Source: Spirochaetota bacterium
GTDB lineage: Bacteria > Spirochaetota > UBA4802 > UBA5550
NCBI GenBank assembly: GCA_003246895.1
Contig: QKCL01000036.1
Span: 143,910 to 207,909 of the forward strand
Length of the DNA stretch: 64,000 nucleotides
Reading direction: 5' to 3'
Within the stretch, counting starts at the first letter, position 1, and each line of letters starts with the position of its first letter. Position numbers and translations under genes: made by a program. Under the pieces are notes generated by a model. The model had not been told where the DNA came from, made no database searches, and worked only from the letters and a program-made list of their open reading frames with translations. Below are positions 1-64,000 of this stretch, in pieces.

Positions 1-260
1 TTTTACATATGATATCAGGGGGTCTTATTATCGGAGCTTTCTTTATGGCTACCGACATGGTAACAACTCCCATGACGACAAAAGGGCAGATACTATTTGC
101 CGCAGGATGCGGTGTAATTACAGTGCTGATAAGGCTTTACGGGGGATATCCTGAAGGTGTTTGTTACTCAATACTGCTGATGAACGCGTTTACGCCACTT
201 ATCGACAGATATATTTTCCCGAAAAAATTTGGTTCGATACCTGAACCGGCAAGGAGATAG
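1..260 (+). CDS. rnfD: RnfD, membrane flavoprotein subunit of the Rnf complex (C-terminal part)
   Basis: Only the last ~86 codons are present. The frame is open to the left edge, so the ATG at 9 in the ORF track is internal. The visible part starts with the conserved [11 protein letters not shown] segment, followed by hydrophobic membrane helices, as in the C-terminus of RnfD/RsxD. RnfD is a membrane subunit of the ferredoxin:NAD+ oxidoreductase that carries flavin and helps form the ion path; the flavin-binding part is not in view. It is followed after 2 nt by rnfG, and the D-G-E-A-B order matches the clostridial-type rnfCDGEAB operon, so rnfC should lie just left of the window. The identity is firm from sequence and context together. 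Confidence 0.93.
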
Positions 261-262
261 AG

Positions 263-823
263 ATGGCTAATCCAGAACACGTAAATGATAGCATGTTCAA
301 AATTACTCTGAATCTGACTATGGCGGCATTTTTATCCGGTTTGATTATTGCTGTTGTTTATTATTTCACCGCTCCGATAGCAGAGATTCAGAGAGTAAAA
401 ATGAAGGAACAGTCTATGAAAGAGCTGATTCCCGATGCGACTTCATTTGCACCGATCAAGGGTAAAGAGGAGTGGTATAGGGCTGAAAAAGACGGCAAGC
501 TTCTGGCGTATATCTTACTTGCCAGCGAGAAGGGGTTTGACGGTCACGTGAAGTTGTTGGTTGGTGTTAATCTGGATCAGGAGGTGATCGGCTATAAGGT
601 TCTTTCTCACAAGGAGACTCCCGGTTTAGGAGATCAGGCGTTCAAACCAAAATTTGCCGATCAGTTTAAAGGCAAGAGGTATCAGCAGCTTGAACTTGTT
701 AAAATCCAGGAGGAGGGCAAGATTACAGCTATTACCGGTGCTACTATTACATCACGCGCGGTGACAAATGGAGTCAGGCGTTCCCTTGTTGAGCTTGAAA
801 AATATTTAAATGAAAATAAATAA
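263..823 (+). CDS. rnfG: RnfG, FMN-carrying subunit of the Rnf complex
   Basis: The 186-residue protein has one N-terminal membrane helix (about residues 17-38) and a periplasmic FMN-binding domain. The flavinylation motif TGATITS lies near residues 158-164; by family knowledge FMN is attached by a phosphoester bond to the last Thr of the S/TGAT motif, here about T161. ETPGLGD upstream is also typical of RnfG/NqrC. The start ATG at 263 follows an AAGGAGAT ribosome site inside the end of rnfD, only 2 nt after its stop, so translation is probably coupled. Its job is electron transfer within the ion-pumping ferredoxin:NAD+ oxidoreductase. Length is normal for the family. Confidence 0.96.
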   Translation: MANPEHVNDSMFKITLNLTMAAFLSGLIIAVVYYFTAPIAEIQRVKMKEQSMKELIPDATSFAPIKGKEEWYRAEKDGKLLAYILLASEKGFDGHVKLLVGVNLDQEVIGYKVLSHKETPGLGDQAFKPKFADQFKGKRYQQLELVKIQEEGKITAITGATITSRAVTNGVRRSLVELEKYLNENK

Positions 824-832
824 GAGGTGCAG

Positions 833-1453
833 ATGAATCTGTGGAAGGAATTTACCAAAGGTTTAATTGCTGAAAATCCGATTTTCAGATTGGCATTGAG
901 CCTCTGCCCAGCGCTTGCAGTAACATCAAATGTTTATAACGCGCTCGGGATGGGGCTTACTGTAATGTTTGTTATAACATGTAATAATATTTCTGTTTCC
1001 ATATTCAGAAAGGTTATCCACCCGAAGGTGAGGGTGCCTGTTTATATCATATCAATTGCGACAATTGTAACTGTTGCGATGCTCGTTCTTGAGGCTTTTC
1101 TCCCGATACTTTTCAAAGAGCTGGGGATATATCTTTCACTTGTTGTTGTATTCGCCATAATTCTTGCACGGGCAGAGGTCTTTGCCGCTAAGAATAAAGT
1201 TATTCCAGCCATGGTGGATGGTCTCGGTATGGGGGCAGGTTTTACTATAGGTATGGTATCTATCGGAGGGATCAGAGAGATAATCGGAAATGGTTCTTTT
1301 TTCGGGTACCAGTTATTAGGAAGCTGGTATCACCCTCCACTTATCGTAATTCTTGCTCCGGGGGGGTTTATTGTAATTGGATTTATTATAGGTGCGCTCA
1401 ATCTCTATGAAAAGCGCAAGATGGAGAGAACAACGGCTGGAGGTAAAATATGA
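833..1453 (+). CDS. rnfE: RnfE, integral membrane subunit of the Rnf complex
   Basis: A polytopic membrane protein of 206 residues opening with the conserved MNLWKEFTKGLIAENPIF segment and containing the LGMGLTVMFVITCNN helix typical of RnfE/NqrD. In RnfA/RnfE and NqrD/E pairs, Cys residues in such helices bind a membrane-embedded iron centre. The track start is a GTG at 827, but the ATG at 833 sits at proper distance behind AGAGGTG and begins at the usual RnfE start, so I prefer it. It lies 9 nt after rnfG and overlaps rnfA by 4 nt (ATGA), which indicates tight co-translation within the operon. Confidence 0.95.
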   Translation: MNLWKEFTKGLIAENPIFRLALSLCPALAVTSNVYNALGMGLTVMFVITCNNISVSIFRKVIHPKVRVPVYIISIATIVTVAMLVLEAFLPILFKELGIYLSLVVVFAIILARAEVFAAKNKVIPAMVDGLGMGAGFTIGMVSIGGIREIIGNGSFFGYQLLGSWYHPPLIVILAPGGFIVIGFIIGALNLYEKRKMERTTAGGKI

Positions 1454-2031
1454 CTGAGTATTTTCTGCTGTTTTTAAGTGCTGCGATAGTTAATAACTTT
1501 GTTTTATCACGCTATCTGGGACTCTGTATTTTTTTCGGGGTATCAAAGAATTTTCATGCTTCAACAAGTATGGGGCTTGCGATTATTTCAATTATCACCA
1601 TGAGCTCAATGCTCACATGGGTAATTGAACATTTTATTCTTATACCTCTTGGTTTATATTTTTTAAGAATGATCGTTTTTGTTGTCGTTATCGCCGTATT
1701 TGTTCAGCTGCTTGAGATGGTTATAAAAAAATTCATGCCTACTCTTTACAATATATGGGGTATATATCTTCTCCTTGTTGCAACAAACTGCGTTATTCTC
1801 GGTGTGCCTATTATTAACTCCGAGGAGCATTTCAACTTTATTAAAAGTACTGTTAACGCTCTTGGTTCAGGTACAGGTTTTGCAATTGCGCTGATTCTTT
1901 TCGCAAGTTTAAGGGAGAAACTTCAGTTTTCTGATGTACCGAAGAGTCTTGAAGGTCTTGGTATAGCTTTTATACTGGCGGGGATGCTGGCTCTTGCTTT
2001 TCAGGGATTCAGCGGTATGATCCCGCTATAA
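1450..2031 (+). CDS. rnfA: RnfA, integral membrane subunit of the Rnf complex
   Basis: 193 residues, the standard RnfA/RsxA length, with about six membrane helices. The N-terminal AAIVNNFVLSRYLGLC and the later LLLVATNCVILG segments are hallmark RnfA sequences; the Cys in each belongs to the helices known to hold the iron centre shared with RnfE. Its start overlaps the rnfE stop as ATGA. RnfA and RnfE are inverted-topology homologues that form the membrane core. No odd features seen. Confidence 0.96.
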   Translation: MTEYFLLFLSAAIVNNFVLSRYLGLCIFFGVSKNFHASTSMGLAIISIITMSSMLTWVIEHFILIPLGLYFLRMIVFVVVIAVFVQLLEMVIKKFMPTLYNIWGIYLLLVATNCVILGVPIINSEEHFNFIKSTVNALGSGTGFAIALILFASLREKLQFSDVPKSLEGLGIAFILAGMLALAFQGFSGMIPL

Positions 2032-2049
2032 TGTTATAAAGGAGCAATT

Positions 2050-2904
2050 ATGATTACAGCAATTTATGCAGTATTGGCGATGGTGGGCCTTGGACTCTTT
2101 TTCGGCTTTTTCATATCATTCGCAAATAAAAAATGGGCAGTTGAAATTGACCCAAGAATACATGAGGTTGAGGACGCGCTGCCGAAAGGTCAGTGTGGTG
2201 CCTGCGGTTATCCCGGGTGTATGGCTTATGCTGAAGCAGTAGTAACCAACGCTGATGTACCACCCAATCTATGCGCACCTGGTAAAGACGCTGTTGCCCA
2301 GAAGGTTGCTGAAATTACCGGTAAAAAGGCCGAAGCGATGGAGCCTAAAATAGCCTTTGTAAGGTGTGCCGGTACTTACGAAAAAGCGGTGAGAACTTCT
2401 CTTTATAAAGGTATCTCTGACTGTGTATCTGCCGGTATGCTTCATGGCGGAGATAAGGGGTGCACATACGGTTGTCTGGGTTATGGTACATGTGCAAAGG
2501 TATGTATGTTTGATGCTCTTAAAATGAGCCCGGAAGGTATACCTGTAGTGAATCCTGATAAATGTACTGGATGTGGCAAATGTGCCACTGTATGCCCAAG
2601 ATCAATAATAACACTGGTTTCACCTGAAATTAAGGTCAAGATAAACTGTAATTCTAAAGATAAAGGGGCATTTGTCAGGAAAAACTGTAAAATGGGCTGT
2701 ATCGGCTGCGGCATCTGTGCTAAAGAGTGCCCGCATGGTGCGGTTATGGTTGAGAATTTTCTTGCCGTAGTAGACAGCTCAATTTGTAAGGAGAAATGTT
2801 CTGACCCTGTATGCCTTGCAAAATGTCCTACAATGGCTATCCGTCCTGCAATATGGGGAGTTGTTCCAGGCAATGAAGTTGCTGAGAAACTTGGTTTATC
2901 CTAA
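2050..2904 (+). CDS. rnfB: RnfB, polyferredoxin subunit that accepts electrons from ferredoxin
   Basis: The 284-residue protein starts with one membrane helix (about residues 4-25). It is followed by the Fe4 domain CGACGYPGC (from about C49, with a further Cys downstream), a CTYGCLGYGTCAKVC cluster, and ferredoxin motifs CTGCGKCATVCP (from C172) and CIGCGICAKECP (from C217). A last Cys-rich stretch is CKEKCSDPVCLAKCP. The many Cys motifs match the long multi-cluster RnfB of anaerobes rather than the short gammaproteobacterial form. RnfB is the entry point for electrons from reduced ferredoxin. It starts 18 nt after rnfA behind AAAGGAG and is the last gene of the operon, followed by a hairpin. 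Confidence 0.96.
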   Translation: MITAIYAVLAMVGLGLFFGFFISFANKKWAVEIDPRIHEVEDALPKGQCGACGYPGCMAYAEAVVTNADVPPNLCAPGKDAVAQKVAEITGKKAEAMEPKIAFVRCAGTYEKAVRTSLYKGISDCVSAGMLHGGDKGCTYGCLGYGTCAKVCMFDALKMSPEGIPVVNPDKCTGCGKCATVCPRSIITLVSPEIKVKINCNSKDKGAFVRKNCKMGCIGCGICAKECPHGAVMVENFLAVVDSSICKEKCSDPVCLAKCPTMAIRPAIWGVVPGNEVAEKLGLS

Positions 2905-2952
2905 AACTGTAGACGATAAAGGCCACTCCGATTAAATTGAAATGGTATTATA

Positions 2953-2990
2953 ACGTTCGATAAAAAATCAGAAAATTTTTTATCGAACGT
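2953..2990 (+). terminator. Perfect 16-bp inverted repeat after rnfB, probable operon terminator
   Basis: The arms ACGTTCGATAAAAAAT and ATTTTTTATCGAACGT are exact reverse complements separated by a 6-nt loop (CAGAAA). It lies 48 nt after the rnfB stop. The stem is long but there is no U-run outside it, so it is not a textbook intrinsic terminator; 3'-end protection or a protein site is possible. From here to 3213 I see no gene. Confidence 0.55.
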
Positions 2991-3213
2991 CTGGGTAATA
3001 ATGTACGTGAGTTGAAGGTTATACTTGTTCCGCAGAGAAATCTTAGGGTCATTTCTTTTAATTGTATATTTCCTGAATTATGAGTTGTGTATGAGACAAT
3101 TACCTGAAGGAGAAGCTGCTGACATTGACTTATGGAAATTAAAGATGTAAGCTTTCCTCTCCCTTCTTTACTAATTTAAATCGGGTTATTTAACCTGCAT
3201 GAAACAGTAAAAA

Positions 3214-3242
3214 CTGACATTTTTCGATAATTATATTATATT
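3214..3242 (+). promoter_or_regulatory. Candidate sigma70-type promoter for the 110-residue protein gene
   Basis: CTGACA (5 of 6 to the -35 consensus) is followed after exactly 17 nt by TATATT (5 of 6 to -10). This places the transcript start about 25 nt before the ATG at 3274. By eye only. Confidence 0.45.
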
Positions 3243-3273
3243 CAGACATATAAATGCATATTGGAGGCCATCT

Positions 3274-3606
3274 ATGAAGTATAGAATTGATCCAATTGAA
3301 AATTTTATGGAAAATATGGGTTTTATCGGCAGACATGAATTTGAAGGTAATGTTGCCATGATGGGTGAGATGACCAGAAACGAAGGGAATCTGTTTGAGG
3401 CATTCAGATATGCACCGGAAGAACTCGTTGTTATTTTCAGGGACTGGATTAATGATCTTGAGGATGATATTATCAGCTATGCTGAAGGCAGGACCTGGAT
3501 ATCGGCACCCGATGTGGCATTGCGGTTTAAAATTTCCCGTGAAAGTGCAAATTATATTATCAAGGGAATGATAAGAAAAAAAAGGCTTAATCTGACTATT
3601 GCATGA
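3274..3606 (+). CDS. Unknown 110-residue soluble protein, possible winged-helix-like C-terminus
   Basis: I do not recognise this family. The start has a good ribosome site (TTGGAGG, 7 nt before ATG), a plausible promoter upstream and a hairpin terminator downstream, so it looks like a genuine single-gene unit. There is no signal peptide or membrane helix. The N-terminal two thirds is acidic and Met/Glu-rich (MMGEMTRNEGN). The last 35 residues (WISAPDVALRFKISRESANY and IIKGMIRKKRL) read like a helix-turn-helix: small residues, an amphipathic helix pair and a basic tail. A DNA-binding role is only an inference. It stands alone between rnfB and the next gene. Confidence 0.7.
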   Translation: MKYRIDPIENFMENMGFIGRHEFEGNVAMMGEMTRNEGNLFEAFRYAPEELVVIFRDWINDLEDDIISYAEGRTWISAPDVALRFKISRESANYIIKGMIRKKRLNLTIA

Positions 3607-3698
3607 GACTTTATGAATTTAGAGTTAAAACTGGAAAGTAGTCGGAGTGTTTCCCTCAAGTTTTTTAATTAAAGTAATTTTCATTCTGTCTCTGATCG

Positions 3699-3733
3699 GC
3701 AGTATCATTATTTAAAGTAATGATACTGCTTTG
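3699..3733 (+). terminator. Intrinsic terminator after the 110-residue protein gene
   Basis: A perfect 12-bp stem (GCAGTATCATTA / TAATGATACTGC) with a 7-nt loop is followed by TTTGTT, about 90 nt after the stop at 3606. The rest of 3607-3916 holds no gene that I can see, only a TAATAGTGTG direct repeat at 3850-3870. Confidence 0.65.
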
Positions 3734-3849
3734 TTAACAGGTTCAGTCAAGGGCTTGAACAATCTTCTTTTCCCTGCACCAATGATATTCAGGTACATTC
3801 AATTTAGTTTTTGAATAAAACATTAATAAAATTCTTGAAATTGATGAGA

Positions 3850-3870
3850 TAATAGTGTGTTAATAGTGTG
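3850..3870. repeat. Two direct 10-bp repeats upstream of the LEA14-like gene
   Basis: TAATAGTGTG occurs twice, 11 nt apart (one helical turn), about 50 nt before the ATG at 3917. Tandem sites at helical spacing can be regulator sites, but nothing else supports that here. Confidence 0.3.
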
Positions 3871-3916
3871 CTGAGTTAATCAAAACTGTTGCTCTATATA
3901 CTATCGGGGAAGAAAA

Positions 3917-4918
3917 ATGAAAAGAATATTTGCCGCCATGCTGATCCTAGGTCTTGCTGCTCCGTTGTCCGCATTTGAAATACCCGGGGCTTTAAAAAAA
4001 ATTAAAAATGTCATACCAAAACCTACCGCTGAACTGAAAAAAGTATCAATAAAATCCATCAGTCTCCGTGATATTGATCTCCTTTTTCACGTTGAGATAT
4101 ATAATCCATATCCCGTGAGCCTGAAACTGAGGGAGGTGGGGTACACATTTATGGTGGAGGGTAAGCAGTTTTTAAAAACAAAAACTGAAAAACCACTGAG
4201 CATAAAGGCAAAGAAGAAGGCAATGAATGTTTTTAGTGTTAATCTGAAATATGCAGATATCATGAATATTGTAAAAGATTACAAAAACAGGGAGGTCCTG
4301 AACTGCCAGAGCAGGGTACGTCTTGAACTGTGGCTTCCTGAGAGTGTACACAAGGCCCTTGGAAAGAGTATTGCATTTAATTTTAAGCATGACACAACTC
4401 TTCCTGCAGTGAAGCCGAAAATTAATGTGGTAAATTTCAAGGTAAACATGCCGTCCTATTCAGATATCCTTAGGCAGCTTAAGGAGAAGAAAAAGAGTGT
4501 AGATGCAAAGAGTGTCGCCAAAATGTTTTCAAACATACTTTCCGGAAAGTCGGCAAAGAATATAATAGATCCGACTTCCATTGATGTGCCTATTGATGTT
4601 AACTTCGATATTCATTTAAAGAATGAGGCCAGGGCAAAGCTTCTCTTTAATAATCTGAACTACAATTTTTATGTCGGCAGCAACAAACTTGTGGGCGGAC
4701 TGACTAAAAAGATAGTGCAGAAAGGAGATGTTTCTGTAATTTCAATAGGCAACAGGTTCAGTTCAAAGAGTCTTTCTAAATCCATCTATGAACTCTTCAA
4801 AAAAGGCAAAGGTGACTTTAGTGTGCAGGGAGTCACCAAGCTGCAGCTTCCTGTGAAGTATTTCAAAGAGCCCCTGGATCTGAAATTTACCGAAGGCGGA
4901 AATTTCAGTATCCGGTAG
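3917..4918 (+). CDS. Exported LEA type 2 (WHy/LEA14-like) protein with two domains
   Basis: The 333-residue protein has a Sec signal peptide (MKRIFAAMLILGLAAPLSAF) and then two similar beta-rich segments. The first (about residues 40-150) has VSIKSISLRDIDLLFHVEIYNPYPVSL, the pattern of WHy/LEA14 domains (a strand, then '..v.v.NPy...l.l'). A second copy (about 165-330) contains IDVPIDVNFDIHLKNEA and YNFYVGSNKLVGG. Such proteins in bacteria are periplasmic or outer-membrane-associated and of unclear role, often linked to desiccation or membrane stress. It is preceded by GGGGAAGAAAA. No operon partner is close. Family assignment is from pattern, not from a search. Confidence 0.65.
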   Translation: MKRIFAAMLILGLAAPLSAFEIPGALKKIKNVIPKPTAELKKVSIKSISLRDIDLLFHVEIYNPYPVSLKLREVGYTFMVEGKQFLKTKTEKPLSIKAKKKAMNVFSVNLKYADIMNIVKDYKNREVLNCQSRVRLELWLPESVHKALGKSIAFNFKHDTTLPAVKPKINVVNFKVNMPSYSDILRQLKEKKKSVDAKSVAKMFSNILSGKSAKNIIDPTSIDVPIDVNFDIHLKNEARAKLLFNNLNYNFYVGSNKLVGGLTKKIVQKGDVSVISIGNRFSSKSLSKSIYELFKKGKGDFSVQGVTKLQLPVKYFKEPLDLKFTEGGNFSIR

Positions 4919-4933
4919 TCTGCATTATTACAG

Positions 4934-4975
4934 CCGGTACTGAAAGCCGATTATGCGGTGCAGTACCGGTATTCT
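4934..4975 (+). terminator. Hairpin after the LEA14-like gene
   Basis: CCGGTACTG and CAGTACCGG form a perfect 9-bp stem around an 18-nt loop, followed by TATTCTTT. It starts 15 nt after the stop at 4918. The stretch to 5208 has no other recognisable feature. Confidence 0.5.
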
Positions 4976-5208
4976 TTCTGTAATTTTTTTGTGCTATGAA
5001 TTCATTCGATATTTGTTATGACAGTTTCGCTGTGAGTCCTTGGATTATCCATTAATAATTTTGTTTTACCGGTAATGTCATTATTATATATAAGTACAGT
5101 CACAAGCAGTTTTTAATGAAATTCTGATAGGGGGATTTCTCTGAACAGAAAGATGAATTCAGATTACTTGTGAAAAATATTTAACAGTATCGATGAGGAT
5201 AATTTCTC

Positions 5209-7875
5209 TTGAAAAACGGATCATTTTCCCTGAGAATAAAAATTCTTTTCTGGGTATTGCCTATTGTTATGCTGGGCATGTTGATTATGAGTTTCGTGGC
5301 ATTCAGGTATATCACTACAATTATAGAGGGTGAACTTGCCGAAAGCATGTTCAGTTCAGTTGGAAAAAGTGCAGACAGCATTAACAGATGGCTGAATACA
5401 ATGATGCTGGAACCGGAAGCGATTGCTGTAACATCCGCTGCAAAAAATATAAACAGAAATTTCAGAGAGTTCGACCTGCAGAATCGGAACAGGTTTAAAG
5501 CGCTTCACGGCAAGTATCCGGATATTTTTCAGGACATCTACGGGGCAAACCGCAATGGTATATATCATACAGTTTTTAAATCAGGAAAGAAGCTGATATT
5601 TCATGAAGGAGATATTGCAAGCAGACACTATTTTATATCCATCATGAAGGGTGGCCCAACTCAGATAACCCCTCCGCTTGTTTCAAGAACTACCGGAGTT
5701 CCCACGGTCTTTATTGTAGCTCCCATAACGGATAAAAACAACAGGCCTGCTGGCCTGGTCGGGGCCGGGCTTTCTCTTAAATATATTCAGCAGGTTGTGA
5801 GGGAGCTCGGCACGGGAAAGTCAGGGTATGGTTTTATTATTACTGAAGATGGAACATTTGTTTCACATTCAACGCAGGATTCTGTTACTGGTAGAAGCAT
5901 TTACGAAAAGGAATTTTTTTCTGACAGATCACTTGGAGAAAGGCTCACTACCGGCAAACAGGGCACTTTCAGATATATGCATAACGGCATGGACATGGTG
6001 ATTTTTTACAAAAAAATTCCTGTAACCGGATGGGTTGTCGCGTCGGCCATCTCCGCCATGGAGCTTTTTCATCCTGCCACTGATATGATCAGAATTCTTA
6101 TGATTATAATTGCTTTTACATGTATTGTAACAGGTATTTCAATTTATTACGCCATGGGCAGACTTGTGAAACCTCTGCAGGTTCTGGTGAAAAAGACCGG
6201 GGAGATATCCTTGGGAAATTTTATGGGTGAAGATCTGCCGGTTGAGTCAAATGATGAAATTGGAACGCTTTCTGAATCTTTTAACATTATGAAGGCAGAC
6301 CTGAATGAGTTAATGACCCGTCTGAGAAACAGTGAAGACAATTACAGGGGGATATTTGAAAATTCCGTTGAAGGTATACTTCAGACCACCATGGAAGGGA
6401 GAATGCTCATTGTGAATCCGGCAATGGTGCGCATGCTCCATGGAGAATCGGCAGATCAGATAGTAAATACATATACGGATATCAAAAATCAGCTCTATGC
6501 CAATCCAGAAGACAGGAGAGGGATACTTGACAAACTGCGTGAAGAAGGCAGAATTTACCATGAAGAGATAATGTTTGTCTGCATTGATTCTGAAAAGATC
6601 TGGGTTTCCATAAGTGCATTTTTGGTGAGAGACCGCAGCGGGGTTCCGGTTAGAATTGAGGCTCTTGTTTCAGATATAAGCTATCGTAAAAAAATTGAGC
6701 AGGAGAGGGAAAGGCTCTTTCAGGAACTTGTTCAGGCTCAGAAACTTGAGGCTGTGGGACAACTCGCAGGAGGTGTTGCCCATGACTTTAATAATATGCT
6801 TGCAGTCATACTGGGCAGAGTTGAAATCGCGCTTCTCACGATGAACAGGGCAGACCCGCATTACAGTACTCTCATTGAAATACAGGATGCGGCTGAGCAT
6901 TCTGTAAACCTGACGCGTCAGCTCCTTGCATTCGCGAGAAAGCAGGCCGTATCGCCTGAAATAATTGATATAAATGCCGCAATAAAGGGAATGTTTAAAT
7001 TATTAAAACGTCTCATAAGTGAAGATATCAAGCTTTCCTTTGTCCCGGGAGAGGGGGTATGGGCAATATTCATGGACCCGGACCAGGCAGGGCAGATCCT
7101 CGCTAATCTCTGTGTAAATGCAAGGGATTCAATCACAGGAAACGGCATAATAACAATAAGGACAGAGAACAGGATTGTTGAAGAAGCAGATTCAGTTATT
7201 GCCAGCGGCGAAGAGGATTTTGATCCGGGCGAGTATGTATGCATCTCTGTGGAGGATAACGGTTCCGGAATGGACGAGAATATAAAGAAGCATATATTCG
7301 AGCCCTTTTTCACAACAAAGAAGCTGGGTAAGGGAACAGGGCTTGGCCTTTCAACAATATATGGTATTGTAAAACAGAACGGAGGTTTTGTAAACGTATA
7401 TAGTGAGAAGAACCAGGGAACTGTTTTCAGAATATACCTCCCCAGGTCTTCAAAAGCAGGAAGTGTAAAGAGTGAAGATATACAGGAAGAAATAAAGCCC
7501 GTATCGGTAAAAACGGTTCTCCTTGTGGAAGATGATCCCAGGCTTCTGGGCATTTCAAGGATTATTCTCGAGAAGCTGGGCTGCACGGTATTCACGGCCG
7601 TATCTGCTGCTGAAGCGCTTCGATTTGCCGGAGATCTTTCATGCGACATGGACATGGTCATTACAGATGTGATAATGCCCGAGATGAACGGGTATGATCT
7701 TGCCAAACGGGTGGAGGAGATAAGGCCGGGAATAAAAACTATTTTCATGTCAGGGTACAGTTCAGACATACTTGCGCCAAAGGGGATTCTTGCAGAAGGA
7801 ATTAACTTTATACAGAAGCCCTTTACGCTTCGGAGCCTTTCGGAAAAGATAAACGAAGTAATGGGAACTAGCTAG
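5209..7875 (+). CDS. Membrane hybrid histidine kinase (Cache-HAMP-PAS-HisKA-HATPase-REC)
   Basis: 888 residues. Order: membrane helix (about 10-34), extracellular Cache-type sensor (about 40-280), second helix (about 290-315), HAMP (to about 367), PAS (about 375-490), HisKA with [13 protein letters not shown] (phospho-His about H525), HATPase with NARDS, DNGSGM and GKGTGLGLS boxes, and a C-terminal receiver with ITDVIMPEMNG (phospho-Asp about D820). The start is a TTG behind GAGGAT; the next ATG would cut into the first helix, so the TTG is preferred. It should sense an external ligand and relay phosphate from its own receiver to an unlinked partner. The receiver has no output domain, and no response regulator gene is adjacent. 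The stop overlaps by 4 nt with the convergent RNase H gene. Confidence 0.9.
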   Translation: MKNGSFSLRIKILFWVLPIVMLGMLIMSFVAFRYITTIIEGELAESMFSSVGKSADSINRWLNTMMLEPEAIAVTSAAKNINRNFREFDLQNRNRFKALHGKYPDIFQDIYGANRNGIYHTVFKSGKKLIFHEGDIASRHYFISIMKGGPTQITPPLVSRTTGVPTVFIVAPITDKNNRPAGLVGAGLSLKYIQQVVRELGTGKSGYGFIITEDGTFVSHSTQDSVTGRSIYEKEFFSDRSLGERLTTGKQGTFRYMHNGMDMVIFYKKIPVTGWVVASAISAMELFHPATDMIRILMIIIAFTCIVTGISIYYAMGRLVKPLQVLVKKTGEISLGNFMGEDLPVESNDEIGTLSESFNIMKADLNELMTRLRNSEDNYRGIFENSVEGILQTTMEGRMLIVNPAMVRMLHGESADQIVNTYTDIKNQLYANPEDRRGILDKLREEGRIYHEEIMFVCIDSEKIWVSISAFLVRDRSGVPVRIEALVSDISYRKKIEQERERLFQELVQAQKLEAVGQLAGGVAHDFNNMLAVILGRVEIALLTMNRADPHYSTLIEIQDAAEHSVNLTRQLLAFARKQAVSPEIIDINAAIKGMFKLLKRLISEDIKLSFVPGEGVWAIFMDPDQAGQILANLCVNARDSITGNGIITIRTENRIVEEADSVIASGEEDFDPGEYVCISVEDNGSGMDENIKKHIFEPFFTTKKLGKGTGLGLSTIYGIVKQNGGFVNVYSEKNQGTVFRIYLPRSSKAGSVKSEDIQEEIKPVSVKTVLLVEDDPRLLGISRIILEKLGCTVFTAVSAAEALRFAGDLSCDMDMVITDVIMPEMNGYDLAKRVEEIRPGIKTIFMSGYSSDILAPKGILAEGINFIQKPFTLRSLSEKINEVMGTS

Positions 7876-8606
7876 GCTTTCGGCAGATTTTCATCCTTGC
7901 TGGTCAGGGCCATATTTTTGGCCATGTCATGGCAGGTTCTGTGATAGGGGTCTCCTCCGCCGGATTTAATCCATTTCCAGTAAATTTTTCTGCTTTTTAT
8001 TTCCAGTGACATAATTTTCCAGAGATCGCTGTTTTTTGCGGGTTTCCCTGATGCTGTGATGTATCCGTTTGCCTCCCAGGATGCAAGCCATATCCAGACA
8101 CCTCTCTTTACATAGAGGCTGTCTGTGTACACTGCAACAGCCGGAGAAGAGGAGGACTGGATTCCCTTCAGCGCAGCCATGAGTTCCATCCTGCAGCTGT
8201 CGGTAGTTTTATCACTTCCCGAGTGTGAAGAAATTTTATCTCCGTCTATTATTGTGCAGGCCCACCCTCCTGTGCCTGAATTTGAAAGGCTGCCGTCGCA
8301 GTAAATTTTTGGAATATCAGAAGGGATCTCTTCGTCTGAATATTTCCTTTCCGGGAAATAGACCGGGAGAGGGGAGCTGTTCCATTCACCCGATGAAAGT
8401 CCTGAATTAATTATTTTTATTATGTTTGTGCTGTTGGAAACAAGTGTTTCAATAAAAAAAGAGTGGGCGTTTTCAAAGGAGATACTCCTGGTTTCGGGAC
8501 AGTACTGAAATTCCTGGGACCCGGAATTTCTTTTCTCAATTGTAAAGAAGTAAATGCCGTGCCGGGTTTCCTTGTGGTGAAGAAAAAAAAGCCTGTCTTC
8601 ATTCAT
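7872..8606 (-). CDS. RNase HI family protein with an unusual N-terminal extension
   Basis: The C-terminal ~150 residues are an RNase HI domain with all four acidic residues visible: D in IYCDGS, E in CRMELMAAL, D in VYTDSLYV, and the last D in HRTCHDMAKNMA. Loops such as GGWACTI fit as well. It should cleave RNA in RNA-DNA hybrids. The first ~95 residues (with FFLHHKETRHGIYFFTIEK) are not the Cauli-VI/RNHCP hybrid-binding domain that I can recognise and remain unassigned. Start ATG at 8606 follows GAGAGG. The last 4 nt overlap the end of the convergent kinase gene. Possibly the main rnhA of this genome, but the extension makes me leave the symbol blank. Confidence 0.85.
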   Translation of the reverse strand: MNEDRLFFLHHKETRHGIYFFTIEKRNSGSQEFQYCPETRSISFENAHSFFIETLVSNSTNIIKIINSGLSSGEWNSSPLPVYFPERKYSDEEIPSDIPKIYCDGSLSNSGTGGWACTIIDGDKISSHSGSDKTTDSCRMELMAALKGIQSSSSPAVAVYTDSLYVKRGVWIWLASWEANGYITASGKPAKNSDLWKIMSLEIKSRKIYWKWIKSGGGDPYHRTCHDMAKNMALTSKDENLPKA

Positions 8607-8723
8607 AGGAATGTCCTCTCGACAATAAACTGCTTTGCCGGTTTGTCTACTGTACTCTGACAGCGGGCGGCATACAAATACTTATTATTGTATAATACCC
8701 GGCTGCTGCACCGGGCATACTGT

Positions 8724-9668
8724 TTATTTTTCACAGAAACATGAACTGCCTGTTTTTCTGTTGTCTTTGAAACACCAGAATGACGCAAGCAGAGAACCGG
8801 ATATGTTGTGCCATACGCTGAATATGGCGCCGGGCAGAGTCGCCACGATCATGTCCGCAAAGTGTTTTGCCGCAAGTGCAACACTCAGCCCGCTGTTCTG
8901 CATACCGACTTCAATGCTCACTGTTCTGCATATATCCCTGGAATATCCGAGCATTCTTGGAATGTAGTATCCTGCGAAGAGGCCTGTGGTGTTGTGAAGA
9001 ACCACCGCAAGAAGCAGTATGCCGCTGACACCGGCAAGGTTCTTTTTGTTCAGGGCAACTACAGTTGCAATGATTAGTACAATAATTATTACTGATACAG
9101 ACGGAAAAATCTCCTTCAGAGCCCTGATCTTTTTACTGAAGAATGTGTTTATAACCGCGCCGAGAATTACAGGAACTATTACAATTTTAAATACACTGAT
9201 GAGCATGTTTATGATTGGTACATCTACAGCCTGATTTACATAGAGAAATGTCAGAAAGGGGGTGGCAAAAACTGCAAGCAGTGTGGATACAGATGTCATG
9301 GTAATGGAAAGTGCCACGTTCGCTCCGGCGAGATAGCAGATAACATTTGATGCTGTTCCGCCGGGGCAGCTGCCCACAAGAACCATGCCCACTGTCTGTG
9401 CAGTTGAAAGGCCGAGTATTTTTGATATGATAAATGCTGCAAACGGCATGACTCCGAATTGAAGAATAACTCCCAGGCCCACTACTGCCGGTTTTTTCAG
9501 GATTTCCCTGAAACTTTCCCAGCTCAGTGTTATTCCCATGCCGAACATTATCAGTGCTAGGCCCGGAACAATATATGGCTTGAGGCCTGTGAAAAGGCCG
9601 GGGTTTATATAGGCTGCAACTGCTCCTGCAATTGCCCAGAGTGTGAAGAGTTTGTTGAAAAGCTGCAT
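8724..9668 (-). CDS. Bile acid:Na+ symporter (BASS/SBF) family transporter
   Basis: 314 residues with about nine hydrophobic helices. The LVGSCPGGTASNVICYLAGANVALSI segment is the GG-containing discontinuous helix that forms the Na+ and substrate site in this family, and the repeat-2 signature EVGMQNSGLSVALAAKHF is also intact. Family members move organic anions (bile acids, pantoate, keto acids) with Na+; the substrate cannot be read from sequence. Start ATG follows GGAG at 8 nt. It is divergent from the kinase gene starting at 9840. An Na+ gradient for it could come from Rnf, an inference. Confidence 0.9.
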   Translation of the reverse strand: MQLFNKLFTLWAIAGAVAAYINPGLFTGLKPYIVPGLALIMFGMGITLSWESFREILKKPAVVGLGVILQFGVMPFAAFIISKILGLSTAQTVGMVLVGSCPGGTASNVICYLAGANVALSITMTSVSTLLAVFATPFLTFLYVNQAVDVPIINMLISVFKIVIVPVILGAVINTFFSKKIRALKEIFPSVSVIIIVLIIATVVALNKKNLAGVSGILLLAVVLHNTTGLFAGYYIPRMLGYSRDICRTVSIEVGMQNSGLSVALAAKHFADMIVATLPGAIFSVWHNISGSLLASFWCFKDNRKTGSSCFCEK

Positions 9669-9839
9669 GTGATTTTCTCCGGAATAGTATGTAACAATAG
9701 TAGTAATTACGGCCTTCTATGCAAGGAAAAAAGAACGCCTGTATATCAAAATCAGGGAAACTCAATAATATTTGCAATTGAACCAGAGATGAGGTATTTT
9801 AAATTAATATTTTATTCAAGGCAGAAAGGAATAGGTGAT

Positions 9840-11591
9840 ATGCCCGTTCAACCGTTGGTAAGAAGTTATCTCCTTAAAAGAATAATTATGCTTGTTTTTT
9901 CTTTTGCTGCGGGTGGGTGTCTTCTTGTAGTGCTGTCCATGATTCAGAAGATTCTCATAGGTGCTCCGGTTTTTATACTCAAGGGTTATCTTGTGCCTGT
10001 CTTTTTCGGAGGTACCAGCGGTGTTCTTCTTGGTTTATGGATAATCAGGCTAAAGGCTGCAAACAGGGAGAAAGAGAGAGAAAAAGAGAATCTCAGGGTC
10101 ACTCTGGATTCGATCGGTGATGCTGTAATAGCATTGGATGTTAACGGAAATATTACCAGAATGAATCCTGTTGCAGCGAAACTCACCGGATGGAAGCTGG
10201 AAGAAGCCATGGGGCTTAAACTTCATGAAATTTTTGTAATTACAGATTCCGGCACTAGTGAGAAGATAGAGTTTCCATTACACAGAATCATTGATAAAAA
10301 AGAAGTTATTCATCTTACTGATAATATTGTACTGAAAAACAAGTCCGGTGAAGTATTTTATATCGAAGACAGTGCCGCACCAATTTTCGGGAGTAAGGGA
10401 TTATGTATTGGTGTAATAATAGTATTCAAGGATATTACAGAGAAGCATATGATGAAGGAGATGCTGCTTCAGAAACAGAAGATGGAGGCAATGGGGAACC
10501 TTGCCGGGGGAGTCGCACATGACTTTAATAATATGATAACCGGAATCTTCGGTTTTACCGATCTCCTGCTTGCACATGGGCCAGATGAAAAGTGCAGAAG
10601 GTATATTGATATGATTGTGAAAATTGCAGGAAATGCAGCATCGCTTACGGAAGATCTTCTGACATTTGCCCGTAAGAGTGAACTCAACTTCAGCACACAC
10701 AGCCTTAAAGAAATAATGAAAATCTCTGTTGAACTAATAAGACATTCCACGGACAGAAGTATTGAAATAATAGAGAATTATACGGCGGGGGATGTAGTGC
10801 TTTCATGTGATATTTCTAAAGTTGAAAATGCAGTTTTGAATCTCGGGCTAAACGCCCGAGATGCCATGCCGGACGGCGGGACAATAACGATAGAGGCGGG
10901 AGTTTCAGCATTGGACGAAGCATTCTCCAGAATGTGTTCTTTTGATATAGTTCCTGGATATTTTGCAAGAATTTCAGTAAGGGACACCGGCATAGGAATG
11001 AGCAGTGATACGCAGAATAAAATTTTTGATCCTTTTTTTACAACAAAGGATCCTGGGAAGGGGACAGGTCTCGGCCTGGCAGCAGTTTACGGAACAGTTA
11101 AGGAACATCATGGAGTCGTAACGGTTCACAGCGAGGTTGGGAAGGGTACTGTTTTTAATATATATCTCCCCTTTAACAAAAATTCTGAACTCATGGATTC
11201 AGAAAAAAAAGAAACCGTTGAAATGGGCTACGGAAGGGTTCTTATCTGTGACGATGACGAAATGGTAAGGACAATAGGGTATGAGATACTGTCAGAAATC
11301 GGTTATGAAGTTGTTCTAGCCGAAGGGGGACAGGAATGTATAGAAATATTCAGAGAGAATTATGAAAATATTGATCTTGTAATACTTGATATGGTCATGG
11401 GTGGAATGGATGGAAGTGAGTGCTTCAGGGAAATGAAGAAGATAGATCCTGATGTGAGAATACTAGTCTGTTCAGGTTCTGTGAGGGATTCTTCTCTTCA
11501 GTTTTTTCGCGAATCCGGATTCAGCGGCTTTCTGGAAAAACCCTTCAGACGTTGGGAGCTGGGGAACATGGTACACAATTTGCTCAATTGA
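9840..11591 (+). CDS. Membrane hybrid histidine kinase (2 TM-PAS-HisKA-HATPase-REC)
   Basis: About 583 residues from the ATG at 9840, chosen because AAAGGAATAGGTGAT precedes it; the ORF-track start at 9669 adds 57 residues with no ribosome site. Two membrane helices (about 13-35 and 45-67) with almost no loop are followed by a PAS domain (about 80-205), HisKA with [13 protein letters not shown] (phospho-His about H227), HATPase with NARDAM, DTGIGM and GKGTGLGLA, and a receiver with [11 protein letters not shown] (phospho-Asp about D517). With no extracellular sensor, the signal is probably intracellular or in the membrane. No cognate regulator is adjacent. Confidence 0.9.
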
Positions 11592-11811
11592 TGTGATTGA
11601 TGATGGTGTATATGCTTCTGGATTGGGTTTTTCACTTTATTTGATATTGTTTCTGTTTTCCTTTACTAACGGATTGTGATAAAATGCAGGCAGGAACAGA
11701 TTCTCGTAATAGATAGCGAAGGACGCACTGCAGAAAGACGTATAAAAGAAGATACAGATGAGAATTTGAAAGACCTTATTCTGAAGTATTTATGGAACGG
11801 ATTAGTATTTC

Positions 11812-11837
11812 GGCCTGAACCTCTTGCGGCTCAGGCC
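11812..11837. terminator. Hairpin between the kinase gene and argG
   Basis: GGCCTGA and TCAGGCC form a 7-bp stem in the gap between the converging 9840 kinase and argG. A T-rich run (TTATTTTTTATC) follows on the + side but overlaps the argG end. The 69-residue ORF over this hairpin is not credible. 11592-11811 holds nothing else I can name. Confidence 0.4.
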
Positions 11838-11845
11838 TTGATCTG

Positions 11846-13231
<1,386 letters not shown>

Positions 13232-13365
13232 TTACCCGGTGCCCGTTAATTATTCAAGAATTTCATTGATTAAGATTTATTAAATTGTGAAGTCTTACTG
13301 TTTATTAAAAAGAGATTTTTGAAGGAGATAATCCGTTTCAGGAATATCGAAAAAGCCGGGATATT

Positions 13366-13951
13366 TTATGTTCTCCATATTTTTTCTGTGCTTTCGTGAT
13401 TGAGGAGAAAAATTTTACGTTCGGGCCCGGATGTGTATGTGCCGGGGGTGCCGTCGGATTTTATGACCCTGTGGCATGGAATAATTACCGGGAACCTGTT
13501 CTTTGCCATGGTGTTTCCCACGAAACGGCCCCCTCTGGGTATCCCCGCAAGCATGGCAAGTTCACCGTAGGAGATCACATCCCCGCATGGAGGAGAGAGC
13601 CCTGTAAACGGCAAATTCTTTTTCGCTGCAATATCCCATGTCTATAGTCAGTGTGAAATTTTCCGCCTCTCCTGCAGAATCTTTAAAAAAAAATATTTTA
13701 ACCTGTTCTGTCTCAGTGGGTGCAGTCATGTTCAGGGTGAGTTCTATTGGGTTTTTTTTGAAGTAGGAGAGAATGAATCCTTCGAGTTCCGCTGCAGCTT
13801 TCGACTCCGGTATGCCGCTTCTAACAAGATAGGGGTCGGGCATGGAAAAATGGCAGAATATGATGCATGAATCCGTTGCTGATACATGGAGCGGCCCGGC
13901 AGGTGTTTCTATTACGCTGTATGAGTTCCGGGAGATATCTCTGTCTTTCAT
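13366..13951 (-). pseudogene. ogt: Methylated-DNA-protein-cysteine methyltransferase, frameshifted
   Basis: Two overlapping frames make up one protein. The first (13562-13951) has the N-terminal domain and ends with EKEFAVYRALSS before running out of frame. The second (13366-13614) continues with PCGDVISYGELAMLAG, the active site PCHRV and the C-terminal PGTYTSGPERK region. A whole protein would remove O6-alkyl groups from guanine onto the PCHRV cysteine. The break lies near 13590-13600, where the sequence needs one base fewer or two (or five) more. There is no homopolymer at the break, so a real mutation is plausible; a sequencing error is possible too. The second frame has no ribosome site of its own. 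Confidence 0.82.
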
Positions 13952-14151
13952 TTAATATGAATGCCTTCAGTGCGTAAAATTACCGCTAGTTTGTATTGAT
14001 TGTTGAAAAGGGTAAACTGTATTTTTTATGATGGCAGGTAAAGTGAAATGATCAAGTTCTTTTTGATAAATAGATGCCATACCGGACCGCCGGATAATGC
14101 CTCCTCAGACTCCGGTATATGCATAGGGTAGAAATATAATTAAGAGTTTAA

Positions 14152-14763
14152 TTATCCCGCATGCATAGTCTTTGCCTCCATAACTCTGGTATTAAATGGC
14201 ACTTTTTCCTTCAGGCGGTCATTCCGGGAAACCGGAGAATCTTCGCATCCGCAGGCCTGCGGTAGGTGATTGCATATAAAACCTGCAAAATGTTCACCGT
14301 AGTTATCACGAAGTCTGATCCAGTCATCTTTGCCTATGATTCCTCTGCAGTTTTCTGAACCGCAGTTGCATTTGAAGTCCTGATCGAAGTTGACTACAAA
14401 TGTACCGTAGTCGATTGTCAGTTCTTCATCTGTCTTGATGTCACGCCGCGCGATTATGGTGTCGTTTTCATCGTAGTGCATATTCGGATCGCATGAATGG
14501 TTCATGAAATTGGAGATATGGCGTGCATATTTCCAGTCGAATGTGCCGATGGAAAGGCCGAAATCAATGTCGTAACTGTAGCGGAGAAAGAGGTCTTTCT
14601 GTTCCTGACTAAGTTCATTGATTTCGTTTAGGCTTAGAATCTGCCACCCTTCCTTTTCATCTTCAATCCACTCATCATGAGTAAAAAGAAGAGTACCCTG
14701 AGGAATGAACTCAGTTGTGTAAATGCCGAACTCGTTGTTTTTCGTAAGTTTTTTGATCAGCAT
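14152..14763 (-). CDS. SET-domain protein (putative protein lysine methyltransferase)
   Basis: 203 residues from the ATG at 14763, chosen because AAAGGAGG lies 6 nt upstream; the longer track ORF would run into the next gene. The SET core is visible: GIYTTEFIPQGTLLF at the start, the pseudoknot pair ISNFMNHSCDPN and EELTIDYG (SAM and catalytic Tyr), then a post-SET Cys cluster CNCGSENCRG that by family would bind zinc with the NHSC Cys. SET enzymes use SAM to methylate lysine. In bacteria they are scattered and their targets are mostly unknown. The final ~35 residues (CNHLPQACGCEDSPV) add three Cys. It lies 89 nt downstream of the FAD enzyme gene on the same strand. Confidence 0.85.
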   Translation of the reverse strand: MLIKKLTKNNEFGIYTTEFIPQGTLLFTHDEWIEDEKEGWQILSLNEINELSQEQKDLFLRYSYDIDFGLSIGTFDWKYARHISNFMNHSCDPNMHYDENDTIIARRDIKTDEELTIDYGTFVVNFDQDFKCNCGSENCRGIIGKDDWIRLRDNYGEHFAGFICNHLPQACGCEDSPVSRNDRLKEKVPFNTRVMEAKTMHAG

Positions 14764-14852
14764 ATTTCCTCCTTTGAAATCTGATGGTATAAAGCGGAAT
14801 ATGCCTGAAAAATCAATCCCAAATTGTTGTTTAATTGTAAAAAATATATTAA

Positions 14853-16124
14853 TTACTTTTCCAGCCTTTTCAGTACGCCCAAGGCGGATCTTATCCCCGA
14901 TGCCCATGCGGCCGTGATTCCGCGGCTTGTGCCTGCACCGTCTCCGCACATGAAAAGATGTTCCCTGACCTCGAAATAGTGGTTAATGAATTCGGGCTGG
15001 TTGCTGTATGCCTTTATCTCGGGATAGTACATTATCGTGGACGGGTGCATTATGCCCGGAACAATTGTATCAAGGAGTTTCAGAGAACACCATATGTGGC
15101 GCAGGATTTTTCCGGGCATGGCAAGTGATATGTCTCCGGGTGTGGCGCTTTTCAGTGTAGGTTCGAAGTCGTATAGGTCATCATTGAAACTGCTGTCCTT
15201 TGACCTTCGTCCCAGTCTGAAATCCCCTATTCTCTGCATCATGGGTTCTCCGCCTGAAAGGCGCATGGCCATCTGGCCCAGTATTTCGGCAAACTGTGCG
15301 CCGCTCACAACCGGGTCTGTGAGGCGTATTGTTTTTAAAAGTGCAAAATTTACAAGGCCGTTGGGTTTCCGGTCAGTGGAAAAGGAGTGGCCGTTTACGG
15401 AATAATAGTTTTCGTATTTCTCCTTCACTATGTGGGCAGATCCGGAATTTGTGCAGAAGGTTCTTACGTCCTCGGGGAAGATGAATTTCGGGTCGTAGTA
15501 GTCATTCACTATCCTGTAATTCTCCTCCCTTGCCTCGACGCGTATTCCAATGTCAACAATGTTGTCTATGAAGGAGATTCCGTTAGCTTTCATTACTCCC
15601 TGAAGCCATGAATATCCGCTTCTGCCCGGGGCAATTATGAGGTTTTTGTAGCGGAGGTCCCCGTCTTTGTCTGTGGTTACTATATGTTCCTCATGTTTTA
15701 TCTCTGCGGCGGTTGCCGAGAACCTGATTTCAACACCCATGGAACGAAGCCTGTCCGTGAGACTGTTTATGAGGGGCACTGACTTGTCCGTGCCCACATG
15801 GGCCTGCCTGATGTCCAGCAGTTTCACTCCCAGTCGTTCGGAACGTTTCATGTATTTGTCTATATTCTGTTTTTTCTGAATTTCAGGTTTGAGAATTGAT
15901 GCGACTTCATCCAGGAGAGGAGTGGATTCCTCCTCGGTCCAGTGCTTTACCGGGAATCCAACAGGAAAGGTGTAGTTTTGTTTGCAGTCGTTTCTGAGCC
16001 CTCCGGAGCTTATGGAAAGCTTTTCAATAAGAAGGATGTTTCTGACCCCCGCTCCTGCAAGATGGAATGCTGCGCCCAGGCCAGCGGGGCCTGACCCGAT
16101 TATTATTACGCTGTATTCTTTCAC
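14853..16124 (-). CDS. FAD-dependent dehydrogenase (NAD(P)/FAD oxidoreductase family)
   Basis: 423 residues. The N-terminal dinucleotide-binding motif is IIIGSGPAGLGAAFHL, a second glycine-rich site is IIAPGRSGYSWLQ, and the C-terminal FAD closure motif is LFMCGDGAGTSRGITAAWASG. This is the pattern of the uncharacterised FAD-dependent dehydrogenases related to geranylgeranyl-reductase-like and HI0933-like proteins (COG2509 type). The substrate is unknown. The start is GTG at 16124 with GGAGGTGCA 4-10 nt upstream. The protein is soluble with no signal peptide. It may share a transcript with the SET gene. Confidence 0.85.
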   Translation of the reverse strand: MKEYSVIIIGSGPAGLGAAFHLAGAGVRNILLIEKLSISSGGLRNDCKQNYTFPVGFPVKHWTEEESTPLLDEVASILKPEIQKKQNIDKYMKRSERLGVKLLDIRQAHVGTDKSVPLINSLTDRLRSMGVEIRFSATAAEIKHEEHIVTTDKDGDLRYKNLIIAPGRSGYSWLQGVMKANGISFIDNIVDIGIRVEAREENYRIVNDYYDPKFIFPEDVRTFCTNSGSAHIVKEKYENYYSVNGHSFSTDRKPNGLVNFALLKTIRLTDPVVSGAQFAEILGQMAMRLSGGEPMMQRIGDFRLGRRSKDSSFNDDLYDFEPTLKSATPGDISLAMPGKILRHIWCSLKLLDTIVPGIMHPSTIMYYPEIKAYSNQPEFINHYFEVREHLFMCGDGAGTSRGITAAWASGIRSALGVLKRLEK

Positions 16125-16255
16125 GCTGCACCTCCATTTTTACCGAATATTCAAGGCAGATAAGTCTAATATACATATGTGATAAAAGCAAGATGTAAAA
16201 AGATCATGTTTTATTGTGTCATATGGCGTTGCATGACGGGATTTTCTCTTTTAAT

Positions 16256-16900
16256 TCAGTCTTCTTGTGAGGGAGATTTTTTAAATGTCCTGAAAAGTCC
16301 TGATATTCCGTACACAAAAAGTATGAAGCCTATTGCTCCGTTTAGAACCGCTGCTGCATTTGAGGGTATTGAAAGCCTGAAAAGAAAAATGAGGGAAACT
16401 GCAGTTCCAAGAAAAACCGGCGTGGCGAGACCGGCACCTGTTCCGAAGATGTATAGTTCCCGTTTGCTGTAACCTTTTGCGGAAGCCCTTGAGGAGAAGA
16501 CACCGGTCCAGAAAAGTGCAGTAACAGGGCTTGTTCCGGTTATAATCAGGGCTGCCATGAATGCCGGGATGTTTCTGAAATCTCCTGCAGGTTGAATATC
16601 TGTGTTTTTCAGGAGAGTTACGGTTTTGAATATCATGAAGACTCCAAAGGCAGCTATAATAAATGCCCCTGCGGCTCCTGAAATTTTTTGAATGTATCTG
16701 TTTTTGAATACAGAGACAGTCCCCTTTAGCGCGAGAACAATGTATGTGAAATCAACTATTGTCACTGCAAGTGCGGCCATAAGACCTTCAGTCAGTCCCC
16801 TTTCGAGAGTTATGGCAGTGAGGAAAAAAAGTACAGGCCCCGGTGCAAACTGCAGAATAAGCCCGGTGTAAAATCCCCTTGTCAAGACCTGTGGTAACAA
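16256..16900 (-). CDS. LysE/RhtB family amino-acid exporter
   Basis: 214 residues, about six membrane helices. The N-terminal GFYTGLILQFAPGPVLFFLTAITLERG is the LysE-family hallmark (usually G...GP...), and the later LIITGTSPVTALFWTGVF matches the second repeat. Such proteins export amino acids or related metabolites by proton antiport; substrate unknown. The start is TTG at 16900 behind AAGGAGG at 9 nt. Single gene, divergent from the mini-lipoprotein unit at 17.1 kb. Confidence 0.85.
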   Translation of the reverse strand: MLPQVLTRGFYTGLILQFAPGPVLFFLTAITLERGLTEGLMAALAVTIVDFTYIVLALKGTVSVFKNRYIQKISGAAGAFIIAAFGVFMIFKTVTLLKNTDIQPAGDFRNIPAFMAALIITGTSPVTALFWTGVFSSRASAKGYSKRELYIFGTGAGLATPVFLGTAVSLIFLFRLSIPSNAAAVLNGAIGFILFVYGISGLFRTFKKSPSQED

Positions 16901-17107
16901 TTTGCACTTCCTCCTTGAAAGCTTATCAGCAGAAAAAATGCTGAAAACCAGAATTGTATATGTCCGGTTTCATCTAATGCAGTTTCTGATAATTTTTAAT
17001 ACAATTTTTTCACTGGCCGAAATTTTTTTGAATATAGATTAATTGATTGCGGTTGATGTTTAGCGGGAACAACCAATGTGGATCTTCAACAATATCAGGA
17101 GGCAGTT

Positions 17108-17226
17108 ATGAAAAGAATACTTTTCACATGTTAATCTCAATCTTTTCCATGGGATGTCTGCCCGGGCCTCATCATAACTCAAGTGGCGGTGGAGACAGGC
17201 ATTACGTAGATGATCGTTTTAGATAA
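17108..17226 (+). pseudogene. Broken mini-lipoprotein gene (frameshift in the signal peptide)
   Basis: An AGGAGG ribosome site precedes ATG at 17108, which reads MKRILFTC then stops. One frame over, from ATG 17128 to the stop at 17226, the sequence reads MLISIFSMGCLPGPHHNSSG and continues GGGDRHYVDDRFR. Joined, they form a ~40-residue lipoprotein: basic start, hydrophobic core, lipobox FSMGC, then a short Gly/His-rich polar tail. One missing base near 17120-17130 would explain the break. A strong terminator follows at 17289. Too short for the ORF track. It could instead start at the second ATG, which lacks a ribosome site. Confidence 0.5.
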
Positions 17227-17288
17227 TGGAATTTTGTCTGATTCTCTGTTTATGGGTTTGTGTGAAAATATAAAATATATACAGTTTG

Positions 17289-17317
17289 AAACCGGGGATT
17301 TTATACCCCGGTTTTTT
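17289..17317. terminator. Strong bidirectional intrinsic terminator
   Basis: AAACCGGGG and CCCCGGTTTTTT form a 9-bp G+C-rich stem with an 8-nt loop and a T-run on the + side. Read on the minus strand it also ends in a short T-run, so it can serve both the mini-lipoprotein unit and the DUF486 gene that ends at 17335. Confidence 0.85.
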
Positions 17318-17334
17318 AATCTGTGCCCCGTGAC

Positions 17335-17688
17335 TTACATGTTGAGTTTGCTTCTGAATATGAAGAAAACCGCCATGAGTATGCAGATCCCTGCGAATAG
17401 GTAGTCCATGGACGGTTTCTCCTTCATGTAAAAAAAGGAAAATGGAAAGAAAATAGTCAGGGTGACAACTTCCTGAATAATCTTCAGCTGCCCTATGTTC
17501 ATGACCTGGTGGCCTATCCTGTTGGCCGGCACCTGTATTAGGTATTCAAAAAAAGCTATTCCCCAGCTGAATATGACAGCAAAGAGGATCGGCCTGTTGT
17601 TGAGGTTTTTGAGGTGGCCGTACCATGCAAAAGTCATGAATATGTTGCTCAGGCAAAGCAGGCCCACTGTAAGGAAGTACTTGTTCAT
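17335..17688 (-). CDS. DMT-superfamily small membrane protein (DUF486 family)
   Basis: 117 residues, four membrane helices. TFAWYGHLKN, SWGIAFFEYLIQVPANRIG and QLKIIQEVVTLTIFFPFSFFYM are the conserved segments of the DUF486 (COG3169) family, one half the size of usual drug/metabolite transporters and probably working as a dimer. No substrate is known. Start ATG at 17688 follows AGAGG. Single gene ended by the bidirectional terminator. Confidence 0.9.
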   Translation of the reverse strand: MNKYFLTVGLLCLSNIFMTFAWYGHLKNLNNRPILFAVIFSWGIAFFEYLIQVPANRIGHQVMNIGQLKIIQEVVTLTIFFPFSFFYMKEKPSMDYLFAGICILMAVFFIFRSKLNM

Positions 17689-17817
17689 AATTCCTCTGTG
17701 AAGTGTATTGAGATCATGAAGTTAATTTCTGTCATGGCTGGTTTAAGTCAGCGGACTGAGATTAGATCCGGGTGTGCGGAATGCAATTATTTTTTTGAAG
17801 AGAATTTTTTTATTGAG

Positions 17818-17845
17818 GAGCGGAACACTGAAAAATGTTCCGCTC
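17818..17845 (-). terminator. Hairpin downstream of the dienelactone hydrolase gene
   Basis: GAGCGGAACA and TGTTCCGCTC form a perfect 10-bp stem with an 8-nt loop, 7 nt after the minus-strand stop at 17853. No U-run follows on the minus strand, so termination strength is uncertain. Confidence 0.5.
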
Positions 17846-17852
17846 CGTATTG

Positions 17853-18632
17853 TTATTTAAAAACAGATCTGAAAAAAACAATCATCGATGCCCAGGCCAT
17901 TTGGGCTTCGTTCCTGTGATATGTTTTGCTTTCAGGGTTTGTAAAATTGTGTGCCGGCAGATTCCCGAAAATGATATATGAAAAGTCTGCACCGTTCTCT
18001 TTCATTTCCTTTAGAAATGCCTGCTGTTTTTCAACTGGTGCGGCAGGATCTCCGTCACCCTGAATGGCAAGTATTCGGGTTTTAATATCGCCCTTTTTGG
18101 CAGTGAGCCCTGTATTGATTGATGAGTGAAACCCGACTACACCTTTTATATCTGTACCCATTCTGGCCATGTTGAGTACAATTCCTCCACCGAAACAATA
18201 GCCGATTGCTCCTATGTTCTTTGCATCAACATTTTTTTGTTTCTTTAGAATGGCCAGTGCTGCATTGAATCTCTTTTTTATAAGAGGGAAGTCTGTTCCT
18301 ATCTTTCCGGACATTGCCTTTGCTTCAGACCGAGGTATCTCTTTCCCGTCGCCATACATGTCCAGGGCGAATGCTATATATCCTTCCTTTGCAAGATCTC
18401 TAGACCGTTGTTTGGCATATTTGTTTATTCCCTGCCATTCGTGAACAACGAGAATTCCCGGGCGTTTGCCCTTGATCGATTTATCGTATGAAATGGTCCC
18501 GATCAGTTTCTGGCCGTCCACCGTATAGGTTATATTCCTGCTAACTATCTTGCTGCTGACTTTTTCTGCGGAAAACGCATGAACTGTTATTGATAATACG
18601 GCCGCAAGGACCGTTAAATTTTTAGCTTTCAT
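17853..18632 (-). CDS. Exported dienelactone hydrolase family protein
   Basis: 259 residues with a signal peptide (MKAKNLTVLAAVLSITVHAFSA) and an alpha/beta hydrolase fold. The dienelactone-hydrolase-type triad is visible: nucleophile Cys in GYCFGGG, Asp in GDGDPAAP, His in PAHNFT. The conserved VVHEWQG segment near the N-terminus is also present. Family members hydrolyse dienelactones or other esters; being exported, this one acts outside the cytoplasm on an unknown ester. Start follows AAGGAG at 8 nt. Single gene. Confidence 0.88.
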   Translation of the reverse strand: MKAKNLTVLAAVLSITVHAFSAEKVSSKIVSRNITYTVDGQKLIGTISYDKSIKGKRPGILVVHEWQGINKYAKQRSRDLAKEGYIAFALDMYGDGKEIPRSEAKAMSGKIGTDFPLIKKRFNAALAILKKQKNVDAKNIGAIGYCFGGGIVLNMARMGTDIKGVVGFHSSINTGLTAKKGDIKTRILAIQGDGDPAAPVEKQQAFLKEMKENGADFSYIIFGNLPAHNFTNPESKTYHRNEAQMAWASMIVFFRSVFK

Positions 18633-18792
18633 TTTCAGGCTCCTTTGCTGAAGTTTCTGAAATTCAGTAGAACAAATATAGCTAATTTTATTCAGTTTTC
18701 AATACAGTCGTATGACTTTTTTGCCGGCACCGGAGTCAGTATTGAAGATATTGGCGTATGGTTGATGATATTAACTTTTGCGAGTTGGAAGA

Positions 18793-18813
18793 GGGGGCAA
18801 TAACATTGCCCCC
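18793..18813 (-). terminator. Hairpin ending the small heat-shock operon
   Basis: GGGGGCAAT and ATTGCCCCC form a 9-bp stem with a 3-nt loop, 17 nt after the stop of the last hsp20 gene. The minus side continues TCTTCC, so the U-tract is poor, but the stem is very stable. Confidence 0.6.
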
Positions 18814-18830
18814 TTTGAGTTCTGCAGAAT

Positions 18831-19199
18831 TTATGCAACAGTAATTTCAATTTTACGGGGCTTCACTTCATCCTTTTTGGGAAGGTTTAATGTCAATACT
18901 CCATCCTCCATTACTGCATTTATGCTGTTTCCGTTTATGTCATCTCCAACCCTGAAAGTCCTTCTGTAGTCATAGAGCCTGTATTCGGCGTGCTTAAGGT
19001 TCTCTGTTTCCATGGGATTTTCAAGTGTGCCCATTATTGAAAGTTCATTGTTGTCCAGAGTAATTTCAATGCCGTTTTTGTCCACTCCGGGCATATCCAT
19101 TGTGATAATGTATTCGCTCTCTGTTTCGTATATGTCTGCAATGGGCGCTGTGTATTTTGTTTTTTTTTCTTCTCTGCCGGTTTTAAGTTCCTTTGACAT
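18831..19199 (-). CDS. Small heat-shock protein (Hsp20 family), third of three
   Basis: 122 residues with one alpha-crystallin domain: YTAPIADIYETESEYIITMDMPGV, an ELSIMGTL strand and the closing GVLTLNLPKKDEVKPRKIEI. It acts as an ATP-independent holdase for unfolding proteins. It lacks the long N-terminal arm seen in the first gene. Start ATG follows AGGAGG. It lies 13 nt after the middle paralogue and should be transcribed from the CIRCE-controlled promoter at 20.2 kb. The three proteins are clearly diverged paralogues, suggesting mixed oligomers or different clients. Confidence 0.93.
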   Translation of the reverse strand: MSKELKTGREEKKTKYTAPIADIYETESEYIITMDMPGVDKNGIEITLDNNELSIMGTLENPMETENLKHAEYRLYDYRRTFRVGDDINGNSINAVMEDGVLTLNLPKKDEVKPRKIEITVA

Positions 19200-19212
19200 G
19201 GCTTTCCTCCTG

Positions 19213-19626
19213 TTACCTGATTTCTATTCTTTTCGGTTTCGCTTCATCGCTCTTCTCCAGAGAGATAGTCAGTATTCCGTTTTTAAGTTGTGCCGAAATT
19301 GACTCGCCCTTAACGGAATAGGGCAGGCGGAATGTCCTGCTGAAAGAACCGAATGATCTCTCCCTGCGGATGCAAGGCCTGTCTGTGCAGGTATTTTTCC
19401 GTTCGCCTGAAATTGTCAGGGTCCTGTCGTTAAGTTCTATTTTAAGATCCTCTTTTTTTATACCCGGCAGAACAGCCCTTAGGTCAAGTTTGTCATCCTT
19501 TTCAAATATATTTACATATGGAAAATCGTATGGTCTGTTTCCTGCTGAGGGTGTATCTCTGAAGAAAGTGTCAACCATATCTCTCAGTTTCAGAACATCA
19601 TCGAAAATATCAAAAGTTGTAATCAT
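19213..19626 (-). CDS. Small heat-shock protein (Hsp20 family), second of three
   Basis: 137 residues. After a short N-terminal arm (FDDVLKLRDMVDTFF), the alpha-crystallin domain runs from FPYVNIFEKDDKLDLRAVLPGI through RTLTISGERK to NGILTISLEKSDEAKPKRIEI. An insert TCTDRPCIRR with two Cys replaces the usual loop. Ribosome site GGAGG before ATG 19626. It lies between the other two hsp20 genes with 13- and 17-nt gaps, so one transcript is expected. Confidence 0.93.
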   Translation of the reverse strand: MITTFDIFDDVLKLRDMVDTFFRDTPSAGNRPYDFPYVNIFEKDDKLDLRAVLPGIKKEDLKIELNDRTLTISGERKNTCTDRPCIRRERSFGSFSRTFRLPYSVKGESISAQLKNGILTISLEKSDEAKPKRIEIR

Positions 19627-19643
19627 GGCTATTCCTCCCTGTG

Positions 19644-20102
19644 TTATTTTACTTCTATGGAAATTTTTTTTCCGGGCGCTTTTTCATCTTTCGGGATATC
19701 TATTGTGAGTACTCCCTTTTTGAAATTCGCCTTAATGTTATCTGTGCGGATTTCCTCCGGCAGTGTAACGGAACGCCTGAAAGATCCGTAGTGCCGCTCT
19801 GTATAATAGCGGTTTTTCTTCTCATCCTTTTCTTCTTTTTCCTCTTTTTTCTCACCGGATATTGTGAGAATGTTTTTTTCAAGGGTCACATTGATGTCCT
19901 TCTCCTCCATGCCCGGCAGCTCTGCCGATACCAGAAATGCCTTTTCTGTCTCTTCCACATCAATTTTCGGTATCCATTCGGATTCAAAGAGTGTTCCCGG
20001 TTTAAGTGAGAAGAAATCATCAAAAACCCTGTCCATTTCCCTGTGAAAAGAAGAAAGTGAGCGTTTGCTGTTTTCATCACGTTTTTTAATTCCCCATTTC
20101 AT
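19644..20102 (-). CDS. Small heat-shock protein (Hsp20 family), first of three
   Basis: About 152 residues from ATG 20102, chosen over the longer track ORF because AAGGAGG lies just upstream and the longer version would include the CIRCE operator. The N-terminal arm is basic; the alpha-crystallin domain spans WIPKIDVEETEKAFLVSAEL to KGVLTIDIPKDEKAPGKKI, with a Lys/Glu-rich loop (KKEEKEEKDEKKNR). It carries an ELPGMEEKDI motif typical of the family. It leads the three-gene hsp20 operon. Confidence 0.94.
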   Translation of the reverse strand: MKWGIKKRDENSKRSLSSFHREMDRVFDDFFSLKPGTLFESEWIPKIDVEETEKAFLVSAELPGMEEKDINVTLEKNILTISGEKKEEKEEKDEKKNRYYTERHYGSFRRSVTLPEEIRTDNIKANFKKGVLTIDIPKDEKAPGKKISIEVK

Positions 20103-20122
20103 GGAAAACCTCCTTAAAGTTG

Positions 20123-20149
20123 TTAGCACTTGTATTTAGTGAGTGCTAA
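20123..20149 (-). promoter_or_regulatory. CIRCE operator (HrcA site) before the hsp20 operon
   Basis: TTAGCACTT, a 9-nt spacer and GAGTGCTAA match the CIRCE consensus TTAGCACTC-N9-GAGTGCTAA with one mismatch. It lies between the start codon of the first hsp20 gene and its promoter. By established knowledge the HrcA repressor binds CIRCE and is released on heat shock; hrcA itself is not in the window. CIRCE normally controls groE and dnaK, so use on sHSP genes is less common. Confidence 0.92.
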
Positions 20150-20160
20150 TTCTATTAATA

Positions 20161-20189
20161 TAAATACTGAAAAAAATTTAAATCGTCAA
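20161..20189 (-). promoter_or_regulatory. Probable promoter of the hsp20 operon
   Basis: On the minus strand TTGACG is followed after 17 nt by TATTTA, directly upstream of the CIRCE element, the usual geometry for HrcA-repressed housekeeping promoters. The -10 is a weak match. Confidence 0.5.
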
Positions 20190-20290
20190 GATCAGACTGA
20201 AATTTTTTGAAAAAAATTTTGCTTTTTTTTGAAGGAGATTTTATAGGAAAAGCTTGAGGTAACTGAAAGTAAAAACAGGGAACTGATTTT

Positions 20291-21226
20291 TCAGAGAAAC
20301 CGGTCAACCTCTTCCATCTGTTTTTTAACAGCTTTAGATGACATCTCAAAGTCACGGGTCTCTTTTTCAGAAATTTCCGGAATGATTCTGTCTGTTACTC
20401 CTTTTTCTGAAAGTCTGGATGGAAGGCTCAGGTACGGGCCGGAGATGCCGAATTCTCCGCGGATTTCTGTGGAAACAAGTACCGGTTTACTGGAGAGACC
20501 CATTATGGCTTCAATAATTCTTGTGGCGCTGAAGGATATTGCAAAAATACTGTGCTCTCCTGCCTGGCGGATATCCCATCCGGCTCTCCGGGTTCTGTGA
20601 ATGAGGTCATTTTTCATATTGTCATCAAGTTCAGGAAAAACTTCGCAGATGGGGCTGCCTGCATATGCGGCTCTGCTCCAGAGAGGAACCATGGTTTCTC
20701 CATGTTCTCCGATAATTTCTATCCTGAACTTAGCCGGGTCTGCATTAAGGTTTTTTGCCGTGAGTGTCATGATCCGCATGGAATCAAGTTCCGTACCTGT
20801 ACTGATAATTCTCTGTGACGGAAATCCGGAAAGTTTCCATGCGCAGTAGGCCATGGCATCGGAGGGATTGGTTATATTTACAATTACCGCATCAGGATTG
20901 TTCCGGGCCAGTATTGGGATCAGGTTTCGGAATATTTCAACATTATCTTTTATTACTTCTGCGCGGGTCCCATTTTCCCTTGGCAGTGCTCCGGCAGTCA
21001 TTATTATTATCTGGAAACCGCTGCACTGTGAAGCATCTGCATGATAGATTTTTCTGTCAGGAAGTTCAGGAGAACAGTGAGAAATATCAAAGGACTTGGC
21101 CCAGGATTTCCGTTCATCCCGGTTGATCATTGCAATTTCAATATCCGGGCACCTCAAAAACAGGGAGTATGCCATTGCGGATCCAGTAGCACCGCTGCCG
21201 ATTATTGCGATTTTGAACTTTTTCAT
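20291..21226 (-). CDS. Lactate/malate dehydrogenase family enzyme, substrate unclear
   Basis: 311 residues with the LDH/MDH fold. Visible: NAD site IAIIGSGATGSAMAYSL, NITNPSDAMAY, the catalytic Asp-Arg pair in GTELDSMRI, and catalytic His in IGEHGETMVP. It should interconvert a 2-keto and a 2-hydroxy acid with NAD(H). The substrate-specificity loop is odd: LDH has Gln and MDH has Arg at the key position of the TAG...R loop, while here the loop reads TAGALPRENGTR, with Pro at that position and Arg next to it. The start follows GGGAGGTG. Single gene. I would not name it ldh or mdh. Confidence 0.85.
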   Translation of the reverse strand: MKKFKIAIIGSGATGSAMAYSLFLRCPDIEIAMINRDERKSWAKSFDISHCSPELPDRKIYHADASQCSGFQIIIMTAGALPRENGTRAEVIKDNVEIFRNLIPILARNNPDAVIVNITNPSDAMAYCAWKLSGFPSQRIISTGTELDSMRIMTLTAKNLNADPAKFRIEIIGEHGETMVPLWSRAAYAGSPICEVFPELDDNMKNDLIHRTRRAGWDIRQAGEHSIFAISFSATRIIEAIMGLSSKPVLVSTEIRGEFGISGPYLSLPSRLSEKGVTDRIIPEISEKETRDFEMSSKAVKKQMEEVDRFL

Positions 21227-21378
21227 TGCACCTCCCGATTAAATGTAATTAAGACTTATTTTTATAGTATTGTCAAGGAAAGGGGGCTGTTAAGCTGTAT
21301 TTATCGTCAGTTAAAACCGATATATTAGTGTTGGTAATTTAAAATGAACAGAGGTTATGCATTCTCGATGAGGTTATT

Positions 21379-21468
21379 ATGAAAAAGAATTTCGTTACAT
21401 TTTTGTTGAATCCGGATTTATTTATTGAAAATTTTATAATAACTCAGTACAGTAACTTTGCTGTATGA
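21379..21468 (+). CDS. Possible 29-residue peptide gene (weak)
   Basis: In the 365-nt gap before the next gene, ATG at 21379 has GAGG 5 nt upstream and opens a 29-codon frame (MKKNFVTFLLNPDLFIENFI...). The peptide is hydrophobic and starts with basic residues. Nothing else supports it; chance is quite possible. The rest of 21227-21591 shows no feature apart from an isolated TTGACA at 21493. Confidence 0.2.
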   Translation: MKKNFVTFLLNPDLFIENFIITQYSNFAV

Positions 21469-21591
21469 AAGTGCTATCCGCAATTCAATTTCTTGACAGG
21501 TCATAATTTAGAACAGGCAGTATTTCTTTTTTTTTGAGCATAACCACGGGCAGTGTCTAAGATCTGCTTTTATGTCAATGGGGGTGTGTTG

Positions 21592-22149
21592 ATGAGAGAA
21601 GTAGTCTATATTTTCATGTTTCTCATAGCAGTTTACCTGACTGTTCCGGATCGGCTCTGGAGCCTGAACGTGAGAGAAAGATTTCATTATGAGCCGCTTC
21701 TGGTTCCTGACTGCAATCCTGAAGCTGTTCTTGACAGGCTCATGTCTCTGGTGATAGGGCCTGTGACAGTAAAAACATTTCTTGTTCCTGTTACCATATA
21801 TTTTGAGGATTCATCCCGTCAGAGAATTTCCAAATCTGTTCTCGGATTCGGCGGATTCAGGGGATTGTCCCGGATAAAGCTTGACCTGAGGTATGGTATG
21901 GATGAAGTTTCAATGATTAAAAGACTTCAGTCCATTGACCGGAGAAGTATAAAAAAATGCACTGTCTGGGTTGAAGGTTTCTGGGGAGATCCTGCAGAAG
22001 AATATTCCGTCCAGTCGCTTCATGAAGTGCCCCTGAATGAAAGACTCAAGAGACAATGGGTGTTTACCGTTATGTCAATTTACGGGGAATGCCCGGTTGA
22101 AAGAACCGGTAACAGTGTAGATATTATTTATATACGAAAATCACTATAG
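21592..22149 (+). CDS. Unknown exported or membrane-anchored protein
   Basis: 185 residues from ATG 21592, preferred because GGGGGTG precedes it; the track start at 21553 is a GTG without ribosome site. The N-terminus (VVYIFMFLIAVYLTVPDRLWS) is a signal sequence or anchor with no lipobox. The rest is soluble and rich in Arg/Glu, with a run of beta-like segments (PVTVKTFLVPVTIYFEDSS, KCTVWVEGFWG). I do not recognise a family. It stands alone; no gene is seen from 22150 to 22424. Confidence 0.65.
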   Translation: MREVVYIFMFLIAVYLTVPDRLWSLNVRERFHYEPLLVPDCNPEAVLDRLMSLVIGPVTVKTFLVPVTIYFEDSSRQRISKSVLGFGGFRGLSRIKLDLRYGMDEVSMIKRLQSIDRRSIKKCTVWVEGFWGDPAEEYSVQSLHEVPLNERLKRQWVFTVMSIYGECPVERTGNSVDIIYIRKSL

Positions 22150-22424
22150 CGTCTTTTTAATATTGGTCATGACTTATTTAAAGCCATATGCAGATAGTTC
22201 TGATCGTGTAATAGGTTTTTTGAGTTTTAGTTTAAAAGCTGATAAATCTATTTAATATGAAAAACTATCTTTTGGGAAAGTGTTTTTTTACGGGATATTC
22301 TCCGAGTGCTATGTTCAATTTTTTAATCAAGTCATCTGTTATTCCAACGCCGCTAAGAGTGTATACACAATTGAAACATGGATTGTCCCTGTTTTGATTA
22401 ACTTATAAAAAAGTATACTGGAAT

Positions 22425-23207
22425 CTATTTTTTTGCAAATAGGTTTATTCTTCTGAATGTCTCAAAACATCTGCCGTCTGCTCCTCTTGTAAGTTTTATC
22501 ATATCCTCGATTACATCTTTTCTGAACTCTGATTTTACATCTTCGTCATTAATTACGCTTAGGAATGGAACTATGGATGGCTGATCGATCCAGCGGATCA
22601 TCTCCTCTTCATTGGCAAAGTATCTGTCCGCATTTTCCTTCCAGATGCGGAATTCGTTGAAGTCTTCATCCGAGAGAAGAAGCCTGTACTCCTCTTCAGA
22701 GGGCATATACCATGGCCAAAGGAAATTTTCAAAGAACGGACGGTAGGTGCCGCTCTTCATGGCTGCTTTCACTGTACTGTAGAAGTTTGAGCAGTTGCCG
22801 TGGCCAGCGAAGTTAAAGCGTAGAACACCTCCTTCTTTCAGTGCCTTGCGGCAGTTGTTCATGAGTTTTCTGTGGTCCTTTACCCAGTGCAGTGCGGCAT
22901 TTGAAATTATCAGGTCAAATTCTCCTTCAAAATTCATGTCATCAATATCCATAACTCTGTATTCAAGTCCCGGAACGGCAAAATCCATTGCCTTTGATAT
23001 CATGCCCTGTGATGCATCAATGCCCATTACAAATCCATCAGATGCAGTATCCTTTATCATTCTTGTTATCATCCCGTCGCCGCATCCCAGATCAAGTATG
23101 CGGTCATCTTTTTGAATGCTGAGTTCACCGATAAGTTTGAGGCCCCATTCTTTCTGATGCTTTGATGCCTTTAAATAAAGATCTCCGTCAAAATCAAAGT
23201 TTTTCAT
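22425..23207 (-). CDS. Class I SAM methyltransferase, trans-aconitate-methyltransferase-like
   Basis: 260 residues. Motif I is ILDLGCGDGMI, the acidic post-II residue is in VMGIDASQGM, and SNAALHWVKDH matches the hallmark SNA.LHW of trans-aconitate methyltransferase (Tam) and its relatives, including BioC-like enzymes. The C-terminal half (FENFLWPWYMPSEEEY) matches the Tam-type cap. It should methylate a carboxylate of a small acid. Start follows CGGGAGG. Single gene. Exact substrate is an inference. Confidence 0.82.
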   Translation of the reverse strand: MKNFDFDGDLYLKASKHQKEWGLKLIGELSIQKDDRILDLGCGDGMITRMIKDTASDGFVMGIDASQGMISKAMDFAVPGLEYRVMDIDDMNFEGEFDLIISNAALHWVKDHRKLMNNCRKALKEGGVLRFNFAGHGNCSNFYSTVKAAMKSGTYRPFFENFLWPWYMPSEEEYRLLLSDEDFNEFRIWKENADRYFANEEEMIRWIDQPSIVPFLSVINDEDVKSEFRKDVIEDMIKLTRGADGRCFETFRRINLFAKK

Positions 23208-23400
23208 TGACCTGCCTCCCGATTGATATGTTCAGAGTACAATCTTATAACAGAGATTAAGTGATGTTTTTGAGAATTTAATCAAGATTTTTTCGAATCA
23301 TTTATGGATTTGATTTGTTCATGTGAAAAAAGTTGTCAAGGTGTGCCGCACAAGTAAGTGCAGTTTCCATGAGATGCTGTTTTTGGAAGTTCAACTGTAC

Positions 23401-25134
23401 TTATTTTTCAAGATCATGGTAGAGTTTTTTTTCGCAGCTTGGGCAGAGCCCGTGACTTATCTGTGTTGCTGTGTTTTCTTCCATGTATTCCTCAAGGGAT
23501 CTCCATGTTCCGGATTCGTCACGAATTTTTTTGCAGGAGGAACACATTGGGAGTATATTCTGCAGTGTCATGATTTTTCTTTCAGATTCCTTCTGTGAGG
23601 TGAGGTCTCTTATGGCAGTAACCCTAATCCTTTCATTTTTGTATTCGAAAACTCTTGCACTTACTTCTATGGCGAATGATGTTCCGTTTTTTTTCAGGCC
23701 CATGGCCTCATAGGATCCTTCAACTCCCTCCTGAATTTTTTCATTCACGGTGTTCCTGTGTGACATGTCTATGAATTCAATGACTTTCAGGCCCATGAGT
23801 TCGGCAAGGTCATAACCGAACATGATGCATGCCCTGTTGTTTGCATCAACAATTCTGCCGTCTTTGATCAGAAATATCCCTTCAAGTGCTGCATCGGAGA
23901 GTGATCTGTATCTTTCATGGCTGAGAGTAAGTTCCTCATTCGCCCTGGATAGCTCCCATGTCCTTTCTTCAACTTTTTTTTCAAGGTGCTGACGTTCAAT
24001 ATCAAGTTCATGGAAGGCTTTTCTTTTAAGTCTCAGTGCCCTGTTAAGGGCGGCAACTAGTAATATCAGTATTGTCATTGCTGCAAAAACAGATAGTATT
24101 CCCCATCTGTGTGTACTCAGAATATTTTCCGGCCTGTTTATTATTAATGCATTGGAAGGAATTTTTCCGGTGTTGATGTTCCATTTTTTCAGGCTCCTCC
24201 AGTCGTAGACTTCCCTCATCGCAGTAATGTTTTCAACTGAACCTTTTGTTTGATTTGAAAGAATAATTATTCCGATCTGTCTGCCGATTTCGTTCAGGCT
24301 CAGAAGATATCCTCCGGTAATTCCGCTTCCCATTAGGCTCTCCCAGAATGAGAAAACCGGGATTTTAGACTTTTGCGTCAGTATCGCGGCCACTTCAAAG
24401 GGGGTTTGGGGAGTGCCCTTGCCGTCGGAAAACATGAGCAGGTAGAATGCAGCACTGTTCTTTTTTGCAGGAGAGGATAGAATTTCAGTAATTTCATCGA
24501 TGGTCTTATCAATAATATATATTATTTCCTTTCCCGGGGCGACTGATTTTATTGACTCCTCAAACCGTTCAATTCTCTCTCTTGCGTTATCGGAATCTGT
24601 AGTTCCGATAAGATAGAAGAGATCAGGGTTATGCAACCGTATAACTCTTTCGATGGTGCCCTGATAATCCATCTTAATTCCGATTTCTGTTTCTTTGCCG
24701 GGGGAAATGTTTTTAGGAGAGTGTATTCCCGGTTCAATGTATATGCGATGAGCATCTGGAAATATGTCTCCATGACTTTTGAAAAAACTATCCGCCACAG
24801 GGGCCCACAAGATGATATAGTCAAGTTTTATGCCTTTGTATTTTTTCCCGAGGTAGTTTTTGAAGCACTGTCTGATGTTTTTGTCGGGTATTTTCGGGGA
24901 CTCCATGAACTCAAAGTATATTTCATACTTTTTGTTCCCAGAATTCAGTTCAGTCTTAAGCCCTTTCTCAAACTGAACTTGTGCCGGGAGGTCCTTTGTA
25001 AAGGATGATACAAAGAGAATGCTGATGTTTTTTTTCAGGCGAACTTTATGTTCAGAATGTTGTGCAGCCCCGGCCGGGTGTACGTTTAAAAGCAGGGAAA
25101 AAGCAAACAGAGACAATATCAGACGAAATACCAT
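23401..25134 (-). CDS. Periplasmic-binding-type sensor with PAS and a C-terminal double-CxxC tail
   Basis: 577 residues. Signal peptide (MVFRLILSLFAFSLLLNVHPAGAA), then a periplasmic ABC-substrate-binding-like domain (about 30-330: NISILFVSSFTKDLPAQVQF, GSGITGGYLL), a membrane helix (about 345-368), a coiled coil (LDIERQHLEKKVEERTWELS), and a PAS domain (about 405-520). The protein ends with LPMCSSCKKIRD...W...SHGLCPSCEKKLY. It has no kinase, cyclase or DNA-binding domain, so the Cys tail may be the output or a partner-binding part. The same tail occurs at 35.0 kb. RBS GAGGA at 5 nt. Divergent from the kinase gene at 25351. Confidence 0.85.
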   Translation of the reverse strand: MVFRLILSLFAFSLLLNVHPAGAAQHSEHKVRLKKNISILFVSSFTKDLPAQVQFEKGLKTELNSGNKKYEIYFEFMESPKIPDKNIRQCFKNYLGKKYKGIKLDYIILWAPVADSFFKSHGDIFPDAHRIYIEPGIHSPKNISPGKETEIGIKMDYQGTIERVIRLHNPDLFYLIGTTDSDNARERIERFEESIKSVAPGKEIIYIIDKTIDEITEILSSPAKKNSAAFYLLMFSDGKGTPQTPFEVAAILTQKSKIPVFSFWESLMGSGITGGYLLSLNEIGRQIGIIILSNQTKGSVENITAMREVYDWRSLKKWNINTGKIPSNALIINRPENILSTHRWGILSVFAAMTILILLVAALNRALRLKRKAFHELDIERQHLEKKVEERTWELSRANEELTLSHERYRSLSDAALEGIFLIKDGRIVDANNRACIMFGYDLAELMGLKVIEFIDMSHRNTVNEKIQEGVEGSYEAMGLKKNGTSFAIEVSARVFEYKNERIRVTAIRDLTSQKESERKIMTLQNILPMCSSCKKIRDESGTWRSLEEYMEENTATQISHGLCPSCEKKLYHDLEK

Positions 25135-25202
25135 AATATCCTCTTTTATATAGAGTAATAAAGATAATCTTTCAGGGCAATATTATTTTCTGTTTTTCAG
25201 GT

Positions 25203-25246
25203 GAATCAGATTATATAACATAAATATGCGTCTACAAATCTGATTC
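25203..25246. repeat. Inverted repeat between divergent sensor genes
   Basis: GAATCAGATT and AATCTGATTC are exact 10-bp reverse complements 24 nt apart, in the 216-nt gap between the two divergent sensor genes. It could be a regulator site or a chance palindrome. No clear promoter was picked in this AT-rich gap. Confidence 0.35.
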
Positions 25247-25350
25247 CTGCATGCCAGTTAAATGATATTCATTCCCTTTAATTTTTGACATTGCAGCTCA
25301 ATTGATATTATTTTATAAACTGAGTATATAGTTTATTGTGGGGTAAATGC

Positions 25351-27657
25351 ATGTCCATAAAAAACGGTCCCCAGAGCGGCGATAAATTTCCATTCGGCGG
25401 GACTATGAAGAATTTTTTTAATGAAGAACCTGTCAGGGGTATTGCGGATGGTTCAGGATATGTGTTCTTTGTGAAGGATTCGGGTTCCAGGTATCTGTTT
25501 GTAAACAGAATGTGGGAAGAACTCACAACGATAGATTTTCCCACGGCATTGGGCAAAGAAGATTATGAACTTTTCTCCTCGGAAGCGATTAATCCGTTGA
25601 GTTTTGAAAAGAAATCCTATATCCGCGATGGCCTTATAGAGGAATGGGAGACACTAATTGATACTCCCCAGGGGGAACGGATCTATAAAGTAAAGAAATT
25701 TCCTCTTATGGAAGGAGAAGATCCTTCTGCTTTCTGTTTTGTAATGTCAGATATAACAGACCTTAGAAGTGAAATATCGTTTCTGCAGATGATCATTTCC
25801 AATACCAGTGATGTTATTTTGGTTATTGATGAGAATGAACTGAATCATTATATAAGCCCCAATATAGAAAATATTTTTGGATGGAACCCCGTTGAGCTTC
25901 TCGGAAGATGTTTCTGGGAGAAAATATATTCTGATGACATTCAGAGGGCAAGGGAGTTTCATTCTGAGCTTTCCAGAAATCCGGGGGTATTGAGATCATT
26001 TGAATGCAGGTACATGATAAAAAGTGGTGACTATAAGTGGATTGAATTCAGGGGCAAGTATATGCTGCTGGACAATTATTCGAAAGGGGTAATTGGAAAT
26101 TTTCATGATATAACAGCAAGAAAACAGACTGAGGAGTCCCTCATTGAGAGTGAAGAGCGTTTTAAAATTCTCCATAATGCATCTTTCGGCGGAATTGCCA
26201 TACATGACAAGGGGGTTATTCTCGACTGCAACATGGGGCTCTCTGAAATTTCAGGATTTTCAATTGATGAACTTGTGGGCATGGATGGACTTCTCCTTAT
26301 AACAGAAGGCTCCCGGGATAAGGTAATGGGGAATATTCTAAGGGGATATGAAGAACCCTACGAGGCATACGGTATCAGAAAAAATGGAGAGGAGTATCCA
26401 TTAAGGCTTGAGGCGAAGAATATCCCCTATAAGGGAAAACAAATCAGAGTCGTGGAGTTCCGGGATATAACCCAGCAGAAAACCGCCGAGGATGAGCGCA
26501 ATAAACTGCAGGATCAGCTCGTGCAGTCACAGAAAATGGAAGCCATAGGAAGGCTCGCAGGCGGAGTAGCCCATGATTTCAATAATATGCTGGGAGTTAT
26601 TATAGGTTTTTCAGAACTTGCACTGGCAAAGGTTGATGAGAATGGTCCCGTTACAGGTTATCTGCATGAGATTTTTAACGCTGCACACAGATCAATGGAG
26701 ATAACAAGACAGCTCCTTGCCTTCGCAAGAAGACAGACCGTGGCTCCGGCCATACTGGATTTCAATGAAACCATTGAAAGTATGCTGAAAATGCTTCAGA
26801 GGCTTATAGGGGAAGATGTTCTGCTTAAGTGGAAGCCCGGTGAAAATCTGTGGAATGTGAGCATCGACCCTTCCCAGGTGAACCAGATACTTGCAAATCT
26901 AAGTGTCAATGCAAGAGATGCCATTGCAGATACGGGTACTGTTACAATATCTACAGAGAACGTAGTCCTTGAACAGGAATATGACTATGGAGACGGCAGC
27001 ATATCTCCGGGTGAATATGTTCTCCTTGTTTTTGAAGACACAGGATCGGGTATGGCCGAAGATGTTCTTGCAAATATTTTTGAACCGTTTTTTACAACCA
27101 AGGGCCAGAATAGAGGAACCGGTCTCGGTCTTGCTACTGTATATGGAATAATAAAGCAGAACAATGGGCACATTTATGGAAGGAGCAGTCCTGGAGAGGG
27201 TGCCTTATTCTATGTATATTTTCCGGCATTTAAAAATACGAAATCACTTCAGAAACAGACTGGGGATTTCCTGACACCCCATGCGGAAGGTAATGAAACT
27301 GTGCTTCTGGTAGAGGATGAAGCAGCAATGCTCCTGATGACCACTACCATGCTTCAGGAACTGGGGTATACGGTTGTCACTGCAGATAAACCTGAACAGG
27401 CAATTGAAATTGCCGGGAAAATGAAAGGCATGATTAATCTGCTTATTACTGATGTCATAATGCCAGGCATGAACGGCAGAGTGCTGGCAGAGAAGATGCG
27501 TGATGTTTGTCCTGAAATAAAGGTGCTTTTCATGTCGGGATACACGGCAGATGTGATCGGACATCATGGTGTGCTTGATGATGGGGTGCAGTTTGTTCAG
27601 AAACCGTTTTCACGGCAGCATCTGGCTGTGAAGGTGAGGGAAGCGCTTACGCAGTGA
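25351..27657 (+). CDS. Cytoplasmic hybrid histidine kinase (three PAS-HisKA-HATPase-REC)
   Basis: 768 residues from ATG 25351 (GGGGTAAATGC upstream; the track GTG at 25336 has no ribosome site). There is no signal peptide or membrane helix. Three PAS modules (about 25-130, 135-265, 275-385) precede HisKA with [13 protein letters not shown] (phospho-His about H408), HATPase with NARDAI, DTGSGM and NRGTGLGLA, and a receiver with [11 protein letters not shown] (phospho-Asp about D701). With three PAS domains it probably senses redox, a ligand or a cofactor in the cytoplasm. It is divergent from the periplasmic-binding-type sensor, which may feed the same pathway. No response regulator adjacent. 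Confidence 0.9.
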
Positions 27658-27866
27658 AAACTGGTTGGTTGTTTTAACACTGGAAGGTTGGATTTTTTTT
27701 GGCAGCAGGTTATCTTCGATATGGTGGTATTATCTGTGAATAAGTATTTTATAGTTTAGTATCAGACATCTGCATGGTTCTGTCTGGGAAGGTGCGGTTT
27801 TCGGTTCGGAAAATCTGCACTTTTTATATGAGTATTTACCTGAATAACGTATTTTGAGGATGGCGT

Positions 27867-28580
27867 ATGGTATGCCGGATGATTTTGTTGCTGTTCATGA
27901 TTTTTGGATGTTCATCCGCTCAGAAAGAATCGGTAGTGCAGAGCAGTGTCCCCGTGTGTTTTACTCCCTGGCTTGGACTTGTCGAGCGTGAGTATGACAA
28001 TGCTAAAAGAATAAAGAGATATGATTTAAGTTTTGGGAAGATATTCGATTCGGGTCATTTGAATGCAGTGTATTTTTACAAATATAAAAATAGAAGGTTC
28101 TATGCGCAGGGGTTTCTTGCTTATGACCGTTATTTTTCGGACAGAAGCAGCAGGTGGGGCAAGATCAGTGCGAAGATAATCAATCTGAAAAACGAAGACG
28201 CTCGCATTGTCATTGAGTCTTTCATGGATGTGCCGGAGATAGCTTCTAAAATAAACAGGGCACTGAAGGAATCTGTGAGTCTGGCGGAAAGAGTCAGGCC
28301 TTCAATCCGTCTCAACCGTTTGAAAAAGAGTAATTATTTTCATGAATTTGATGAAAGATACATTAAGGATAAAGATCTGGATTTATCACCATATGAAAGT
28401 AGTCAGGAAGTTGTTGCGATTGATATGAATGCCATGATGGCCGGGATTAGTGCCGGCAGCTTTACTGTCTACGATGTTCCAATTGCATGCAGACGCCTTG
28501 AAGTGTTTGTTGTTTATGACCTTGCCAAAATGAAGCCAGTTGAGATTCAGGTGATTCAGTCAGGAGAGTACAGGGGCTGA
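27867..28580 (+). CDS. Unknown lipoprotein
   Basis: 237 residues. The start MVCRMILLLFMIFGCSSAQ has a short hydrophobic core and lipobox IFGC, so it is a lipoprotein with about 222 residues outside. AGGA lies ten nt before ATG. The mature part has aromatic-rich beta-like strands (NAVYFYKYKNRRFYAQGF) and a C-terminal part VAIDMNAMMAGISAGSFTVY. No family recognised; no close operon partner. Confidence 0.7.
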   Translation: MVCRMILLLFMIFGCSSAQKESVVQSSVPVCFTPWLGLVEREYDNAKRIKRYDLSFGKIFDSGHLNAVYFYKYKNRRFYAQGFLAYDRYFSDRSSRWGKISAKIINLKNEDARIVIESFMDVPEIASKINRALKESVSLAERVRPSIRLNRLKKSNYFHEFDERYIKDKDLDLSPYESSQEVVAIDMNAMMAGISAGSFTVYDVPIACRRLEVFVVYDLAKMKPVEIQVIQSGEYRG

Positions 28581-28698
28581 CTGTTTTCTGCTGATGTGCA
28601 GAATTTCGGTGTTTTATAAATCTTCTTCAATATTAATTTCTACTCAGTTGTCTGAATGTATGGAGATTCTGGAACAAAGGAAAATCTATTTATTGGCA

Positions 28699-28745
28699 GA
28701 GTATTGCGGTCTGAATTTTTATGCAAAAGCCATACCGCAATACTC
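28699..28745. repeat. 12-bp inverted repeat between convergent lipoprotein genes
   Basis: GAGTATTGCGGT and ACCGCAATACTC are exact reverse complements around a 23-nt spacer, in the gap between two convergent genes. It may serve as a terminator or RNA 3' structure for one or both; there is no good T-run. Confidence 0.4.
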
Positions 28746-28821
28746 CCAGGGATGTGAATATTATCAGTCCTGTAATGTCTTTAAGACAAATTTCTATTCT
28801 GTATGTCTGGGATAATGATAA

Positions 28822-29409
28822 TTATTTTTTTGCCCGGATTATACTGAAAGTACCCATTATTGATTTCAGCTCTTGCATGATGCTGTCTCTGTCGAACTCA
28901 TGAACAGTCCCGGGGTCATAGTTGTGGATATTTGTTGAAGAGATGTAGAAAGATACTATGTACCATTTTTTGTTAATATATGCACTGTATGTTTCATAAT
29001 AGGCATAGTTGCCTGCTCCTGCATCCGATCCTTTGCCTCCGCTGAATGTGACATCGTTAATTTTAATGTCATCTGTTTTCTCTATCTCATCATTAATGGA
29101 AGCTGGCCTGAACTTCTTCAGTATGCCCACTGTAACGGCAGCACCGCTTAGATTGGTCTTTTTTGCAGTTGATATGTTTCTGCTTATTGTAACCACAGTG
29201 GATTTGCTTATGAGGGGGAGATAATTCATGGCATTTGCTTTTTTGTTGTCTGTTATAACCTGGAAATTTTCAGGATATTTTATGGTGAATCCATTCCCGG
29301 CTGAACTGTATTCTTTCCAGTTTCCGGTGTCGCCTGTTTTGATTGAGGATGTACCACATCCTGCTGAAAATATCAGGGCAAGAAGTGCAGCAAAAAGTAT
29401 TTTTTTCAT
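28822..29409 (-). CDS. Unknown lipoprotein
   Basis: 195 residues. Signal peptide MKKILFAALLALIFSAGC with a clear lipobox FSAGC. The mature part begins with a YSSAGNGFTIKYPENFQV segment, a pattern common in PsbP-like or uncharacterised secreted proteins that bind or display small folds, followed by mixed alpha/beta sequence with GGKGSDAGAGNYAYYETYS. No certain family. Ribosome site GGAG 8 nt before ATG. Convergent with the lipoprotein gene at 27867. Confidence 0.72.
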   Translation of the reverse strand: MKKILFAALLALIFSAGCGTSSIKTGDTGNWKEYSSAGNGFTIKYPENFQVITDNKKANAMNYLPLISKSTVVTISRNISTAKKTNLSGAAVTVGILKKFRPASINDEIEKTDDIKINDVTFSGGKGSDAGAGNYAYYETYSAYINKKWYIVSFYISSTNIHNYDPGTVHEFDRDSIMQELKSIMGTFSIIRAKK

Positions 29410-29682
29410 GGAAAGTCTCCGGACGCATTTAAGATTTTGGGCTCAGGACCGGATTTTAATTCAATCCTTTTTTAAAAGCCAAAAAATATTATATTTCACT
29501 GGTTTTTTATGTCACGTATTTTTATTGAAAAGTTTATATTTAATTATGGCGTTGAAATAAAATGGCGGCAGTTCTAGTGCTGTTATGAGGTTTTTTTCAA
29601 AAACCATTGACATATTAGAAAATTATTTTTATAAAAATGTGTTTCAGTGCTACAACAATATCATCATGAGAGGTCAGATCCA

Positions 29683-30141
29683 ATGGCAATACCATTTATT
29701 GTTAATAAACTTCTGTCAGAATTTATCCTTGTTGCGATGCTGGCTTTCCCCCATGGTACAAAGGCCGGAAAATTTATCATCGTGGACAGGTCAGGAAGAC
29801 AGGTTGAGGTAAGTTTTTCGAGAGCTGATGTCAGTTCAATAGTTGAAGGGGCACATGAATACAAAGTCATCGTTGAATCCGGAGAGCCTTCTGAAATTAC
29901 CTATCGATTTATTGACAACGGCCTCTATGGAATAAAATACGGAAACAGTGAAAAGGTGCACACCCTGGATATTATAGATTACCTGGTAAAACTTGACCGG
30001 AAAAATATTCTTTCAAATAAACAGGTTTTAAACATTAAGGGATGGGAAAAGATCGCCATAACGCCGGGTAAAGACTGGGTTGTTTTATCCCTGACTGGAA
30101 AGGGTATTTCAATATTAGTAGACAAAGGTCAGTTAAGATAG
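29683..30141 (+). CDS. Unknown exported protein
   Basis: About 152 residues from ATG 29683 (GAGAGG upstream; the track GTG at 29647 is unlikely). N-terminal hydrophobic stretch LLSEFILVAMLAFPHGTKAGK looks like a cleavable signal peptide. The mature protein is mostly beta-like with charged turns (FIIVDRSGRQVEVSFSRADV). No family recognised. It converges on the STAS gene at 30189. Confidence 0.6.
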   Translation: MAIPFIVNKLLSEFILVAMLAFPHGTKAGKFIIVDRSGRQVEVSFSRADVSSIVEGAHEYKVIVESGEPSEITYRFIDNGLYGIKYGNSEKVHTLDIIDYLVKLDRKNILSNKQVLNIKGWEKIAITPGKDWVVLSLTGKGISILVDKGQLR

Positions 30142-30188
30142 CCTTGCTGTTATCTGTTCTGCCTGATCAGGGAAGTTTTTGGAAAAAA

Positions 30189-30488
30189 TTATTTCAGGAG
30201 AGTTTCGTTGAGTGAACATAAACTCAGGAGTGATTCTATCTTTTCAGAAACTCCGGATATGGAAAAGCTGTTTCCTGACTGTTTGCAGCATTTATGAATT
30301 TTCAGAAGCAGGCTTATCCCTGTGGAATCCATGTATTCAACTTTTTCAAGATTCATCTCTATGTCCCTATCAGCACTGGAACATATCTCTTCGATAATAC
30401 CTGTAAACTCTTTAATTTGTGTTGCGTCAACTGATCCTGAGATATTCAGTATGGTAGTATTTTTTTCTTTGATAATGTTAATGTTCAT
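30189..30488 (-). CDS. STAS-domain anti-sigma-factor antagonist-like protein
   Basis: 99 residues, a single STAS domain: ILNISGSVDATQIKEF at the start and the phospho-Ser motif EYMDSTGISLLLKI in the middle. This is the SpoIIAA/RsbV fold, where unphosphorylated protein binds an anti-sigma kinase and frees its sigma factor or target. No partner kinase or phosphatase is adjacent. In spirochaetes such proteins are numerous and often orphan. A second STAS gene lies at 52584. Confidence 0.88.
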   Translation of the reverse strand: MNINIIKEKNTTILNISGSVDATQIKEFTGIIEEICSSADRDIEMNLEKVEYMDSTGISLLLKIHKCCKQSGNSFSISGVSEKIESLLSLCSLNETLLK

Positions 30489-30662
30489 AGTATTTTGCTT
30501 ATTTTTCCAAAATTATGTCCCATAAACTATTTAAGTCAACATTTTTTTGTGTTCCGCGGCCCCTATAAACTTCTTGACCATGAAATTACGGTTATAATTA
30601 ATAATATTCTATAACCTGTTTGATTGAAAAATTGAAGGCATTGTCTGAAAGGGAGTTTGAAA

Positions 30663-31253
30663 TTGGCTAAAAAAGAACTGATGATTCAGAAACGAAAGGA
30701 TATTCTAAATGCCCTGACAAGGCTTCTGGACAGACACTCCTATTCATACATATCCATGCAGGATGTTGCCGATGAGGCGGGCATTTCCAAGGGAGGGCTT
30801 CGCTATCATTTTCCAACCAAGGAGTCCCTTTTCAGGGGCCTTCTTGAAGATTTTTTTTATGACATTGAGACAGGACATCTGCAGATGCTCAGTATGCTGG
30901 AGGAGAAAGGGGACAGGGCCGTAATTTCAACACTTCTCAATATTGAAAGTTTTGTCCTCAACAAGAAAAACATTAAAGTCTTTGTGAATCTGATCCTCTA
31001 CAGTCTGGAGGTTCCCGGATTCATGGCCCCCATGAAGGATTTTTTCAGAAAACATCTTGAAATGTACAAGCAGATCATTGAACAGGCAAAGACAGATCTT
31101 CCTAAAATAGACAGGAAGGAATTTGACCTTGAATTTCTTGCCCGTATCACACAGATTATTTTTATAAGTTCAGGCCTTATAGAAGCCATTGACCCGATCA
31201 GTATGGAACCTCAGAAACTTGCACGTTATGTGCTGTCTCTTTTTACAGAGTAA
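30663..31253 (+). CDS. TetR family transcriptional regulator
   Basis: 196 residues. The N-terminal helix-turn-helix is typical: ISMQDVADEAGISKGGLRYHFPTKESLF. The ligand-binding C-terminal half is helical and shares no clear signature. The start is probably TTG at 30663, spaced 7 nt from GGGAG; the track TTG at 30657 is too close to that site. It probably represses itself or neighbours, but no adjacent divergent operon points to the target. Followed by a hairpin. Confidence 0.9.
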   Translation: MAKKELMIQKRKDILNALTRLLDRHSYSYISMQDVADEAGISKGGLRYHFPTKESLFRGLLEDFFYDIETGHLQMLSMLEEKGDRAVISTLLNIESFVLNKKNIKVFVNLILYSLEVPGFMAPMKDFFRKHLEMYKQIIEQAKTDLPKIDRKEFDLEFLARITQIIFISSGLIEAIDPISMEPQKLARYVLSLFTE

Positions 31254-31287
31254 AGAATAAATAATTTTTATGCAGGAGAGGTCTGGA

Positions 31288-31306
31288 GGCTGGCAGGAAG
31301 CCAGCC
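31288..31306 (+). terminator. Hairpin after the TetR gene
   Basis: GGCTGGC and GCCAGCC form a 7-bp G+C stem with a 5-nt loop, then CATGGTTTTGG. It lies 34 nt after the stop. Confidence 0.5.
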
Positions 31307-31323
31307 CATGGTTTTGGAAAAAG

Positions 31324-31390
31324 TCCTGCCACTGTATTATTTATACACGGATTGTATCCGTTTCTGGAAGTATTATAAACAGTGGCAGGA
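31324..31390. repeat. Nested inverted repeats between tetR and a lipoprotein gene
   Basis: TCCTGCCACTGT and ACAGTGGCAGGA are exact 12-bp reverse complements 43 nt apart, and an inner hairpin ACGGAT-TGT-ATCCGT lies between them. The structure ends 12 nt before the stop of the minus-strand lipoprotein gene, so it may be part of that gene's 3' end. A longer cruciform or small RNA is also possible. Confidence 0.4.
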
Positions 31391-31402
31391 AAGGAAGCCG
31401 AT

Positions 31403-32317
31403 TTAATTTGTCTTTACTACAAGCTGAACCTGAGAATCCGCAGTAATGTCTACACCCTCACTGCTTATGACTTTCAGTTCAATATATGTGCTCCAGAAGG
31501 AGTAGTCTGTTTCTCCGTCAAGAGATGAATCTTCTTCGTTTATTGAAATCGTTGAACCGTTCCATACATAATCCTTTACAGGTTCACCTGTACTTTCCCA
31601 TTTCTGGTAGTATGTTTCTGTCTCGTGGCCATCAATATTATAGGTTCCGTATGCTGTGAGATAAACTGTGGCGCCTGCATCAATATTCTTCAGGCTTATT
31701 GTAAAGGATGTGGGATTTTCTCCGAATTCCCATCCGAATATTGCCCTGCCGTCAACTATAAGATCCTGTATGCTGTAGGTGCCTGCGGAAAGATAATCAA
31801 CACCTGCAAAGAGTGACTCTTCGGTGTTTGTGTCATCAACTGCAACAATTACAGTTGCCTCATATTGGGTTCCGTCAACTTCAATGCTGATTGTATAGGT
31901 TTCATTTACGTCAAGAGAGGTATCGGGTATAAAGGTTATTACACCTGTGGATGAGTTTACTACTATGGTGCCTGAAATTTCATTTCCGGAGTTATCAGTA
32001 AGTGTTATTTCTACATTATTGGCAAGGGACCATGTTCCTTCTTCGTTCTGTGTGGTCAGATTCAGTTCACTTCCGTTAATTGTAATGTTCCCGTCGTTAG
32101 TGCTGATGGAAATGTTGCCGTTTACTACGGATATGCTGCTGTTGCTGGAAACTCCTGATCCGTCAGTGCTTCCGCCGCTGTCATTTGTCACCGTAGTTGA
32201 TGAAACGGTTCCATCATATGTTGTGGAGCCTGAACTGCTTCCTCCTCCGGAGCATGCAATTGTGGCAATCATCTGCAGTGAAATTGCAGTGAGGAATAAT
32301 AATCTGAATGTTTTCAT
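31403..32317 (-). CDS. Low-complexity Ser/Thr/Gly lipoprotein with Ig-like domain
   Basis: 304 residues. Lipobox at IATIAC, then a Gly/Ser/Thr-rich linker (SGGGSSSGSTTYDGTVSS and on to about residue 75). The next part contains beta-strands and the FIPDTSLDVNETYTISIEVDG element typical of bacterial Ig-like (SbsA/Big_5-type) domains, then an unrecognised C-terminal domain with repeated aromatic/Asn residues. Surface display or adhesion is likely but not proven. Ribosome site GGAGG before ATG. Confidence 0.75.
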   Translation of the reverse strand: MKTFRLLFLTAISLQMIATIACSGGGSSSGSTTYDGTVSSTTVTNDSGGSTDGSGVSSNSSISVVNGNISISTNDGNITINGSELNLTTQNEEGTWSLANNVEITLTDNSGNEISGTIVVNSSTGVITFIPDTSLDVNETYTISIEVDGTQYEATVIVAVDDTNTEESLFAGVDYLSAGTYSIQDLIVDGRAIFGWEFGENPTSFTISLKNIDAGATVYLTAYGTYNIDGHETETYYQKWESTGEPVKDYVWNGSTISINEEDSSLDGETDYSFWSTYIELKVISSEGVDITADSQVQLVVKTN

Positions 32318-32397
32318 GGGCAGCCTCCGTGCTATGGGACTTGTTGGACTCTAATTAAGTAATTATACTAATAAAATAGAGCAGGGGAATCGTCAAT

Positions 32398-32425
32398 AAA
32401 AAAAAGCCCATGCGGGCTTTTTTTT
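32398..32425. terminator. Intrinsic terminator, bidirectional
   Basis: AAAAAAAAGCCC and GGGCTTTTTTTT flank a 4-nt loop, an almost symmetrical stem with long A- and T-runs, so it can end transcripts in both directions. It sits 80 nt upstream of the lipoprotein start and 336 nt below the methyltransferase stop, so it probably shields the lipoprotein promoter from read-through. The other bases of 32318-32760 show no gene. Confidence 0.75.
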
Positions 32426-32760
32426 ATTGTAAAAAGTGTTTTTTTTGAAAAAAGAACCTTTTCTGCATATGAAAACATGACACAATTTATATTTTGTGTT
32501 ATTTAGAAAGGCAGATCTCCTTCAGAATATCAGAAATGAAGTATGGGATGGTCATTCTGAATTATGCGTTCGGACCATGATATTTACTGCTATTTTTAGT
32601 TTTTACAGGTGCTGCGATAATTCAGTCATGAATTCTGACCCACACGAAATAAGATTACGGCGAATATTTCAGGTATGGCCGTAGTTCAAAGGGCGGATGA
32701 ATTAGTTGAAGAAATCTGAATATTGCAGGTTTAATGGATTATTATGCGCAGGCCCGTGGG

Positions 32761-33480
32761 TTAATTTTTTAATCCCATAAGAGTGATCAATCCGTTTTCA
32801 TTATTGCAGAAACTTATATTAAAGCCGCAGCTGGATAGAATTTCTTTGATAGTTTTTTCAGGTATTACAGTTTTTCTGTATGTTCCCGTTTTTTGAATCC
32901 AGCTGTCTTCTTCCTTCTCATGTACAATATCATAGACATCTATATAATCTCCATGATGTTCCAGGAAACATGTGAATATTCTCTCTGCATCACTTTTAAC
33001 AGGAATGAACCTTTTTTCTCCTTCCAGTGCAAACGTCAGGTCTCTGAAGGTGAGGATCAGTTTTCCATCTGCGGTTAGTTCATGATAGGAGTTGGAAACC
33101 AGTTTCTTGACTGACTCAAGATCAGGTAAATGTGTTAGAGTATCTCCCATGCATACTATCAGTTCAGGCTTCAGTCCGGCGTAGGCTTCAAAGTTAAGGA
33201 TGTCGTCTTCAATAATTTTTATGTTGTATCTGGTGTGGTCAATTTCATTCAGCAGTGACCTGCAGAAGTCTACTGCAACAACATTAAAACCTGCCATGGA
33301 CAGAGGAATTGACTGAATGCCGGATCCTGCACCGAGGTCTATGGCTGTACCCGATGAAACAGGGCTTATTCCATGGGATGTGAAGAAGGCTGAATTTTTT
33401 TTTATACTTTCATCAATCCCTCCTGTCATCCATGTATAAAAAGAAGCCAGATGTTTATTGTAATGATTTTGAGTGGTCAT
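32761..33480 (-). CDS. Class I SAM methyltransferase
   Basis: 239 residues. Motif I AIDLGAGSGIQSIPL, motif II VVAVDFCRS, then IIEDDIL and CMGDTLTHL, the typical series of a Rossmann methyltransferase. The C-terminal half looks beta-rich (GTYRKTVIPEKTIKEI). Substrate cannot be read. Start ATG behind GGAG at 8 nt. Single gene. Confidence 0.82.
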   Translation of the reverse strand: MTTQNHYNKHLASFYTWMTGGIDESIKKNSAFFTSHGISPVSSGTAIDLGAGSGIQSIPLSMAGFNVVAVDFCRSLLNEIDHTRYNIKIIEDDILNFEAYAGLKPELIVCMGDTLTHLPDLESVKKLVSNSYHELTADGKLILTFRDLTFALEGEKRFIPVKSDAERIFTCFLEHHGDYIDVYDIVHEKEEDSWIQKTGTYRKTVIPEKTIKEILSSCGFNISFCNNENGLITLMGLKN

Positions 33481-33607
33481 AGATTATCTCCATGGTTTGG
33501 GGTTTGGAATCATCAATAAGGGATGTACCATCTTGTTAAGCTTATAGTACAAAAGCTGTAATGGGGGGCATCTCTCCTGCCATTAAATATTCCGTTCAGT
33601 TCTGTTT

Positions 33608-34018
33608 CTATTGATTCAGTAAGGACAGATGTCCTGATAATTCAAGTACACGGTTTCTGACTATTTTTATTTTTTCGCTAACTCTCATTGGTATGTATAC
33701 TGTTCCTTCAAGTTTGTCATAGATCGAATCTATGGATTTAAATTCAAGGTCACGGTACTTGATCCATGCCTTCTGGGATAGTTTGAGTCTGATTCTTTGC
33801 TGTACTTCCAGTCTGCTGCTGAGTTTTTTATATATGATATTCAGTTCCCTGTCCCACTGTTTATATGCCGCAGAGGCGCATCCCGTCATTCCGGCAGTGG
33901 TCATGTTTGATTCAATTGAAAGACACTTATTGAGTTCAATGTCAATGGCATGTTTTACCCTATTTTCAGCAAAGAGTGCAGAACTCAGCGCAAGTATCAT
34001 AATAAATGTAAATCTCAT
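33608..34018 (-). CDS. Exported DUF1311 (LprI-like) protein
   Basis: 136 residues with a signal peptide (MRFTFIMILALSSALFAEN). The mature part has the DUF1311/LprI pattern: a first Cys in NKCLSIESN, a second in TGCASAAYKQWDRELNIIYKKL, and the SQKAWIKYRD signature. LprI of mycobacteria inhibits lysozyme, but most family members are unstudied, so that role is only a possibility here. No lipobox. Start behind AGAGGA. Confidence 0.82.
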   Translation of the reverse strand: MRFTFIMILALSSALFAENRVKHAIDIELNKCLSIESNMTTAGMTGCASAAYKQWDRELNIIYKKLSSRLEVQQRIRLKLSQKAWIKYRDLEFKSIDSIYDKLEGTVYIPMRVSEKIKIVRNRVLELSGHLSLLNQ

Positions 34019-35014
34019 TTTAGTCCTCTTGATGGTAGAATTTATATTTTGCAGTCAGAATCAGTAATATAGCAAGCTATATATTTGTGTAACTTAATGA
34101 GTGTCAGTGTAAAATATGAGTATTTAATTTCAGCAAGATGTTATATTCTTTTTAATACAAATGCCAGTGATCCCTTTTTTCGTCTGAGGCATGATCCATT
34201 CTGTGAATTGATGCACTTTATTCTGTAAAGATAGAGATCTCTGCCTCTGAATTTCTATGTAAATAATTCCTCTGCCCTGTCCCTGTAAAGCTTTATGATT
34301 CCAGATCCAGCCCGGCATCCATGTAATCATCAACTACGGTATTACTTGTTGAATTCATTCATGCCGGTTATTTTGCTCTCTGCAGGAAGAATGATATCAG
34401 AACTCTTTGATTTGTATTAGTCGGCAAAGAGCAATGAATTTATTGCCTGATTGCCATCTGAATCTGTTTTAACTTTGTATTTTATAAATGAATGATGCTG
34501 TGAATCAAGTCCAGTTCGAGATTATTTTCAGCCGTTTTAAGGACGTACCTTCTGTTGTTTTTCAGAATTTTGCAGGTGCATTTATTCCTTCATGCAAATT
34601 ATATATCAGGATGCATTTTTGTATGGATATAAAGTAAAGCAACATTTTTTTAGTGGGAATAAAAGTGAAATCTGATAACGCAACCGAGGGAGACCCCAAA
34701 AGAAAAATGAGAGGTGTGAAACAGCCAGCCCTTGCGTTGAGTTTATCCATTGCCCGGCCATTTTAGTCATCTGTATCGGGCTGGGGGTTATTACAGAAGG
34801 GGGGTGTTTTTGAAGCATAATTAGTAATAATAAAGATATTAGCTGCAGCAGTAGTATAAATTAGTAAGAAAAAAGTGGGGGAGACTATCAGACTCACAAG
34901 GTTTGTGGAAGTGTAGCTTCCCAAAGTGAAGAAACGTGAATTGCTGTCATGTGTTTCATAGGCGTAGACCCGGAGATTATTGTGCTGTTCCCGGGGACTG
35001 TTTCCCGGTACTTG
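34019..35014. other. About 1 kb without a supportable gene
   Basis: The ORFs listed here are short, lack ribosome sites or overlap each other. Most of the stretch is AT-rich and unstructured. One part, about 34680-34810, is richer in G+C and contains CCAGCCC at 34725 and GGGCTGG at 34778 as a loose inverted pair. Near the right end GGAAG-TGTAG-CTTCC and CCGGG-8 nt-CCCGG make small hairpins; the last one ends a few nt beyond the stop of the 35015 gene and may be its 3' structure. No tRNA, riboswitch or transposase remnant could be named. Confidence 0.5.
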
Positions 35015-35521
35015 TTAAGGTTTCCTGAGAGTGTCAGGGTAGAGTTTTTTTATGCAGTCCGGGCACAGGCTGTGTGAAAACAGAACCTTCGATTTTGATG
35101 CAATGTATTTATCCACCCTTTCCCAGTAGCCTCTGTCGTCTCTTATTTTCATGCATGACGAGCATATGGGGATTATTCCTCTAAGCTGGTTCAGTTCTTC
35201 TATTGTTTCCTGAAGTTCTGTGTTTTTTTTCTTTAAAATGAAATTCAGCCTGTTTGTTTCGTTCCATCTCCTTACAAAGAAAAATGCGAAGTAAAACATC
35301 AGAAATATTGAAACTATAATCAGTTCATCAAGTTCATACTCTTCATGATTATGGGCAAATTTCACAAATGCTTCCAGAAGATCAAGTTTTCTGGATATGA
35401 AAAAAACAGCTGAACATAGGATTAAGAGGGTAAGACCTTTTAAAAACAAAAATTTTTTGATTGATGGTCTGGCCGCATAACCGGTTGATTTTGAATTACT
35501 TTCAGATTCTTTTTTATTCAT
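35015..35521 (-). CDS. Two-helix membrane protein with coiled coil and double-CxxC tail
   Basis: 168 residues. Two membrane helices (about 28-43 and 68-85) with a short His/Glu-rich loop (HNHEEYELDE), then a coiled coil (LKKKNTELQETIEELNQLR), and a C-terminal tail IPICSSCMKIRD...YWERV...SHSLCPDCIKKLY. This tail matches the end of the large sensor at 23401 almost residue for residue at its conserved positions. Its small size leaves the tail as the only candidate functional part. The HNHEE loop could bind metal, an inference. Start behind AGAGGA. Confidence 0.8.
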   Translation of the reverse strand: MNKKESESNSKSTGYAARPSIKKFLFLKGLTLLILCSAVFFISRKLDLLEAFVKFAHNHEEYELDELIIVSIFLMFYFAFFFVRRWNETNRLNFILKKKNTELQETIEELNQLRGIIPICSSCMKIRDDRGYWERVDKYIASKSKVLFSHSLCPDCIKKLYPDTLRKP

Positions 35522-35730
35522 TTTATAAAATCCTCTGAATTTTATTTGGCGAATAGTGATATGTAATAAGCTGAAAATAATATATTTTCCTTCATTTTTA
35601 TAAAAAATGTCATTTATTATGATTAAAAACCCATAAAACTGTTAGTCTGGGATGTTTCTGTATATGCTTAATAATCTATAATGAGACATAATTTGTTAAT
35701 CTTTTTTTAATTCCTTCCGAAAATATCAGC

Positions 35731-36663
35731 ATGGGACAGTTTTCTACATTTAAACGGTTTATTGTATCGGTTGTTTTTATTTTTCTTTTCCAGGGATATC
35801 TGTTTTCAGGGGAAATAATACAGCTTGAGAATCTTGATTACAAAAATTCTGCGCTGAAATCAATACGTCAGGATATAAATAAATCTATCTATACCATAAA
35901 GAGCAGGCGTCCTGAATCAAATCTTCCTGACCTGAAGTTCTATAAATATAAAATGAGGGCAGGGGATAATTTCTGGAACGTACTTTCAAAGTGTGCGCTT
36001 GACATGGACACTCTCATGTCTGTTAACGACCTCTCGAGTCCCGCACAGGTCGGGCCGGGCAGCACGGTTTTTATTCCCAATATGAGGGGAGTAATCGTGG
36101 CAGGCAATAATCTTGTGGCACTTAAAAATGTAATGGTCAGTGAAAAGATAGATATCAGGTATATCCTTAAAGTAAACAACATTAAAAACGTCACAAAGAT
36201 GTTTCTCTTTGTGCCGTGCGGAAAGGTGACTAAAATTGAAAGGTCCCTGTTTCTGGGCTCTGCATTTCTCAAACCCATAAAAAAAGGGATTCTCACATCG
36301 GGTTTCGGCACAAGGCGTAACCCATTTGATGCACGGAAGAGTGAGTTCCACCGTGGAGTGGATATCGGGTGCCCCATGAATACGGATATCTTTGCGGCAA
36401 GGGCAGGGCGGGTTGTATTTGCAGGATATCAGGGAGGTTACGGCAAGGTGGTAGTCATTGAACACGAGTATGGTTACAGAACCTATTACGGCCATCTGAG
36501 CAGGATCCTCGTGAAAAAAGATGACCCCATCAATTCATTGCAGCTCATAGGCAAGTCCGGGAACACGGGCAGGTCAACGGGGCCGCACCTTCACTTTGAG
36601 ATACGGAAAAACGGAAGATCCCTCAATCCCAGATCATTTGTTGTGTTTAATCATCACCACTGA
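35731..36663 (+). CDS. LysM plus M23 peptidase, exported
   Basis: 310 residues. Signal sequence (FIVSVVFIFLFQGYLFSG), then LysM-like YKMRAGDNFWNVLSKC..VGPGSTVFIPN (about 70-115), then an M23 domain (about 190-305). The zinc and catalytic residues are intact: FHRGVD (H207, D211), YYGHLS and PHLHFEI (H286, H288). It should be a metallo-endopeptidase that cuts peptidoglycan cross-links, anchored to the wall through LysM. The last 17 nt overlap the convergent ispG end. Ends in HHH, unusual but in-frame and natural. Ribosome site is weak. Confidence 0.9.
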   Translation: MGQFSTFKRFIVSVVFIFLFQGYLFSGEIIQLENLDYKNSALKSIRQDINKSIYTIKSRRPESNLPDLKFYKYKMRAGDNFWNVLSKCALDMDTLMSVNDLSSPAQVGPGSTVFIPNMRGVIVAGNNLVALKNVMVSEKIDIRYILKVNNIKNVTKMFLFVPCGKVTKIERSLFLGSAFLKPIKKGILTSGFGTRRNPFDARKSEFHRGVDIGCPMNTDIFAARAGRVVFAGYQGGYGKVVVIEHEYGYRTYYGHLSRILVKKDDPINSLQLIGKSGNTGRSTGPHLHFEIRKNGRSLNPRSFVVFNHHH

Positions 36664-37741
36664 GGGTGTTTTCAATAAGCTGCAGGAGAGTCGGCATTGC
36701 TTCGCCGTACTCAACTGTTTCAATTTTTGTACCCTTTGCAAAAATCATTACCTTCCCGTTCTGGCATCCGGCGAGTCCGAAATCCGCTTCCGATGCCTCT
36801 CCGGGGCCGTTAACTTCACATCCCATTACGGCAATGACAATTTTTCGGTTCCTGCTTTCCAGGGATGCCTGGAATTTTTCAAGTACTGCCGCTTCTGTTT
36901 CCATTGCGAGGGAGAGTATGTCAAGTTTAGGAGATGTCCGCCCGCATGTTGGGCACGATATTATCTTAACGGGATTGTATCTCAGGTTCAGTGATTCCAG
37001 AATTTTTTTACCTGCATGTATCTCATCGACCGGGTCACCTGTCATGGATACACGGATTGTATCACCTATTCCGTCTAGAAGCAGGTTTCCGATGGCAATT
37101 GAGCTCTGTACAATTGAGTTCAGACCATAGCCGGCTTCAGTAAGTCCAAGGTGAATCGGATAGTCTCTCCTCTCCGACATGAGCCTGTTTGCCTCTATGG
37201 TATCAAAAATGTCTGAGGATTTAATGGAAATCACTATATCGTCGAAGTCCAGTCTCTCAAGTATTTCTATGTGGTCAATGGCGGATTTCACAAGATTTTC
37301 AGGAGTCGGGTGGTCGTACTTCTTCCTGTCAATGGACCCTCCGTTAACGCCGATTCTTATGGGGATTCTGTTCTGTTTTGCAGCGGTGACAACCTCCTTT
37401 ACTTTCCACTCTTCACCTATGTTTCCCGGATTTATTCGTATCTTCGAAATTCCAGCATCGATTGCCTCAAGGGCCAGAGTGTAATCAAAATGTATGTCCG
37501 CAACAAGGGGCAGCTTTGCCTGTTTTATTATTTCTCTGAGATGGGGTATTGAATTCCTGTTCTTTACTGCCAGACGCACTATCTGTGCTCCTGCATTCTT
37601 CAGTCTTTCAATCTGGGTCATGGTGGCTTCAGTGTCGTCAATTGGCGTGTTTGTCATTGACTGAAGAACCACCGGGGAGGTTCCTCCAATGGGCACGCTC
37701 CCGGCATTTACTGTTCTTGTTGTTTTTCGTCTAATCTGCAT
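36647..37741 (-). CDS. ispG: IspG, 4-hydroxy-3-methylbut-2-enyl diphosphate synthase
   Basis: 364 residues. It converts MEcPP to HMBPP in the MEP isoprenoid pathway with a [4Fe-4S] cluster. N-terminal PIGGTSPVVLQSMTNTPIDD and IRINPGNIG are diagnostic; the cluster ligands are CPTC (C263, C266) and GCEVNGPGEA (C308). The gap between the two Cys sites is about ten residues longer than in E. coli. It uses a two-electron reductant, probably ferredoxin, fitting the Rnf-rich metabolism. It starts 21 nt after the SSS symporter stop and is probably the last gene of M24-SSS-ispG. Ribosome site weak. Confidence 0.97.
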   Translation of the reverse strand: MQIRRKTTRTVNAGSVPIGGTSPVVLQSMTNTPIDDTEATMTQIERLKNAGAQIVRLAVKNRNSIPHLREIIKQAKLPLVADIHFDYTLALEAIDAGISKIRINPGNIGEEWKVKEVVTAAKQNRIPIRIGVNGGSIDRKKYDHPTPENLVKSAIDHIEILERLDFDDIVISIKSSDIFDTIEANRLMSERRDYPIHLGLTEAGYGLNSIVQSSIAIGNLLLDGIGDTIRVSMTGDPVDEIHAGKKILESLNLRYNPVKIISCPTCGRTSPKLDILSLAMETEAAVLEKFQASLESRNRKIVIAVMGCEVNGPGEASEADFGLAGCQNGKVMIFAKGTKIETVEYGEAMPTLLQLIENTLSGDD

Positions 37742-37762
37742 TTTGTCTGCTCTGTAGTGAGG

Positions 37763-39178
37763 CTATCTGTTATTTATCCGGACTTTTACCGGCACGGGCT
37801 CCCCCAGGCTTTTGCCCATGAGTGAGAAAATGAGAAGTGTCAGGAGGCTCACTGTCATGCCCACATAGAGTGGGTTGATTTTAACGGGCATGGTTATACC
37901 CCAGAGAATAGTGGACATGGGACCTGATGCCAGGGCATATATAACAGCCCTTGATGATATAAATTTGTTAAAAAAGAGCGTTGCAAGGAGAGGAAAAAAT
38001 ATTACAGATCCCCGTAGGCCCATTGAAAGGAAGCTCCATTTCAGAATCATTGAATTCATGTTGCCCGCAACAAAGAGAAGTGTGATCCCGCTGACAAATG
38101 CCACGGAGAATCTCAGGAAAACAAGAACAGTCCTGTCGCTTGCATCCTTGTTTATCAGCTTCTTGAAGATATCCTGGCTTATCATCGTACTCACTCCCAG
38201 CACCAGACCTGCACCGGTTCCGATTATGGAGATGAAAAGTCCGGCCAGGAAAATTCCGCCAGCCCACGGAGGTATGTACTGGAGAATGAAGGCTGGCATT
38301 GCGGCCTTGGCATTGAGCTCAGGGAAGTGTGCGCGCATGTAAAGTCCCACAAGTATTCCGGCTATCCCGATTGGTGGTATTATGAGACCCGATATAATAG
38401 CTCCCTTTCTTGAAGAGTTAACGTTCTTCCCTGAAAACATGGCCTGAATGTATGTCTGGGTTGAGAATATTCCCACAAGCATTGAAAACGCCGCAGCCAT
38501 GTCTGTGCTGACACCCCTTCCGAAGAGTGAAAACCATGGGTATGATTCAAATTTAGATGTGTAGCCCTCAATTCCGCCGCTCATGGAGTAGGCCAGTCCG
38601 CCGATTGTTATCATTGTGGCATAGAGCAGGAATATCTTGAATATGCCGACCATTCCTGTCCCCCAGACTCCGCCGAAAATTACATAGATTATAATGAAGG
38701 AAACAGCAATCAGTGCAGCTATGAACGAGTCCATATGGAACATTGAAACAAGCAGCGCCACTGCCGCAAGAACCTGTGCAATGATATTCAGAAATATGCC
38801 CGCTGATGAGAATATGCTGGCAAAGAGGCCAGCAGCGCTTCCGTGACTTTTCGAAAGAAGTTCCGGCGCAGTGGAGGCATCTGTTCTGTGAAGAGGCCCG
38901 GCCATGAATAGCCCCATGAGGATGCAGGATGATCCTGCTCCCAGAGTGAACCACCAGGCGCTGAAACCGAAGTTAAATGCAAGCTGGGCAGTTCCGATTG
39001 TTGATGCTCCTCCCACAAGTGTTCCAACCAGTGTTCCCGTAATTAGAGTTGCGCTTACCGATTTTTTCCCGACGGAGAAGTCTGAGGCGCTCTTTACGCG
39101 TCTCATTGAAAATACTCCTATTCCTGCAACGACCGCCAAAGTAATAAACATGCTTATGATATGTGCTGTTGTTAACAT
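37763..39178 (-). CDS. Sodium:solute symporter (SSS) family transporter
   Basis: 471 residues with about 13 membrane helices. N-terminal ASDFSVGKKSVSATLITGTLVGTLVGGAST contains the Na+-site helix typical of the SSS (PutP/PanF) family, and IGTGAGLVLGVSTMISQDIF is the conserved eighth-helix region. The substrate may be an amino acid, pantothenate or similar. It is preceded by the M24 peptidase gene with an 11-nt gap and followed by ispG after 21 nt. Pairing a proline-type peptidase with a Na+ symporter suggests peptide or proline use, an inference. Confidence 0.9.
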   Translation of the reverse strand: MLTTAHIISMFITLAVVAGIGVFSMRRVKSASDFSVGKKSVSATLITGTLVGTLVGGASTIGTAQLAFNFGFSAWWFTLGAGSSCILMGLFMAGPLHRTDASTAPELLSKSHGSAAGLFASIFSSAGIFLNIIAQVLAAVALLVSMFHMDSFIAALIAVSFIIIYVIFGGVWGTGMVGIFKIFLLYATMITIGGLAYSMSGGIEGYTSKFESYPWFSLFGRGVSTDMAAAFSMLVGIFSTQTYIQAMFSGKNVNSSRKGAIISGLIIPPIGIAGILVGLYMRAHFPELNAKAAMPAFILQYIPPWAGGIFLAGLFISIIGTGAGLVLGVSTMISQDIFKKLINKDASDRTVLVFLRFSVAFVSGITLLFVAGNMNSMILKWSFLSMGLRGSVIFFPLLATLFFNKFISSRAVIYALASGPMSTILWGITMPVKINPLYVGMTVSLLTLLIFSLMGKSLGEPVPVKVRINNR

Positions 39179-39189
39179 TGCCTTAATCC

Positions 39190-40380
39190 TTATATATATG
39201 TAATATCTTCAGTGGAAAGAGTCAGGGCTTCTGGGCCGGTTTCTGTCATGACAAAAGTATTTTCTGTTCCGATTGCCCCCTCTTCAAATACGAATTTCGG
39301 TTCCATGGCAAAGGTCATTCCGGGTTTCAGTTCAAGTTCAAGTCCCTTTGCAAATATGGGGAACTCGTCAAGTTCAAGTCCCACGCCGTGCCCCAGAAAT
39401 TTTACCCTGTCCGGGCCTATGCCCATGTAGTTGTTTTCAAGGCCGTATTTCTTTGCTATCTCGACCGATTTATCGTATACGTCCATGCAGTTTATGCCCG
39501 GTTTCATCATTGAGGTTGTTTCATTCTGAATCTCCAGGGAAATCCTGTGTGCCTCAATGAGTCTGTCTGTGAGCTTTCCTGTGGCAAAGATTCTTGCGCA
39601 GTCTGTGGTATATCCGGAAATTACACAGGTGTAGTCGATATAGACTACTTCGTCTTTACCGATTTCTTTCCATCCAGCACCTCCGGGGTTGTTGGCAGGA
39701 GATAGGCCCGGGCCCCCCACAGGTCCGTCGAAGTATGTGGGTACTGATCCGCTTGCACCTGTGTTTACGTTTCCGTAGAAGAAATCCTGGTTGAAGGCTC
39801 TCATCCTTGCGCCTCCTCCGTAGCCTCTGCTTCGAAGAGTAGCCTCGAAGCGGCTGGCCAGTTCGATCTCCTTCATGCCTGTCTTTATCATTGCAGGTAC
39901 TTCGGAAAAAGCGGCATCAAGGACTGCGGCGGATTTTTTCATCATGCCGATCTCGTAGGGGCTCTTTATTGCCCTTATGTTTTTTATAATGGGAGAAATA
40001 TCAGTTATCTCGGATTCTCCGAATAGTTTTGCGTAAAATTTATATGTATTGTATGGTATGACATCAAGTTCAAAACCCAGTTTTGCCATTTTTCCGGCGG
40101 CGTATGCGGCTGCGGGTACTTCTTTCATGGATTTCATTTCAACTATATTTTCAATTGATGATTCTTTCAGTGCTCTTGTGTAGCTCTTCCGTATGAGGAG
40201 AACAGGGCTGCCATGGGCCGGTACGAAGAGGTGGCCGCTCTGGGACGTGCCCGTGAAATAAAACAGGTCTACAAACTGTGTAATTACGGCGCCGTCAATA
40301 GAAGCTTCATTGAGTGCTTTCTGAAGATTCCGGATTCTTGCGTCGATTTCAGATTTTGGTGTTAATTCGTGGTTATCCAT
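39190..40380 (-). CDS. M24 aminopeptidase (Xaa-Pro peptidase family)
   Basis: 396 residues from ATG 40380; the ATG at 40386 is only 2 nt from AGGAG, so the second is preferred. N-terminal creatinase-like domain (about 10-135), then the pita-bread M24 domain. All five metal ligands can be seen: D in VVYIDYT, D in TTDCAR, H in LGHGVGLELDE, E in FAMEPKF, E in GTENTF. It should remove or cleave N-terminal Xaa-Pro peptides with a two-metal centre. An insert rich in Gly/Pro (GPVGGPGLSPANNPGGAG) near the active-site mouth is unusual. It leads M24-SSS-ispG. Confidence 0.9.
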   Translation of the reverse strand: MDNHELTPKSEIDARIRNLQKALNEASIDGAVITQFVDLFYFTGTSQSGHLFVPAHGSPVLLIRKSYTRALKESSIENIVEMKSMKEVPAAAYAAGKMAKLGFELDVIPYNTYKFYAKLFGESEITDISPIIKNIRAIKSPYEIGMMKKSAAVLDAAFSEVPAMIKTGMKEIELASRFEATLRSRGYGGGARMRAFNQDFFYGNVNTGASGSVPTYFDGPVGGPGLSPANNPGGAGWKEIGKDEVVYIDYTCVISGYTTDCARIFATGKLTDRLIEAHRISLEIQNETTSMMKPGINCMDVYDKSVEIAKKYGLENNYMGIGPDRVKFLGHGVGLELDEFPIFAKGLELELKPGMTFAMEPKFVFEEGAIGTENTFVMTETGPEALTLSTEDITYI

Positions 40381-40523
40381 AGACATGACTCCTGGTAAAA
40401 AGGGGATTTGTAATTACAACCTTTATTATACTTTACCCGGAATTGTCAAATGTCAATGAAATTAAGATTTTAAATAAATTATAGTTCATGGCAGAACCAT
40501 GAACTATATATATGAAGGAATTA

Positions 40524-41186
40524 TCAGAGCATTTCTTTCAGGCGAACTACAACCTGTTCAATATTTGCAGCCACCTCTGTTATGGATGAAGTCATCATGT
40601 ATGCCGGCCCTGTAATTATTCTGTTCTTGCTGTCCACGGCGATTTCGTTTATGGCGCAGTTTATGTGTCTGGCCCCCATTTTTTCAATGGCATCGGCTGC
40701 GTCGGGGTCATTGCCTATGGTTACTTCCGTACGGATCCCCCTTTTACCGGCGATTCTTGCTATGAGTGCAGGCGCTATGCATACTGCTGCGATGGGTTTT
40801 CCGCTGTCAAGCATGGCATTTACAAGAGATTCAACTTCCGGGTTTACGTCACATTCTGATCCCTTTACCGCAAAGTTGCACAGGTTCTTTGCCGCGCCGA
40901 ATCCTCCCGGGAAAAACAGAGCGTCAAGGTTTGTGGGGTTTATATCCTCAATGGCCTTGATCTCACCCCTTGCAATTCGGGCAGATTCCCTTAATACGTT
41001 TCTTCTTTCTTCCGTGGTTTCGCCGTTTATGTGGTCCACTACATGCATCTGATCCACATCCGGTGCGATACAGATTGCCTTTAGGCCCTCCCTTGCGAGT
41101 GACAGCAGCGCACAGACAGCTTCGTGAAGTTCAGATCCGTCGTACACTCCGGAACCGGATAGTACAACTCCAATCTTCTTGGACAT
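40524..41186 (-). CDS. elbB: ElbB-type glyoxalase (DJ-1/PfpI superfamily)
   Basis: 220 residues. GVVLSGSGVYDGSELHEAVC at the start and AAVCIAPALIAR with the nucleophile Cys are ElbB hallmarks; NPTNLDALFFPGGFGAAKNL and GNDPDAADAIEKMGARH also match. E. coli ElbB was linked to isoprenoid synthesis and has weak glyoxalase activity. Its place 800 nt from the M24-SSS-ispG unit on the same strand recalls that link, though neither fact proves function. Ribosome site AAAAGGAG. The gap to M24 is 143 nt. Confidence 0.95.
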   Translation of the reverse strand: MSKKIGVVLSGSGVYDGSELHEAVCALLSLAREGLKAICIAPDVDQMHVVDHINGETTEERRNVLRESARIARGEIKAIEDINPTNLDALFFPGGFGAAKNLCNFAVKGSECDVNPEVESLVNAMLDSGKPIAAVCIAPALIARIAGKRGIRTEVTIGNDPDAADAIEKMGARHINCAINEIAVDSKNRIITGPAYMMTSSITEVAANIEQVVVRLKEML

Positions 41187-41407
41187 TTTAACACTCCTTT
41201 TCGTGAAATTTGGATTCTCATGGTTACGCCAAAAAACCCAGCTGCTTGTTTTATATTGCCGGCACCGGTTCTTTGTTAATCTGGCTCCACAAGGGAATAT
41301 CCATAATGTGATTTTGGAAGTTCCCTTATACCGATTTTTACCGTGAAGTCAAGAAGTTAAGGGTGCGGTGCTGTTATTTTTAAAATAATTGAAGCCTTTA
41401 AATCTAG

Positions 41408-41436
41408 TTGACAATTTCACTGTCAGGCGTTAACAA
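41408..41436 (+). promoter_or_regulatory. Candidate promoter for the EMO-like gene
   Basis: TTGACA (perfect -35) is followed after 17 nt by TAACAA, a weak -10, putting the transcript start about 40 nt before the ATG at 41483. The rest of 41187-41407 shows nothing recognisable. Confidence 0.4.
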
Positions 41437-41482
41437 AAAAATATTACCCCTCAATTAAATGCCCAAATTCAGGAGGATTTCA

Positions 41483-43555
41483 ATGTCTCTATTTGATTCA
41501 GGACTACTGCCTAATAAGGAAGCAACAAGGGAATTCTTCTTTAATATAGGCGGTGACCACAGTTTTATGAGAGCAGGGGTCTTCCTCATTGCGTTCGCTG
41601 CGTTTATCTATTTTATTTCTTCATTGGTCAAACGGGTCCGTGTCTGGAAAATGGGCATGCCGGAAGCAAGGAATGATTACCCGGAAAAGAGAATCGCCAT
41701 GGTGGTGAAATATGTTTTCATGCAGCGCAGAATTCTGAAAAACAGGTTTGCAGGGGTAATGCATCTTTCTGTTTTTGCCGGTTTTATTATTCTGTTTCTT
41801 GTTACAACCCTTATCTTCGTGCAGGAAGATTTTACAAAGCTTCTGTTCAGACATACCTTTATAAATGGAAATTTTTATATAATAATGTCCCTGGCAGCGG
41901 ATATGGCAGGTGTTGCGATTATTCTGGGGCTCTTCATGGCTTCATACAGGAGATATGTTTCAAAGCCAACCGGTATGGATAACGACAGGGGAAACGGTTC
42001 GTTTCTGCTCCTTCTTCTGGCGGTTATTCTTTCCGGATTTTTCAGTGAGGCAATGAGGATTGCCCTTACGGGATTTCCGGAATTTGAATCACTGGCCTCT
42101 CCGGTTGGGTACAGGCTTGCATACCTCTTTGCCTTTTTTGAAGACAAGACTCTGATGAACCTCCATTACTATAACTGGTTTCTGCACCTGGCCCTTGCCT
42201 TTACATTTATTGCTCACCTTGCCGTTGGCAAAACCGGTCATATTGTAATATCATTTCTTAATATATATTTCGGAAATCTCGAAAATGAGTCCAGTGTCAC
42301 AAAGAACAGAACAGCAAACCTCAATGAAAAGGGGGTATGCGGCGTTGAACAGTTTACATGGAAGAATCTCATGGATGCAGATGCCTGTATCGGGTGTGGG
42401 AGATGTCAGGATGTGTGTCCGGCATTTTTAACAGAGAAACCGCTCTCCCCAAAAAAAATTGTTCAGGCCGTGGCAGAGAATATGCAGGAGAAATTTTCAA
42501 ACAGCAGAAACGGTATAAATATTTCCGGGACTCCCCTTGTGAGCAACGCTTCCGGAGAAGTGGGATCTGTCCGGCCTGATGAAATCTGGGCATGTACAAA
42601 CTGCGGGGCATGTGTTGATGCCTGCCCCATCGGCATAGAACAGATGCCCATGATTAACGATATGAGGAGGGGGCTTGTAAGTGCATCATCTCCTTCCGCA
42701 GATATTCTTAAAAAGCCCTTTGAAAATATGGCATTCTATAAAAATGCAAATGGATTTCCTCTTTCTGAAAGGGGTGCATGGGCTCAGGGGCTTTCCGGAA
42801 TAAGTAAACTTTCTGAAAACAGCGAAACGGATTTTCTTTTCTTTGCGGGATGTTCTGTTTCCTATAATGAGAGATCCGCCCGCAGCGCAAAGGCCTTTAT
42901 TAATATCTGTTCTTCTGCGGGGCTCACCGCGGGCATGCTGTGGGAAGAGGAGTCATGCTGCGGTGACTTTGCCCTGAGAAGCGGAAATGTTGAACTCTTC
43001 AGAACCCTTGCCCTGAAAAATATTGAAAGCTTCAGAAAATACGGCGTGAAAAAGATAGTAACAATGTGCCCCCACGGCTATAATGTCATGAAAAAGGAAT
43101 ACAGCAGGTTTTTTGAAGGAGAGGGGTTTGAACTTCTCCATCACAGTGAAATGATCGGAAGCCTCATTGCAGATGGTAAAATTACCGTTTCCCGTGAGAC
43201 TGCGGAGAAAATTACATTCCACGATCCATGTTTCCTCGGTAGATATAACGGGATCTATGAAGTGCCGCGCAACATTATAGGAAATCTTCCCGGTAAGACG
43301 CTTCTCGAAACAAGCCGGCATGGAGAAAACAGCCTCTGCTGCGGTTCCGGCGGCGGAAGGGTTCTTTTCGGGGAGGAGACAGGAATTTCAATTTCCGGAT
43401 TCAGGGCAAGGGAGCTCAGAGGCAGCGGAGGCGAGAGGATATGTACTGCCTGCCCGCACTGTCTTAACGGCCTTGAGGACGGAATCAGGTCAGAGCGAAT
43501 TGATAATTTTACCGTGGCGGATATTGCCGAGATTGTCTGGGAATCAATGGAATAA
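41483..43555 (+). CDS. Membrane Fe-S oxidoreductase, ETF:menaquinone oxidoreductase type (EMO/EtfD)
   Basis: 690 residues from ATG 41483 (AGGAGG 6 nt upstream; the track ATG at 41459 lacks a site). Order: about six membrane helices in an NarI-like cytochrome b part (about 20-260, with several helix His), two ferredoxin motifs CIGCGRCQDVCP and CTNCGACVDACP (about 290-380), then two CCG domains, CCGDF... and ICTACPHCLNG / LCCGSGGGRVLFG (about 420-680). This is the set-up of EMO/EtfD, which passes electrons from electron-transfer flavoprotein to menaquinone. No etfAB is in the window. The heterodisulfide-reductase DE type is the alternative. Confidence 0.82.
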   Translation: MSLFDSGLLPNKEATREFFFNIGGDHSFMRAGVFLIAFAAFIYFISSLVKRVRVWKMGMPEARNDYPEKRIAMVVKYVFMQRRILKNRFAGVMHLSVFAGFIILFLVTTLIFVQEDFTKLLFRHTFINGNFYIIMSLAADMAGVAIILGLFMASYRRYVSKPTGMDNDRGNGSFLLLLLAVILSGFFSEAMRIALTGFPEFESLASPVGYRLAYLFAFFEDKTLMNLHYYNWFLHLALAFTFIAHLAVGKTGHIVISFLNIYFGNLENESSVTKNRTANLNEKGVCGVEQFTWKNLMDADACIGCGRCQDVCPAFLTEKPLSPKKIVQAVAENMQEKFSNSRNGINISGTPLVSNASGEVGSVRPDEIWACTNCGACVDACPIGIEQMPMINDMRRGLVSASSPSADILKKPFENMAFYKNANGFPLSERGAWAQGLSGISKLSENSETDFLFFAGCSVSYNERSARSAKAFINICSSAGLTAGMLWEEESCCGDFALRSGNVELFRTLALKNIESFRKYGVKKIVTMCPHGYNVMKKEYSRFFEGEGFELLHHSEMIGSLIADGKITVSRETAEKITFHDPCFLGRYNGIYEVPRNIIGNLPGKTLLETSRHGENSLCCGSGGGRVLFGEETGISISGFRARELRGSGGERICTACPHCLNGLEDGIRSERIDNFTVADIAEIVWESME

Positions 43556-43642
43556 AACCCTTTAATGTGACTTAATATTTTTATTAATATTGGGTTATTC
43601 TGCCGATAAAATACCTATATTTACAGATATACCGGTAAAAAT

Positions 43643-44635
43643 ATGAAGAAACTGTTCATAATGATAATAATTTTCTGCGGGGCTTTCTTGAGTGAGACGT
43701 CTTTTTCTGCTGAAATCGACGGGATCAGGGTATTCGTAAACATTGACAGGAGAAACTTCTATTCAGGAGAAGATGTACGCCTCCATGTACTCATAAGAAA
43801 TATTTCCAGGGACAATATATCATTTAATGTCTATGACGGTTCCGGCAGAGAGGATATTTACCGGATCTCAAGGGGCGACAATGTTGACTTTACAACATTC
43901 AGGCCGGTTGTATATGACATGGAGGGGAGAAATGCAGAAGTTATTGTGCCCTATGTTGTCAGGTCTGAGAAGCTTGCAGATCAGCTTAAATGGATGAACA
44001 AAAGAGTGATAGTTCTGGGGCCCGGCGAAACCTTTTCCCATACACAGTCCCTAAACAGAATCTACAGGCTTGAACCTGAAAAGGAATACAGGGTGAAGCT
44101 TAATTTCTTTCCCTATCTTGGAGAGGAGAAGGAAGGAATAGTATTAAGCAGCAATGAGGTTGTTTTTGTCCATAAATTTCAGAAGAGATATCTTGAAGAA
44201 TCTGTAAAACCAAAAGAATCATACGGGCTAGTGCCATCGGAAATTGTTGTGCTTCTTCTCAATTCAGAGCTGGACGGGAACTGGAAGAGGGCTCTGAAAT
44301 ATGTAGATATTGAAAAGTTTATCCGCTCCTATCCTGCATTCAGCAAGGAGTATGAGGTAGGGGATGATTATGATAAAAGGCGTATAAAAATGGATTTTAT
44401 GAGGTTCCTTGCCACAAACAGAAAGGATTCTCTTATTAAGTTCAGGGTTACCGGTGAGGAGATAGATCCTTCCGGTACTTCAGCCATAGTCGAAGTTGAG
44501 GCGTTGAGAAAAAGTGTTGTCAGCCCGGATATGTTTAAATACAGATACAGGCTGGAGAGAAAAAACATCAGTGATCCGCTCTGGAATGTTTCCGGTGTGG
44601 AAGCAAGTGTAATGAAAGGTGTAGTAAATGACTGA
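43643..44635 (+). CDS. Exported unknown protein ahead of fliM
   Basis: 330 residues with a signal peptide (MKKLFIMIIIFCGAFLSETSFSA). The first half (about 24-180) looks Ig-like: RVFVNIDRRNFYSGEDVRLHVL, GPGETFSHTQSLNRIY. The second half (about 195-320: LDGNWKRALKYVDIEKFI, DFMRFLATN, EEIDPSGTSAIVEVEAL) looks like an NTF2/DUF4878-type cone fold. No name fits. Its last 8 nt overlap the fliM start, so the two are translated together, and a role at the flagellum or envelope is possible but not shown. Confidence 0.75.
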   Translation: MKKLFIMIIIFCGAFLSETSFSAEIDGIRVFVNIDRRNFYSGEDVRLHVLIRNISRDNISFNVYDGSGREDIYRISRGDNVDFTTFRPVVYDMEGRNAEVIVPYVVRSEKLADQLKWMNKRVIVLGPGETFSHTQSLNRIYRLEPEKEYRVKLNFFPYLGEEKEGIVLSSNEVVFVHKFQKRYLEESVKPKESYGLVPSEIVVLLLNSELDGNWKRALKYVDIEKFIRSYPAFSKEYEVGDDYDKRRIKMDFMRFLATNRKDSLIKFRVTGEEIDPSGTSAIVEVEALRKSVVSPDMFKYRYRLERKNISDPLWNVSGVEASVMKGVVND

Positions 44636-45653
44636 GATATTATCACAAGACGAGATTGATGCGCTCCTGACAGCCATCTCCACCGGAGAGGTGGATACGA
44701 CCGATTATTCAGCTTCCAAGGAGCAGAAGAAGGTCAAAATATATGACTTCAGAAGGCCGGATAAATTCTCGAAGGACCATATCCGTACTCTGCAGATGAT
44801 GCATGAGACATTTGCCCGTCTTACCACAACTGCCCTTTCAGCACAGCTCCGTGCCCTTGTGGGAGTTCACGTTGCCTCTGTTGATCAGCTCACATATGAG
44901 GAGTTCATCCGGTCAATTCCAAACCCGACAACTCTTGCCGTAATAAACATGGACCCGCTAAAGGGATCAGCGGTACTGGAAATTGACCCTTCCATTACAT
45001 TTACAATTATAGACAAGCTCTTCGGGGGCCTCGGTGAAGCCACAAAGATCAGCCGGGAGCTTACGGATATTGAGCTTTCAGTTATGGAAGGTATTATAGT
45101 CAGGATTCTCGGAAACCTCAGGGAAGCCTGGTCCAATGTTATTGACCTGAGACCGCGTCTTGGAAATATTGAGACGAACCCCCAGTTTGCCCAGATCGTT
45201 CCTCCAAACGACATGGTTGTTCTTATTACCCTGGAGACAAAGGTAGGAGAGGTTGAGGGCATGACCAACCTCTGTATACCATATATTTCAATTGAGCCTA
45301 TAATTTCAAAGCTGTCCGCCCAGTATATGTATTCAAGTATAAGAAAGGGAGCCACGGATGAAAATCTTAGTATTATTCAGAACAGGCTCGAGAATGTCAC
45401 TCTTCCCGTTGTTGCGCAGATTGGATCTGCCCAGATAACAGTACAGGAAATACTTCATCTGAGCCGGGGGGATGTTATCAAACTTCCTGAAACCAAAGTT
45501 GGTGATGACATGACACTTACAATAGGCGGAAGGAGAAAATACAAATGCACTCCGGGACTTGTTTCCAACAGGCTGGCGGTCAAACTCGGTGACAGAATTG
45601 AGGATGTTCCTGATGAACTCCTCACATCCAGCCGCAGTGAGGATGAGTTCTAG
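44628..45653 (+). CDS. fliM: FliM, flagellar C-ring switch protein
   Basis: 341 residues. The N-terminal LSQDEIDALLTAIS is the CheY-P binding motif. The middle domain follows the spirochaetal FliM pattern (YDFRRPDKFSKDHIRTLQMM, HETFARLTTTALSAQLRALV, NPTTLAVINMDPLKGSAVLE), and the C-terminal FliN-like part has LSRGDVIKLPETK. It sets rotation direction in the flagellar switch complex, so the organism makes flagella. No fliN or other flagellar gene is adjacent; it follows and overlaps a secreted protein gene of unknown role. Confidence 0.97.
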   Translation: MTEILSQDEIDALLTAISTGEVDTTDYSASKEQKKVKIYDFRRPDKFSKDHIRTLQMMHETFARLTTTALSAQLRALVGVHVASVDQLTYEEFIRSIPNPTTLAVINMDPLKGSAVLEIDPSITFTIIDKLFGGLGEATKISRELTDIELSVMEGIIVRILGNLREAWSNVIDLRPRLGNIETNPQFAQIVPPNDMVVLITLETKVGEVEGMTNLCIPYISIEPIISKLSAQYMYSSIRKGATDENLSIIQNRLENVTLPVVAQIGSAQITVQEILHLSRGDVIKLPETKVGDDMTLTIGGRRKYKCTPGLVSNRLAVKLGDRIEDVPDELLTSSRSEDEF

Positions 45654-45661
45654 AAAAGTCT

Positions 45662-45686
45662 GTGAAAGTTACTTGTTAACTTTCAC
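45662..45686. terminator. Hairpin between fliM and the convergent lipoprotein gene
   Basis: GTGAAAGTTA and TAACTTTCAC form a 10-bp stem with a 5-nt loop, 8 nt after the fliM stop, and it includes the stop codon of the minus-strand gene. No long T-run, so termination is plausible rather than sure. Confidence 0.45.
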
Positions 45687-46065
45687 TGTCAAAATCGTAT
45701 GTGCAGGTAACCGAGATGGTTTCTGTTTCATCGCTTTGGCTGACTTCGGATGTTTCAACAAGTTCTCCGTCATAATATACTTCAATGGCAATATAGGTTG
45801 TGTCAGTGCTTGTACCGTCAGCATGAATCCTTACATATCCCGGGTTATCAAGTTCTCTTGAATAGTAATAATAGGGTGAATTATCCTCTGTGTCAGATGT
45901 TCCAAAGTAATTTTCATCACCACCATCTACAGAGTAGTAACCTGTGAAATCGTCTCCGGTAGCAATTATCTTGAAACTGTATTTTGAGGAATCATCCTCC
46001 TCACATGAAAATAGAAGGAAGAGTATTGAGAAGAGCAGTGCCAGTGTTGTTCTTTTTAGTTTCAC
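45676..46065 (-). CDS. Small acidic lipoprotein, unknown
   Basis: 129 residues from GTG 46065 (GGGATAAAACC upstream); the longer track ORF starts before a good signal sequence. KLKRTTLALLFSILFLLFSC has lipobox LFSC followed by EEDDSS. The mature part is Asp/Glu/Ser/Thr-rich with aromatic clusters (SPYYYYSRELDN), a beta-sandwich look. No family recognised. Convergent with fliM. Confidence 0.65.
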   Translation of the reverse strand: MKLKRTTLALLFSILFLLFSCEEDDSSKYSFKIIATGDDFTGYYSVDGGDENYFGTSDTEDNSPYYYYSRELDNPGYVRIHADGTSTDTTYIAIEVYYDGELVETSEVSQSDETETISVTCTYDFDSES

Positions 46066-46321
46066 GGTTTTATCCCATGTATGTATAAAATAATTACTAT
46101 TAGTCTCCCCTCGTAAGAGAGTCAATGAGCTTTTTTATATTATCATATATAATTTAGTAAGCAATGCTATTCATATTGTTACTAATGCATCATAATGTTT
46201 CCGGTTTTAATATCAAATTAACCTGTAAATTCCATTCAGTATTCTCTCAGTTTCAAGCCAGGCCGGGAGCAGATATAAAAAACTCAATCTGCCCGGCGCC
46301 CCCAGGCTCTCTAATCTCTTA

Positions 46322-46819
46322 TCAAAGCATATTTTTTATGAGGCCCCTGAAATTTCCGTGTAAAATCTGGTTAAGGAGTTCTGGATTGAGAGCATAGACC
46401 AGGGAAAGCATGCCGGCAAGAATAATGACTGCAAGCCAGATTGTGTATCGTCCTCCGGTGCGTTTGAGCAGAAAAATGGCAAGCACTGCACCTGCAGCTG
46501 CACCTGCTGTTTTGAGATCAACAGGCGGTATGCTGAATTTGACTGTGCCTGCTCCGGCTTTTTTTGCAAATTCGATTATATTTATGCTTATTTTCCCTGC
46601 AATGAGTATTGTTTCAGTAAAAACAATGCCCAGTATGAGCAGGGATGCGATTTTTGTGAAAATTCCCTCGGTTCTGTATACCTCATATACTGAAGGGGGT
46701 AGAAGGACGAGTGCTATTATTATGGGCATTTCAAATTTTATTCCCGAAAGTATTCCCGCCAGGGAAATGATTGTCAGTACCAGACAGACTATGCCTGCAT
46801 ATCGTGTTTCTTTAGCCAT
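46322..46819 (-). CDS. Unknown four-helix membrane protein
   Basis: 165 residues with about four helices (8-26, 30-43, 57-77, and two towards the end near 107-150) separated by a polar stretch with SIPPVDLKTAGAAAG. Ribosome site AAAAAAGGAGC before ATG. No conserved motif I can name. Single gene. Confidence 0.65.
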   Translation of the reverse strand: MAKETRYAGIVCLVLTIISLAGILSGIKFEMPIIIALVLLPPSVYEVYRTEGIFTKIASLLILGIVFTETILIAGKISINIIEFAKKAGAGTVKFSIPPVDLKTAGAAAGAVLAIFLLKRTGGRYTIWLAVIILAGMLSLVYALNPELLNQILHGNFRGLIKNML

Positions 46820-46933
46820 AAATTGCTCCTTTTTTTTAAGAATACTATTTATTTATAAGGGTCAAACCGTTTTTGTAAATTGCAGCATTAAAAAATATTT
46901 GACCTTCTTAATCTGATTCTTTTTAGTCAGGCA

Positions 46934-47916
46934 ATGAACAAAGTATCATGTGATTCTGCAATTGAAAAGATGAATTTCTATGGTAAAAGCGGTATTCCGT
47001 TTTTTTTTATCATCGACTTTGAAATGGAAAAGCCCGTTGTTTTGCCGCTGGATGAAATTGATAATGATAAAATTATATTTGATATGAACGGTATCAGGAA
47101 TTTTGATATCAGTGCAGGCTCGATCTGTTCTCATGTTGATATAAAAAAAATGCCCATGCCATTTGAAGCCTATCTTGAACCCTTCTCTTATGTGCAGGAT
47201 TGCCAGAGAAATGGGGATTCCTGGCTGGTGAATTTAACCTCTCCAACTGAAATTACGATGAATGCCGGCTTAAGGGAAGTTTTTTTTTAAGCAGATCAAA
47301 GTATAAATTGTTTTATATGGACCAGTTTGTTTTTTTCTCGCCCGAGTGTTTTGTCAGGTTTTGCAATGGCCGGGTAAGCTCATTTCCAATGAAGGGAACA
47401 ATAGATGCATCAGTGAGAAATGCCGCTGAAGTGATTCTTTCTGATGACAAAGAGCATGCCGAACACCTTACAATAGTGGACCTCATACGTAATGATCTGT
47501 CAAAATCTGTGGGCAATTCAAGGGTGGACAGATTCCGTTATATTGACAAAATCAAAACCAGTAACAAAAATCTGCTTCAGGTGAGCTCGGAAATAAGCGC
47601 AACACTGCCGGATGATTATTTTGAGAAACTGGGTTCTATAATTTTTGCCATGCTCCCTGCCGGTTCAGTGAGCGGAGCCCCTAAAGACAGGACACTTGAG
47701 ATAATCCGCAATGCAGAAACCGGTAAAAGGGGGTATTATACAGGGGTTACCGGTGTCTTTGACGGAGAAAATCTTGAAAGTTCCGTGAACATAAGATTTA
47801 TCGAAAGAAACGGCTCCGGATATTTGTTCAGGAGCGGCGGCGGAATCACTATTTATAGTAAATGTGAAAACGAATACATGGAGATGCTGGATAAAATATA
47901 TGTCCCCATTGATTGA
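46934..47916 (+). pseudogene. pabB: Aminodeoxychorismate synthase component I, frameshifted at a T9 run
   Basis: The first frame (46934-47290) ends after NLTSPTEITMNAGLREVFF. The second (47308-47916) carries on with FSPECFVRF, PMKGTIDAS (catalytic Lys), TIVDLIRNDLSKSV, AGSVSGAPKDRTLEI, RGYYTGVTGVF and SGGGITIY. Adding one T to the run of nine T at 47280-47288 joins them through REVFFLSRSKYKLFYMDQF, which is normal for this family. Chorismate plus glutamine-derived ammonia gives aminodeoxychorismate for folate. The break may be a sequencing or assembly error, transcriptional slippage or true loss. The intact downstream frame argues against long decay. Its stop overlaps pabC. Confidence 0.88.
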
Positions 47917-48496
47917 AACTCTGAGGGTTGAAAACGGCAGAATTTTCAATCTTCAGTACCATAACAACCGCATGAATTTTTCACGCAGCACTCTCTTCCG
48001 AGTGAGAAACAGTCTTGATATTCAGGATTATGTTGACCGGCCGTTCTGCCGTTCCCGGGGGCTCCTTAAGTGCCGTATTACATATACATCAGAAATTCGA
48101 AGGATTGAATACTTCCCATACTCTTCAGGAAAAATTGAAATTCTGAAGCTGGTATATGATGATACTGTGGAATACAGTCATAAATATGAAGACAGGTCTG
48201 CGCTTTTGAGACTTTTTGAAATGAGGGGAGCCTGTGATGATATTCTTATTGTTAAAAACGGATTCATTACAGACGCTTCATTTGCAAATGTTGCCCTTTA
48301 TGATGGAAATGTCTGGTGCACTCCCGCCAGGCCGCTTCTGCGGGGAACAATGAGGGAGTATCTCCTGGACCAGGGGATACTTACTGAACGAAATATCAGC
48401 CCGGAGAGTCTCAAGTCATATGAAAAAATTTCTTTAATAAATGCAATGCTGGATATGGGAAATGTTGTAATTGATATTGAAAATATCCGGAAGTGA
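47900..48496 (+). CDS. pabC: Aminodeoxychorismate lyase
   Basis: 198 residues from ATG 47900; the track ORF starts 36 nt earlier inside pabB. It reads MSPLIETLRVENGRIFNLQYHNNRM, the usual start of bacterial PabC, and has a Lys in LLKCRITY for the PLP Schiff base region and the LIVKNGFITDASFANVALYDG signature of class IV PLP enzymes (branched-chain aminotransferase fold). It makes p-aminobenzoate from aminodeoxychorismate, so pabB-pabC form a folate pair. The start overlaps the pabB stop. Confidence 0.88.
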   Translation: MSPLIETLRVENGRIFNLQYHNNRMNFSRSTLFRVRNSLDIQDYVDRPFCRSRGLLKCRITYTSEIRRIEYFPYSSGKIEILKLVYDDTVEYSHKYEDRSALLRLFEMRGACDDILIVKNGFITDASFANVALYDGNVWCTPARPLLRGTMREYLLDQGILTERNISPESLKSYEKISLINAMLDMGNVVIDIENIRK

Positions 48497-48519
48497 AAGC
48501 CTGAGTCTGGAAAAACTTT

Positions 48520-49536
48520 TTACTGCCTGTTTATTCTGTTCAGATATGGCATTGGGTCAACAAACTCTGTTCCGATTTTGATCTGGTAGTAGCATATGTA
48601 CTGGGTTGTCTTTCCTGTTCTTCCAACATATCCGATTACTTCGCCCTTTGAAACGATCTGTCCCTTCTCAACAGAAGCGCGCTGGCAGTGACTGTAGGAT
48701 GTGACAAAGCCGTATTTATGCTTGATTGCGACTGTGAGGCCCAGGTTATTGTCCCATCTTACATCGAGAACAGTTCCCGGCGCAGTTGAACGGATTTCAG
48801 TTCCAGGGAAAGCTTCAATGTCGATACCTTCGTGAAATTCTGTGGTAAAGGAGTAGGGAGAATTTCGGTACCCGTACCTGGAGACAATATAGCCTTCAAC
48901 AGGCCATACAGATGGTGTGTTTGCTATGATCTTCTTTCTGTATTTGAGGAATTCCTTTATTTTTGAAACAAGGTCCTTTGTAGTGACCAGTTCATTTTTT
49001 ATCTCCTGCATATTAAGCAGTTCCAGTGACGGGGCATTCCCCTCTGTTTCTGAAAGCCCGGGAGTGGAATTGTGCTCTCCCCCCTTTGCCCAGAGGGTAT
49101 TGATACTGCTGTTTGGAGTCATGGAATAGAGATATGTTATCTCCGGTTTGAACTGCTGAAAAATGGTGTAGAGTCTGTTGATCTCTTCCTTGAAGTGTTT
49201 GACCTGTACTTTTGAGTCCGCACCGTCTCTCTTGAGAATTGATACCTCCTTCACTGTGGAGGAGTGTGAAATAATCATTATGGAGGTAACTGTGACAGTC
49301 AGGACAGTAAATATCACGATGCTTGATATGGCAAAAATTGATATGTGAAAATTGACAATTTTCTTTTCAGAATGGGGAATGAACATGACAGTGATCTTCT
49401 CTCTCCCCTTGGAGAAGAAGTTCGCACGCATGATTGCCAGTTTTTTTCGCAGCCCCCCGAAATGGTCTGTGAAAAACTGACCGATATTTTCCTGAAGGTC
49501 ATTGAGATCGGAATCTTTAAAAGGATTTATTGCCAT
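48520..49536 (-). CDS. M23-like protein with lost HxH motif
   Basis: 338 residues. A cytoplasmic N-terminus (KITVMFIPHSEKKIVNFHIS) is followed by a membrane helix (about 63-90), a coiled-coil linker (about 95-210), and an M23 domain (about 205-335) with YGYRNSP, FHEGIDIE (H235, D239) and SYSHCQ. The last zinc motif HxH is replaced: the line that reads PHLHFEI in active peptidases reads YICYYQI here (I314, C315, Y316). So it is probably inactive as a peptidase and may serve as a scaffold or amidase activator, as EnvC does. No lipobox. Weak ribosome site. Confidence 0.82.
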   Translation of the reverse strand: MAINPFKDSDLNDLQENIGQFFTDHFGGLRKKLAIMRANFFSKGREKITVMFIPHSEKKIVNFHISIFAISSIVIFTVLTVTVTSIMIISHSSTVKEVSILKRDGADSKVQVKHFKEEINRLYTIFQQFKPEITYLYSMTPNSSINTLWAKGGEHNSTPGLSETEGNAPSLELLNMQEIKNELVTTKDLVSKIKEFLKYRKKIIANTPSVWPVEGYIVSRYGYRNSPYSFTTEFHEGIDIEAFPGTEIRSTAPGTVLDVRWDNNLGLTVAIKHKYGFVTSYSHCQRASVEKGQIVSKGEVIGYVGRTGKTTQYICYYQIKIGTEFVDPMPYLNRINRQ

Positions 49537-49648
49537 ATATACTAGTCTTATTCTTTATAATTATAATATTACAAGGATTATTAATACTATCGGCCTTTAA
49601 AAGTCAAGATATTAATCCTTTATGGACATTTATGTGTATTTTAGCCGG

Positions 49649-50191
49649 TTATTTTGAATATATGAATTTATTTCCGGCTTCAGAGGCTCTTGTCTCGTCA
49701 GTGAGATAGGCAATAATTGACAGGGCAAAGGGAATCGCGGTTCCGGGCCCCATGGAGGTTATGATGTTTGAATCGCGGACTACGGGTGTTTTTTCATGAA
49801 TGCCTTCTGTAATCTGCTTCTCATAGCCGGGGTAGCAGGTGAATCTTTTTCCATTGAGGATTCCGGCCTTTGACAGAACAGAGGGTGCGGCGCATATTGC
49901 CGCCACGAGAGCGTTCTGTGAGTTAAGTACACCAATGAGGTCTATTATCTCCTGAGAGTCTGCAAGGTTCTTTGTGCCGGGCATTCCTCCAGGTAGAACA
50001 ATGGAGGAGATTTCAAAGTCTATTTCATTGAACGCCATGTCGGCAATGACTGTTATACCGTGTGCACCTGTAACCTCCCTTTTTCCAAGAGATACAGTTT
50101 TTGTATCAATTCCTGCTCTCAGCAGAAGGTCAGTTACTGTTATTGCTTCAGTTTCCTCAAATCCAGGGGCAAGCGGTATAATTACAGTCAT
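49649..50191 (-). CDS. DJ-1/PfpI family protein
   Basis: 180 residues. IIPLAPGFEETEAI contains the conserved Glu and AAICAAPSVLSKAG the nucleophile Cys of the DJ-1/YajL/ThiJ family. Activities proposed for it include glyoxalase and protein repair, but none can be chosen from sequence. Ribosome site GGAGGA. Last gene of the STAS-pth-xpaC-telA run; 24 nt after telA. A second DJ-1 superfamily member, elbB, lies at 40.5 kb. Confidence 0.9.
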   Translation of the reverse strand: MTVIIPLAPGFEETEAITVTDLLLRAGIDTKTVSLGKREVTGAHGITVIADMAFNEIDFEISSIVLPGGMPGTKNLADSQEIIDLIGVLNSQNALVAAICAAPSVLSKAGILNGKRFTCYPGYEKQITEGIHEKTPVVRDSNIITSMGPGTAIPFALSIIAYLTDETRASEAGNKFIYSK

Positions 50192-50215
50192 ATCTCCTCC
50201 ATTTTCCTTAAAAAA

Positions 50216-51316
50216 TCAGTCCAGTTTCAGGTTCGCACCTGATTCCTTTACCTGAATGAGTTTCTGTTTCAGTTCATCTTCAATCTTGTTCAGCTCGACT
50301 TCAGCTTCCTGTCTCTTCACGCGGCCTTCGGCCTGAATCTTTATGGTTTCGTCTATGGTGGAGATGAGATTTTCGTGAACTTTTTTCAGTGTATCTATCT
50401 CGACAATACCCTTTTCTGATTCCCTTGCGATCTGAAGGCTGCTGTCTTTCAGAAGGTCTGCATTTTTGGAGAGCAGGTCGTTTGTGGCTTCATTAACCTC
50501 CTGCTGCACCTTCAGAGCCTTTTTCTGCCTGAAGAGGCTTATGGCTATGACTACCTGGTTTTTCCAGAGAGGAATAGTGTTCAGGATGGAACTCTGAATT
50601 TTTTCGACCAGAAGCTGGTCATTATTCTGTATGAGTCTTACCTGTGGCAGAGTCTGAATGGAAACCATTCTGCTGAGCTTCAGGTCGTATATTTTTTTCT
50701 CGAACCTGTTTATCATCTGTGTCAGATCCTGAACCTTCTGGGCATCAAGTGTATCTGCTGACTTTTCAGCAGCAGCCTTTAGTTCCGGAAGGGTCTTTTC
50801 CTGAAGTTCCTTCAGCTTTATCCCGCCCGCAAGTATGTAGAAATCGAGTTCTTTGAGATATTCCTTGTTTTTATCGTAGAGGTTGTCAAGGAGTGTGACA
50901 TCTTTTAAAAGGAGCATTCTGGATTTTGTAAGTTCGTCTGTTATCTCCTCAATATGATGTTCTATGGACTGGTACTGCGCCACAAATTTTTTTGCGCCGG
51001 AAACAAGATTCCCGAGAAGAGGAATCTTGGACAGGAAGCTCTCCTCATTGAGTGATTCAACATCCAGGCCCTTTACTGTAAGCATTAGGTCTGTGAGTGT
51101 TGATCCCACTTCTCCTGTGTCCTTTGCCTTAACCTGGGAGAGTATGCTGTCTGCGAAGTTGGAGATATTGCTCTGGGCACCTACACCGTACTGAATTACG
51201 CCCTGAGAGTCGTTAATGTCAAACTGTGAAAGTATTTCATCGACCCGTTTTTTTTCTTCCGGGGTCAACTCCTCAACCTTTAGTTCCTGTTCGAGTCCCT
51301 GTACTGCTGATTCCAT
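50216..51316 (-). CDS. TelA family protein (toxic anion resistance)
   Basis: 366 residues, almost entirely helical. LDNLYDKNKEYLKELDFYILAGG and SRMVSIQTLPQVRLIQNNDQLLVEKIQSS are the TelA signatures, and the C-terminus is a long coiled coil. TelA-like proteins were first found in a tellurite-resistance cluster, but the actual role of the widespread members is unknown and often seen near envelope stress genes. It follows xpaC by 17 nt; the xpaC-telA pair is conserved in many bacteria. Good ribosome site AGGAGGA. Confidence 0.92.
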   Translation of the reverse strand: MESAVQGLEQELKVEELTPEEKKRVDEILSQFDINDSQGVIQYGVGAQSNISNFADSILSQVKAKDTGEVGSTLTDLMLTVKGLDVESLNEESFLSKIPLLGNLVSGAKKFVAQYQSIEHHIEEITDELTKSRMLLLKDVTLLDNLYDKNKEYLKELDFYILAGGIKLKELQEKTLPELKAAAEKSADTLDAQKVQDLTQMINRFEKKIYDLKLSRMVSIQTLPQVRLIQNNDQLLVEKIQSSILNTIPLWKNQVVIAISLFRQKKALKVQQEVNEATNDLLSKNADLLKDSSLQIARESEKGIVEIDTLKKVHENLISTIDETIKIQAEGRVKRQEAEVELNKIEDELKQKLIQVKESGANLKLD

Positions 51317-51333
51317 TATGTCCTCCTGTAATG

Positions 51334-51939
51334 TCAGCCTTCGAGCTGAATTGTTTTTTCAAGTACCTGTATCTCCGTATTGAGGTCAAGAAGATCATCC
51401 TCAAGGAGATTTTTTAACTGTTTATCATATGTTTTAAGAATTGAATCGAGAACGTCCTCGACTTTTTTGAGAGTGTTAAGTACATCCTCGCCGGGGTTTT
51501 TTTTAGATGACAGCTCCACATACTGGAGAACTATTTTCTCTGTTGTATCGAGATAGTAATTTATGAACTGCCGGGCCTTGTTGATGTCATCGGGATTTTT
51601 TTCTATGTAGTCAAAGATTTCCAGCCCGGTCTTGCATATGGTCTGGACTTTTTCAGCAACGGCGTTGTCTGATATGAGTCTTGTGTTGCTGCGGATGTTG
51701 CGAAGTTTTGCGATACCCTCTTTCTGGATTGTGCTGCTTCTTTTGTCCCTTTCGGTATCATCGGATTTTTTTGTATCCCTGTTCTTTTCTGAGGAGAATA
51801 TGAGTCCGTATATTTTCCAGAAACCGTAGAGCCCGAGTATTGATACAAGGATTGTGAGGAAAATCATGGGAAAGAAAGTGTAGAAAATTTTAAATGTTAC
51901 AACTGAAAAAATCAGGGAAAGTAATAGTCGTAGAAACAT
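51334..51939 (-). CDS. XpaC family membrane protein (partner of TelA)
   Basis: 201 residues from ATG 51939 (AGGAG 7 nt upstream; the longer track ORF is unlikely). Two membrane helices close to the start (about 3-22 and 24-48), then helical cytoplasmic region with KLRNIRSNTRLISDNAVAEKVQ and FIEYIEKNP-like FDYIEKNPDDINKARQFINYYL, matching the XpaC (5-bromo-4-chloroindolyl phosphate hydrolysis) family. That name describes an old phenotype, not a known enzyme. Next to telA as often seen. Confidence 0.82.
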   Translation of the reverse strand: MFLRLLLSLIFSVVTFKIFYTFFPMIFLTILVSILGLYGFWKIYGLIFSSEKNRDTKKSDDTERDKRSSTIQKEGIAKLRNIRSNTRLISDNAVAEKVQTICKTGLEIFDYIEKNPDDINKARQFINYYLDTTEKIVLQYVELSSKKNPGEDVLNTLKKVEDVLDSILKTYDKQLKNLLEDDLLDLNTEIQVLEKTIQLEG

Positions 51940-52026
51940 CAGATACTCCTGTTTTATGTGCTTGAAACAGAATATAATAAAAACCGCGACTTTGTACAAG
52001 AAAAAATTGATTAAGAATGTAGGATC

Positions 52027-52563
52027 CTAATCAATTTGGCTTATTATTTCCCTGATTATTTCATCAAAATCAGAGGACATATCATCAATTTTTGAAAACT
52101 CTTCACCTGTAAAGTTTGAGAGAACATGGTCCGATACAGAAACATGCGGATTTTCAGGCCTGCCTATGCCGAACCTGATTCTGTGGAAATCGGCAGTGCC
52201 GCATTCGTTTGTAATTGACCTTATGCCGTTGTGGCCCTTGTGCCCACCGGAAAATTTTGTCCGCATGTCCGAGAATTTAAGTTCCAGTTCATCGTGGACA
52301 ACAATGAGATTTGAGGGTGTTTCATCGTAAAATTTCAGGGCCTTTTTCACGGCCTTTCCGCTCTCATTCATATAGGTCTGGGGAAAGAGGAAAAGGCAGT
52401 CCCTTGAGTCTATACGTCCGGTGCCTGTAATTGACAGAAATTCGTTTTTGCCCGGTTTTATGTTATGTATTTCTGCAAGTTTCTGGCCCAGTATGAAACC
52501 GATATTGTGGCGTGTCTTTACATATTTTTTTCCGGGGTTTCCGAGAAAGGCAAGAATGATCAT
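52027..52563 (-). CDS. pth: Peptidyl-tRNA hydrolase
   Basis: 178 residues. AFLGNPGKKYVKTRHNIGF carries the conserved Asn and catalytic His; LIVVHDELELKF carries the catalytic Asp, and GGHKGHNGIRSI the substrate-loop His and Asn. It releases peptides from stalled peptidyl-tRNA. Start behind GGAGCACC with a long 10-nt gap. It lies 20 nt after the STAS gene and 87 nt before xpaC. Confidence 0.97.
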   Translation of the reverse strand: MIILAFLGNPGKKYVKTRHNIGFILGQKLAEIHNIKPGKNEFLSITGTGRIDSRDCLFLFPQTYMNESGKAVKKALKFYDETPSNLIVVHDELELKFSDMRTKFSGGHKGHNGIRSITNECGTADFHRIRFGIGRPENPHVSVSDHVLSNFTGEEFSKIDDMSSDFDEIIREIISQID

Positions 52564-52583
52564 TGTTTAGGTGCTCCAGAATG

Positions 52584-52922
52584 CTAGTTGAGGTTCAGTT
52601 CCTGGACAGCTTCATCCATTGTTTTGAAAATCCGGATTCTTTTGTCCAGTCCTGTGATTCTAAACATCTGCATTATGTCCTGATTTACATTGACAAGTGC
52701 AAAATGTTTACTGTTTTTTTCAGATTTTGTATAGTAGACTACGATTATTCCAAGTGAAGAGCTGTCAATGAAAGTCAGGTCAGAAAGATTTATGAGAATA
52801 TGGGAGTCTGAATCAACATATTTTTTCAGAAGGGTTTCAAATGGAGATATGTTCTCAATTGAAAGTGTACCCTTCACTGTTACTACGGTATGATTGTTTT
52901 TTGATTCAGCAGATACTTTCAT
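52584..52922 (-). CDS. STAS-domain anti-sigma-factor antagonist-like protein
   Basis: 112 residues, one STAS domain: HTVVTVKGTLSIENISPFE, then FIDSSSLGIIVVYYTK with the phospho-Ser region, and a helix at the end. As for the 30189 gene, the partner kinase is not adjacent. It heads a run on the minus strand with pth, xpaC, telA and a DJ-1 gene. No clear ribosome site. No gene is seen from 52923 to 53136. Confidence 0.88.
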   Translation of the reverse strand: MKVSAESKNNHTVVTVKGTLSIENISPFETLLKKYVDSDSHILINLSDLTFIDSSSLGIIVVYYTKSEKNSKHFALVNVNQDIMQMFRITGLDKRIRIFKTMDEAVQELNLN

Positions 52923-53136
52923 TGTTATACCATATGATTTTCAAACATTTATAGACAAGATACTATAAAATAGAAATTTTACTACTATATTATCCCTAAA
53001 AAGGCATAATTAACATTATTTTTGGTTATTATTTTTAAAGGACGGCATATTGTCAAACTTTAATAGGAAAATGTTTGAAAATAGCATTTTCATTATGTTA
53101 AATTTGATGAAACCGGAATGAGACAGCCCTGCCGGA

Positions 53137-55845
53137 TCAGTGAGCCTCGTCCCAGTTACTGCCCCTTCCCAGGTCAACGACAATGGGGACTTTCAGTTCC
53201 AGGGCATTTTCCATTTTCTCCTTCACAAGGTTCTCCACCGTTTTGTTTTCGTCATTATGCACTTCAAGGACCAGTTCATCATGCACCTGCATGATCATTC
53301 TTGATTTAAGACCCTTCTCCTTCATGGATTTGTAGATATCGATCATTGCAATCTTTATCATGTCCGCCGAAGTTCCCTGAATTGGGGTGTTTATTGCAAC
53401 CCTTTCTGCGCCCTCCCGCCTGAAGGATGTCTTTGAGTCGATTTCCGGCACATCACGCCTCCTTCCAAGTAGTGTCTGTACATATCCGTGTTCCCTGGCA
53501 AATGAGGTGATTCTTTCGATGTACTGCTTAAAGCCGGGGTAGAGCTGAAAGTACTTTTCAATGAATTCCGCCGCTTCCCTTATGCCGATTTCCGCCTGCT
53601 GTGAAAGGCCGTAGGGGGAAACACCGTAAATTGTGGCGAAGTTTATGATTTTGGCCTGTCTCCTCATGTCAGGGGTTATTGCATCCATGGGGACTGAAAA
53701 TACCGACGATGCTGTCATGCTGTGAATGTCAGTGCCCTCTGTAAAGGCCTTGAGCATGTTTTCGTCCTCTGAAAAGTGCGCGGCCAGTCTCAGTTCAATC
53801 TGCGAGTAGTCGGCAGAGAGGAGATAGAATCCCTTTTCCGGGATAAAGCCCTTTCTGATCTGCCTTCCGAAGCTGTCCCTGATTGGAATATTCTGGAGAT
53901 TGGGGTCTGAAGAAGAAAGCCTTCCCGTGGACGCCACTGTCTGATTGTATGATGTGTGAATTCTGCCGGTCAGGGGGTTTACAAGTTCAGGCAGGGTGTC
54001 TATATATGTGCTTTTCAGTTTGCTCAGTGTTCTGTAGGAGATGAGATTGTCAATGATCTCATGCTGTCCCCTGAGGGTTTCCAGAACCTTGATGTCTGTT
54101 GAGAAGCCGGTTTTTGTCTTCTTCACAGGCTTCAGTCCGATCTCCTCAAAGAGCACTGATGCAAGTTCCCTTGTGCTGTTTATGTTGAATCTCCTGCCCG
54201 CATGGGAGTAAATTCCGTTTTCCACTTCACTCAGCATTTCTGAAGTTTCGCTCTCCATCCTTGCAAAGTGGGCCTTGTCGATTCCAACTCCGTGATACTC
54301 CATGTCCGCAAGAACCTCAAGGAGAGGCATCTCCACATTTTCATAGAGTTCCATGAGGCTGTCCCTTTCAAGCATTGGCCTGAAGATGTTATGGAGCCTC
54401 AGGGTGATGTCGGTGTCTTCTATTGCGTATTCCGACAGTTTATCAAGTGGAACTTCTGTGATGGGTACTGCATTTTTTCCAATGCCCACCAGTTCCTTGT
54501 ATGTTATTGTGGTGTAGTTCAGGTACTTTTCAGCCAGGTCGTCCATGTTGTGCCTTCTGTCCGAAGGTGTCAGCAGATAAGACGCTATCATTGTATCAAA
54601 TGAAATTCCCTTCAGTTCAATTCCAGCCTTTCTCAGTACCAGATAGTCATACTTGATGTTCTGGCCGATCTTTTTTATGTTCCCGTTTTCAAGAAGGGGT
54701 TTTATCCTTTTCAGGGATTCGTCCCTGTCGGGGATGTCGTCGCTGAAGAGGCCGCGGCTTATGAGGGGCAGGAACCAGCCCTGATTCTCCTCAATTGAAA
54801 ATGACATCGCCACAAGTTCCGCTTCCATTGGCCTTATGGAGTCTGTTTCGGTATCGAATGAGAATGTTCCGGCCTTTTTCAGCGCATCTATTGTTTCATC
54901 AAGTTCCTCAAGGGTTTTAATGGTTATGTAGTGCCTGTTTTCCCTGTCTGTTGCGGAATTTGCAGGAGATTTTGCATCTGTACCTTTGAAAAAGTCTTTT
55001 ACTATGGATTCCATTTCCATTTCGTGGAAGAAACCTGCAGCTCCTTCACTGAAGCCGTTAAATTCAAGTTCAGGGAGGGTAGCTGTTACCGGTGCATCGA
55101 GCCTGATTGTGACAAGGTCCTGGCTCAGGTATGCAGATTCTTTTCCTTCTTTCAGAAGAGTTCCGGTCTTGCCCTTTATGCTTTCAATGTTTTCATAGAT
55201 ATTGTCAAGGGTGGAGAATTCATTTATGAGCTTAAGGGCTGTTTTCTCCCCTATGCCCTTTACTCCGGGGACATTGTCTGAAGTGTCTCCCACGAGTGCC
55301 ATGTAGTCAATTACCCTGTCGGGAGTTATACCTGTTTTTTCGGATATATTCTCGTGGGTGTATATTTCGTATTCCGATATACCTTTCTTGTTGGCATATA
55401 TCTTCACGTTTTCATTGAGGAGCTGGTATGCGTCCTTGTCACCGGTCACAAGCATGACCTCTGTTTCTTCTGAACCGAAGAGTTTTGATGCAGTACCAAG
55501 TACATCATCAGCCTCATAGTCTTCAAGTTCAAGTGATGGTATGCCCAGTGCTTCAACCATGTTTTTTATTTCAGTTATCTGGCTTCTCAGGTCATCTGGC
55601 ATTTTCTGCCTGTTTGCCTTGTAGTCTTCATATATCCGGAACCTCAGTGATTTTCCCGGAGGGTCAAAGGCCACGGCAAGGTAGTCCGGTTTCTGTTCAT
55701 CGACCAGTTTCAGAAGCATTCTGGCGAATCCGAAAATTGCCGAAGTGTTCTGGCCCTTTGAGTTTATGAGCGGGTTTCTGATAAATGCAAAGTATGCCCT
55801 GTAACAGAGGGCGTGTCCGTCAATTATGAAGAGTTTTTTTTTCAT
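53137..55845 (-). CDS. polA: DNA polymerase I
   Basis: 902 residues, full three-domain enzyme. 5'-3' exonuclease: LFIIDGHALCYRAYFA, LEDYEADDVLGTA, VTGDKDAYQLL, MALVGDTSDNVPGVKGIGEK. 3'-5' exonuclease with intact acidic residues: FSFDTETDS (Exo I), GQNIKYDYLVL (Exo II), YAIEDTDITLRL (Exo III), so proofreading is likely retained. Polymerase: DYSQIELRLAAHFS (A), KIINFATIYGVSPYGL (B) and QVHDELVLEV (C). It fills gaps in repair and removes primers. It follows the cyclic-nucleotide-binding gene after 18 nt. Confidence 0.98.
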   Translation of the reverse strand: MKKKLFIIDGHALCYRAYFAFIRNPLINSKGQNTSAIFGFARMLLKLVDEQKPDYLAVAFDPPGKSLRFRIYEDYKANRQKMPDDLRSQITEIKNMVEALGIPSLELEDYEADDVLGTASKLFGSEETEVMLVTGDKDAYQLLNENVKIYANKKGISEYEIYTHENISEKTGITPDRVIDYMALVGDTSDNVPGVKGIGEKTALKLINEFSTLDNIYENIESIKGKTGTLLKEGKESAYLSQDLVTIRLDAPVTATLPELEFNGFSEGAAGFFHEMEMESIVKDFFKGTDAKSPANSATDRENRHYITIKTLEELDETIDALKKAGTFSFDTETDSIRPMEAELVAMSFSIEENQGWFLPLISRGLFSDDIPDRDESLKRIKPLLENGNIKKIGQNIKYDYLVLRKAGIELKGISFDTMIASYLLTPSDRRHNMDDLAEKYLNYTTITYKELVGIGKNAVPITEVPLDKLSEYAIEDTDITLRLHNIFRPMLERDSLMELYENVEMPLLEVLADMEYHGVGIDKAHFARMESETSEMLSEVENGIYSHAGRRFNINSTRELASVLFEEIGLKPVKKTKTGFSTDIKVLETLRGQHEIIDNLISYRTLSKLKSTYIDTLPELVNPLTGRIHTSYNQTVASTGRLSSSDPNLQNIPIRDSFGRQIRKGFIPEKGFYLLSADYSQIELRLAAHFSEDENMLKAFTEGTDIHSMTASSVFSVPMDAITPDMRRQAKIINFATIYGVSPYGLSQQAEIGIREAAEFIEKYFQLYPGFKQYIERITSFAREHGYVQTLLGRRRDVPEIDSKTSFRREGAERVAINTPIQGTSADMIKIAMIDIYKSMKEKGLKSRMIMQVHDELVLEVHNDENKTVENLVKEKMENALELKVPIVVDLGRGSNWDEAH

Positions 55846-55863
55846 GTTCTATCCTGATTCTGA

Positions 55864-56259
55864 TTATACTACACGGGTCTCTTTGAGTCTGTTTATTTCG
55901 TTAACTTTACCGATGAGTATTTCGTCTGTTTTGGCAAGTCTCTGTGCAAGAATGTGAACCATTTTTGCTGCAAAGTGGGGGTTTTTTATGAGAAAGCCCT
56001 TAAGCTGGCTCAGATTGTCTATGTATGCGAGTTTAATATCTCCTATTGCCTTTACCGTGGCGCTTCTTGGAGTGCTTGTGAAGAGAGATATCTCTCCGAA
56101 AAAATCCCCCTTTGACATTCTTGCCACGGATATCTGGTCGTCGCCTTCGCCCAGTATTATATTTACCTCGCCGTCGAGAATTATATACATTCTCTGTTCC
56201 TGCTGGCCCGATTTAATAATTGTCTCACCGTTTTGAAAATACATTACATTTCTGGACAT
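55864..56259 (-). CDS. Stand-alone cyclic-nucleotide-binding domain protein
   Basis: 131 residues, only a Crp-type CNB domain: FQNGETIIKSGQQEQRMYIILDGEVNI, and the phosphate-binding cassette GDFFGEISLFTSTPRSATVKA with the usual FGE and RSA. There is no HTH after it, only a short helical tail. Such proteins may bind cAMP or c-di-GMP and act through partners. Upstream of polA with an 18-nt gap. Start behind GGAG at 7 nt. Confidence 0.88.
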   Translation of the reverse strand: MSRNVMYFQNGETIIKSGQQEQRMYIILDGEVNIILGEGDDQISVARMSKGDFFGEISLFTSTPRSATVKAIGDIKLAYIDNLSQLKGFLIKNPHFAAKMVHILAQRLAKTDEILIGKVNEINRLKETRVV

Positions 56260-56433
56260 TCTGAAACTCCCGGATTATATCTGTTTATATCTTTTATCGG
56301 CATTTTTTCTGTTTTGTTTAAAACTAAGGATCTTTTTACTTTTTATAATAAAATAAAGGCGAACGTGGAAGGCAAGTAAATAAATTTCCGGAGATTTGCA
56401 CGCTGGAGCAGGGTTTTCTGAATTTAACTGAAT

Positions 56434-56465
56434 AAGTCAGACTAACAATTCCGTCGGACTTTTTC
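56434..56465. terminator. Weak hairpin downstream of the Cys-rich gene
   Basis: AAGTCAGAC and GTCGGACTT pair with one mismatch around a 10-nt loop, with TTTTTC on the + side and ATTCAGTT on the minus side. It lies 28 nt after the stop at 56494. Low confidence. Confidence 0.35.
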
Positions 56466-56493
56466 TATACAGATCCGGGGTTGATAATATTGG

Positions 56494-56760
56494 TCATATT
56501 TTCATGGAGGCTATTGTCTTCACCAGGGCTGGCCATTCTTCATCGGAGGTATTTTCCACAGGCCGGCCGTCGGGTTTCATGTTAACAGGTATAAATTCTG
56601 ATCCTCCCAGAGCCTTGCGCACTTTTTTCCTTACACATACATTCCGCCCTGAACCTTTGCAGTAATAATTCACAAAACCTCTTAATGTGTTTCCCATGGT
56701 TTCATCATTATCATATTTTTTGTAAAAGCTGCATTTATCAAGAATTTCACATTCCACCAT
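56494..56760 (-). CDS. Cys-containing 88-residue protein of a small unnamed family
   Basis: From ATG 56760 (GGGAG at 7 nt); the longer track ORF begins in a region without ribosome site. The N-terminal motif CEILDKCSFYKKY is followed by NYYCKGSGRNVCVRKKV: a CxxxxxC pair and a later CxxxxxxC pair. I know this layout (C-x5-CpF..., YC.G....C.R) from short uncharacterised proteins in anaerobes; a metal or cofactor site is likely, unproven. Basic middle, soluble, no signal peptide. Single gene. Confidence 0.65.
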   Translation of the reverse strand: MVECEILDKCSFYKKYDNDETMGNTLRGFVNYYCKGSGRNVCVRKKVRKALGGSEFIPVNMKPDGRPVENTSDEEWPALVKTIASMKI

Positions 56761-57324
56761 ATGGTGACTCCCATTTACTAAATAAAGCAATGTGTAAAAA
56801 ATGACCAAATTGACTAAACCATTCATCTGGGCACTGCGAATTGCCTTTTCTCATATGTTGAATAAGTGAAAACAAATATGACAAAGTTACTGCTGAAAAT
56901 ATACTCTTTTTTTATAAAATCTGATGCAAAATATTGTCACTTCATAGGGTCACAGGCATTGGCAGTGAGCCTGTTTATTTTTTCCGAAATTAGATCATTC
57001 AAAAAAACGGGAAGATTGAGGACTACCCTGGGCTTTGCAGAATGTAGGCAGCAAATGCATTCTGCAGGCAGGCCGGCAGGCTCTATGTAAAAACAGTTTT
57101 TTAGTTCGGTCAGCGGAGATTCCTGTGATAAATATTAACTATTACGTTTTTTCCTGAATGTACGGGAGATTTTTTAAGGGTCTGTATGAAAGATTTTATC
57201 GATAAAAATGGGCTGCAGTGATTCCCTGCCAATTAGAATGATTTTTCCTTCTGATAAGTTATATTAGGCAGTATGAATGCTGTGAGCAATCATGACAATC
57301 CAGTTGGGGGGTAGTTGACAAGAA
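56761..57324. other. Gene-free stretch with one inverted repeat
   Basis: The 74-residue ORF at 56866 starts at GTG with no ribosome site. TGCAGAATG (57036) and CATTCTGCA (57058) form a 9-bp stem with a 13-nt loop, followed by G+C-rich GGCAGGCCGGCAGGC. No other feature could be named. Confidence 0.4.
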
Positions 57325-58269
57325 ATGAATACCTTAAAAAACGCTTTTCTGGTTTTTTGCATATTTATTTCTGTATGCGCCGTTATTTACTGCGGTGTCC
57401 TTGTGTTCTTTTCTGTTATCAGCGGATGGAGGGTTCTCAGCCTCAATTTTCCCGCGCCGGAAACAGTTCAGTCTGAATCCGCAGTTTTTAACGGACAGAC
57501 AGTAAAGATGGGGTTTATGGAATACAGTATGAGTGTTTCCATCCGCTTTACCGGTTCCGGCCTGATTTTCTCACAATCACCTTTCTTCAGTTTTATGCAT
57601 AAACCGTTTTTTATTCCATATGATAAAATAGTGAATTCTCAAAAAAAAGATTTATCAGGTTCAGTATTTGAATTCACTATAGAAGGGGTTGCAATAAGAA
57701 TGTCCGAGAGATCTGCAGAAGCACTCAAAAGGAAAAAGCTGAATCCTGCTCTTTCTGTGGTTTTGCTCAATCCTGATAAATACGAGGATGGCAGCTCAGT
57801 AAAAAAGGGAGAACCTGAACGCGTCACGAAACAGTGCCTCCTGAAAGATCTTCAGCCGCTTTTCATTAAACAGATAAATGATTTTCTCAAGAGCAGAGGT
57901 GAAGGAGAAATCAGTGATGTGATGTCTGTCTGTTTTGAATCGACCTACAGGGAAAAGGGTTTTTTCGGTATAGTCTATCATCAGTATACAGATCTTGTTA
58001 TCACCCATGAATGGTTTTTCTGGGCTGTCATAGATGGAGACGGCAGTTCTGCGGGATCTGTAAAAATTAGTGATATTGCTGAAATGCCGAATTTTGATAA
58101 AGAACTTGTGCTGCCAAAATTGAAAGTCAGCGGTATCGATATAAGCGGATTTACTTATGATGAATCCGGAAAGAACACATGGACTCTTACCATAGCAGAA
58201 GATGCGGCAGGAACGGCCTTCCGTAAGGCACTCTTGAAAATGGCCAGAAATTATTCTGAAGACTTTTAG
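57325..58269 (+). CDS. Unknown membrane-anchored protein
   Basis: 314 residues with one N-terminal helix (about 8-33: FLVFCIFISVCAVIYCGVLVFF), then a soluble domain. Part of it (FIPYDKIVNSQKKDLSGSVF) resembles PH-like or membrane-associated domains only in general pattern. No family recognised. Start at ATG 57325; GGGGGG is far upstream at 13 nt. The next gene starts 271 nt downstream. Confidence 0.6.
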   Translation: MNTLKNAFLVFCIFISVCAVIYCGVLVFFSVISGWRVLSLNFPAPETVQSESAVFNGQTVKMGFMEYSMSVSIRFTGSGLIFSQSPFFSFMHKPFFIPYDKIVNSQKKDLSGSVFEFTIEGVAIRMSERSAEALKRKKLNPALSVVLLNPDKYEDGSSVKKGEPERVTKQCLLKDLQPLFIKQINDFLKSRGEGEISDVMSVCFESTYREKGFFGIVYHQYTDLVITHEWFFWAVIDGDGSSAGSVKISDIAEMPNFDKELVLPKLKVSGIDISGFTYDESGKNTWTLTIAEDAAGTAFRKALLKMARNYSEDF

Positions 58270-58540
58270 CTGCTTAATCGAGGGCAGAGAAAGAACGGTT
58301 TGGCATGTCCACACCGCAGGCAGTCCGGACTCTGTAAAAAAATATTCTTTGATATGATAAGAGTAATTTCTGTCCCCTGTAACTGATAGTTCTGCAATAA
58401 CTGTATCGCTTTACCAGCGTAGTTTTCTATAACAAAAAATAAAACTCTGCTTCCAGCAAATATAATAGATTGCTTTATAATGGGACTATTATTTTATTTT
58501 TTTCTGTAAAAACTGTATGTTTATATATCAGGAGGAATAT

Positions 58541-60541
58541 ATGAAAAATTCCGTCATAGCAATATTCTTGATAACAATACTGACAGTAATTTCGGGTTGC
58601 GTGACCCCGGAAAAGAAGAAAGATCCTCTCACATATGAGGGCTGGCTGGATAAAAATACATTTCAGATCATCACTGTGGGGGTACCCTCAAAACGCCTTA
58701 CTGATCCTGAGGCTAAAAAGTCAAGTGCCAGATATGCTGCAATTCTGAATGCCCAGTATCGGATAATCGAAAAGTTCAAGGGTGCCCGTATTGAAGGCGC
58801 ATCGGGCATGAGCAATTTCAGCATGGGGTACGGCGGTTACGGTTCCTCAGTGAATAATTCTTCTGCAAGAGTGAGTACTAAAGGTGCAGATAAGAGTATT
58901 CTGGCCTCAATGAATAAAAATAGTCCTAAAAAAGAAGTTTCAAAAAAGAAGCCTGCTCAACAACCGGTAAATATCAACATAGCAGTTAAACAGGGTAAAG
59001 TGGTAGCCATAAAATATGACAAGGATTATAACTGTGAAATAATGTATAGGATCACAGCACCAGATCTGGAGACAATAATCCGCTCAGGTAACTATAACCC
59101 TTATAACAATATGTACTATCCTGTTTATAATACTGAAACCTATGAAGATATTGTGGAAAATGAATTTCTGGCAGTATCACACAATCCCCTTTCCACTTTT
59201 TCAATTGATGTTGATACAGCCTCCTACAGTAATGTGCGCAGGTTTTTAAATAGAGGCGAACTGCCGCCTAACGGAGCAGTGCGCATAGAAGAGATGGTGA
59301 ATTACTTCACCTATGTTTATCCTGGTCCGGTGAACAATGACCCGTTTTCTGTAAACCATGAAGTAACCCGATGTCCATGGAACCATGATCATCAGCTGGT
59401 ACTCATTGCGCTTCAGGGGAAAAGAATTAAGTCAGAAAATATTCCTCCAAGAAACATTGTACTTCTTCTTGACGTTTCAGGTTCCATGGGTGAACCGAAC
59501 AAGCTCCCCCTGCTGAAAAAAACAATGGCATTGCTGGTGAAACAGCTTAGAAAAGAGGACCATATAGCAATAGTAGTGTATGCCGGAGCTGCCGGTGTAG
59601 TACTGCCTCCCACATCGGGCGACAGAAAGAAAGATATCATGGATTCATTTTCCAGGCTCAATGCAGGCGGCTCGACTGCAGGGGGTGAAGGCATAGAGCT
59701 GGCATATAAACTGGCAAAAAAACATTTTCTTAAAAACGGGATAAACCGCATCATTCTCGGTACTGACGGCGATTTTAATGTTGGAACAACCAGTGATGAT
59801 ATGCTTGTAAAGCTCATTGAGGAGAAAAGGAAGACAGGTGTTTTTTTAACTGTTCTCGGCTTTGGAATGGGTAATCTAAAGGATTCAACAATGGAGAAAC
59901 TTGCCAATAAGGGGAACGGAAATTATGCCTATATCGATACTTTTAATGAGGCCTATAAGGTTATGGTAAAAGAACTGGAAGCTAACCTGATCACTATTGC
60001 CAGGGATGTAAAAATACAGGTTGAATTTAATCCCGGGAAAGTCAAGGCCTACAGGCTGCTCGGTTATGAAAACAGGCTTCTGAAAGATGAGGATTTTGCA
60101 GATGATTCCAGGGATGCAGGCGAAATAGGATCAGGTCATACTGTTACGGTACTGTATGAAGTTGTGCCGGCCGGGAAAGAGATTAGCCTTCCTAAAGTGG
60201 ATCCTCTGCGGTACCAGACGGATAGGAAAGTCAGCGGCAAATCCGACAGTAATGAACTGCTCTATCTTAAATTAAGGTACAAACAGCCCAATGAAGATAA
60301 AAGCATACTGATAACTGTTCCTGTCAAAGACAATGTAAAGGAAATATATGCATGCTCAGATAACCTGAAGTTTTCATCTGCTGTGGCGGGATTTGCCATG
60401 CTTTTGAGAGATTCGAAGTTTAAGGGAAACTTAAGTTATTCCATGGTAAAGGACCTTGCGCAAAGCGGAAAAGGGGATGATGTATACGGTTACCGGGCCG
60501 AGTTTCTTAAACTTGTAAGACTTGCGGAGAGTGTTAAATAA
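58541..60541 (+). CDS. Lipoprotein with LPP20-like domain fused to a YfbK-type VWA domain
   Basis: 666 residues from ATG 58541 (AGGAGG upstream). Lipobox ISGC. The first domain (about 25-185) has RLTDPEAKKSSARYAAILNA and YDKDYNCEIMYRI, the pattern of LPP20/FlgP-like outer-membrane lipoproteins. Next is the vWF-A N-terminal region (about 200-300) with STFSIDVDTASYSNVRRFLNRG, the von Willebrand A domain with MIDAS motif DVSGSMG (from D311), and a DUF3520-type C-terminus (about 490-665) as in YfbK. Metal-ion-dependent binding at the outer membrane is probable. The two-part fusion is unusual. Single gene. Confidence 0.85.
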   Translation: MKNSVIAIFLITILTVISGCVTPEKKKDPLTYEGWLDKNTFQIITVGVPSKRLTDPEAKKSSARYAAILNAQYRIIEKFKGARIEGASGMSNFSMGYGGYGSSVNNSSARVSTKGADKSILASMNKNSPKKEVSKKKPAQQPVNINIAVKQGKVVAIKYDKDYNCEIMYRITAPDLETIIRSGNYNPYNNMYYPVYNTETYEDIVENEFLAVSHNPLSTFSIDVDTASYSNVRRFLNRGELPPNGAVRIEEMVNYFTYVYPGPVNNDPFSVNHEVTRCPWNHDHQLVLIALQGKRIKSENIPPRNIVLLLDVSGSMGEPNKLPLLKKTMALLVKQLRKEDHIAIVVYAGAAGVVLPPTSGDRKKDIMDSFSRLNAGGSTAGGEGIELAYKLAKKHFLKNGINRIILGTDGDFNVGTTSDDMLVKLIEEKRKTGVFLTVLGFGMGNLKDSTMEKLANKGNGNYAYIDTFNEAYKVMVKELEANLITIARDVKIQVEFNPGKVKAYRLLGYENRLLKDEDFADDSRDAGEIGSGHTVTVLYEVVPAGKEISLPKVDPLRYQTDRKVSGKSDSNELLYLKLRYKQPNEDKSILITVPVKDNVKEIYACSDNLKFSSAVAGFAMLLRDSKFKGNLSYSMVKDLAQSGKGDDVYGYRAEFLKLVRLAESVK

Positions 60542-60578
60542 ATAACTTTTATTGCGTGATCGCGGTCAGGGAAGGTTT

Positions 60579-61151
60579 TTAGAGCGGTGAAGCCGTATTC
60601 CTGTTTTTATTCCGGATAAAAGCCGCTGCTATTCCGGCTGCAAGAATCCCCATGGAAATGAGAGACAGAATCAGGGCACCGGAAGATCCACCCTGTTCCA
60701 GAACCGAGTTTTGCGGATCACCCTTCTCGTAAAAAACCTCTACATATGAGGAGATCGGATAGGGCTTCTGTTTTTCTGCAGCTTCCTCCTTTGAATTATA
60801 CCAGGCCATAACCATGTTTATGCGTGATCCCCGGTACTCTCTACCATTAACCCTGTAGTTGTACTTAACAAGGGGCCGGTAAACTGCAGAGGAGTCACGG
60901 GTAACTGTGGAGGTTTTTGCAGTTTCATTCCGGTAGTGGAGCTTCAGTCCTGTTTCGAAATCATATCCGGTTACAACGCCGTCGGTTTTCTGCCAGTCAT
61001 GAACAGCATCGGCTTTTAGAAAAGTAAAAGACCAGAAAACTGTACCGCAAAGGCCGAAGGTGGTGCATGAGAGCATGATGAAAAAGAGTATATCGCTCAA
61101 TTTTCCTGAAAGCGGTTTGTACGTTGTTTTTCTTTTTCTTTTTCTAAACAT
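60579..61151 (-). CDS. DUF3592 membrane protein
   Basis: 190 residues with two helices at the ends (about 20-45 and 160-178) and a soluble domain between them carrying WQKTDGVVTG, RPLVKYNYRVNGREYRGSRI and VEVFYEKGDPQNSVLE, which are the DUF3592 landmarks. Function of this family is unknown. Start at ATG 61151; ribosome site weak. It converges on the VWA gene. Confidence 0.85.
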   Translation of the reverse strand: MFRKRKRKTTYKPLSGKLSDILFFIMLSCTTFGLCGTVFWSFTFLKADAVHDWQKTDGVVTGYDFETGLKLHYRNETAKTSTVTRDSSAVYRPLVKYNYRVNGREYRGSRINMVMAWYNSKEEAAEKQKPYPISSYVEVFYEKGDPQNSVLEQGGSSGALILSLISMGILAAGIAAAFIRNKNRNTASPL

Positions 61152-61320
61152 GGAGACTCTGCCGGACTTACAGAATTGTCCGGGACTCTCTGTGGATGCG
61201 GATCATTTGTTCATCTTCCGGCAATGATCCGTGAATATGAGAGGCAAAAAATAATTTCATTACGGCACCTTTTCCTGAAATTGTATGAACATCCCTGGTG
61301 GGAGAGGGCCTGATCCGGAT

Positions 61321-61342
61321 AACAGGGCGTGAAAGCCCTGTT
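61321..61342 (-). terminator. Hairpin after the small lipoprotein gene
   Basis: AACAGGGC and GCCCTGTT form a perfect 8-bp stem with a 6-nt loop, 12 nt after the stop. No U-run on the minus side. Confidence 0.5.
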
Positions 61343-61354
61343 CCGGGATGATCG

Positions 61355-61690
61355 TTACTTCTTCTTTAAAGTAAAGACCTGATCGCTGTTTGCAATTTTC
61401 ATTGTCATTGTATTGCCGGAAATTTTGACTGTGGATTTCATTGTTACTGTGCCCACAGTGTAGGTGAGGTTATCTCCTTCAAGAGTGTACTTGGCCTTGT
61501 TCTCAAACCCTTTCTTCATAATAAGGGTGCCGTCAGTTTTAAACTCATAGGTTGTTCCTTTGTTCAATGCGGCCATTGTGCCTGTTGCCTCAATAATCTC
61601 CCATTTTCCGATTATGGGGCCTTTTTTTCCGCAGGCTGTCACCGTGGTGACAAGAAGCAGTGCTGCAAACAGCAGAGTTACTTTTTTCAT
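61355..61690 (-). CDS. Small lipoprotein, lipocalin-like
   Basis: 111 residues from ATG 61690 (GAGGAGG upstream). MKKVTLLFAALLLVTTVTAC has lipobox VTAC. IIGKWEIIEATG near the start of the mature part and the repeated beta hairpins (GTLIMKKGFENKAKYTLEG, NTMTMKIANSDQVFTL) fit a small lipocalin-like (DUF5640/DUF4923-like) barrel. Ligand unknown. Confidence 0.78.
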   Translation of the reverse strand: MKKVTLLFAALLLVTTVTACGKKGPIIGKWEIIEATGTMAALNKGTTYEFKTDGTLIMKKGFENKAKYTLEGDNLTYTVGTVTMKSTVKISGNTMTMKIANSDQVFTLKKK

Positions 61691-62251
61691 GAATGAATCC
61701 TCCTCAGTAAGATAAAATCTGGTTTTATGGTTCTTTGCTGTCCTGTTCAGGATCATTCATAAAATAAAGATTTTTCAGTCATTATCCAGTTAAAAGTTTA
61801 ATTATTTAAAATTATGGTGAAAGGGCCTGGACAGGCTCCATTAGTGAATGATGAATGCTTGTAGAATCTTCTCTCCCGAGTGTAGATTTAAGAGAGTGTC
61901 AGATAGATGCTCCACTGCGTCGAACAGACGCTCTGTAAATAATATGACCACCCTCTCACTCTCTTCGCTCGATAAACAGGGGTTTTAAAGGAGATGAATA
62001 TCACGCTCCCCATGGGTACAAGATAGTTGAGTCATCGGGGGATATGAAGTTCAGGGCAGGGGTCTGATTTACTGTCAGCGTGGCTCTAGTAAAGATTCCT
62101 TGACTTTTTGAATTTCAGGTATATAGCTGAAATTATTTGCAGAAAAGTTTTTAACCGCAATGTGGATATTAACTGGTTATGGGCATGGCTTATGAAAAGA
62201 AGTTTTTTAAATTATTACAATAATCTTTAACTTTATAAAAAAGAGGCATGT
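61691..62251. other. Gene-free stretch before the ankyrin lipoprotein
   Basis: 560 nt between divergent genes. I found no credible ORF with a ribosome site. It has CTCTCACTCTCTTC-type pyrimidine runs near 61953 and no clear sigma70 promoter. A regulatory or sRNA function cannot be excluded. Confidence 0.4.
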
Positions 62252-63265
62252 ATGAAGACTTTGCGCAGATTATTAATACCTGTGTTTTTTCTGTTTTTCG
62301 GTGCATGTACCAGTCAGGCGGATCTTGACCGGAATCTGGTTTATGCCATTGGCGCGAACAATATCAGCGAAGTCAAGAAAGCCCTGAAAACAGGTGCTAA
62401 TATTAATCTTGGAGTAAGCAATGAGGTAAATGACACTGTCCTGACTTATGCTGTACGTTTTTGTTCTGATAAAACTGGTAAGGGCGGGGAATATAATAAA
62501 GATATAATCAAATTACTGATAGACAGCGGTGCAAACATTAATGGTAAAAATAACAACAGAAGAACAGCTGTAATGATTGCCCATCAGTATAAATGTCCTG
62601 AAATGGTTCAGTTTTTAAAGGACCTTGGAGCACGGGATGATTATGAATTGAATCAGGACTTTATAAAGGCTGTTGAATCCGGAAAAATCAAGGAAGCCAA
62701 CGGCCTAATCAAAAAAGGGGCTGACGTTAATATTGACCGATACGGGATACGTCCTCTCATTCAATTTGTAATGCACCATAATGATGCAAATATGCTGAGG
62801 ATGTTAATCTCCCATGGTGCCGATTTAAAAACCCGACCCGATGAACCATATGATCCTCCGGCTTTATATTATGCAGTCAGTCAGGGGAAAATCGATATGG
62901 CTAAAGTTATAATAGAATCTGATGCCGAGATTGATGCGAATTTTATTGACCGGGATGGTAATACCGCATTAGTAGTGGCAATCAGGAAGAAATATTTTCA
63001 GATCGCAAAAATTCTGGTTCATAGAACAGAAATTAAGCATAAAGAGGATTTTTTACACTGGGTCATTTATCATGGCTATGATGAACTTGTAACTCCTTTA
63101 TTGAAAAAAGGAGCAGATCCGGATTTGAAAATAGATAAAGATAATTTCACGGCATTAGGCCTTGCTAAAGACATGGTTAATAACAAAAAAGATTTTATCA
63201 AAGACAGAGCTGATAATTATAAAAAAATTATAGAAATTTTAGAAAAGGCAGGGGCGAAAGAGTAA
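62252..63265 (+). CDS. Ankyrin-repeat lipoprotein
   Basis: 337 residues. MKTLRRLLIPVFFLFFGAC carries lipobox FGAC. After it come about six to seven ankyrin-like units (for example LVYAIGANNISEVKKALKTG, DIIKLLIDSGANINGKNNNR, PALYYAVSQGKIDMAKVIIE, DELVTPLLKKGADPDLKID) with the usual ..A...G....V..LL..GAD. pattern, some degenerate. It should bind a protein partner at the envelope. Ribosome site AGAGG at 7 nt. Single gene. Confidence 0.85.
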   Translation: MKTLRRLLIPVFFLFFGACTSQADLDRNLVYAIGANNISEVKKALKTGANINLGVSNEVNDTVLTYAVRFCSDKTGKGGEYNKDIIKLLIDSGANINGKNNNRRTAVMIAHQYKCPEMVQFLKDLGARDDYELNQDFIKAVESGKIKEANGLIKKGADVNIDRYGIRPLIQFVMHHNDANMLRMLISHGADLKTRPDEPYDPPALYYAVSQGKIDMAKVIIESDAEIDANFIDRDGNTALVVAIRKKYFQIAKILVHRTEIKHKEDFLHWVIYHGYDELVTPLLKKGADPDLKIDKDNFTALGLAKDMVNNKKDFIKDRADNYKKIIEILEKAGAKE

Positions 63266-63379
63266 AGACCGGTATAAATAATTCATGATAATGTTTTGAA
63301 ATCTGTGTACCCAAAGGGCATGATATACATCTGGCGAAGGCCGGTGGGGATCTTTTTAAATTTCCTGTAAAAGGCTGAC

Positions 63380-63421
63380 CACAGATAGACACAGATAAAG
63401 GATCGGATTTTCACAGATAGA
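63380..63421. repeat. Short direct repeats CACAGATAGA/AAA
   Basis: CACAGATAGA, CACAGATAAA and CACAGATAGA occur at 63380, 63390 and 63412. A related inverted piece, CATCTGTGTTCATC, lies at 63516. Together they look like the ends of a small fold-back repeat of a type common between bacterial genes. Confidence 0.45.
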
Positions 63422-63585
63422 TTTTTCAATCGATTCAGGAGATATCGGGAATAACGGTTTTATTATGGAAATAATGATGATGTAGATATATTTTTGAAAC
63501 AAACTGACAGAGAACCATCTGTGTTCATCTTCTTTTGAAATCTGAATGGTAATTTATTTCAAATTCTTCTGAATATCCCATTGTG

Positions 63586-63726
63586 ATCCCCCCTGAATCC
63601 CCCGGCGGGGGACTTTGAACATATCGTGTTATCGCCTAAATTCTTCAGAGGCCCCATGGGGTCTGAAATCTCTGCCGGTTCAGATATCGTAAAGCTTTAA
63701 TCCCCCTCTGGGGGACATAGGGGGAT
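63586..63726. mobile_element. Candidate 141-bp fold-back element (MITE-like)
   Basis: The left end ATCCCCCCTGAATCCCCCGG and the right end GGGGGACATAGGGGGAT are related inverted repeats, each with an internal CCCCC/GGGGG hairpin. Between them lie ATATCG and CGATAT-like arms and the palindrome GACCCCATGGGGCC-like GGCCCCATGGGGTC in the middle. It encodes no protein. No clear target-site duplication was found, so a MITE is only a candidate; a folded RNA is the alternative. Confidence 0.45.
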
Positions 63727-63780
63727 TTTCTGTTAGTATGGAAGGGCTCCATATTCCCATGACTAGCTAGAGACCAGCTG

Positions 63781-63808
63781 AAGGCCAGCGAAGGCCGGCG
63801 AAGGCCGG
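63781..63808. repeat. Short 10-bp tandem repeat
   Basis: AAGGCCAGCG, AAGGCCGGCG and AAGGCCGG follow each other directly. A related GCGAAGGCCGG lies at about 63335. Function unknown. Confidence 0.5.
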
Positions 63809-63848
63809 AAACAGGCCCTTCAATGGCGGCCAATTGCTGTTGAACAAA

Positions 63849-64000
63849 ATTTATAGACCAATGTATAAAATTCATGGTCTGGAGCATAAGATTCATGGTC
63901 GTGAGTATAAGATTCATGGTCGTGAGTATAAGATTCATGGTCGTGAGTATAAGATTCATGGTCGTGAGTATAAGATTCATGGTCGTGAGTATAAGATTCA
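63849..64000. repeat. Tandem array of 21-bp units, cut by the window edge
   Basis: From 63891 five full identical units (start ATTCATGGTCGTGAG) and a sixth begun at 63996 follow a variant unit at 63870 and a degenerate unit at 63849. The period is exactly 21 bp (7 codons), so minus-strand frames give repeated MNLILTT, and two + frames are also open. The 111-residue minus ORF is not a credible gene. Copies become more alike to the right, so the array probably continues past the window. Confidence 0.9.

Follow-up and report, generated by a model that had tools for sequence, protein, structure and literature searches.

A conserved Cys4-His tail is a candidate output domain of modular bacterial sensors

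Two otherwise unrelated proteins encoded in the window (the whole 64,000-nucleotide stretch of Spirochaetota DNA analysed here, part of contig C57 of a 3.57-Mb genome) end in the same short, cysteine-rich tail, which recurs in sensors of many other bacteria. That this tail acts as an output is well supported, because it is almost always terminal, because histidine kinase and GGDEF domains are absent from the proteins that carry it, because it takes the place of those modules on one sensor family, because its linkers keep a heptad register, and because of the features of the proteins in which it follows a receiver domain. Going further, we somewhat favor the reading of the tail as a hitherto undescribed output domain at the C terminus of modular sensors, in which a coil-driven dimer would present zinc-stabilised fingers to a shared partner.

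The larger of the two proteins (577 aa) runs from a signal peptide through a periplasmic ABC_sub_bind-like domain, a single transmembrane (TM) helix, a coiled coil and a PAS domain (residues 405-518) to the tail (Table 1), whose conserved Cys and His residues are C531, C534, H561, C564 and C567. The corresponding residues of the smaller membrane protein (168 aa) are C120, C123, H150, C153 and C156. When the two proteins are compared by BLASTP, their last 63 residues are 43% identical (E = 4e-17), and only noise is found outside this region. The match reaches back into the end of the coil, with the conserved block starting some 15 residues ahead of the first Cys (L..AL..V..L.G.LPIC). Neither protein has a kinase, cyclase or DNA-binding domain according to Pfam and NCBIfam. 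An earlier note, made from the sequence of the window, had claimed both the common tail and the lack of any such output, and both observations hold. Chance similarity of the two tails is excluded by the 15 paralogues in the host genome, which stand beside about 34 GGDEF matches, and by the near invariance of four Cys and one His among 211 proteins. Elsewhere in the window, three neighboring minus-strand genes (18831-20129) look like small heat-shock proteins.

Table 1. Positions in the window of the two tail proteins, their parts and a neighboring kinase gene
Feature	Position	Strand	Basis or remark
577-aa sensor	23401..25134	-	ORF; Pfam PAS 1.1e-12; TM ~342; sensor homologues
Tail of 577-aa sensor, residues 519-577	23404..23580	-	BLASTP, alignment; AlphaFold mean pLDDT 87.8
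PAS domain, about residues 405-518	23581..23922	-	Pfam
Periplasmic ABC_sub_bind-like sensor domain	24145..25032	-	Homologues elsewhere fused to GGDEF, histidine kinase or tail
Hybrid histidine kinase (PAS-HK-REC), divergent from 577-aa sensor gene	25336..27657	+	ORF
168-aa membrane protein (two TM helices, coiled coil, tail)	35015..35521	-	ORF, BLASTP, TM prediction
Tail of 168-aa protein, residues 116-168	35018..35176	-	BLASTP, alignment; AlphaFold mean pLDDT 90.1
Coiled coil entering tail of 168-aa protein, a-d-e hydrophobic heptads	35177..35263	-	Alignment, AlphaFold

The 211 distinct tail proteins come from genome searches as well as from relatives and named genome records, and their tails, of about 45 residues, conform to the consensus L..AL..VKTL.G.LPIC(S/A).CKKIRDD.GYW.Q.E.YI..HS.A.FSHG(I/L)CP.C.KKLYP. 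The motif CxxC-(about 26)-HxxCxxC is complete in 209 of them: the first and fourth Cys and the His are invariant, while the second and third Cys are lost once each (in L047 and L239, respectively). The earlier note had named poor conservation of these cysteines as grounds for abandoning its proposal, and such grounds are thus absent. Conservation exceeds 90% at many further positions, and the strongly conserved residues other than Cys include L27, G29, P32, K38, R41, G45, W47, E51, Y53 and F62. So many positions above 90% in so short a domain, across so many phyla, suggest a conserved surface rather than a metal fold alone.

No named domain covers the tail above curated cut-offs in Pfam-A, NCBIfam or PHROGs, again as the earlier note had supposed, and its other ground for refutation, a match to a characterised domain, is absent as well. 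The best Pfam match lies below the cut-off at an E-value of about 0.01. Among Pfam models that fell short of the threshold, those closest to the tail are for the most part zinc fingers and ribbons. PDB sequences likewise offered no family for the tail, with no zinc finger among profile matches at E<1. The top PDB matches of the profile (glutamate dehydrogenase, E about 0.007) were set aside as chance, covering the coil and a GxW stretch but none of the Cys residues. No paper describing the tail was found in the open-licence literature, where a name published in a subscription journal could be missed. The tail is therefore an effector domain undescribed in Pfam-A, NCBIfam and PHROGs, set in a sensor-coil-output architecture of a known kind.

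The position of the tail is that of an output. It is C-terminal in 210 of the 211 proteins, and the domains that precede it (PAS, GAF, REC, HAMP, MASE1/6/11, CHASE, CHASE4, 7TMR-DISM, Reg_prop, SBP_bac_3, NMT1, PocR and a Pkinase-AAA-TPR-GAF assembly) belong to the input classes usual for kinases and cyclases. Searches with local HMMs found a GGDEF or histidine kinase domain in none of the 211; GGDEF and HATPase are absent among the 25 commonest Pfam families listed, and most of the long proteins were also checked singly. A single sub-cut-off HisKA match lies upstream of the tail in L136. Moreover, the sensor family to which the 577-aa protein belongs carries any of three modules at an equivalent position, namely GGDEF (L161, residues 393-546; L163, 398-552; L108), histidine kinase (L181, L183 and L187) or the tail (L162, 397-450; L057; and the window protein). 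Together with the seven-residue linker steps described below, this exchange bears out the earlier suggestion that the tail may itself be the output. Among individual architectures, L268 (2-4354) encodes a giant Ser/Thr kinase-AAA-TPR-GAF receptor that terminates in the tail, and L065 and L128 each have two tail genes no more than a few kilobases apart, the second ORF of L065 being a 65-aa protein that is almost all tail.

The linkers between input and tail provide a further line of evidence. We measured them from the HMM-anchored PAS domain, or from the aligned conserved Lys of the receiver, to the first Cys. The distance from the Asp of the PAS DIT motif is 14, 21, 28, 35 or 42 residues in 58 of 62 cases, and in the 577-aa sensor, from the D of a DLT motif, it is exactly 21 residues, or three heptads. 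When the commonest length is set aside, 13 of 17 PAS linkers are still multiples of seven, with a p value of 1.4e-8 that is too small because the sequences are related. From the receiver Lys the distance is 34, 41, 48, 55, 62, 69 or 90 residues in 28 of 32 cases, and 18 of the 22 linkers left after removal of the commonest length share one phase (p = 2.5e-12, again too small for related sequences). The four off-phase receivers are all one residue longer and lack the usual Lys-Pro in the alignment. It is difficult to see what else than the register of a coil would keep linkers of differing length in a single phase, and the coil of the tail does show a-d-e heptads at positions 10/13/14, 17/20/21 and 24/27. 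Linkers of Rec-GGDEF proteins also vary in seven-residue steps, and their a-d-e heptad is connected with a mechanism of register shift (PMC8041772), and the linker between sensor and effector of LOV kinases works in seven-residue steps as well (PMC6798134).

AlphaFold models of the two window tails, which are monomers without Zn, agree in the order of their elements: a long helix leads to a CxxC and a beta hairpin, after which a short helix and the His-bearing loop precede a second CxxC that opens a helix. This confident model resembles a small zinc-finger-like fold at the end of a coil. The Cys/His pattern of the zinc-finger class is present; no known family or structure of that class matched significantly, Foldseek gave no hit below an E-value of 2.7 in the PDB, and a comparison with viral structures gave nothing. 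From the motif and our reading of the model, we tentatively assign the tail to the zinc fingers and consider it probably zinc-stabilised. The earlier note had suggested that the tail may be a redox or metal switch. On such a reading the two CxxC pairs would respond to free Zn or to the redox state, making the tail a second sensor. Four near-invariant Cys in two such pairs fit that idea, and many carriers are anaerobes or sulfate reducers to judge from record titles. However, a sensor placed at the far C terminus with no other output would leave these proteins without effect, a thiol switch has no need of the strongly conserved non-Cys residues between L27 and F62, and the nearest sub-threshold Pfam models, as noted above, point mostly to zinc fingers and ribbons. 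We thus regard a switch as unlikely. A structural Zn site would account no less well for the Cys arrangement and the modelled fold.

If the tail is a small zinc finger, it might bind DNA or RNA once the coil switches it on. The motif invites this interpretation, as does the tail's place as the terminal domain of phosphorylatable response regulators. The sole protein in which the tail is not terminal (L111, 7575-8378) could also be cited in its favor: there a REC domain, coil and tail are followed by about 65 residues weakly like a winged helix-turn-helix (HTH_24, E = 0.003, sub-cut-off). A nucleic-acid-binding output is nevertheless distinctly unlikely, given that the mean net charge of the tail is -1.4, with +3 or above reached by just 7 of 211, and that the neighboring genes which might be targets are not consistent. 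In addition, TM helices are predicted in 77 of 133 tail proteins, and in some of them no more than about 40 residues separate the tail from the membrane. The slight acidity of the tail and the large share of carriers predicted to be membrane-bound lead us to prefer a protein partner to a nucleic acid. Alternatively, a dimer of tails could form the active site of a small enzyme from conserved R, D, E, H and Y residues. Polar residues beyond the Cys (R41, D43, E51, H64 and Y53) are indeed conserved, and the tail sits where catalytic domains sit, but its size would be very small for an enzyme, and it matches neither an enzyme family nor a solved fold. We judge catalysis to be highly improbable, and the small size of the tail leads us to prefer protein docking.

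Gene neighborhoods bear on what the tail might dock to. Proteins in which a receiver precedes the tail (REC-tail proteins) have nearly all retained the phospho-acceptor Asp and the other phosphorylation residues, and a histidine kinase gene lies within two genes of theirs in 15 of 23 cases. With both features they look like terminal response regulators. Genes for Hpt, CheA/CheB, CheR/CheB or CheD adjoin some of them, and three REC-tail genes sit in chemotaxis-type operons that may lead towards a target: L058 (HK/REC-tail/CheR/CheB), L097 (MCP/CheA/CheB/REC-tail) and L112 (HK/REC-tail/CheD). It is conceivable that the tail has no output of its own and is an adaptor that recruits or modulates kinases encoded nearby. 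An excess of histidine kinase genes is seen at positions -1 and -2 (13% and 11%, versus 0-3% at -3 to -6), and the hybrid kinase gene divergent from that of the 577-aa sensor is a possible functional neighbor. Yet much of this excess comes from REC-tail genes, whose kinases are the expected phosphodonors; among the remaining tail genes only 17 of 109 have a kinase within two genes, and about half of all tail genes are without a close same-strand neighbor. Kinase docking is therefore a quite improbable role. Clustering of neighbors for a conserved partner gene returned only two-component and signaling proteins as recurrent. L031 and L032 each encode a short two-TM protein with a divergent tail, and in both the gene immediately ahead of it (380-386 aa) belongs to one family, probably DUF362, which the neighbor tally contains twice.

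Our preferred reading, an output that docks on a protein, can be put as a mechanism. The periodicity of the linkers suggests dimerisation, and the sensor would be a parallel dimer. Upon ligand binding, a PAS or GAF signal, or phosphorylation of a receiver, its coil would undergo a shift or twist like that of Rec-GGDEF proteins, and this change could re-orient two small fingers stabilised by Zn on the two CxxC pairs, with the His nearby. Re-orientation would then bare a conserved face (K38, R41, D43, W47, E51, Y53 and H64, in the numbering of the 82-residue modelled stretch of the 168-aa protein). The least certain step is the last, in which this face would dock on one partner that every tail protein of the cell has in common. 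Our best guess is that this target is a protein, and many sensors would converge on it much as GGDEF proteins converge on c-di-GMP. Whether the tail is a major output class with GGDEF-like modularity, linking up to 17 sensors per genome in at least 16 phyla to one common target, we consider an almost even question that leans slightly towards doubt.

The closest parallels are the Rec-GGDEF and PAS-GGDEF cyclases such as DgcR and WspR (PMC8041772), which have the same inputs, the same place after a dimeric coil, linkers in seven-residue steps and a-d-e heptads, and which share with the tail a sensor family able to bear either module. The tail differs from them in being a Cys4-His domain of about 45 residues without GGDEF sequence or known product. 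Coil-coupled histidine kinases (LOV/PAS-HK, YF1; PMC6798134) show a similar dependence on seven-residue linkers and have sensors in common with tail proteins, whereas the tail has neither a DHp nor an ATPase domain and is one small C-terminal domain. Cys4 zinc fingers (zinc ribbon, zf-C4pol and GATA-like treble clefs) likewise have a beta hairpin flanked by two CxxC pairs, of which the second begins a helix, and they supply most of the best sub-threshold Pfam matches. Unlike these fingers, to which it has no significant sequence or Foldseek match, the tail has a further invariant His, placed three residues ahead of its second CxxC, and is nearly always found behind a signaling coil. Many bacteria thus appear to have a signaling route through the tail, in place of a kinase or an enzyme that makes a messenger. 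Sensors without a recognised output are usually dismissed as incomplete or uninterpretable. If the tail is an output, large sets of them, such as the 15 of the host genome, become interpretable, and the shared target can be sought by experiment. The heptad rule would also permit chimeras that put the tail under the control of a well-studied input for light or phosphorylation.

The earlier note had mentioned similar tails in PAS proteins of other anaerobes. PAS carriers do exist, but that description is too narrow, given the many non-PAS inputs, and it understates the range of hosts, which extends to soil and water metagenome-assembled genomes (MAGs) of Acidobacteria, Verrucomicrobia and Chloroflexi and to a gammaproteobacterial plasmid (one tail, without gene annotation). 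According to record titles the tail is present in at least 16 phyla, a count that includes many MAGs in which single assignments may reflect contamination; several carriers are cultured isolates, and cultured carriers include Desulfosediminicola flagellatus and Dethiosulfatarculus sandiegensis. The titles name Spirochaetes, Desulfobacterota and relatives, Nitrospirae, Nitrospinae, Acidobacteria, Verrucomicrobia, Lentisphaerae and Kiritimatiellae, as well as Hydrogenedentota, Neomarinimicrobiota, Cloacimonadota, Zixibacteria, KSB1, Chitinispirillaceae, Aegiribacteria and Chloroflexi. In even samples of two phyla, the tail occurs in 44 of 198 genomes from that of the window and in 53 of 118 from that of Desulfosediminicola, with as many as 17 copies. 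No match was found in phage records. Tail proteins are encoded on three IMG/VR contigs (L137, L138 and L139).
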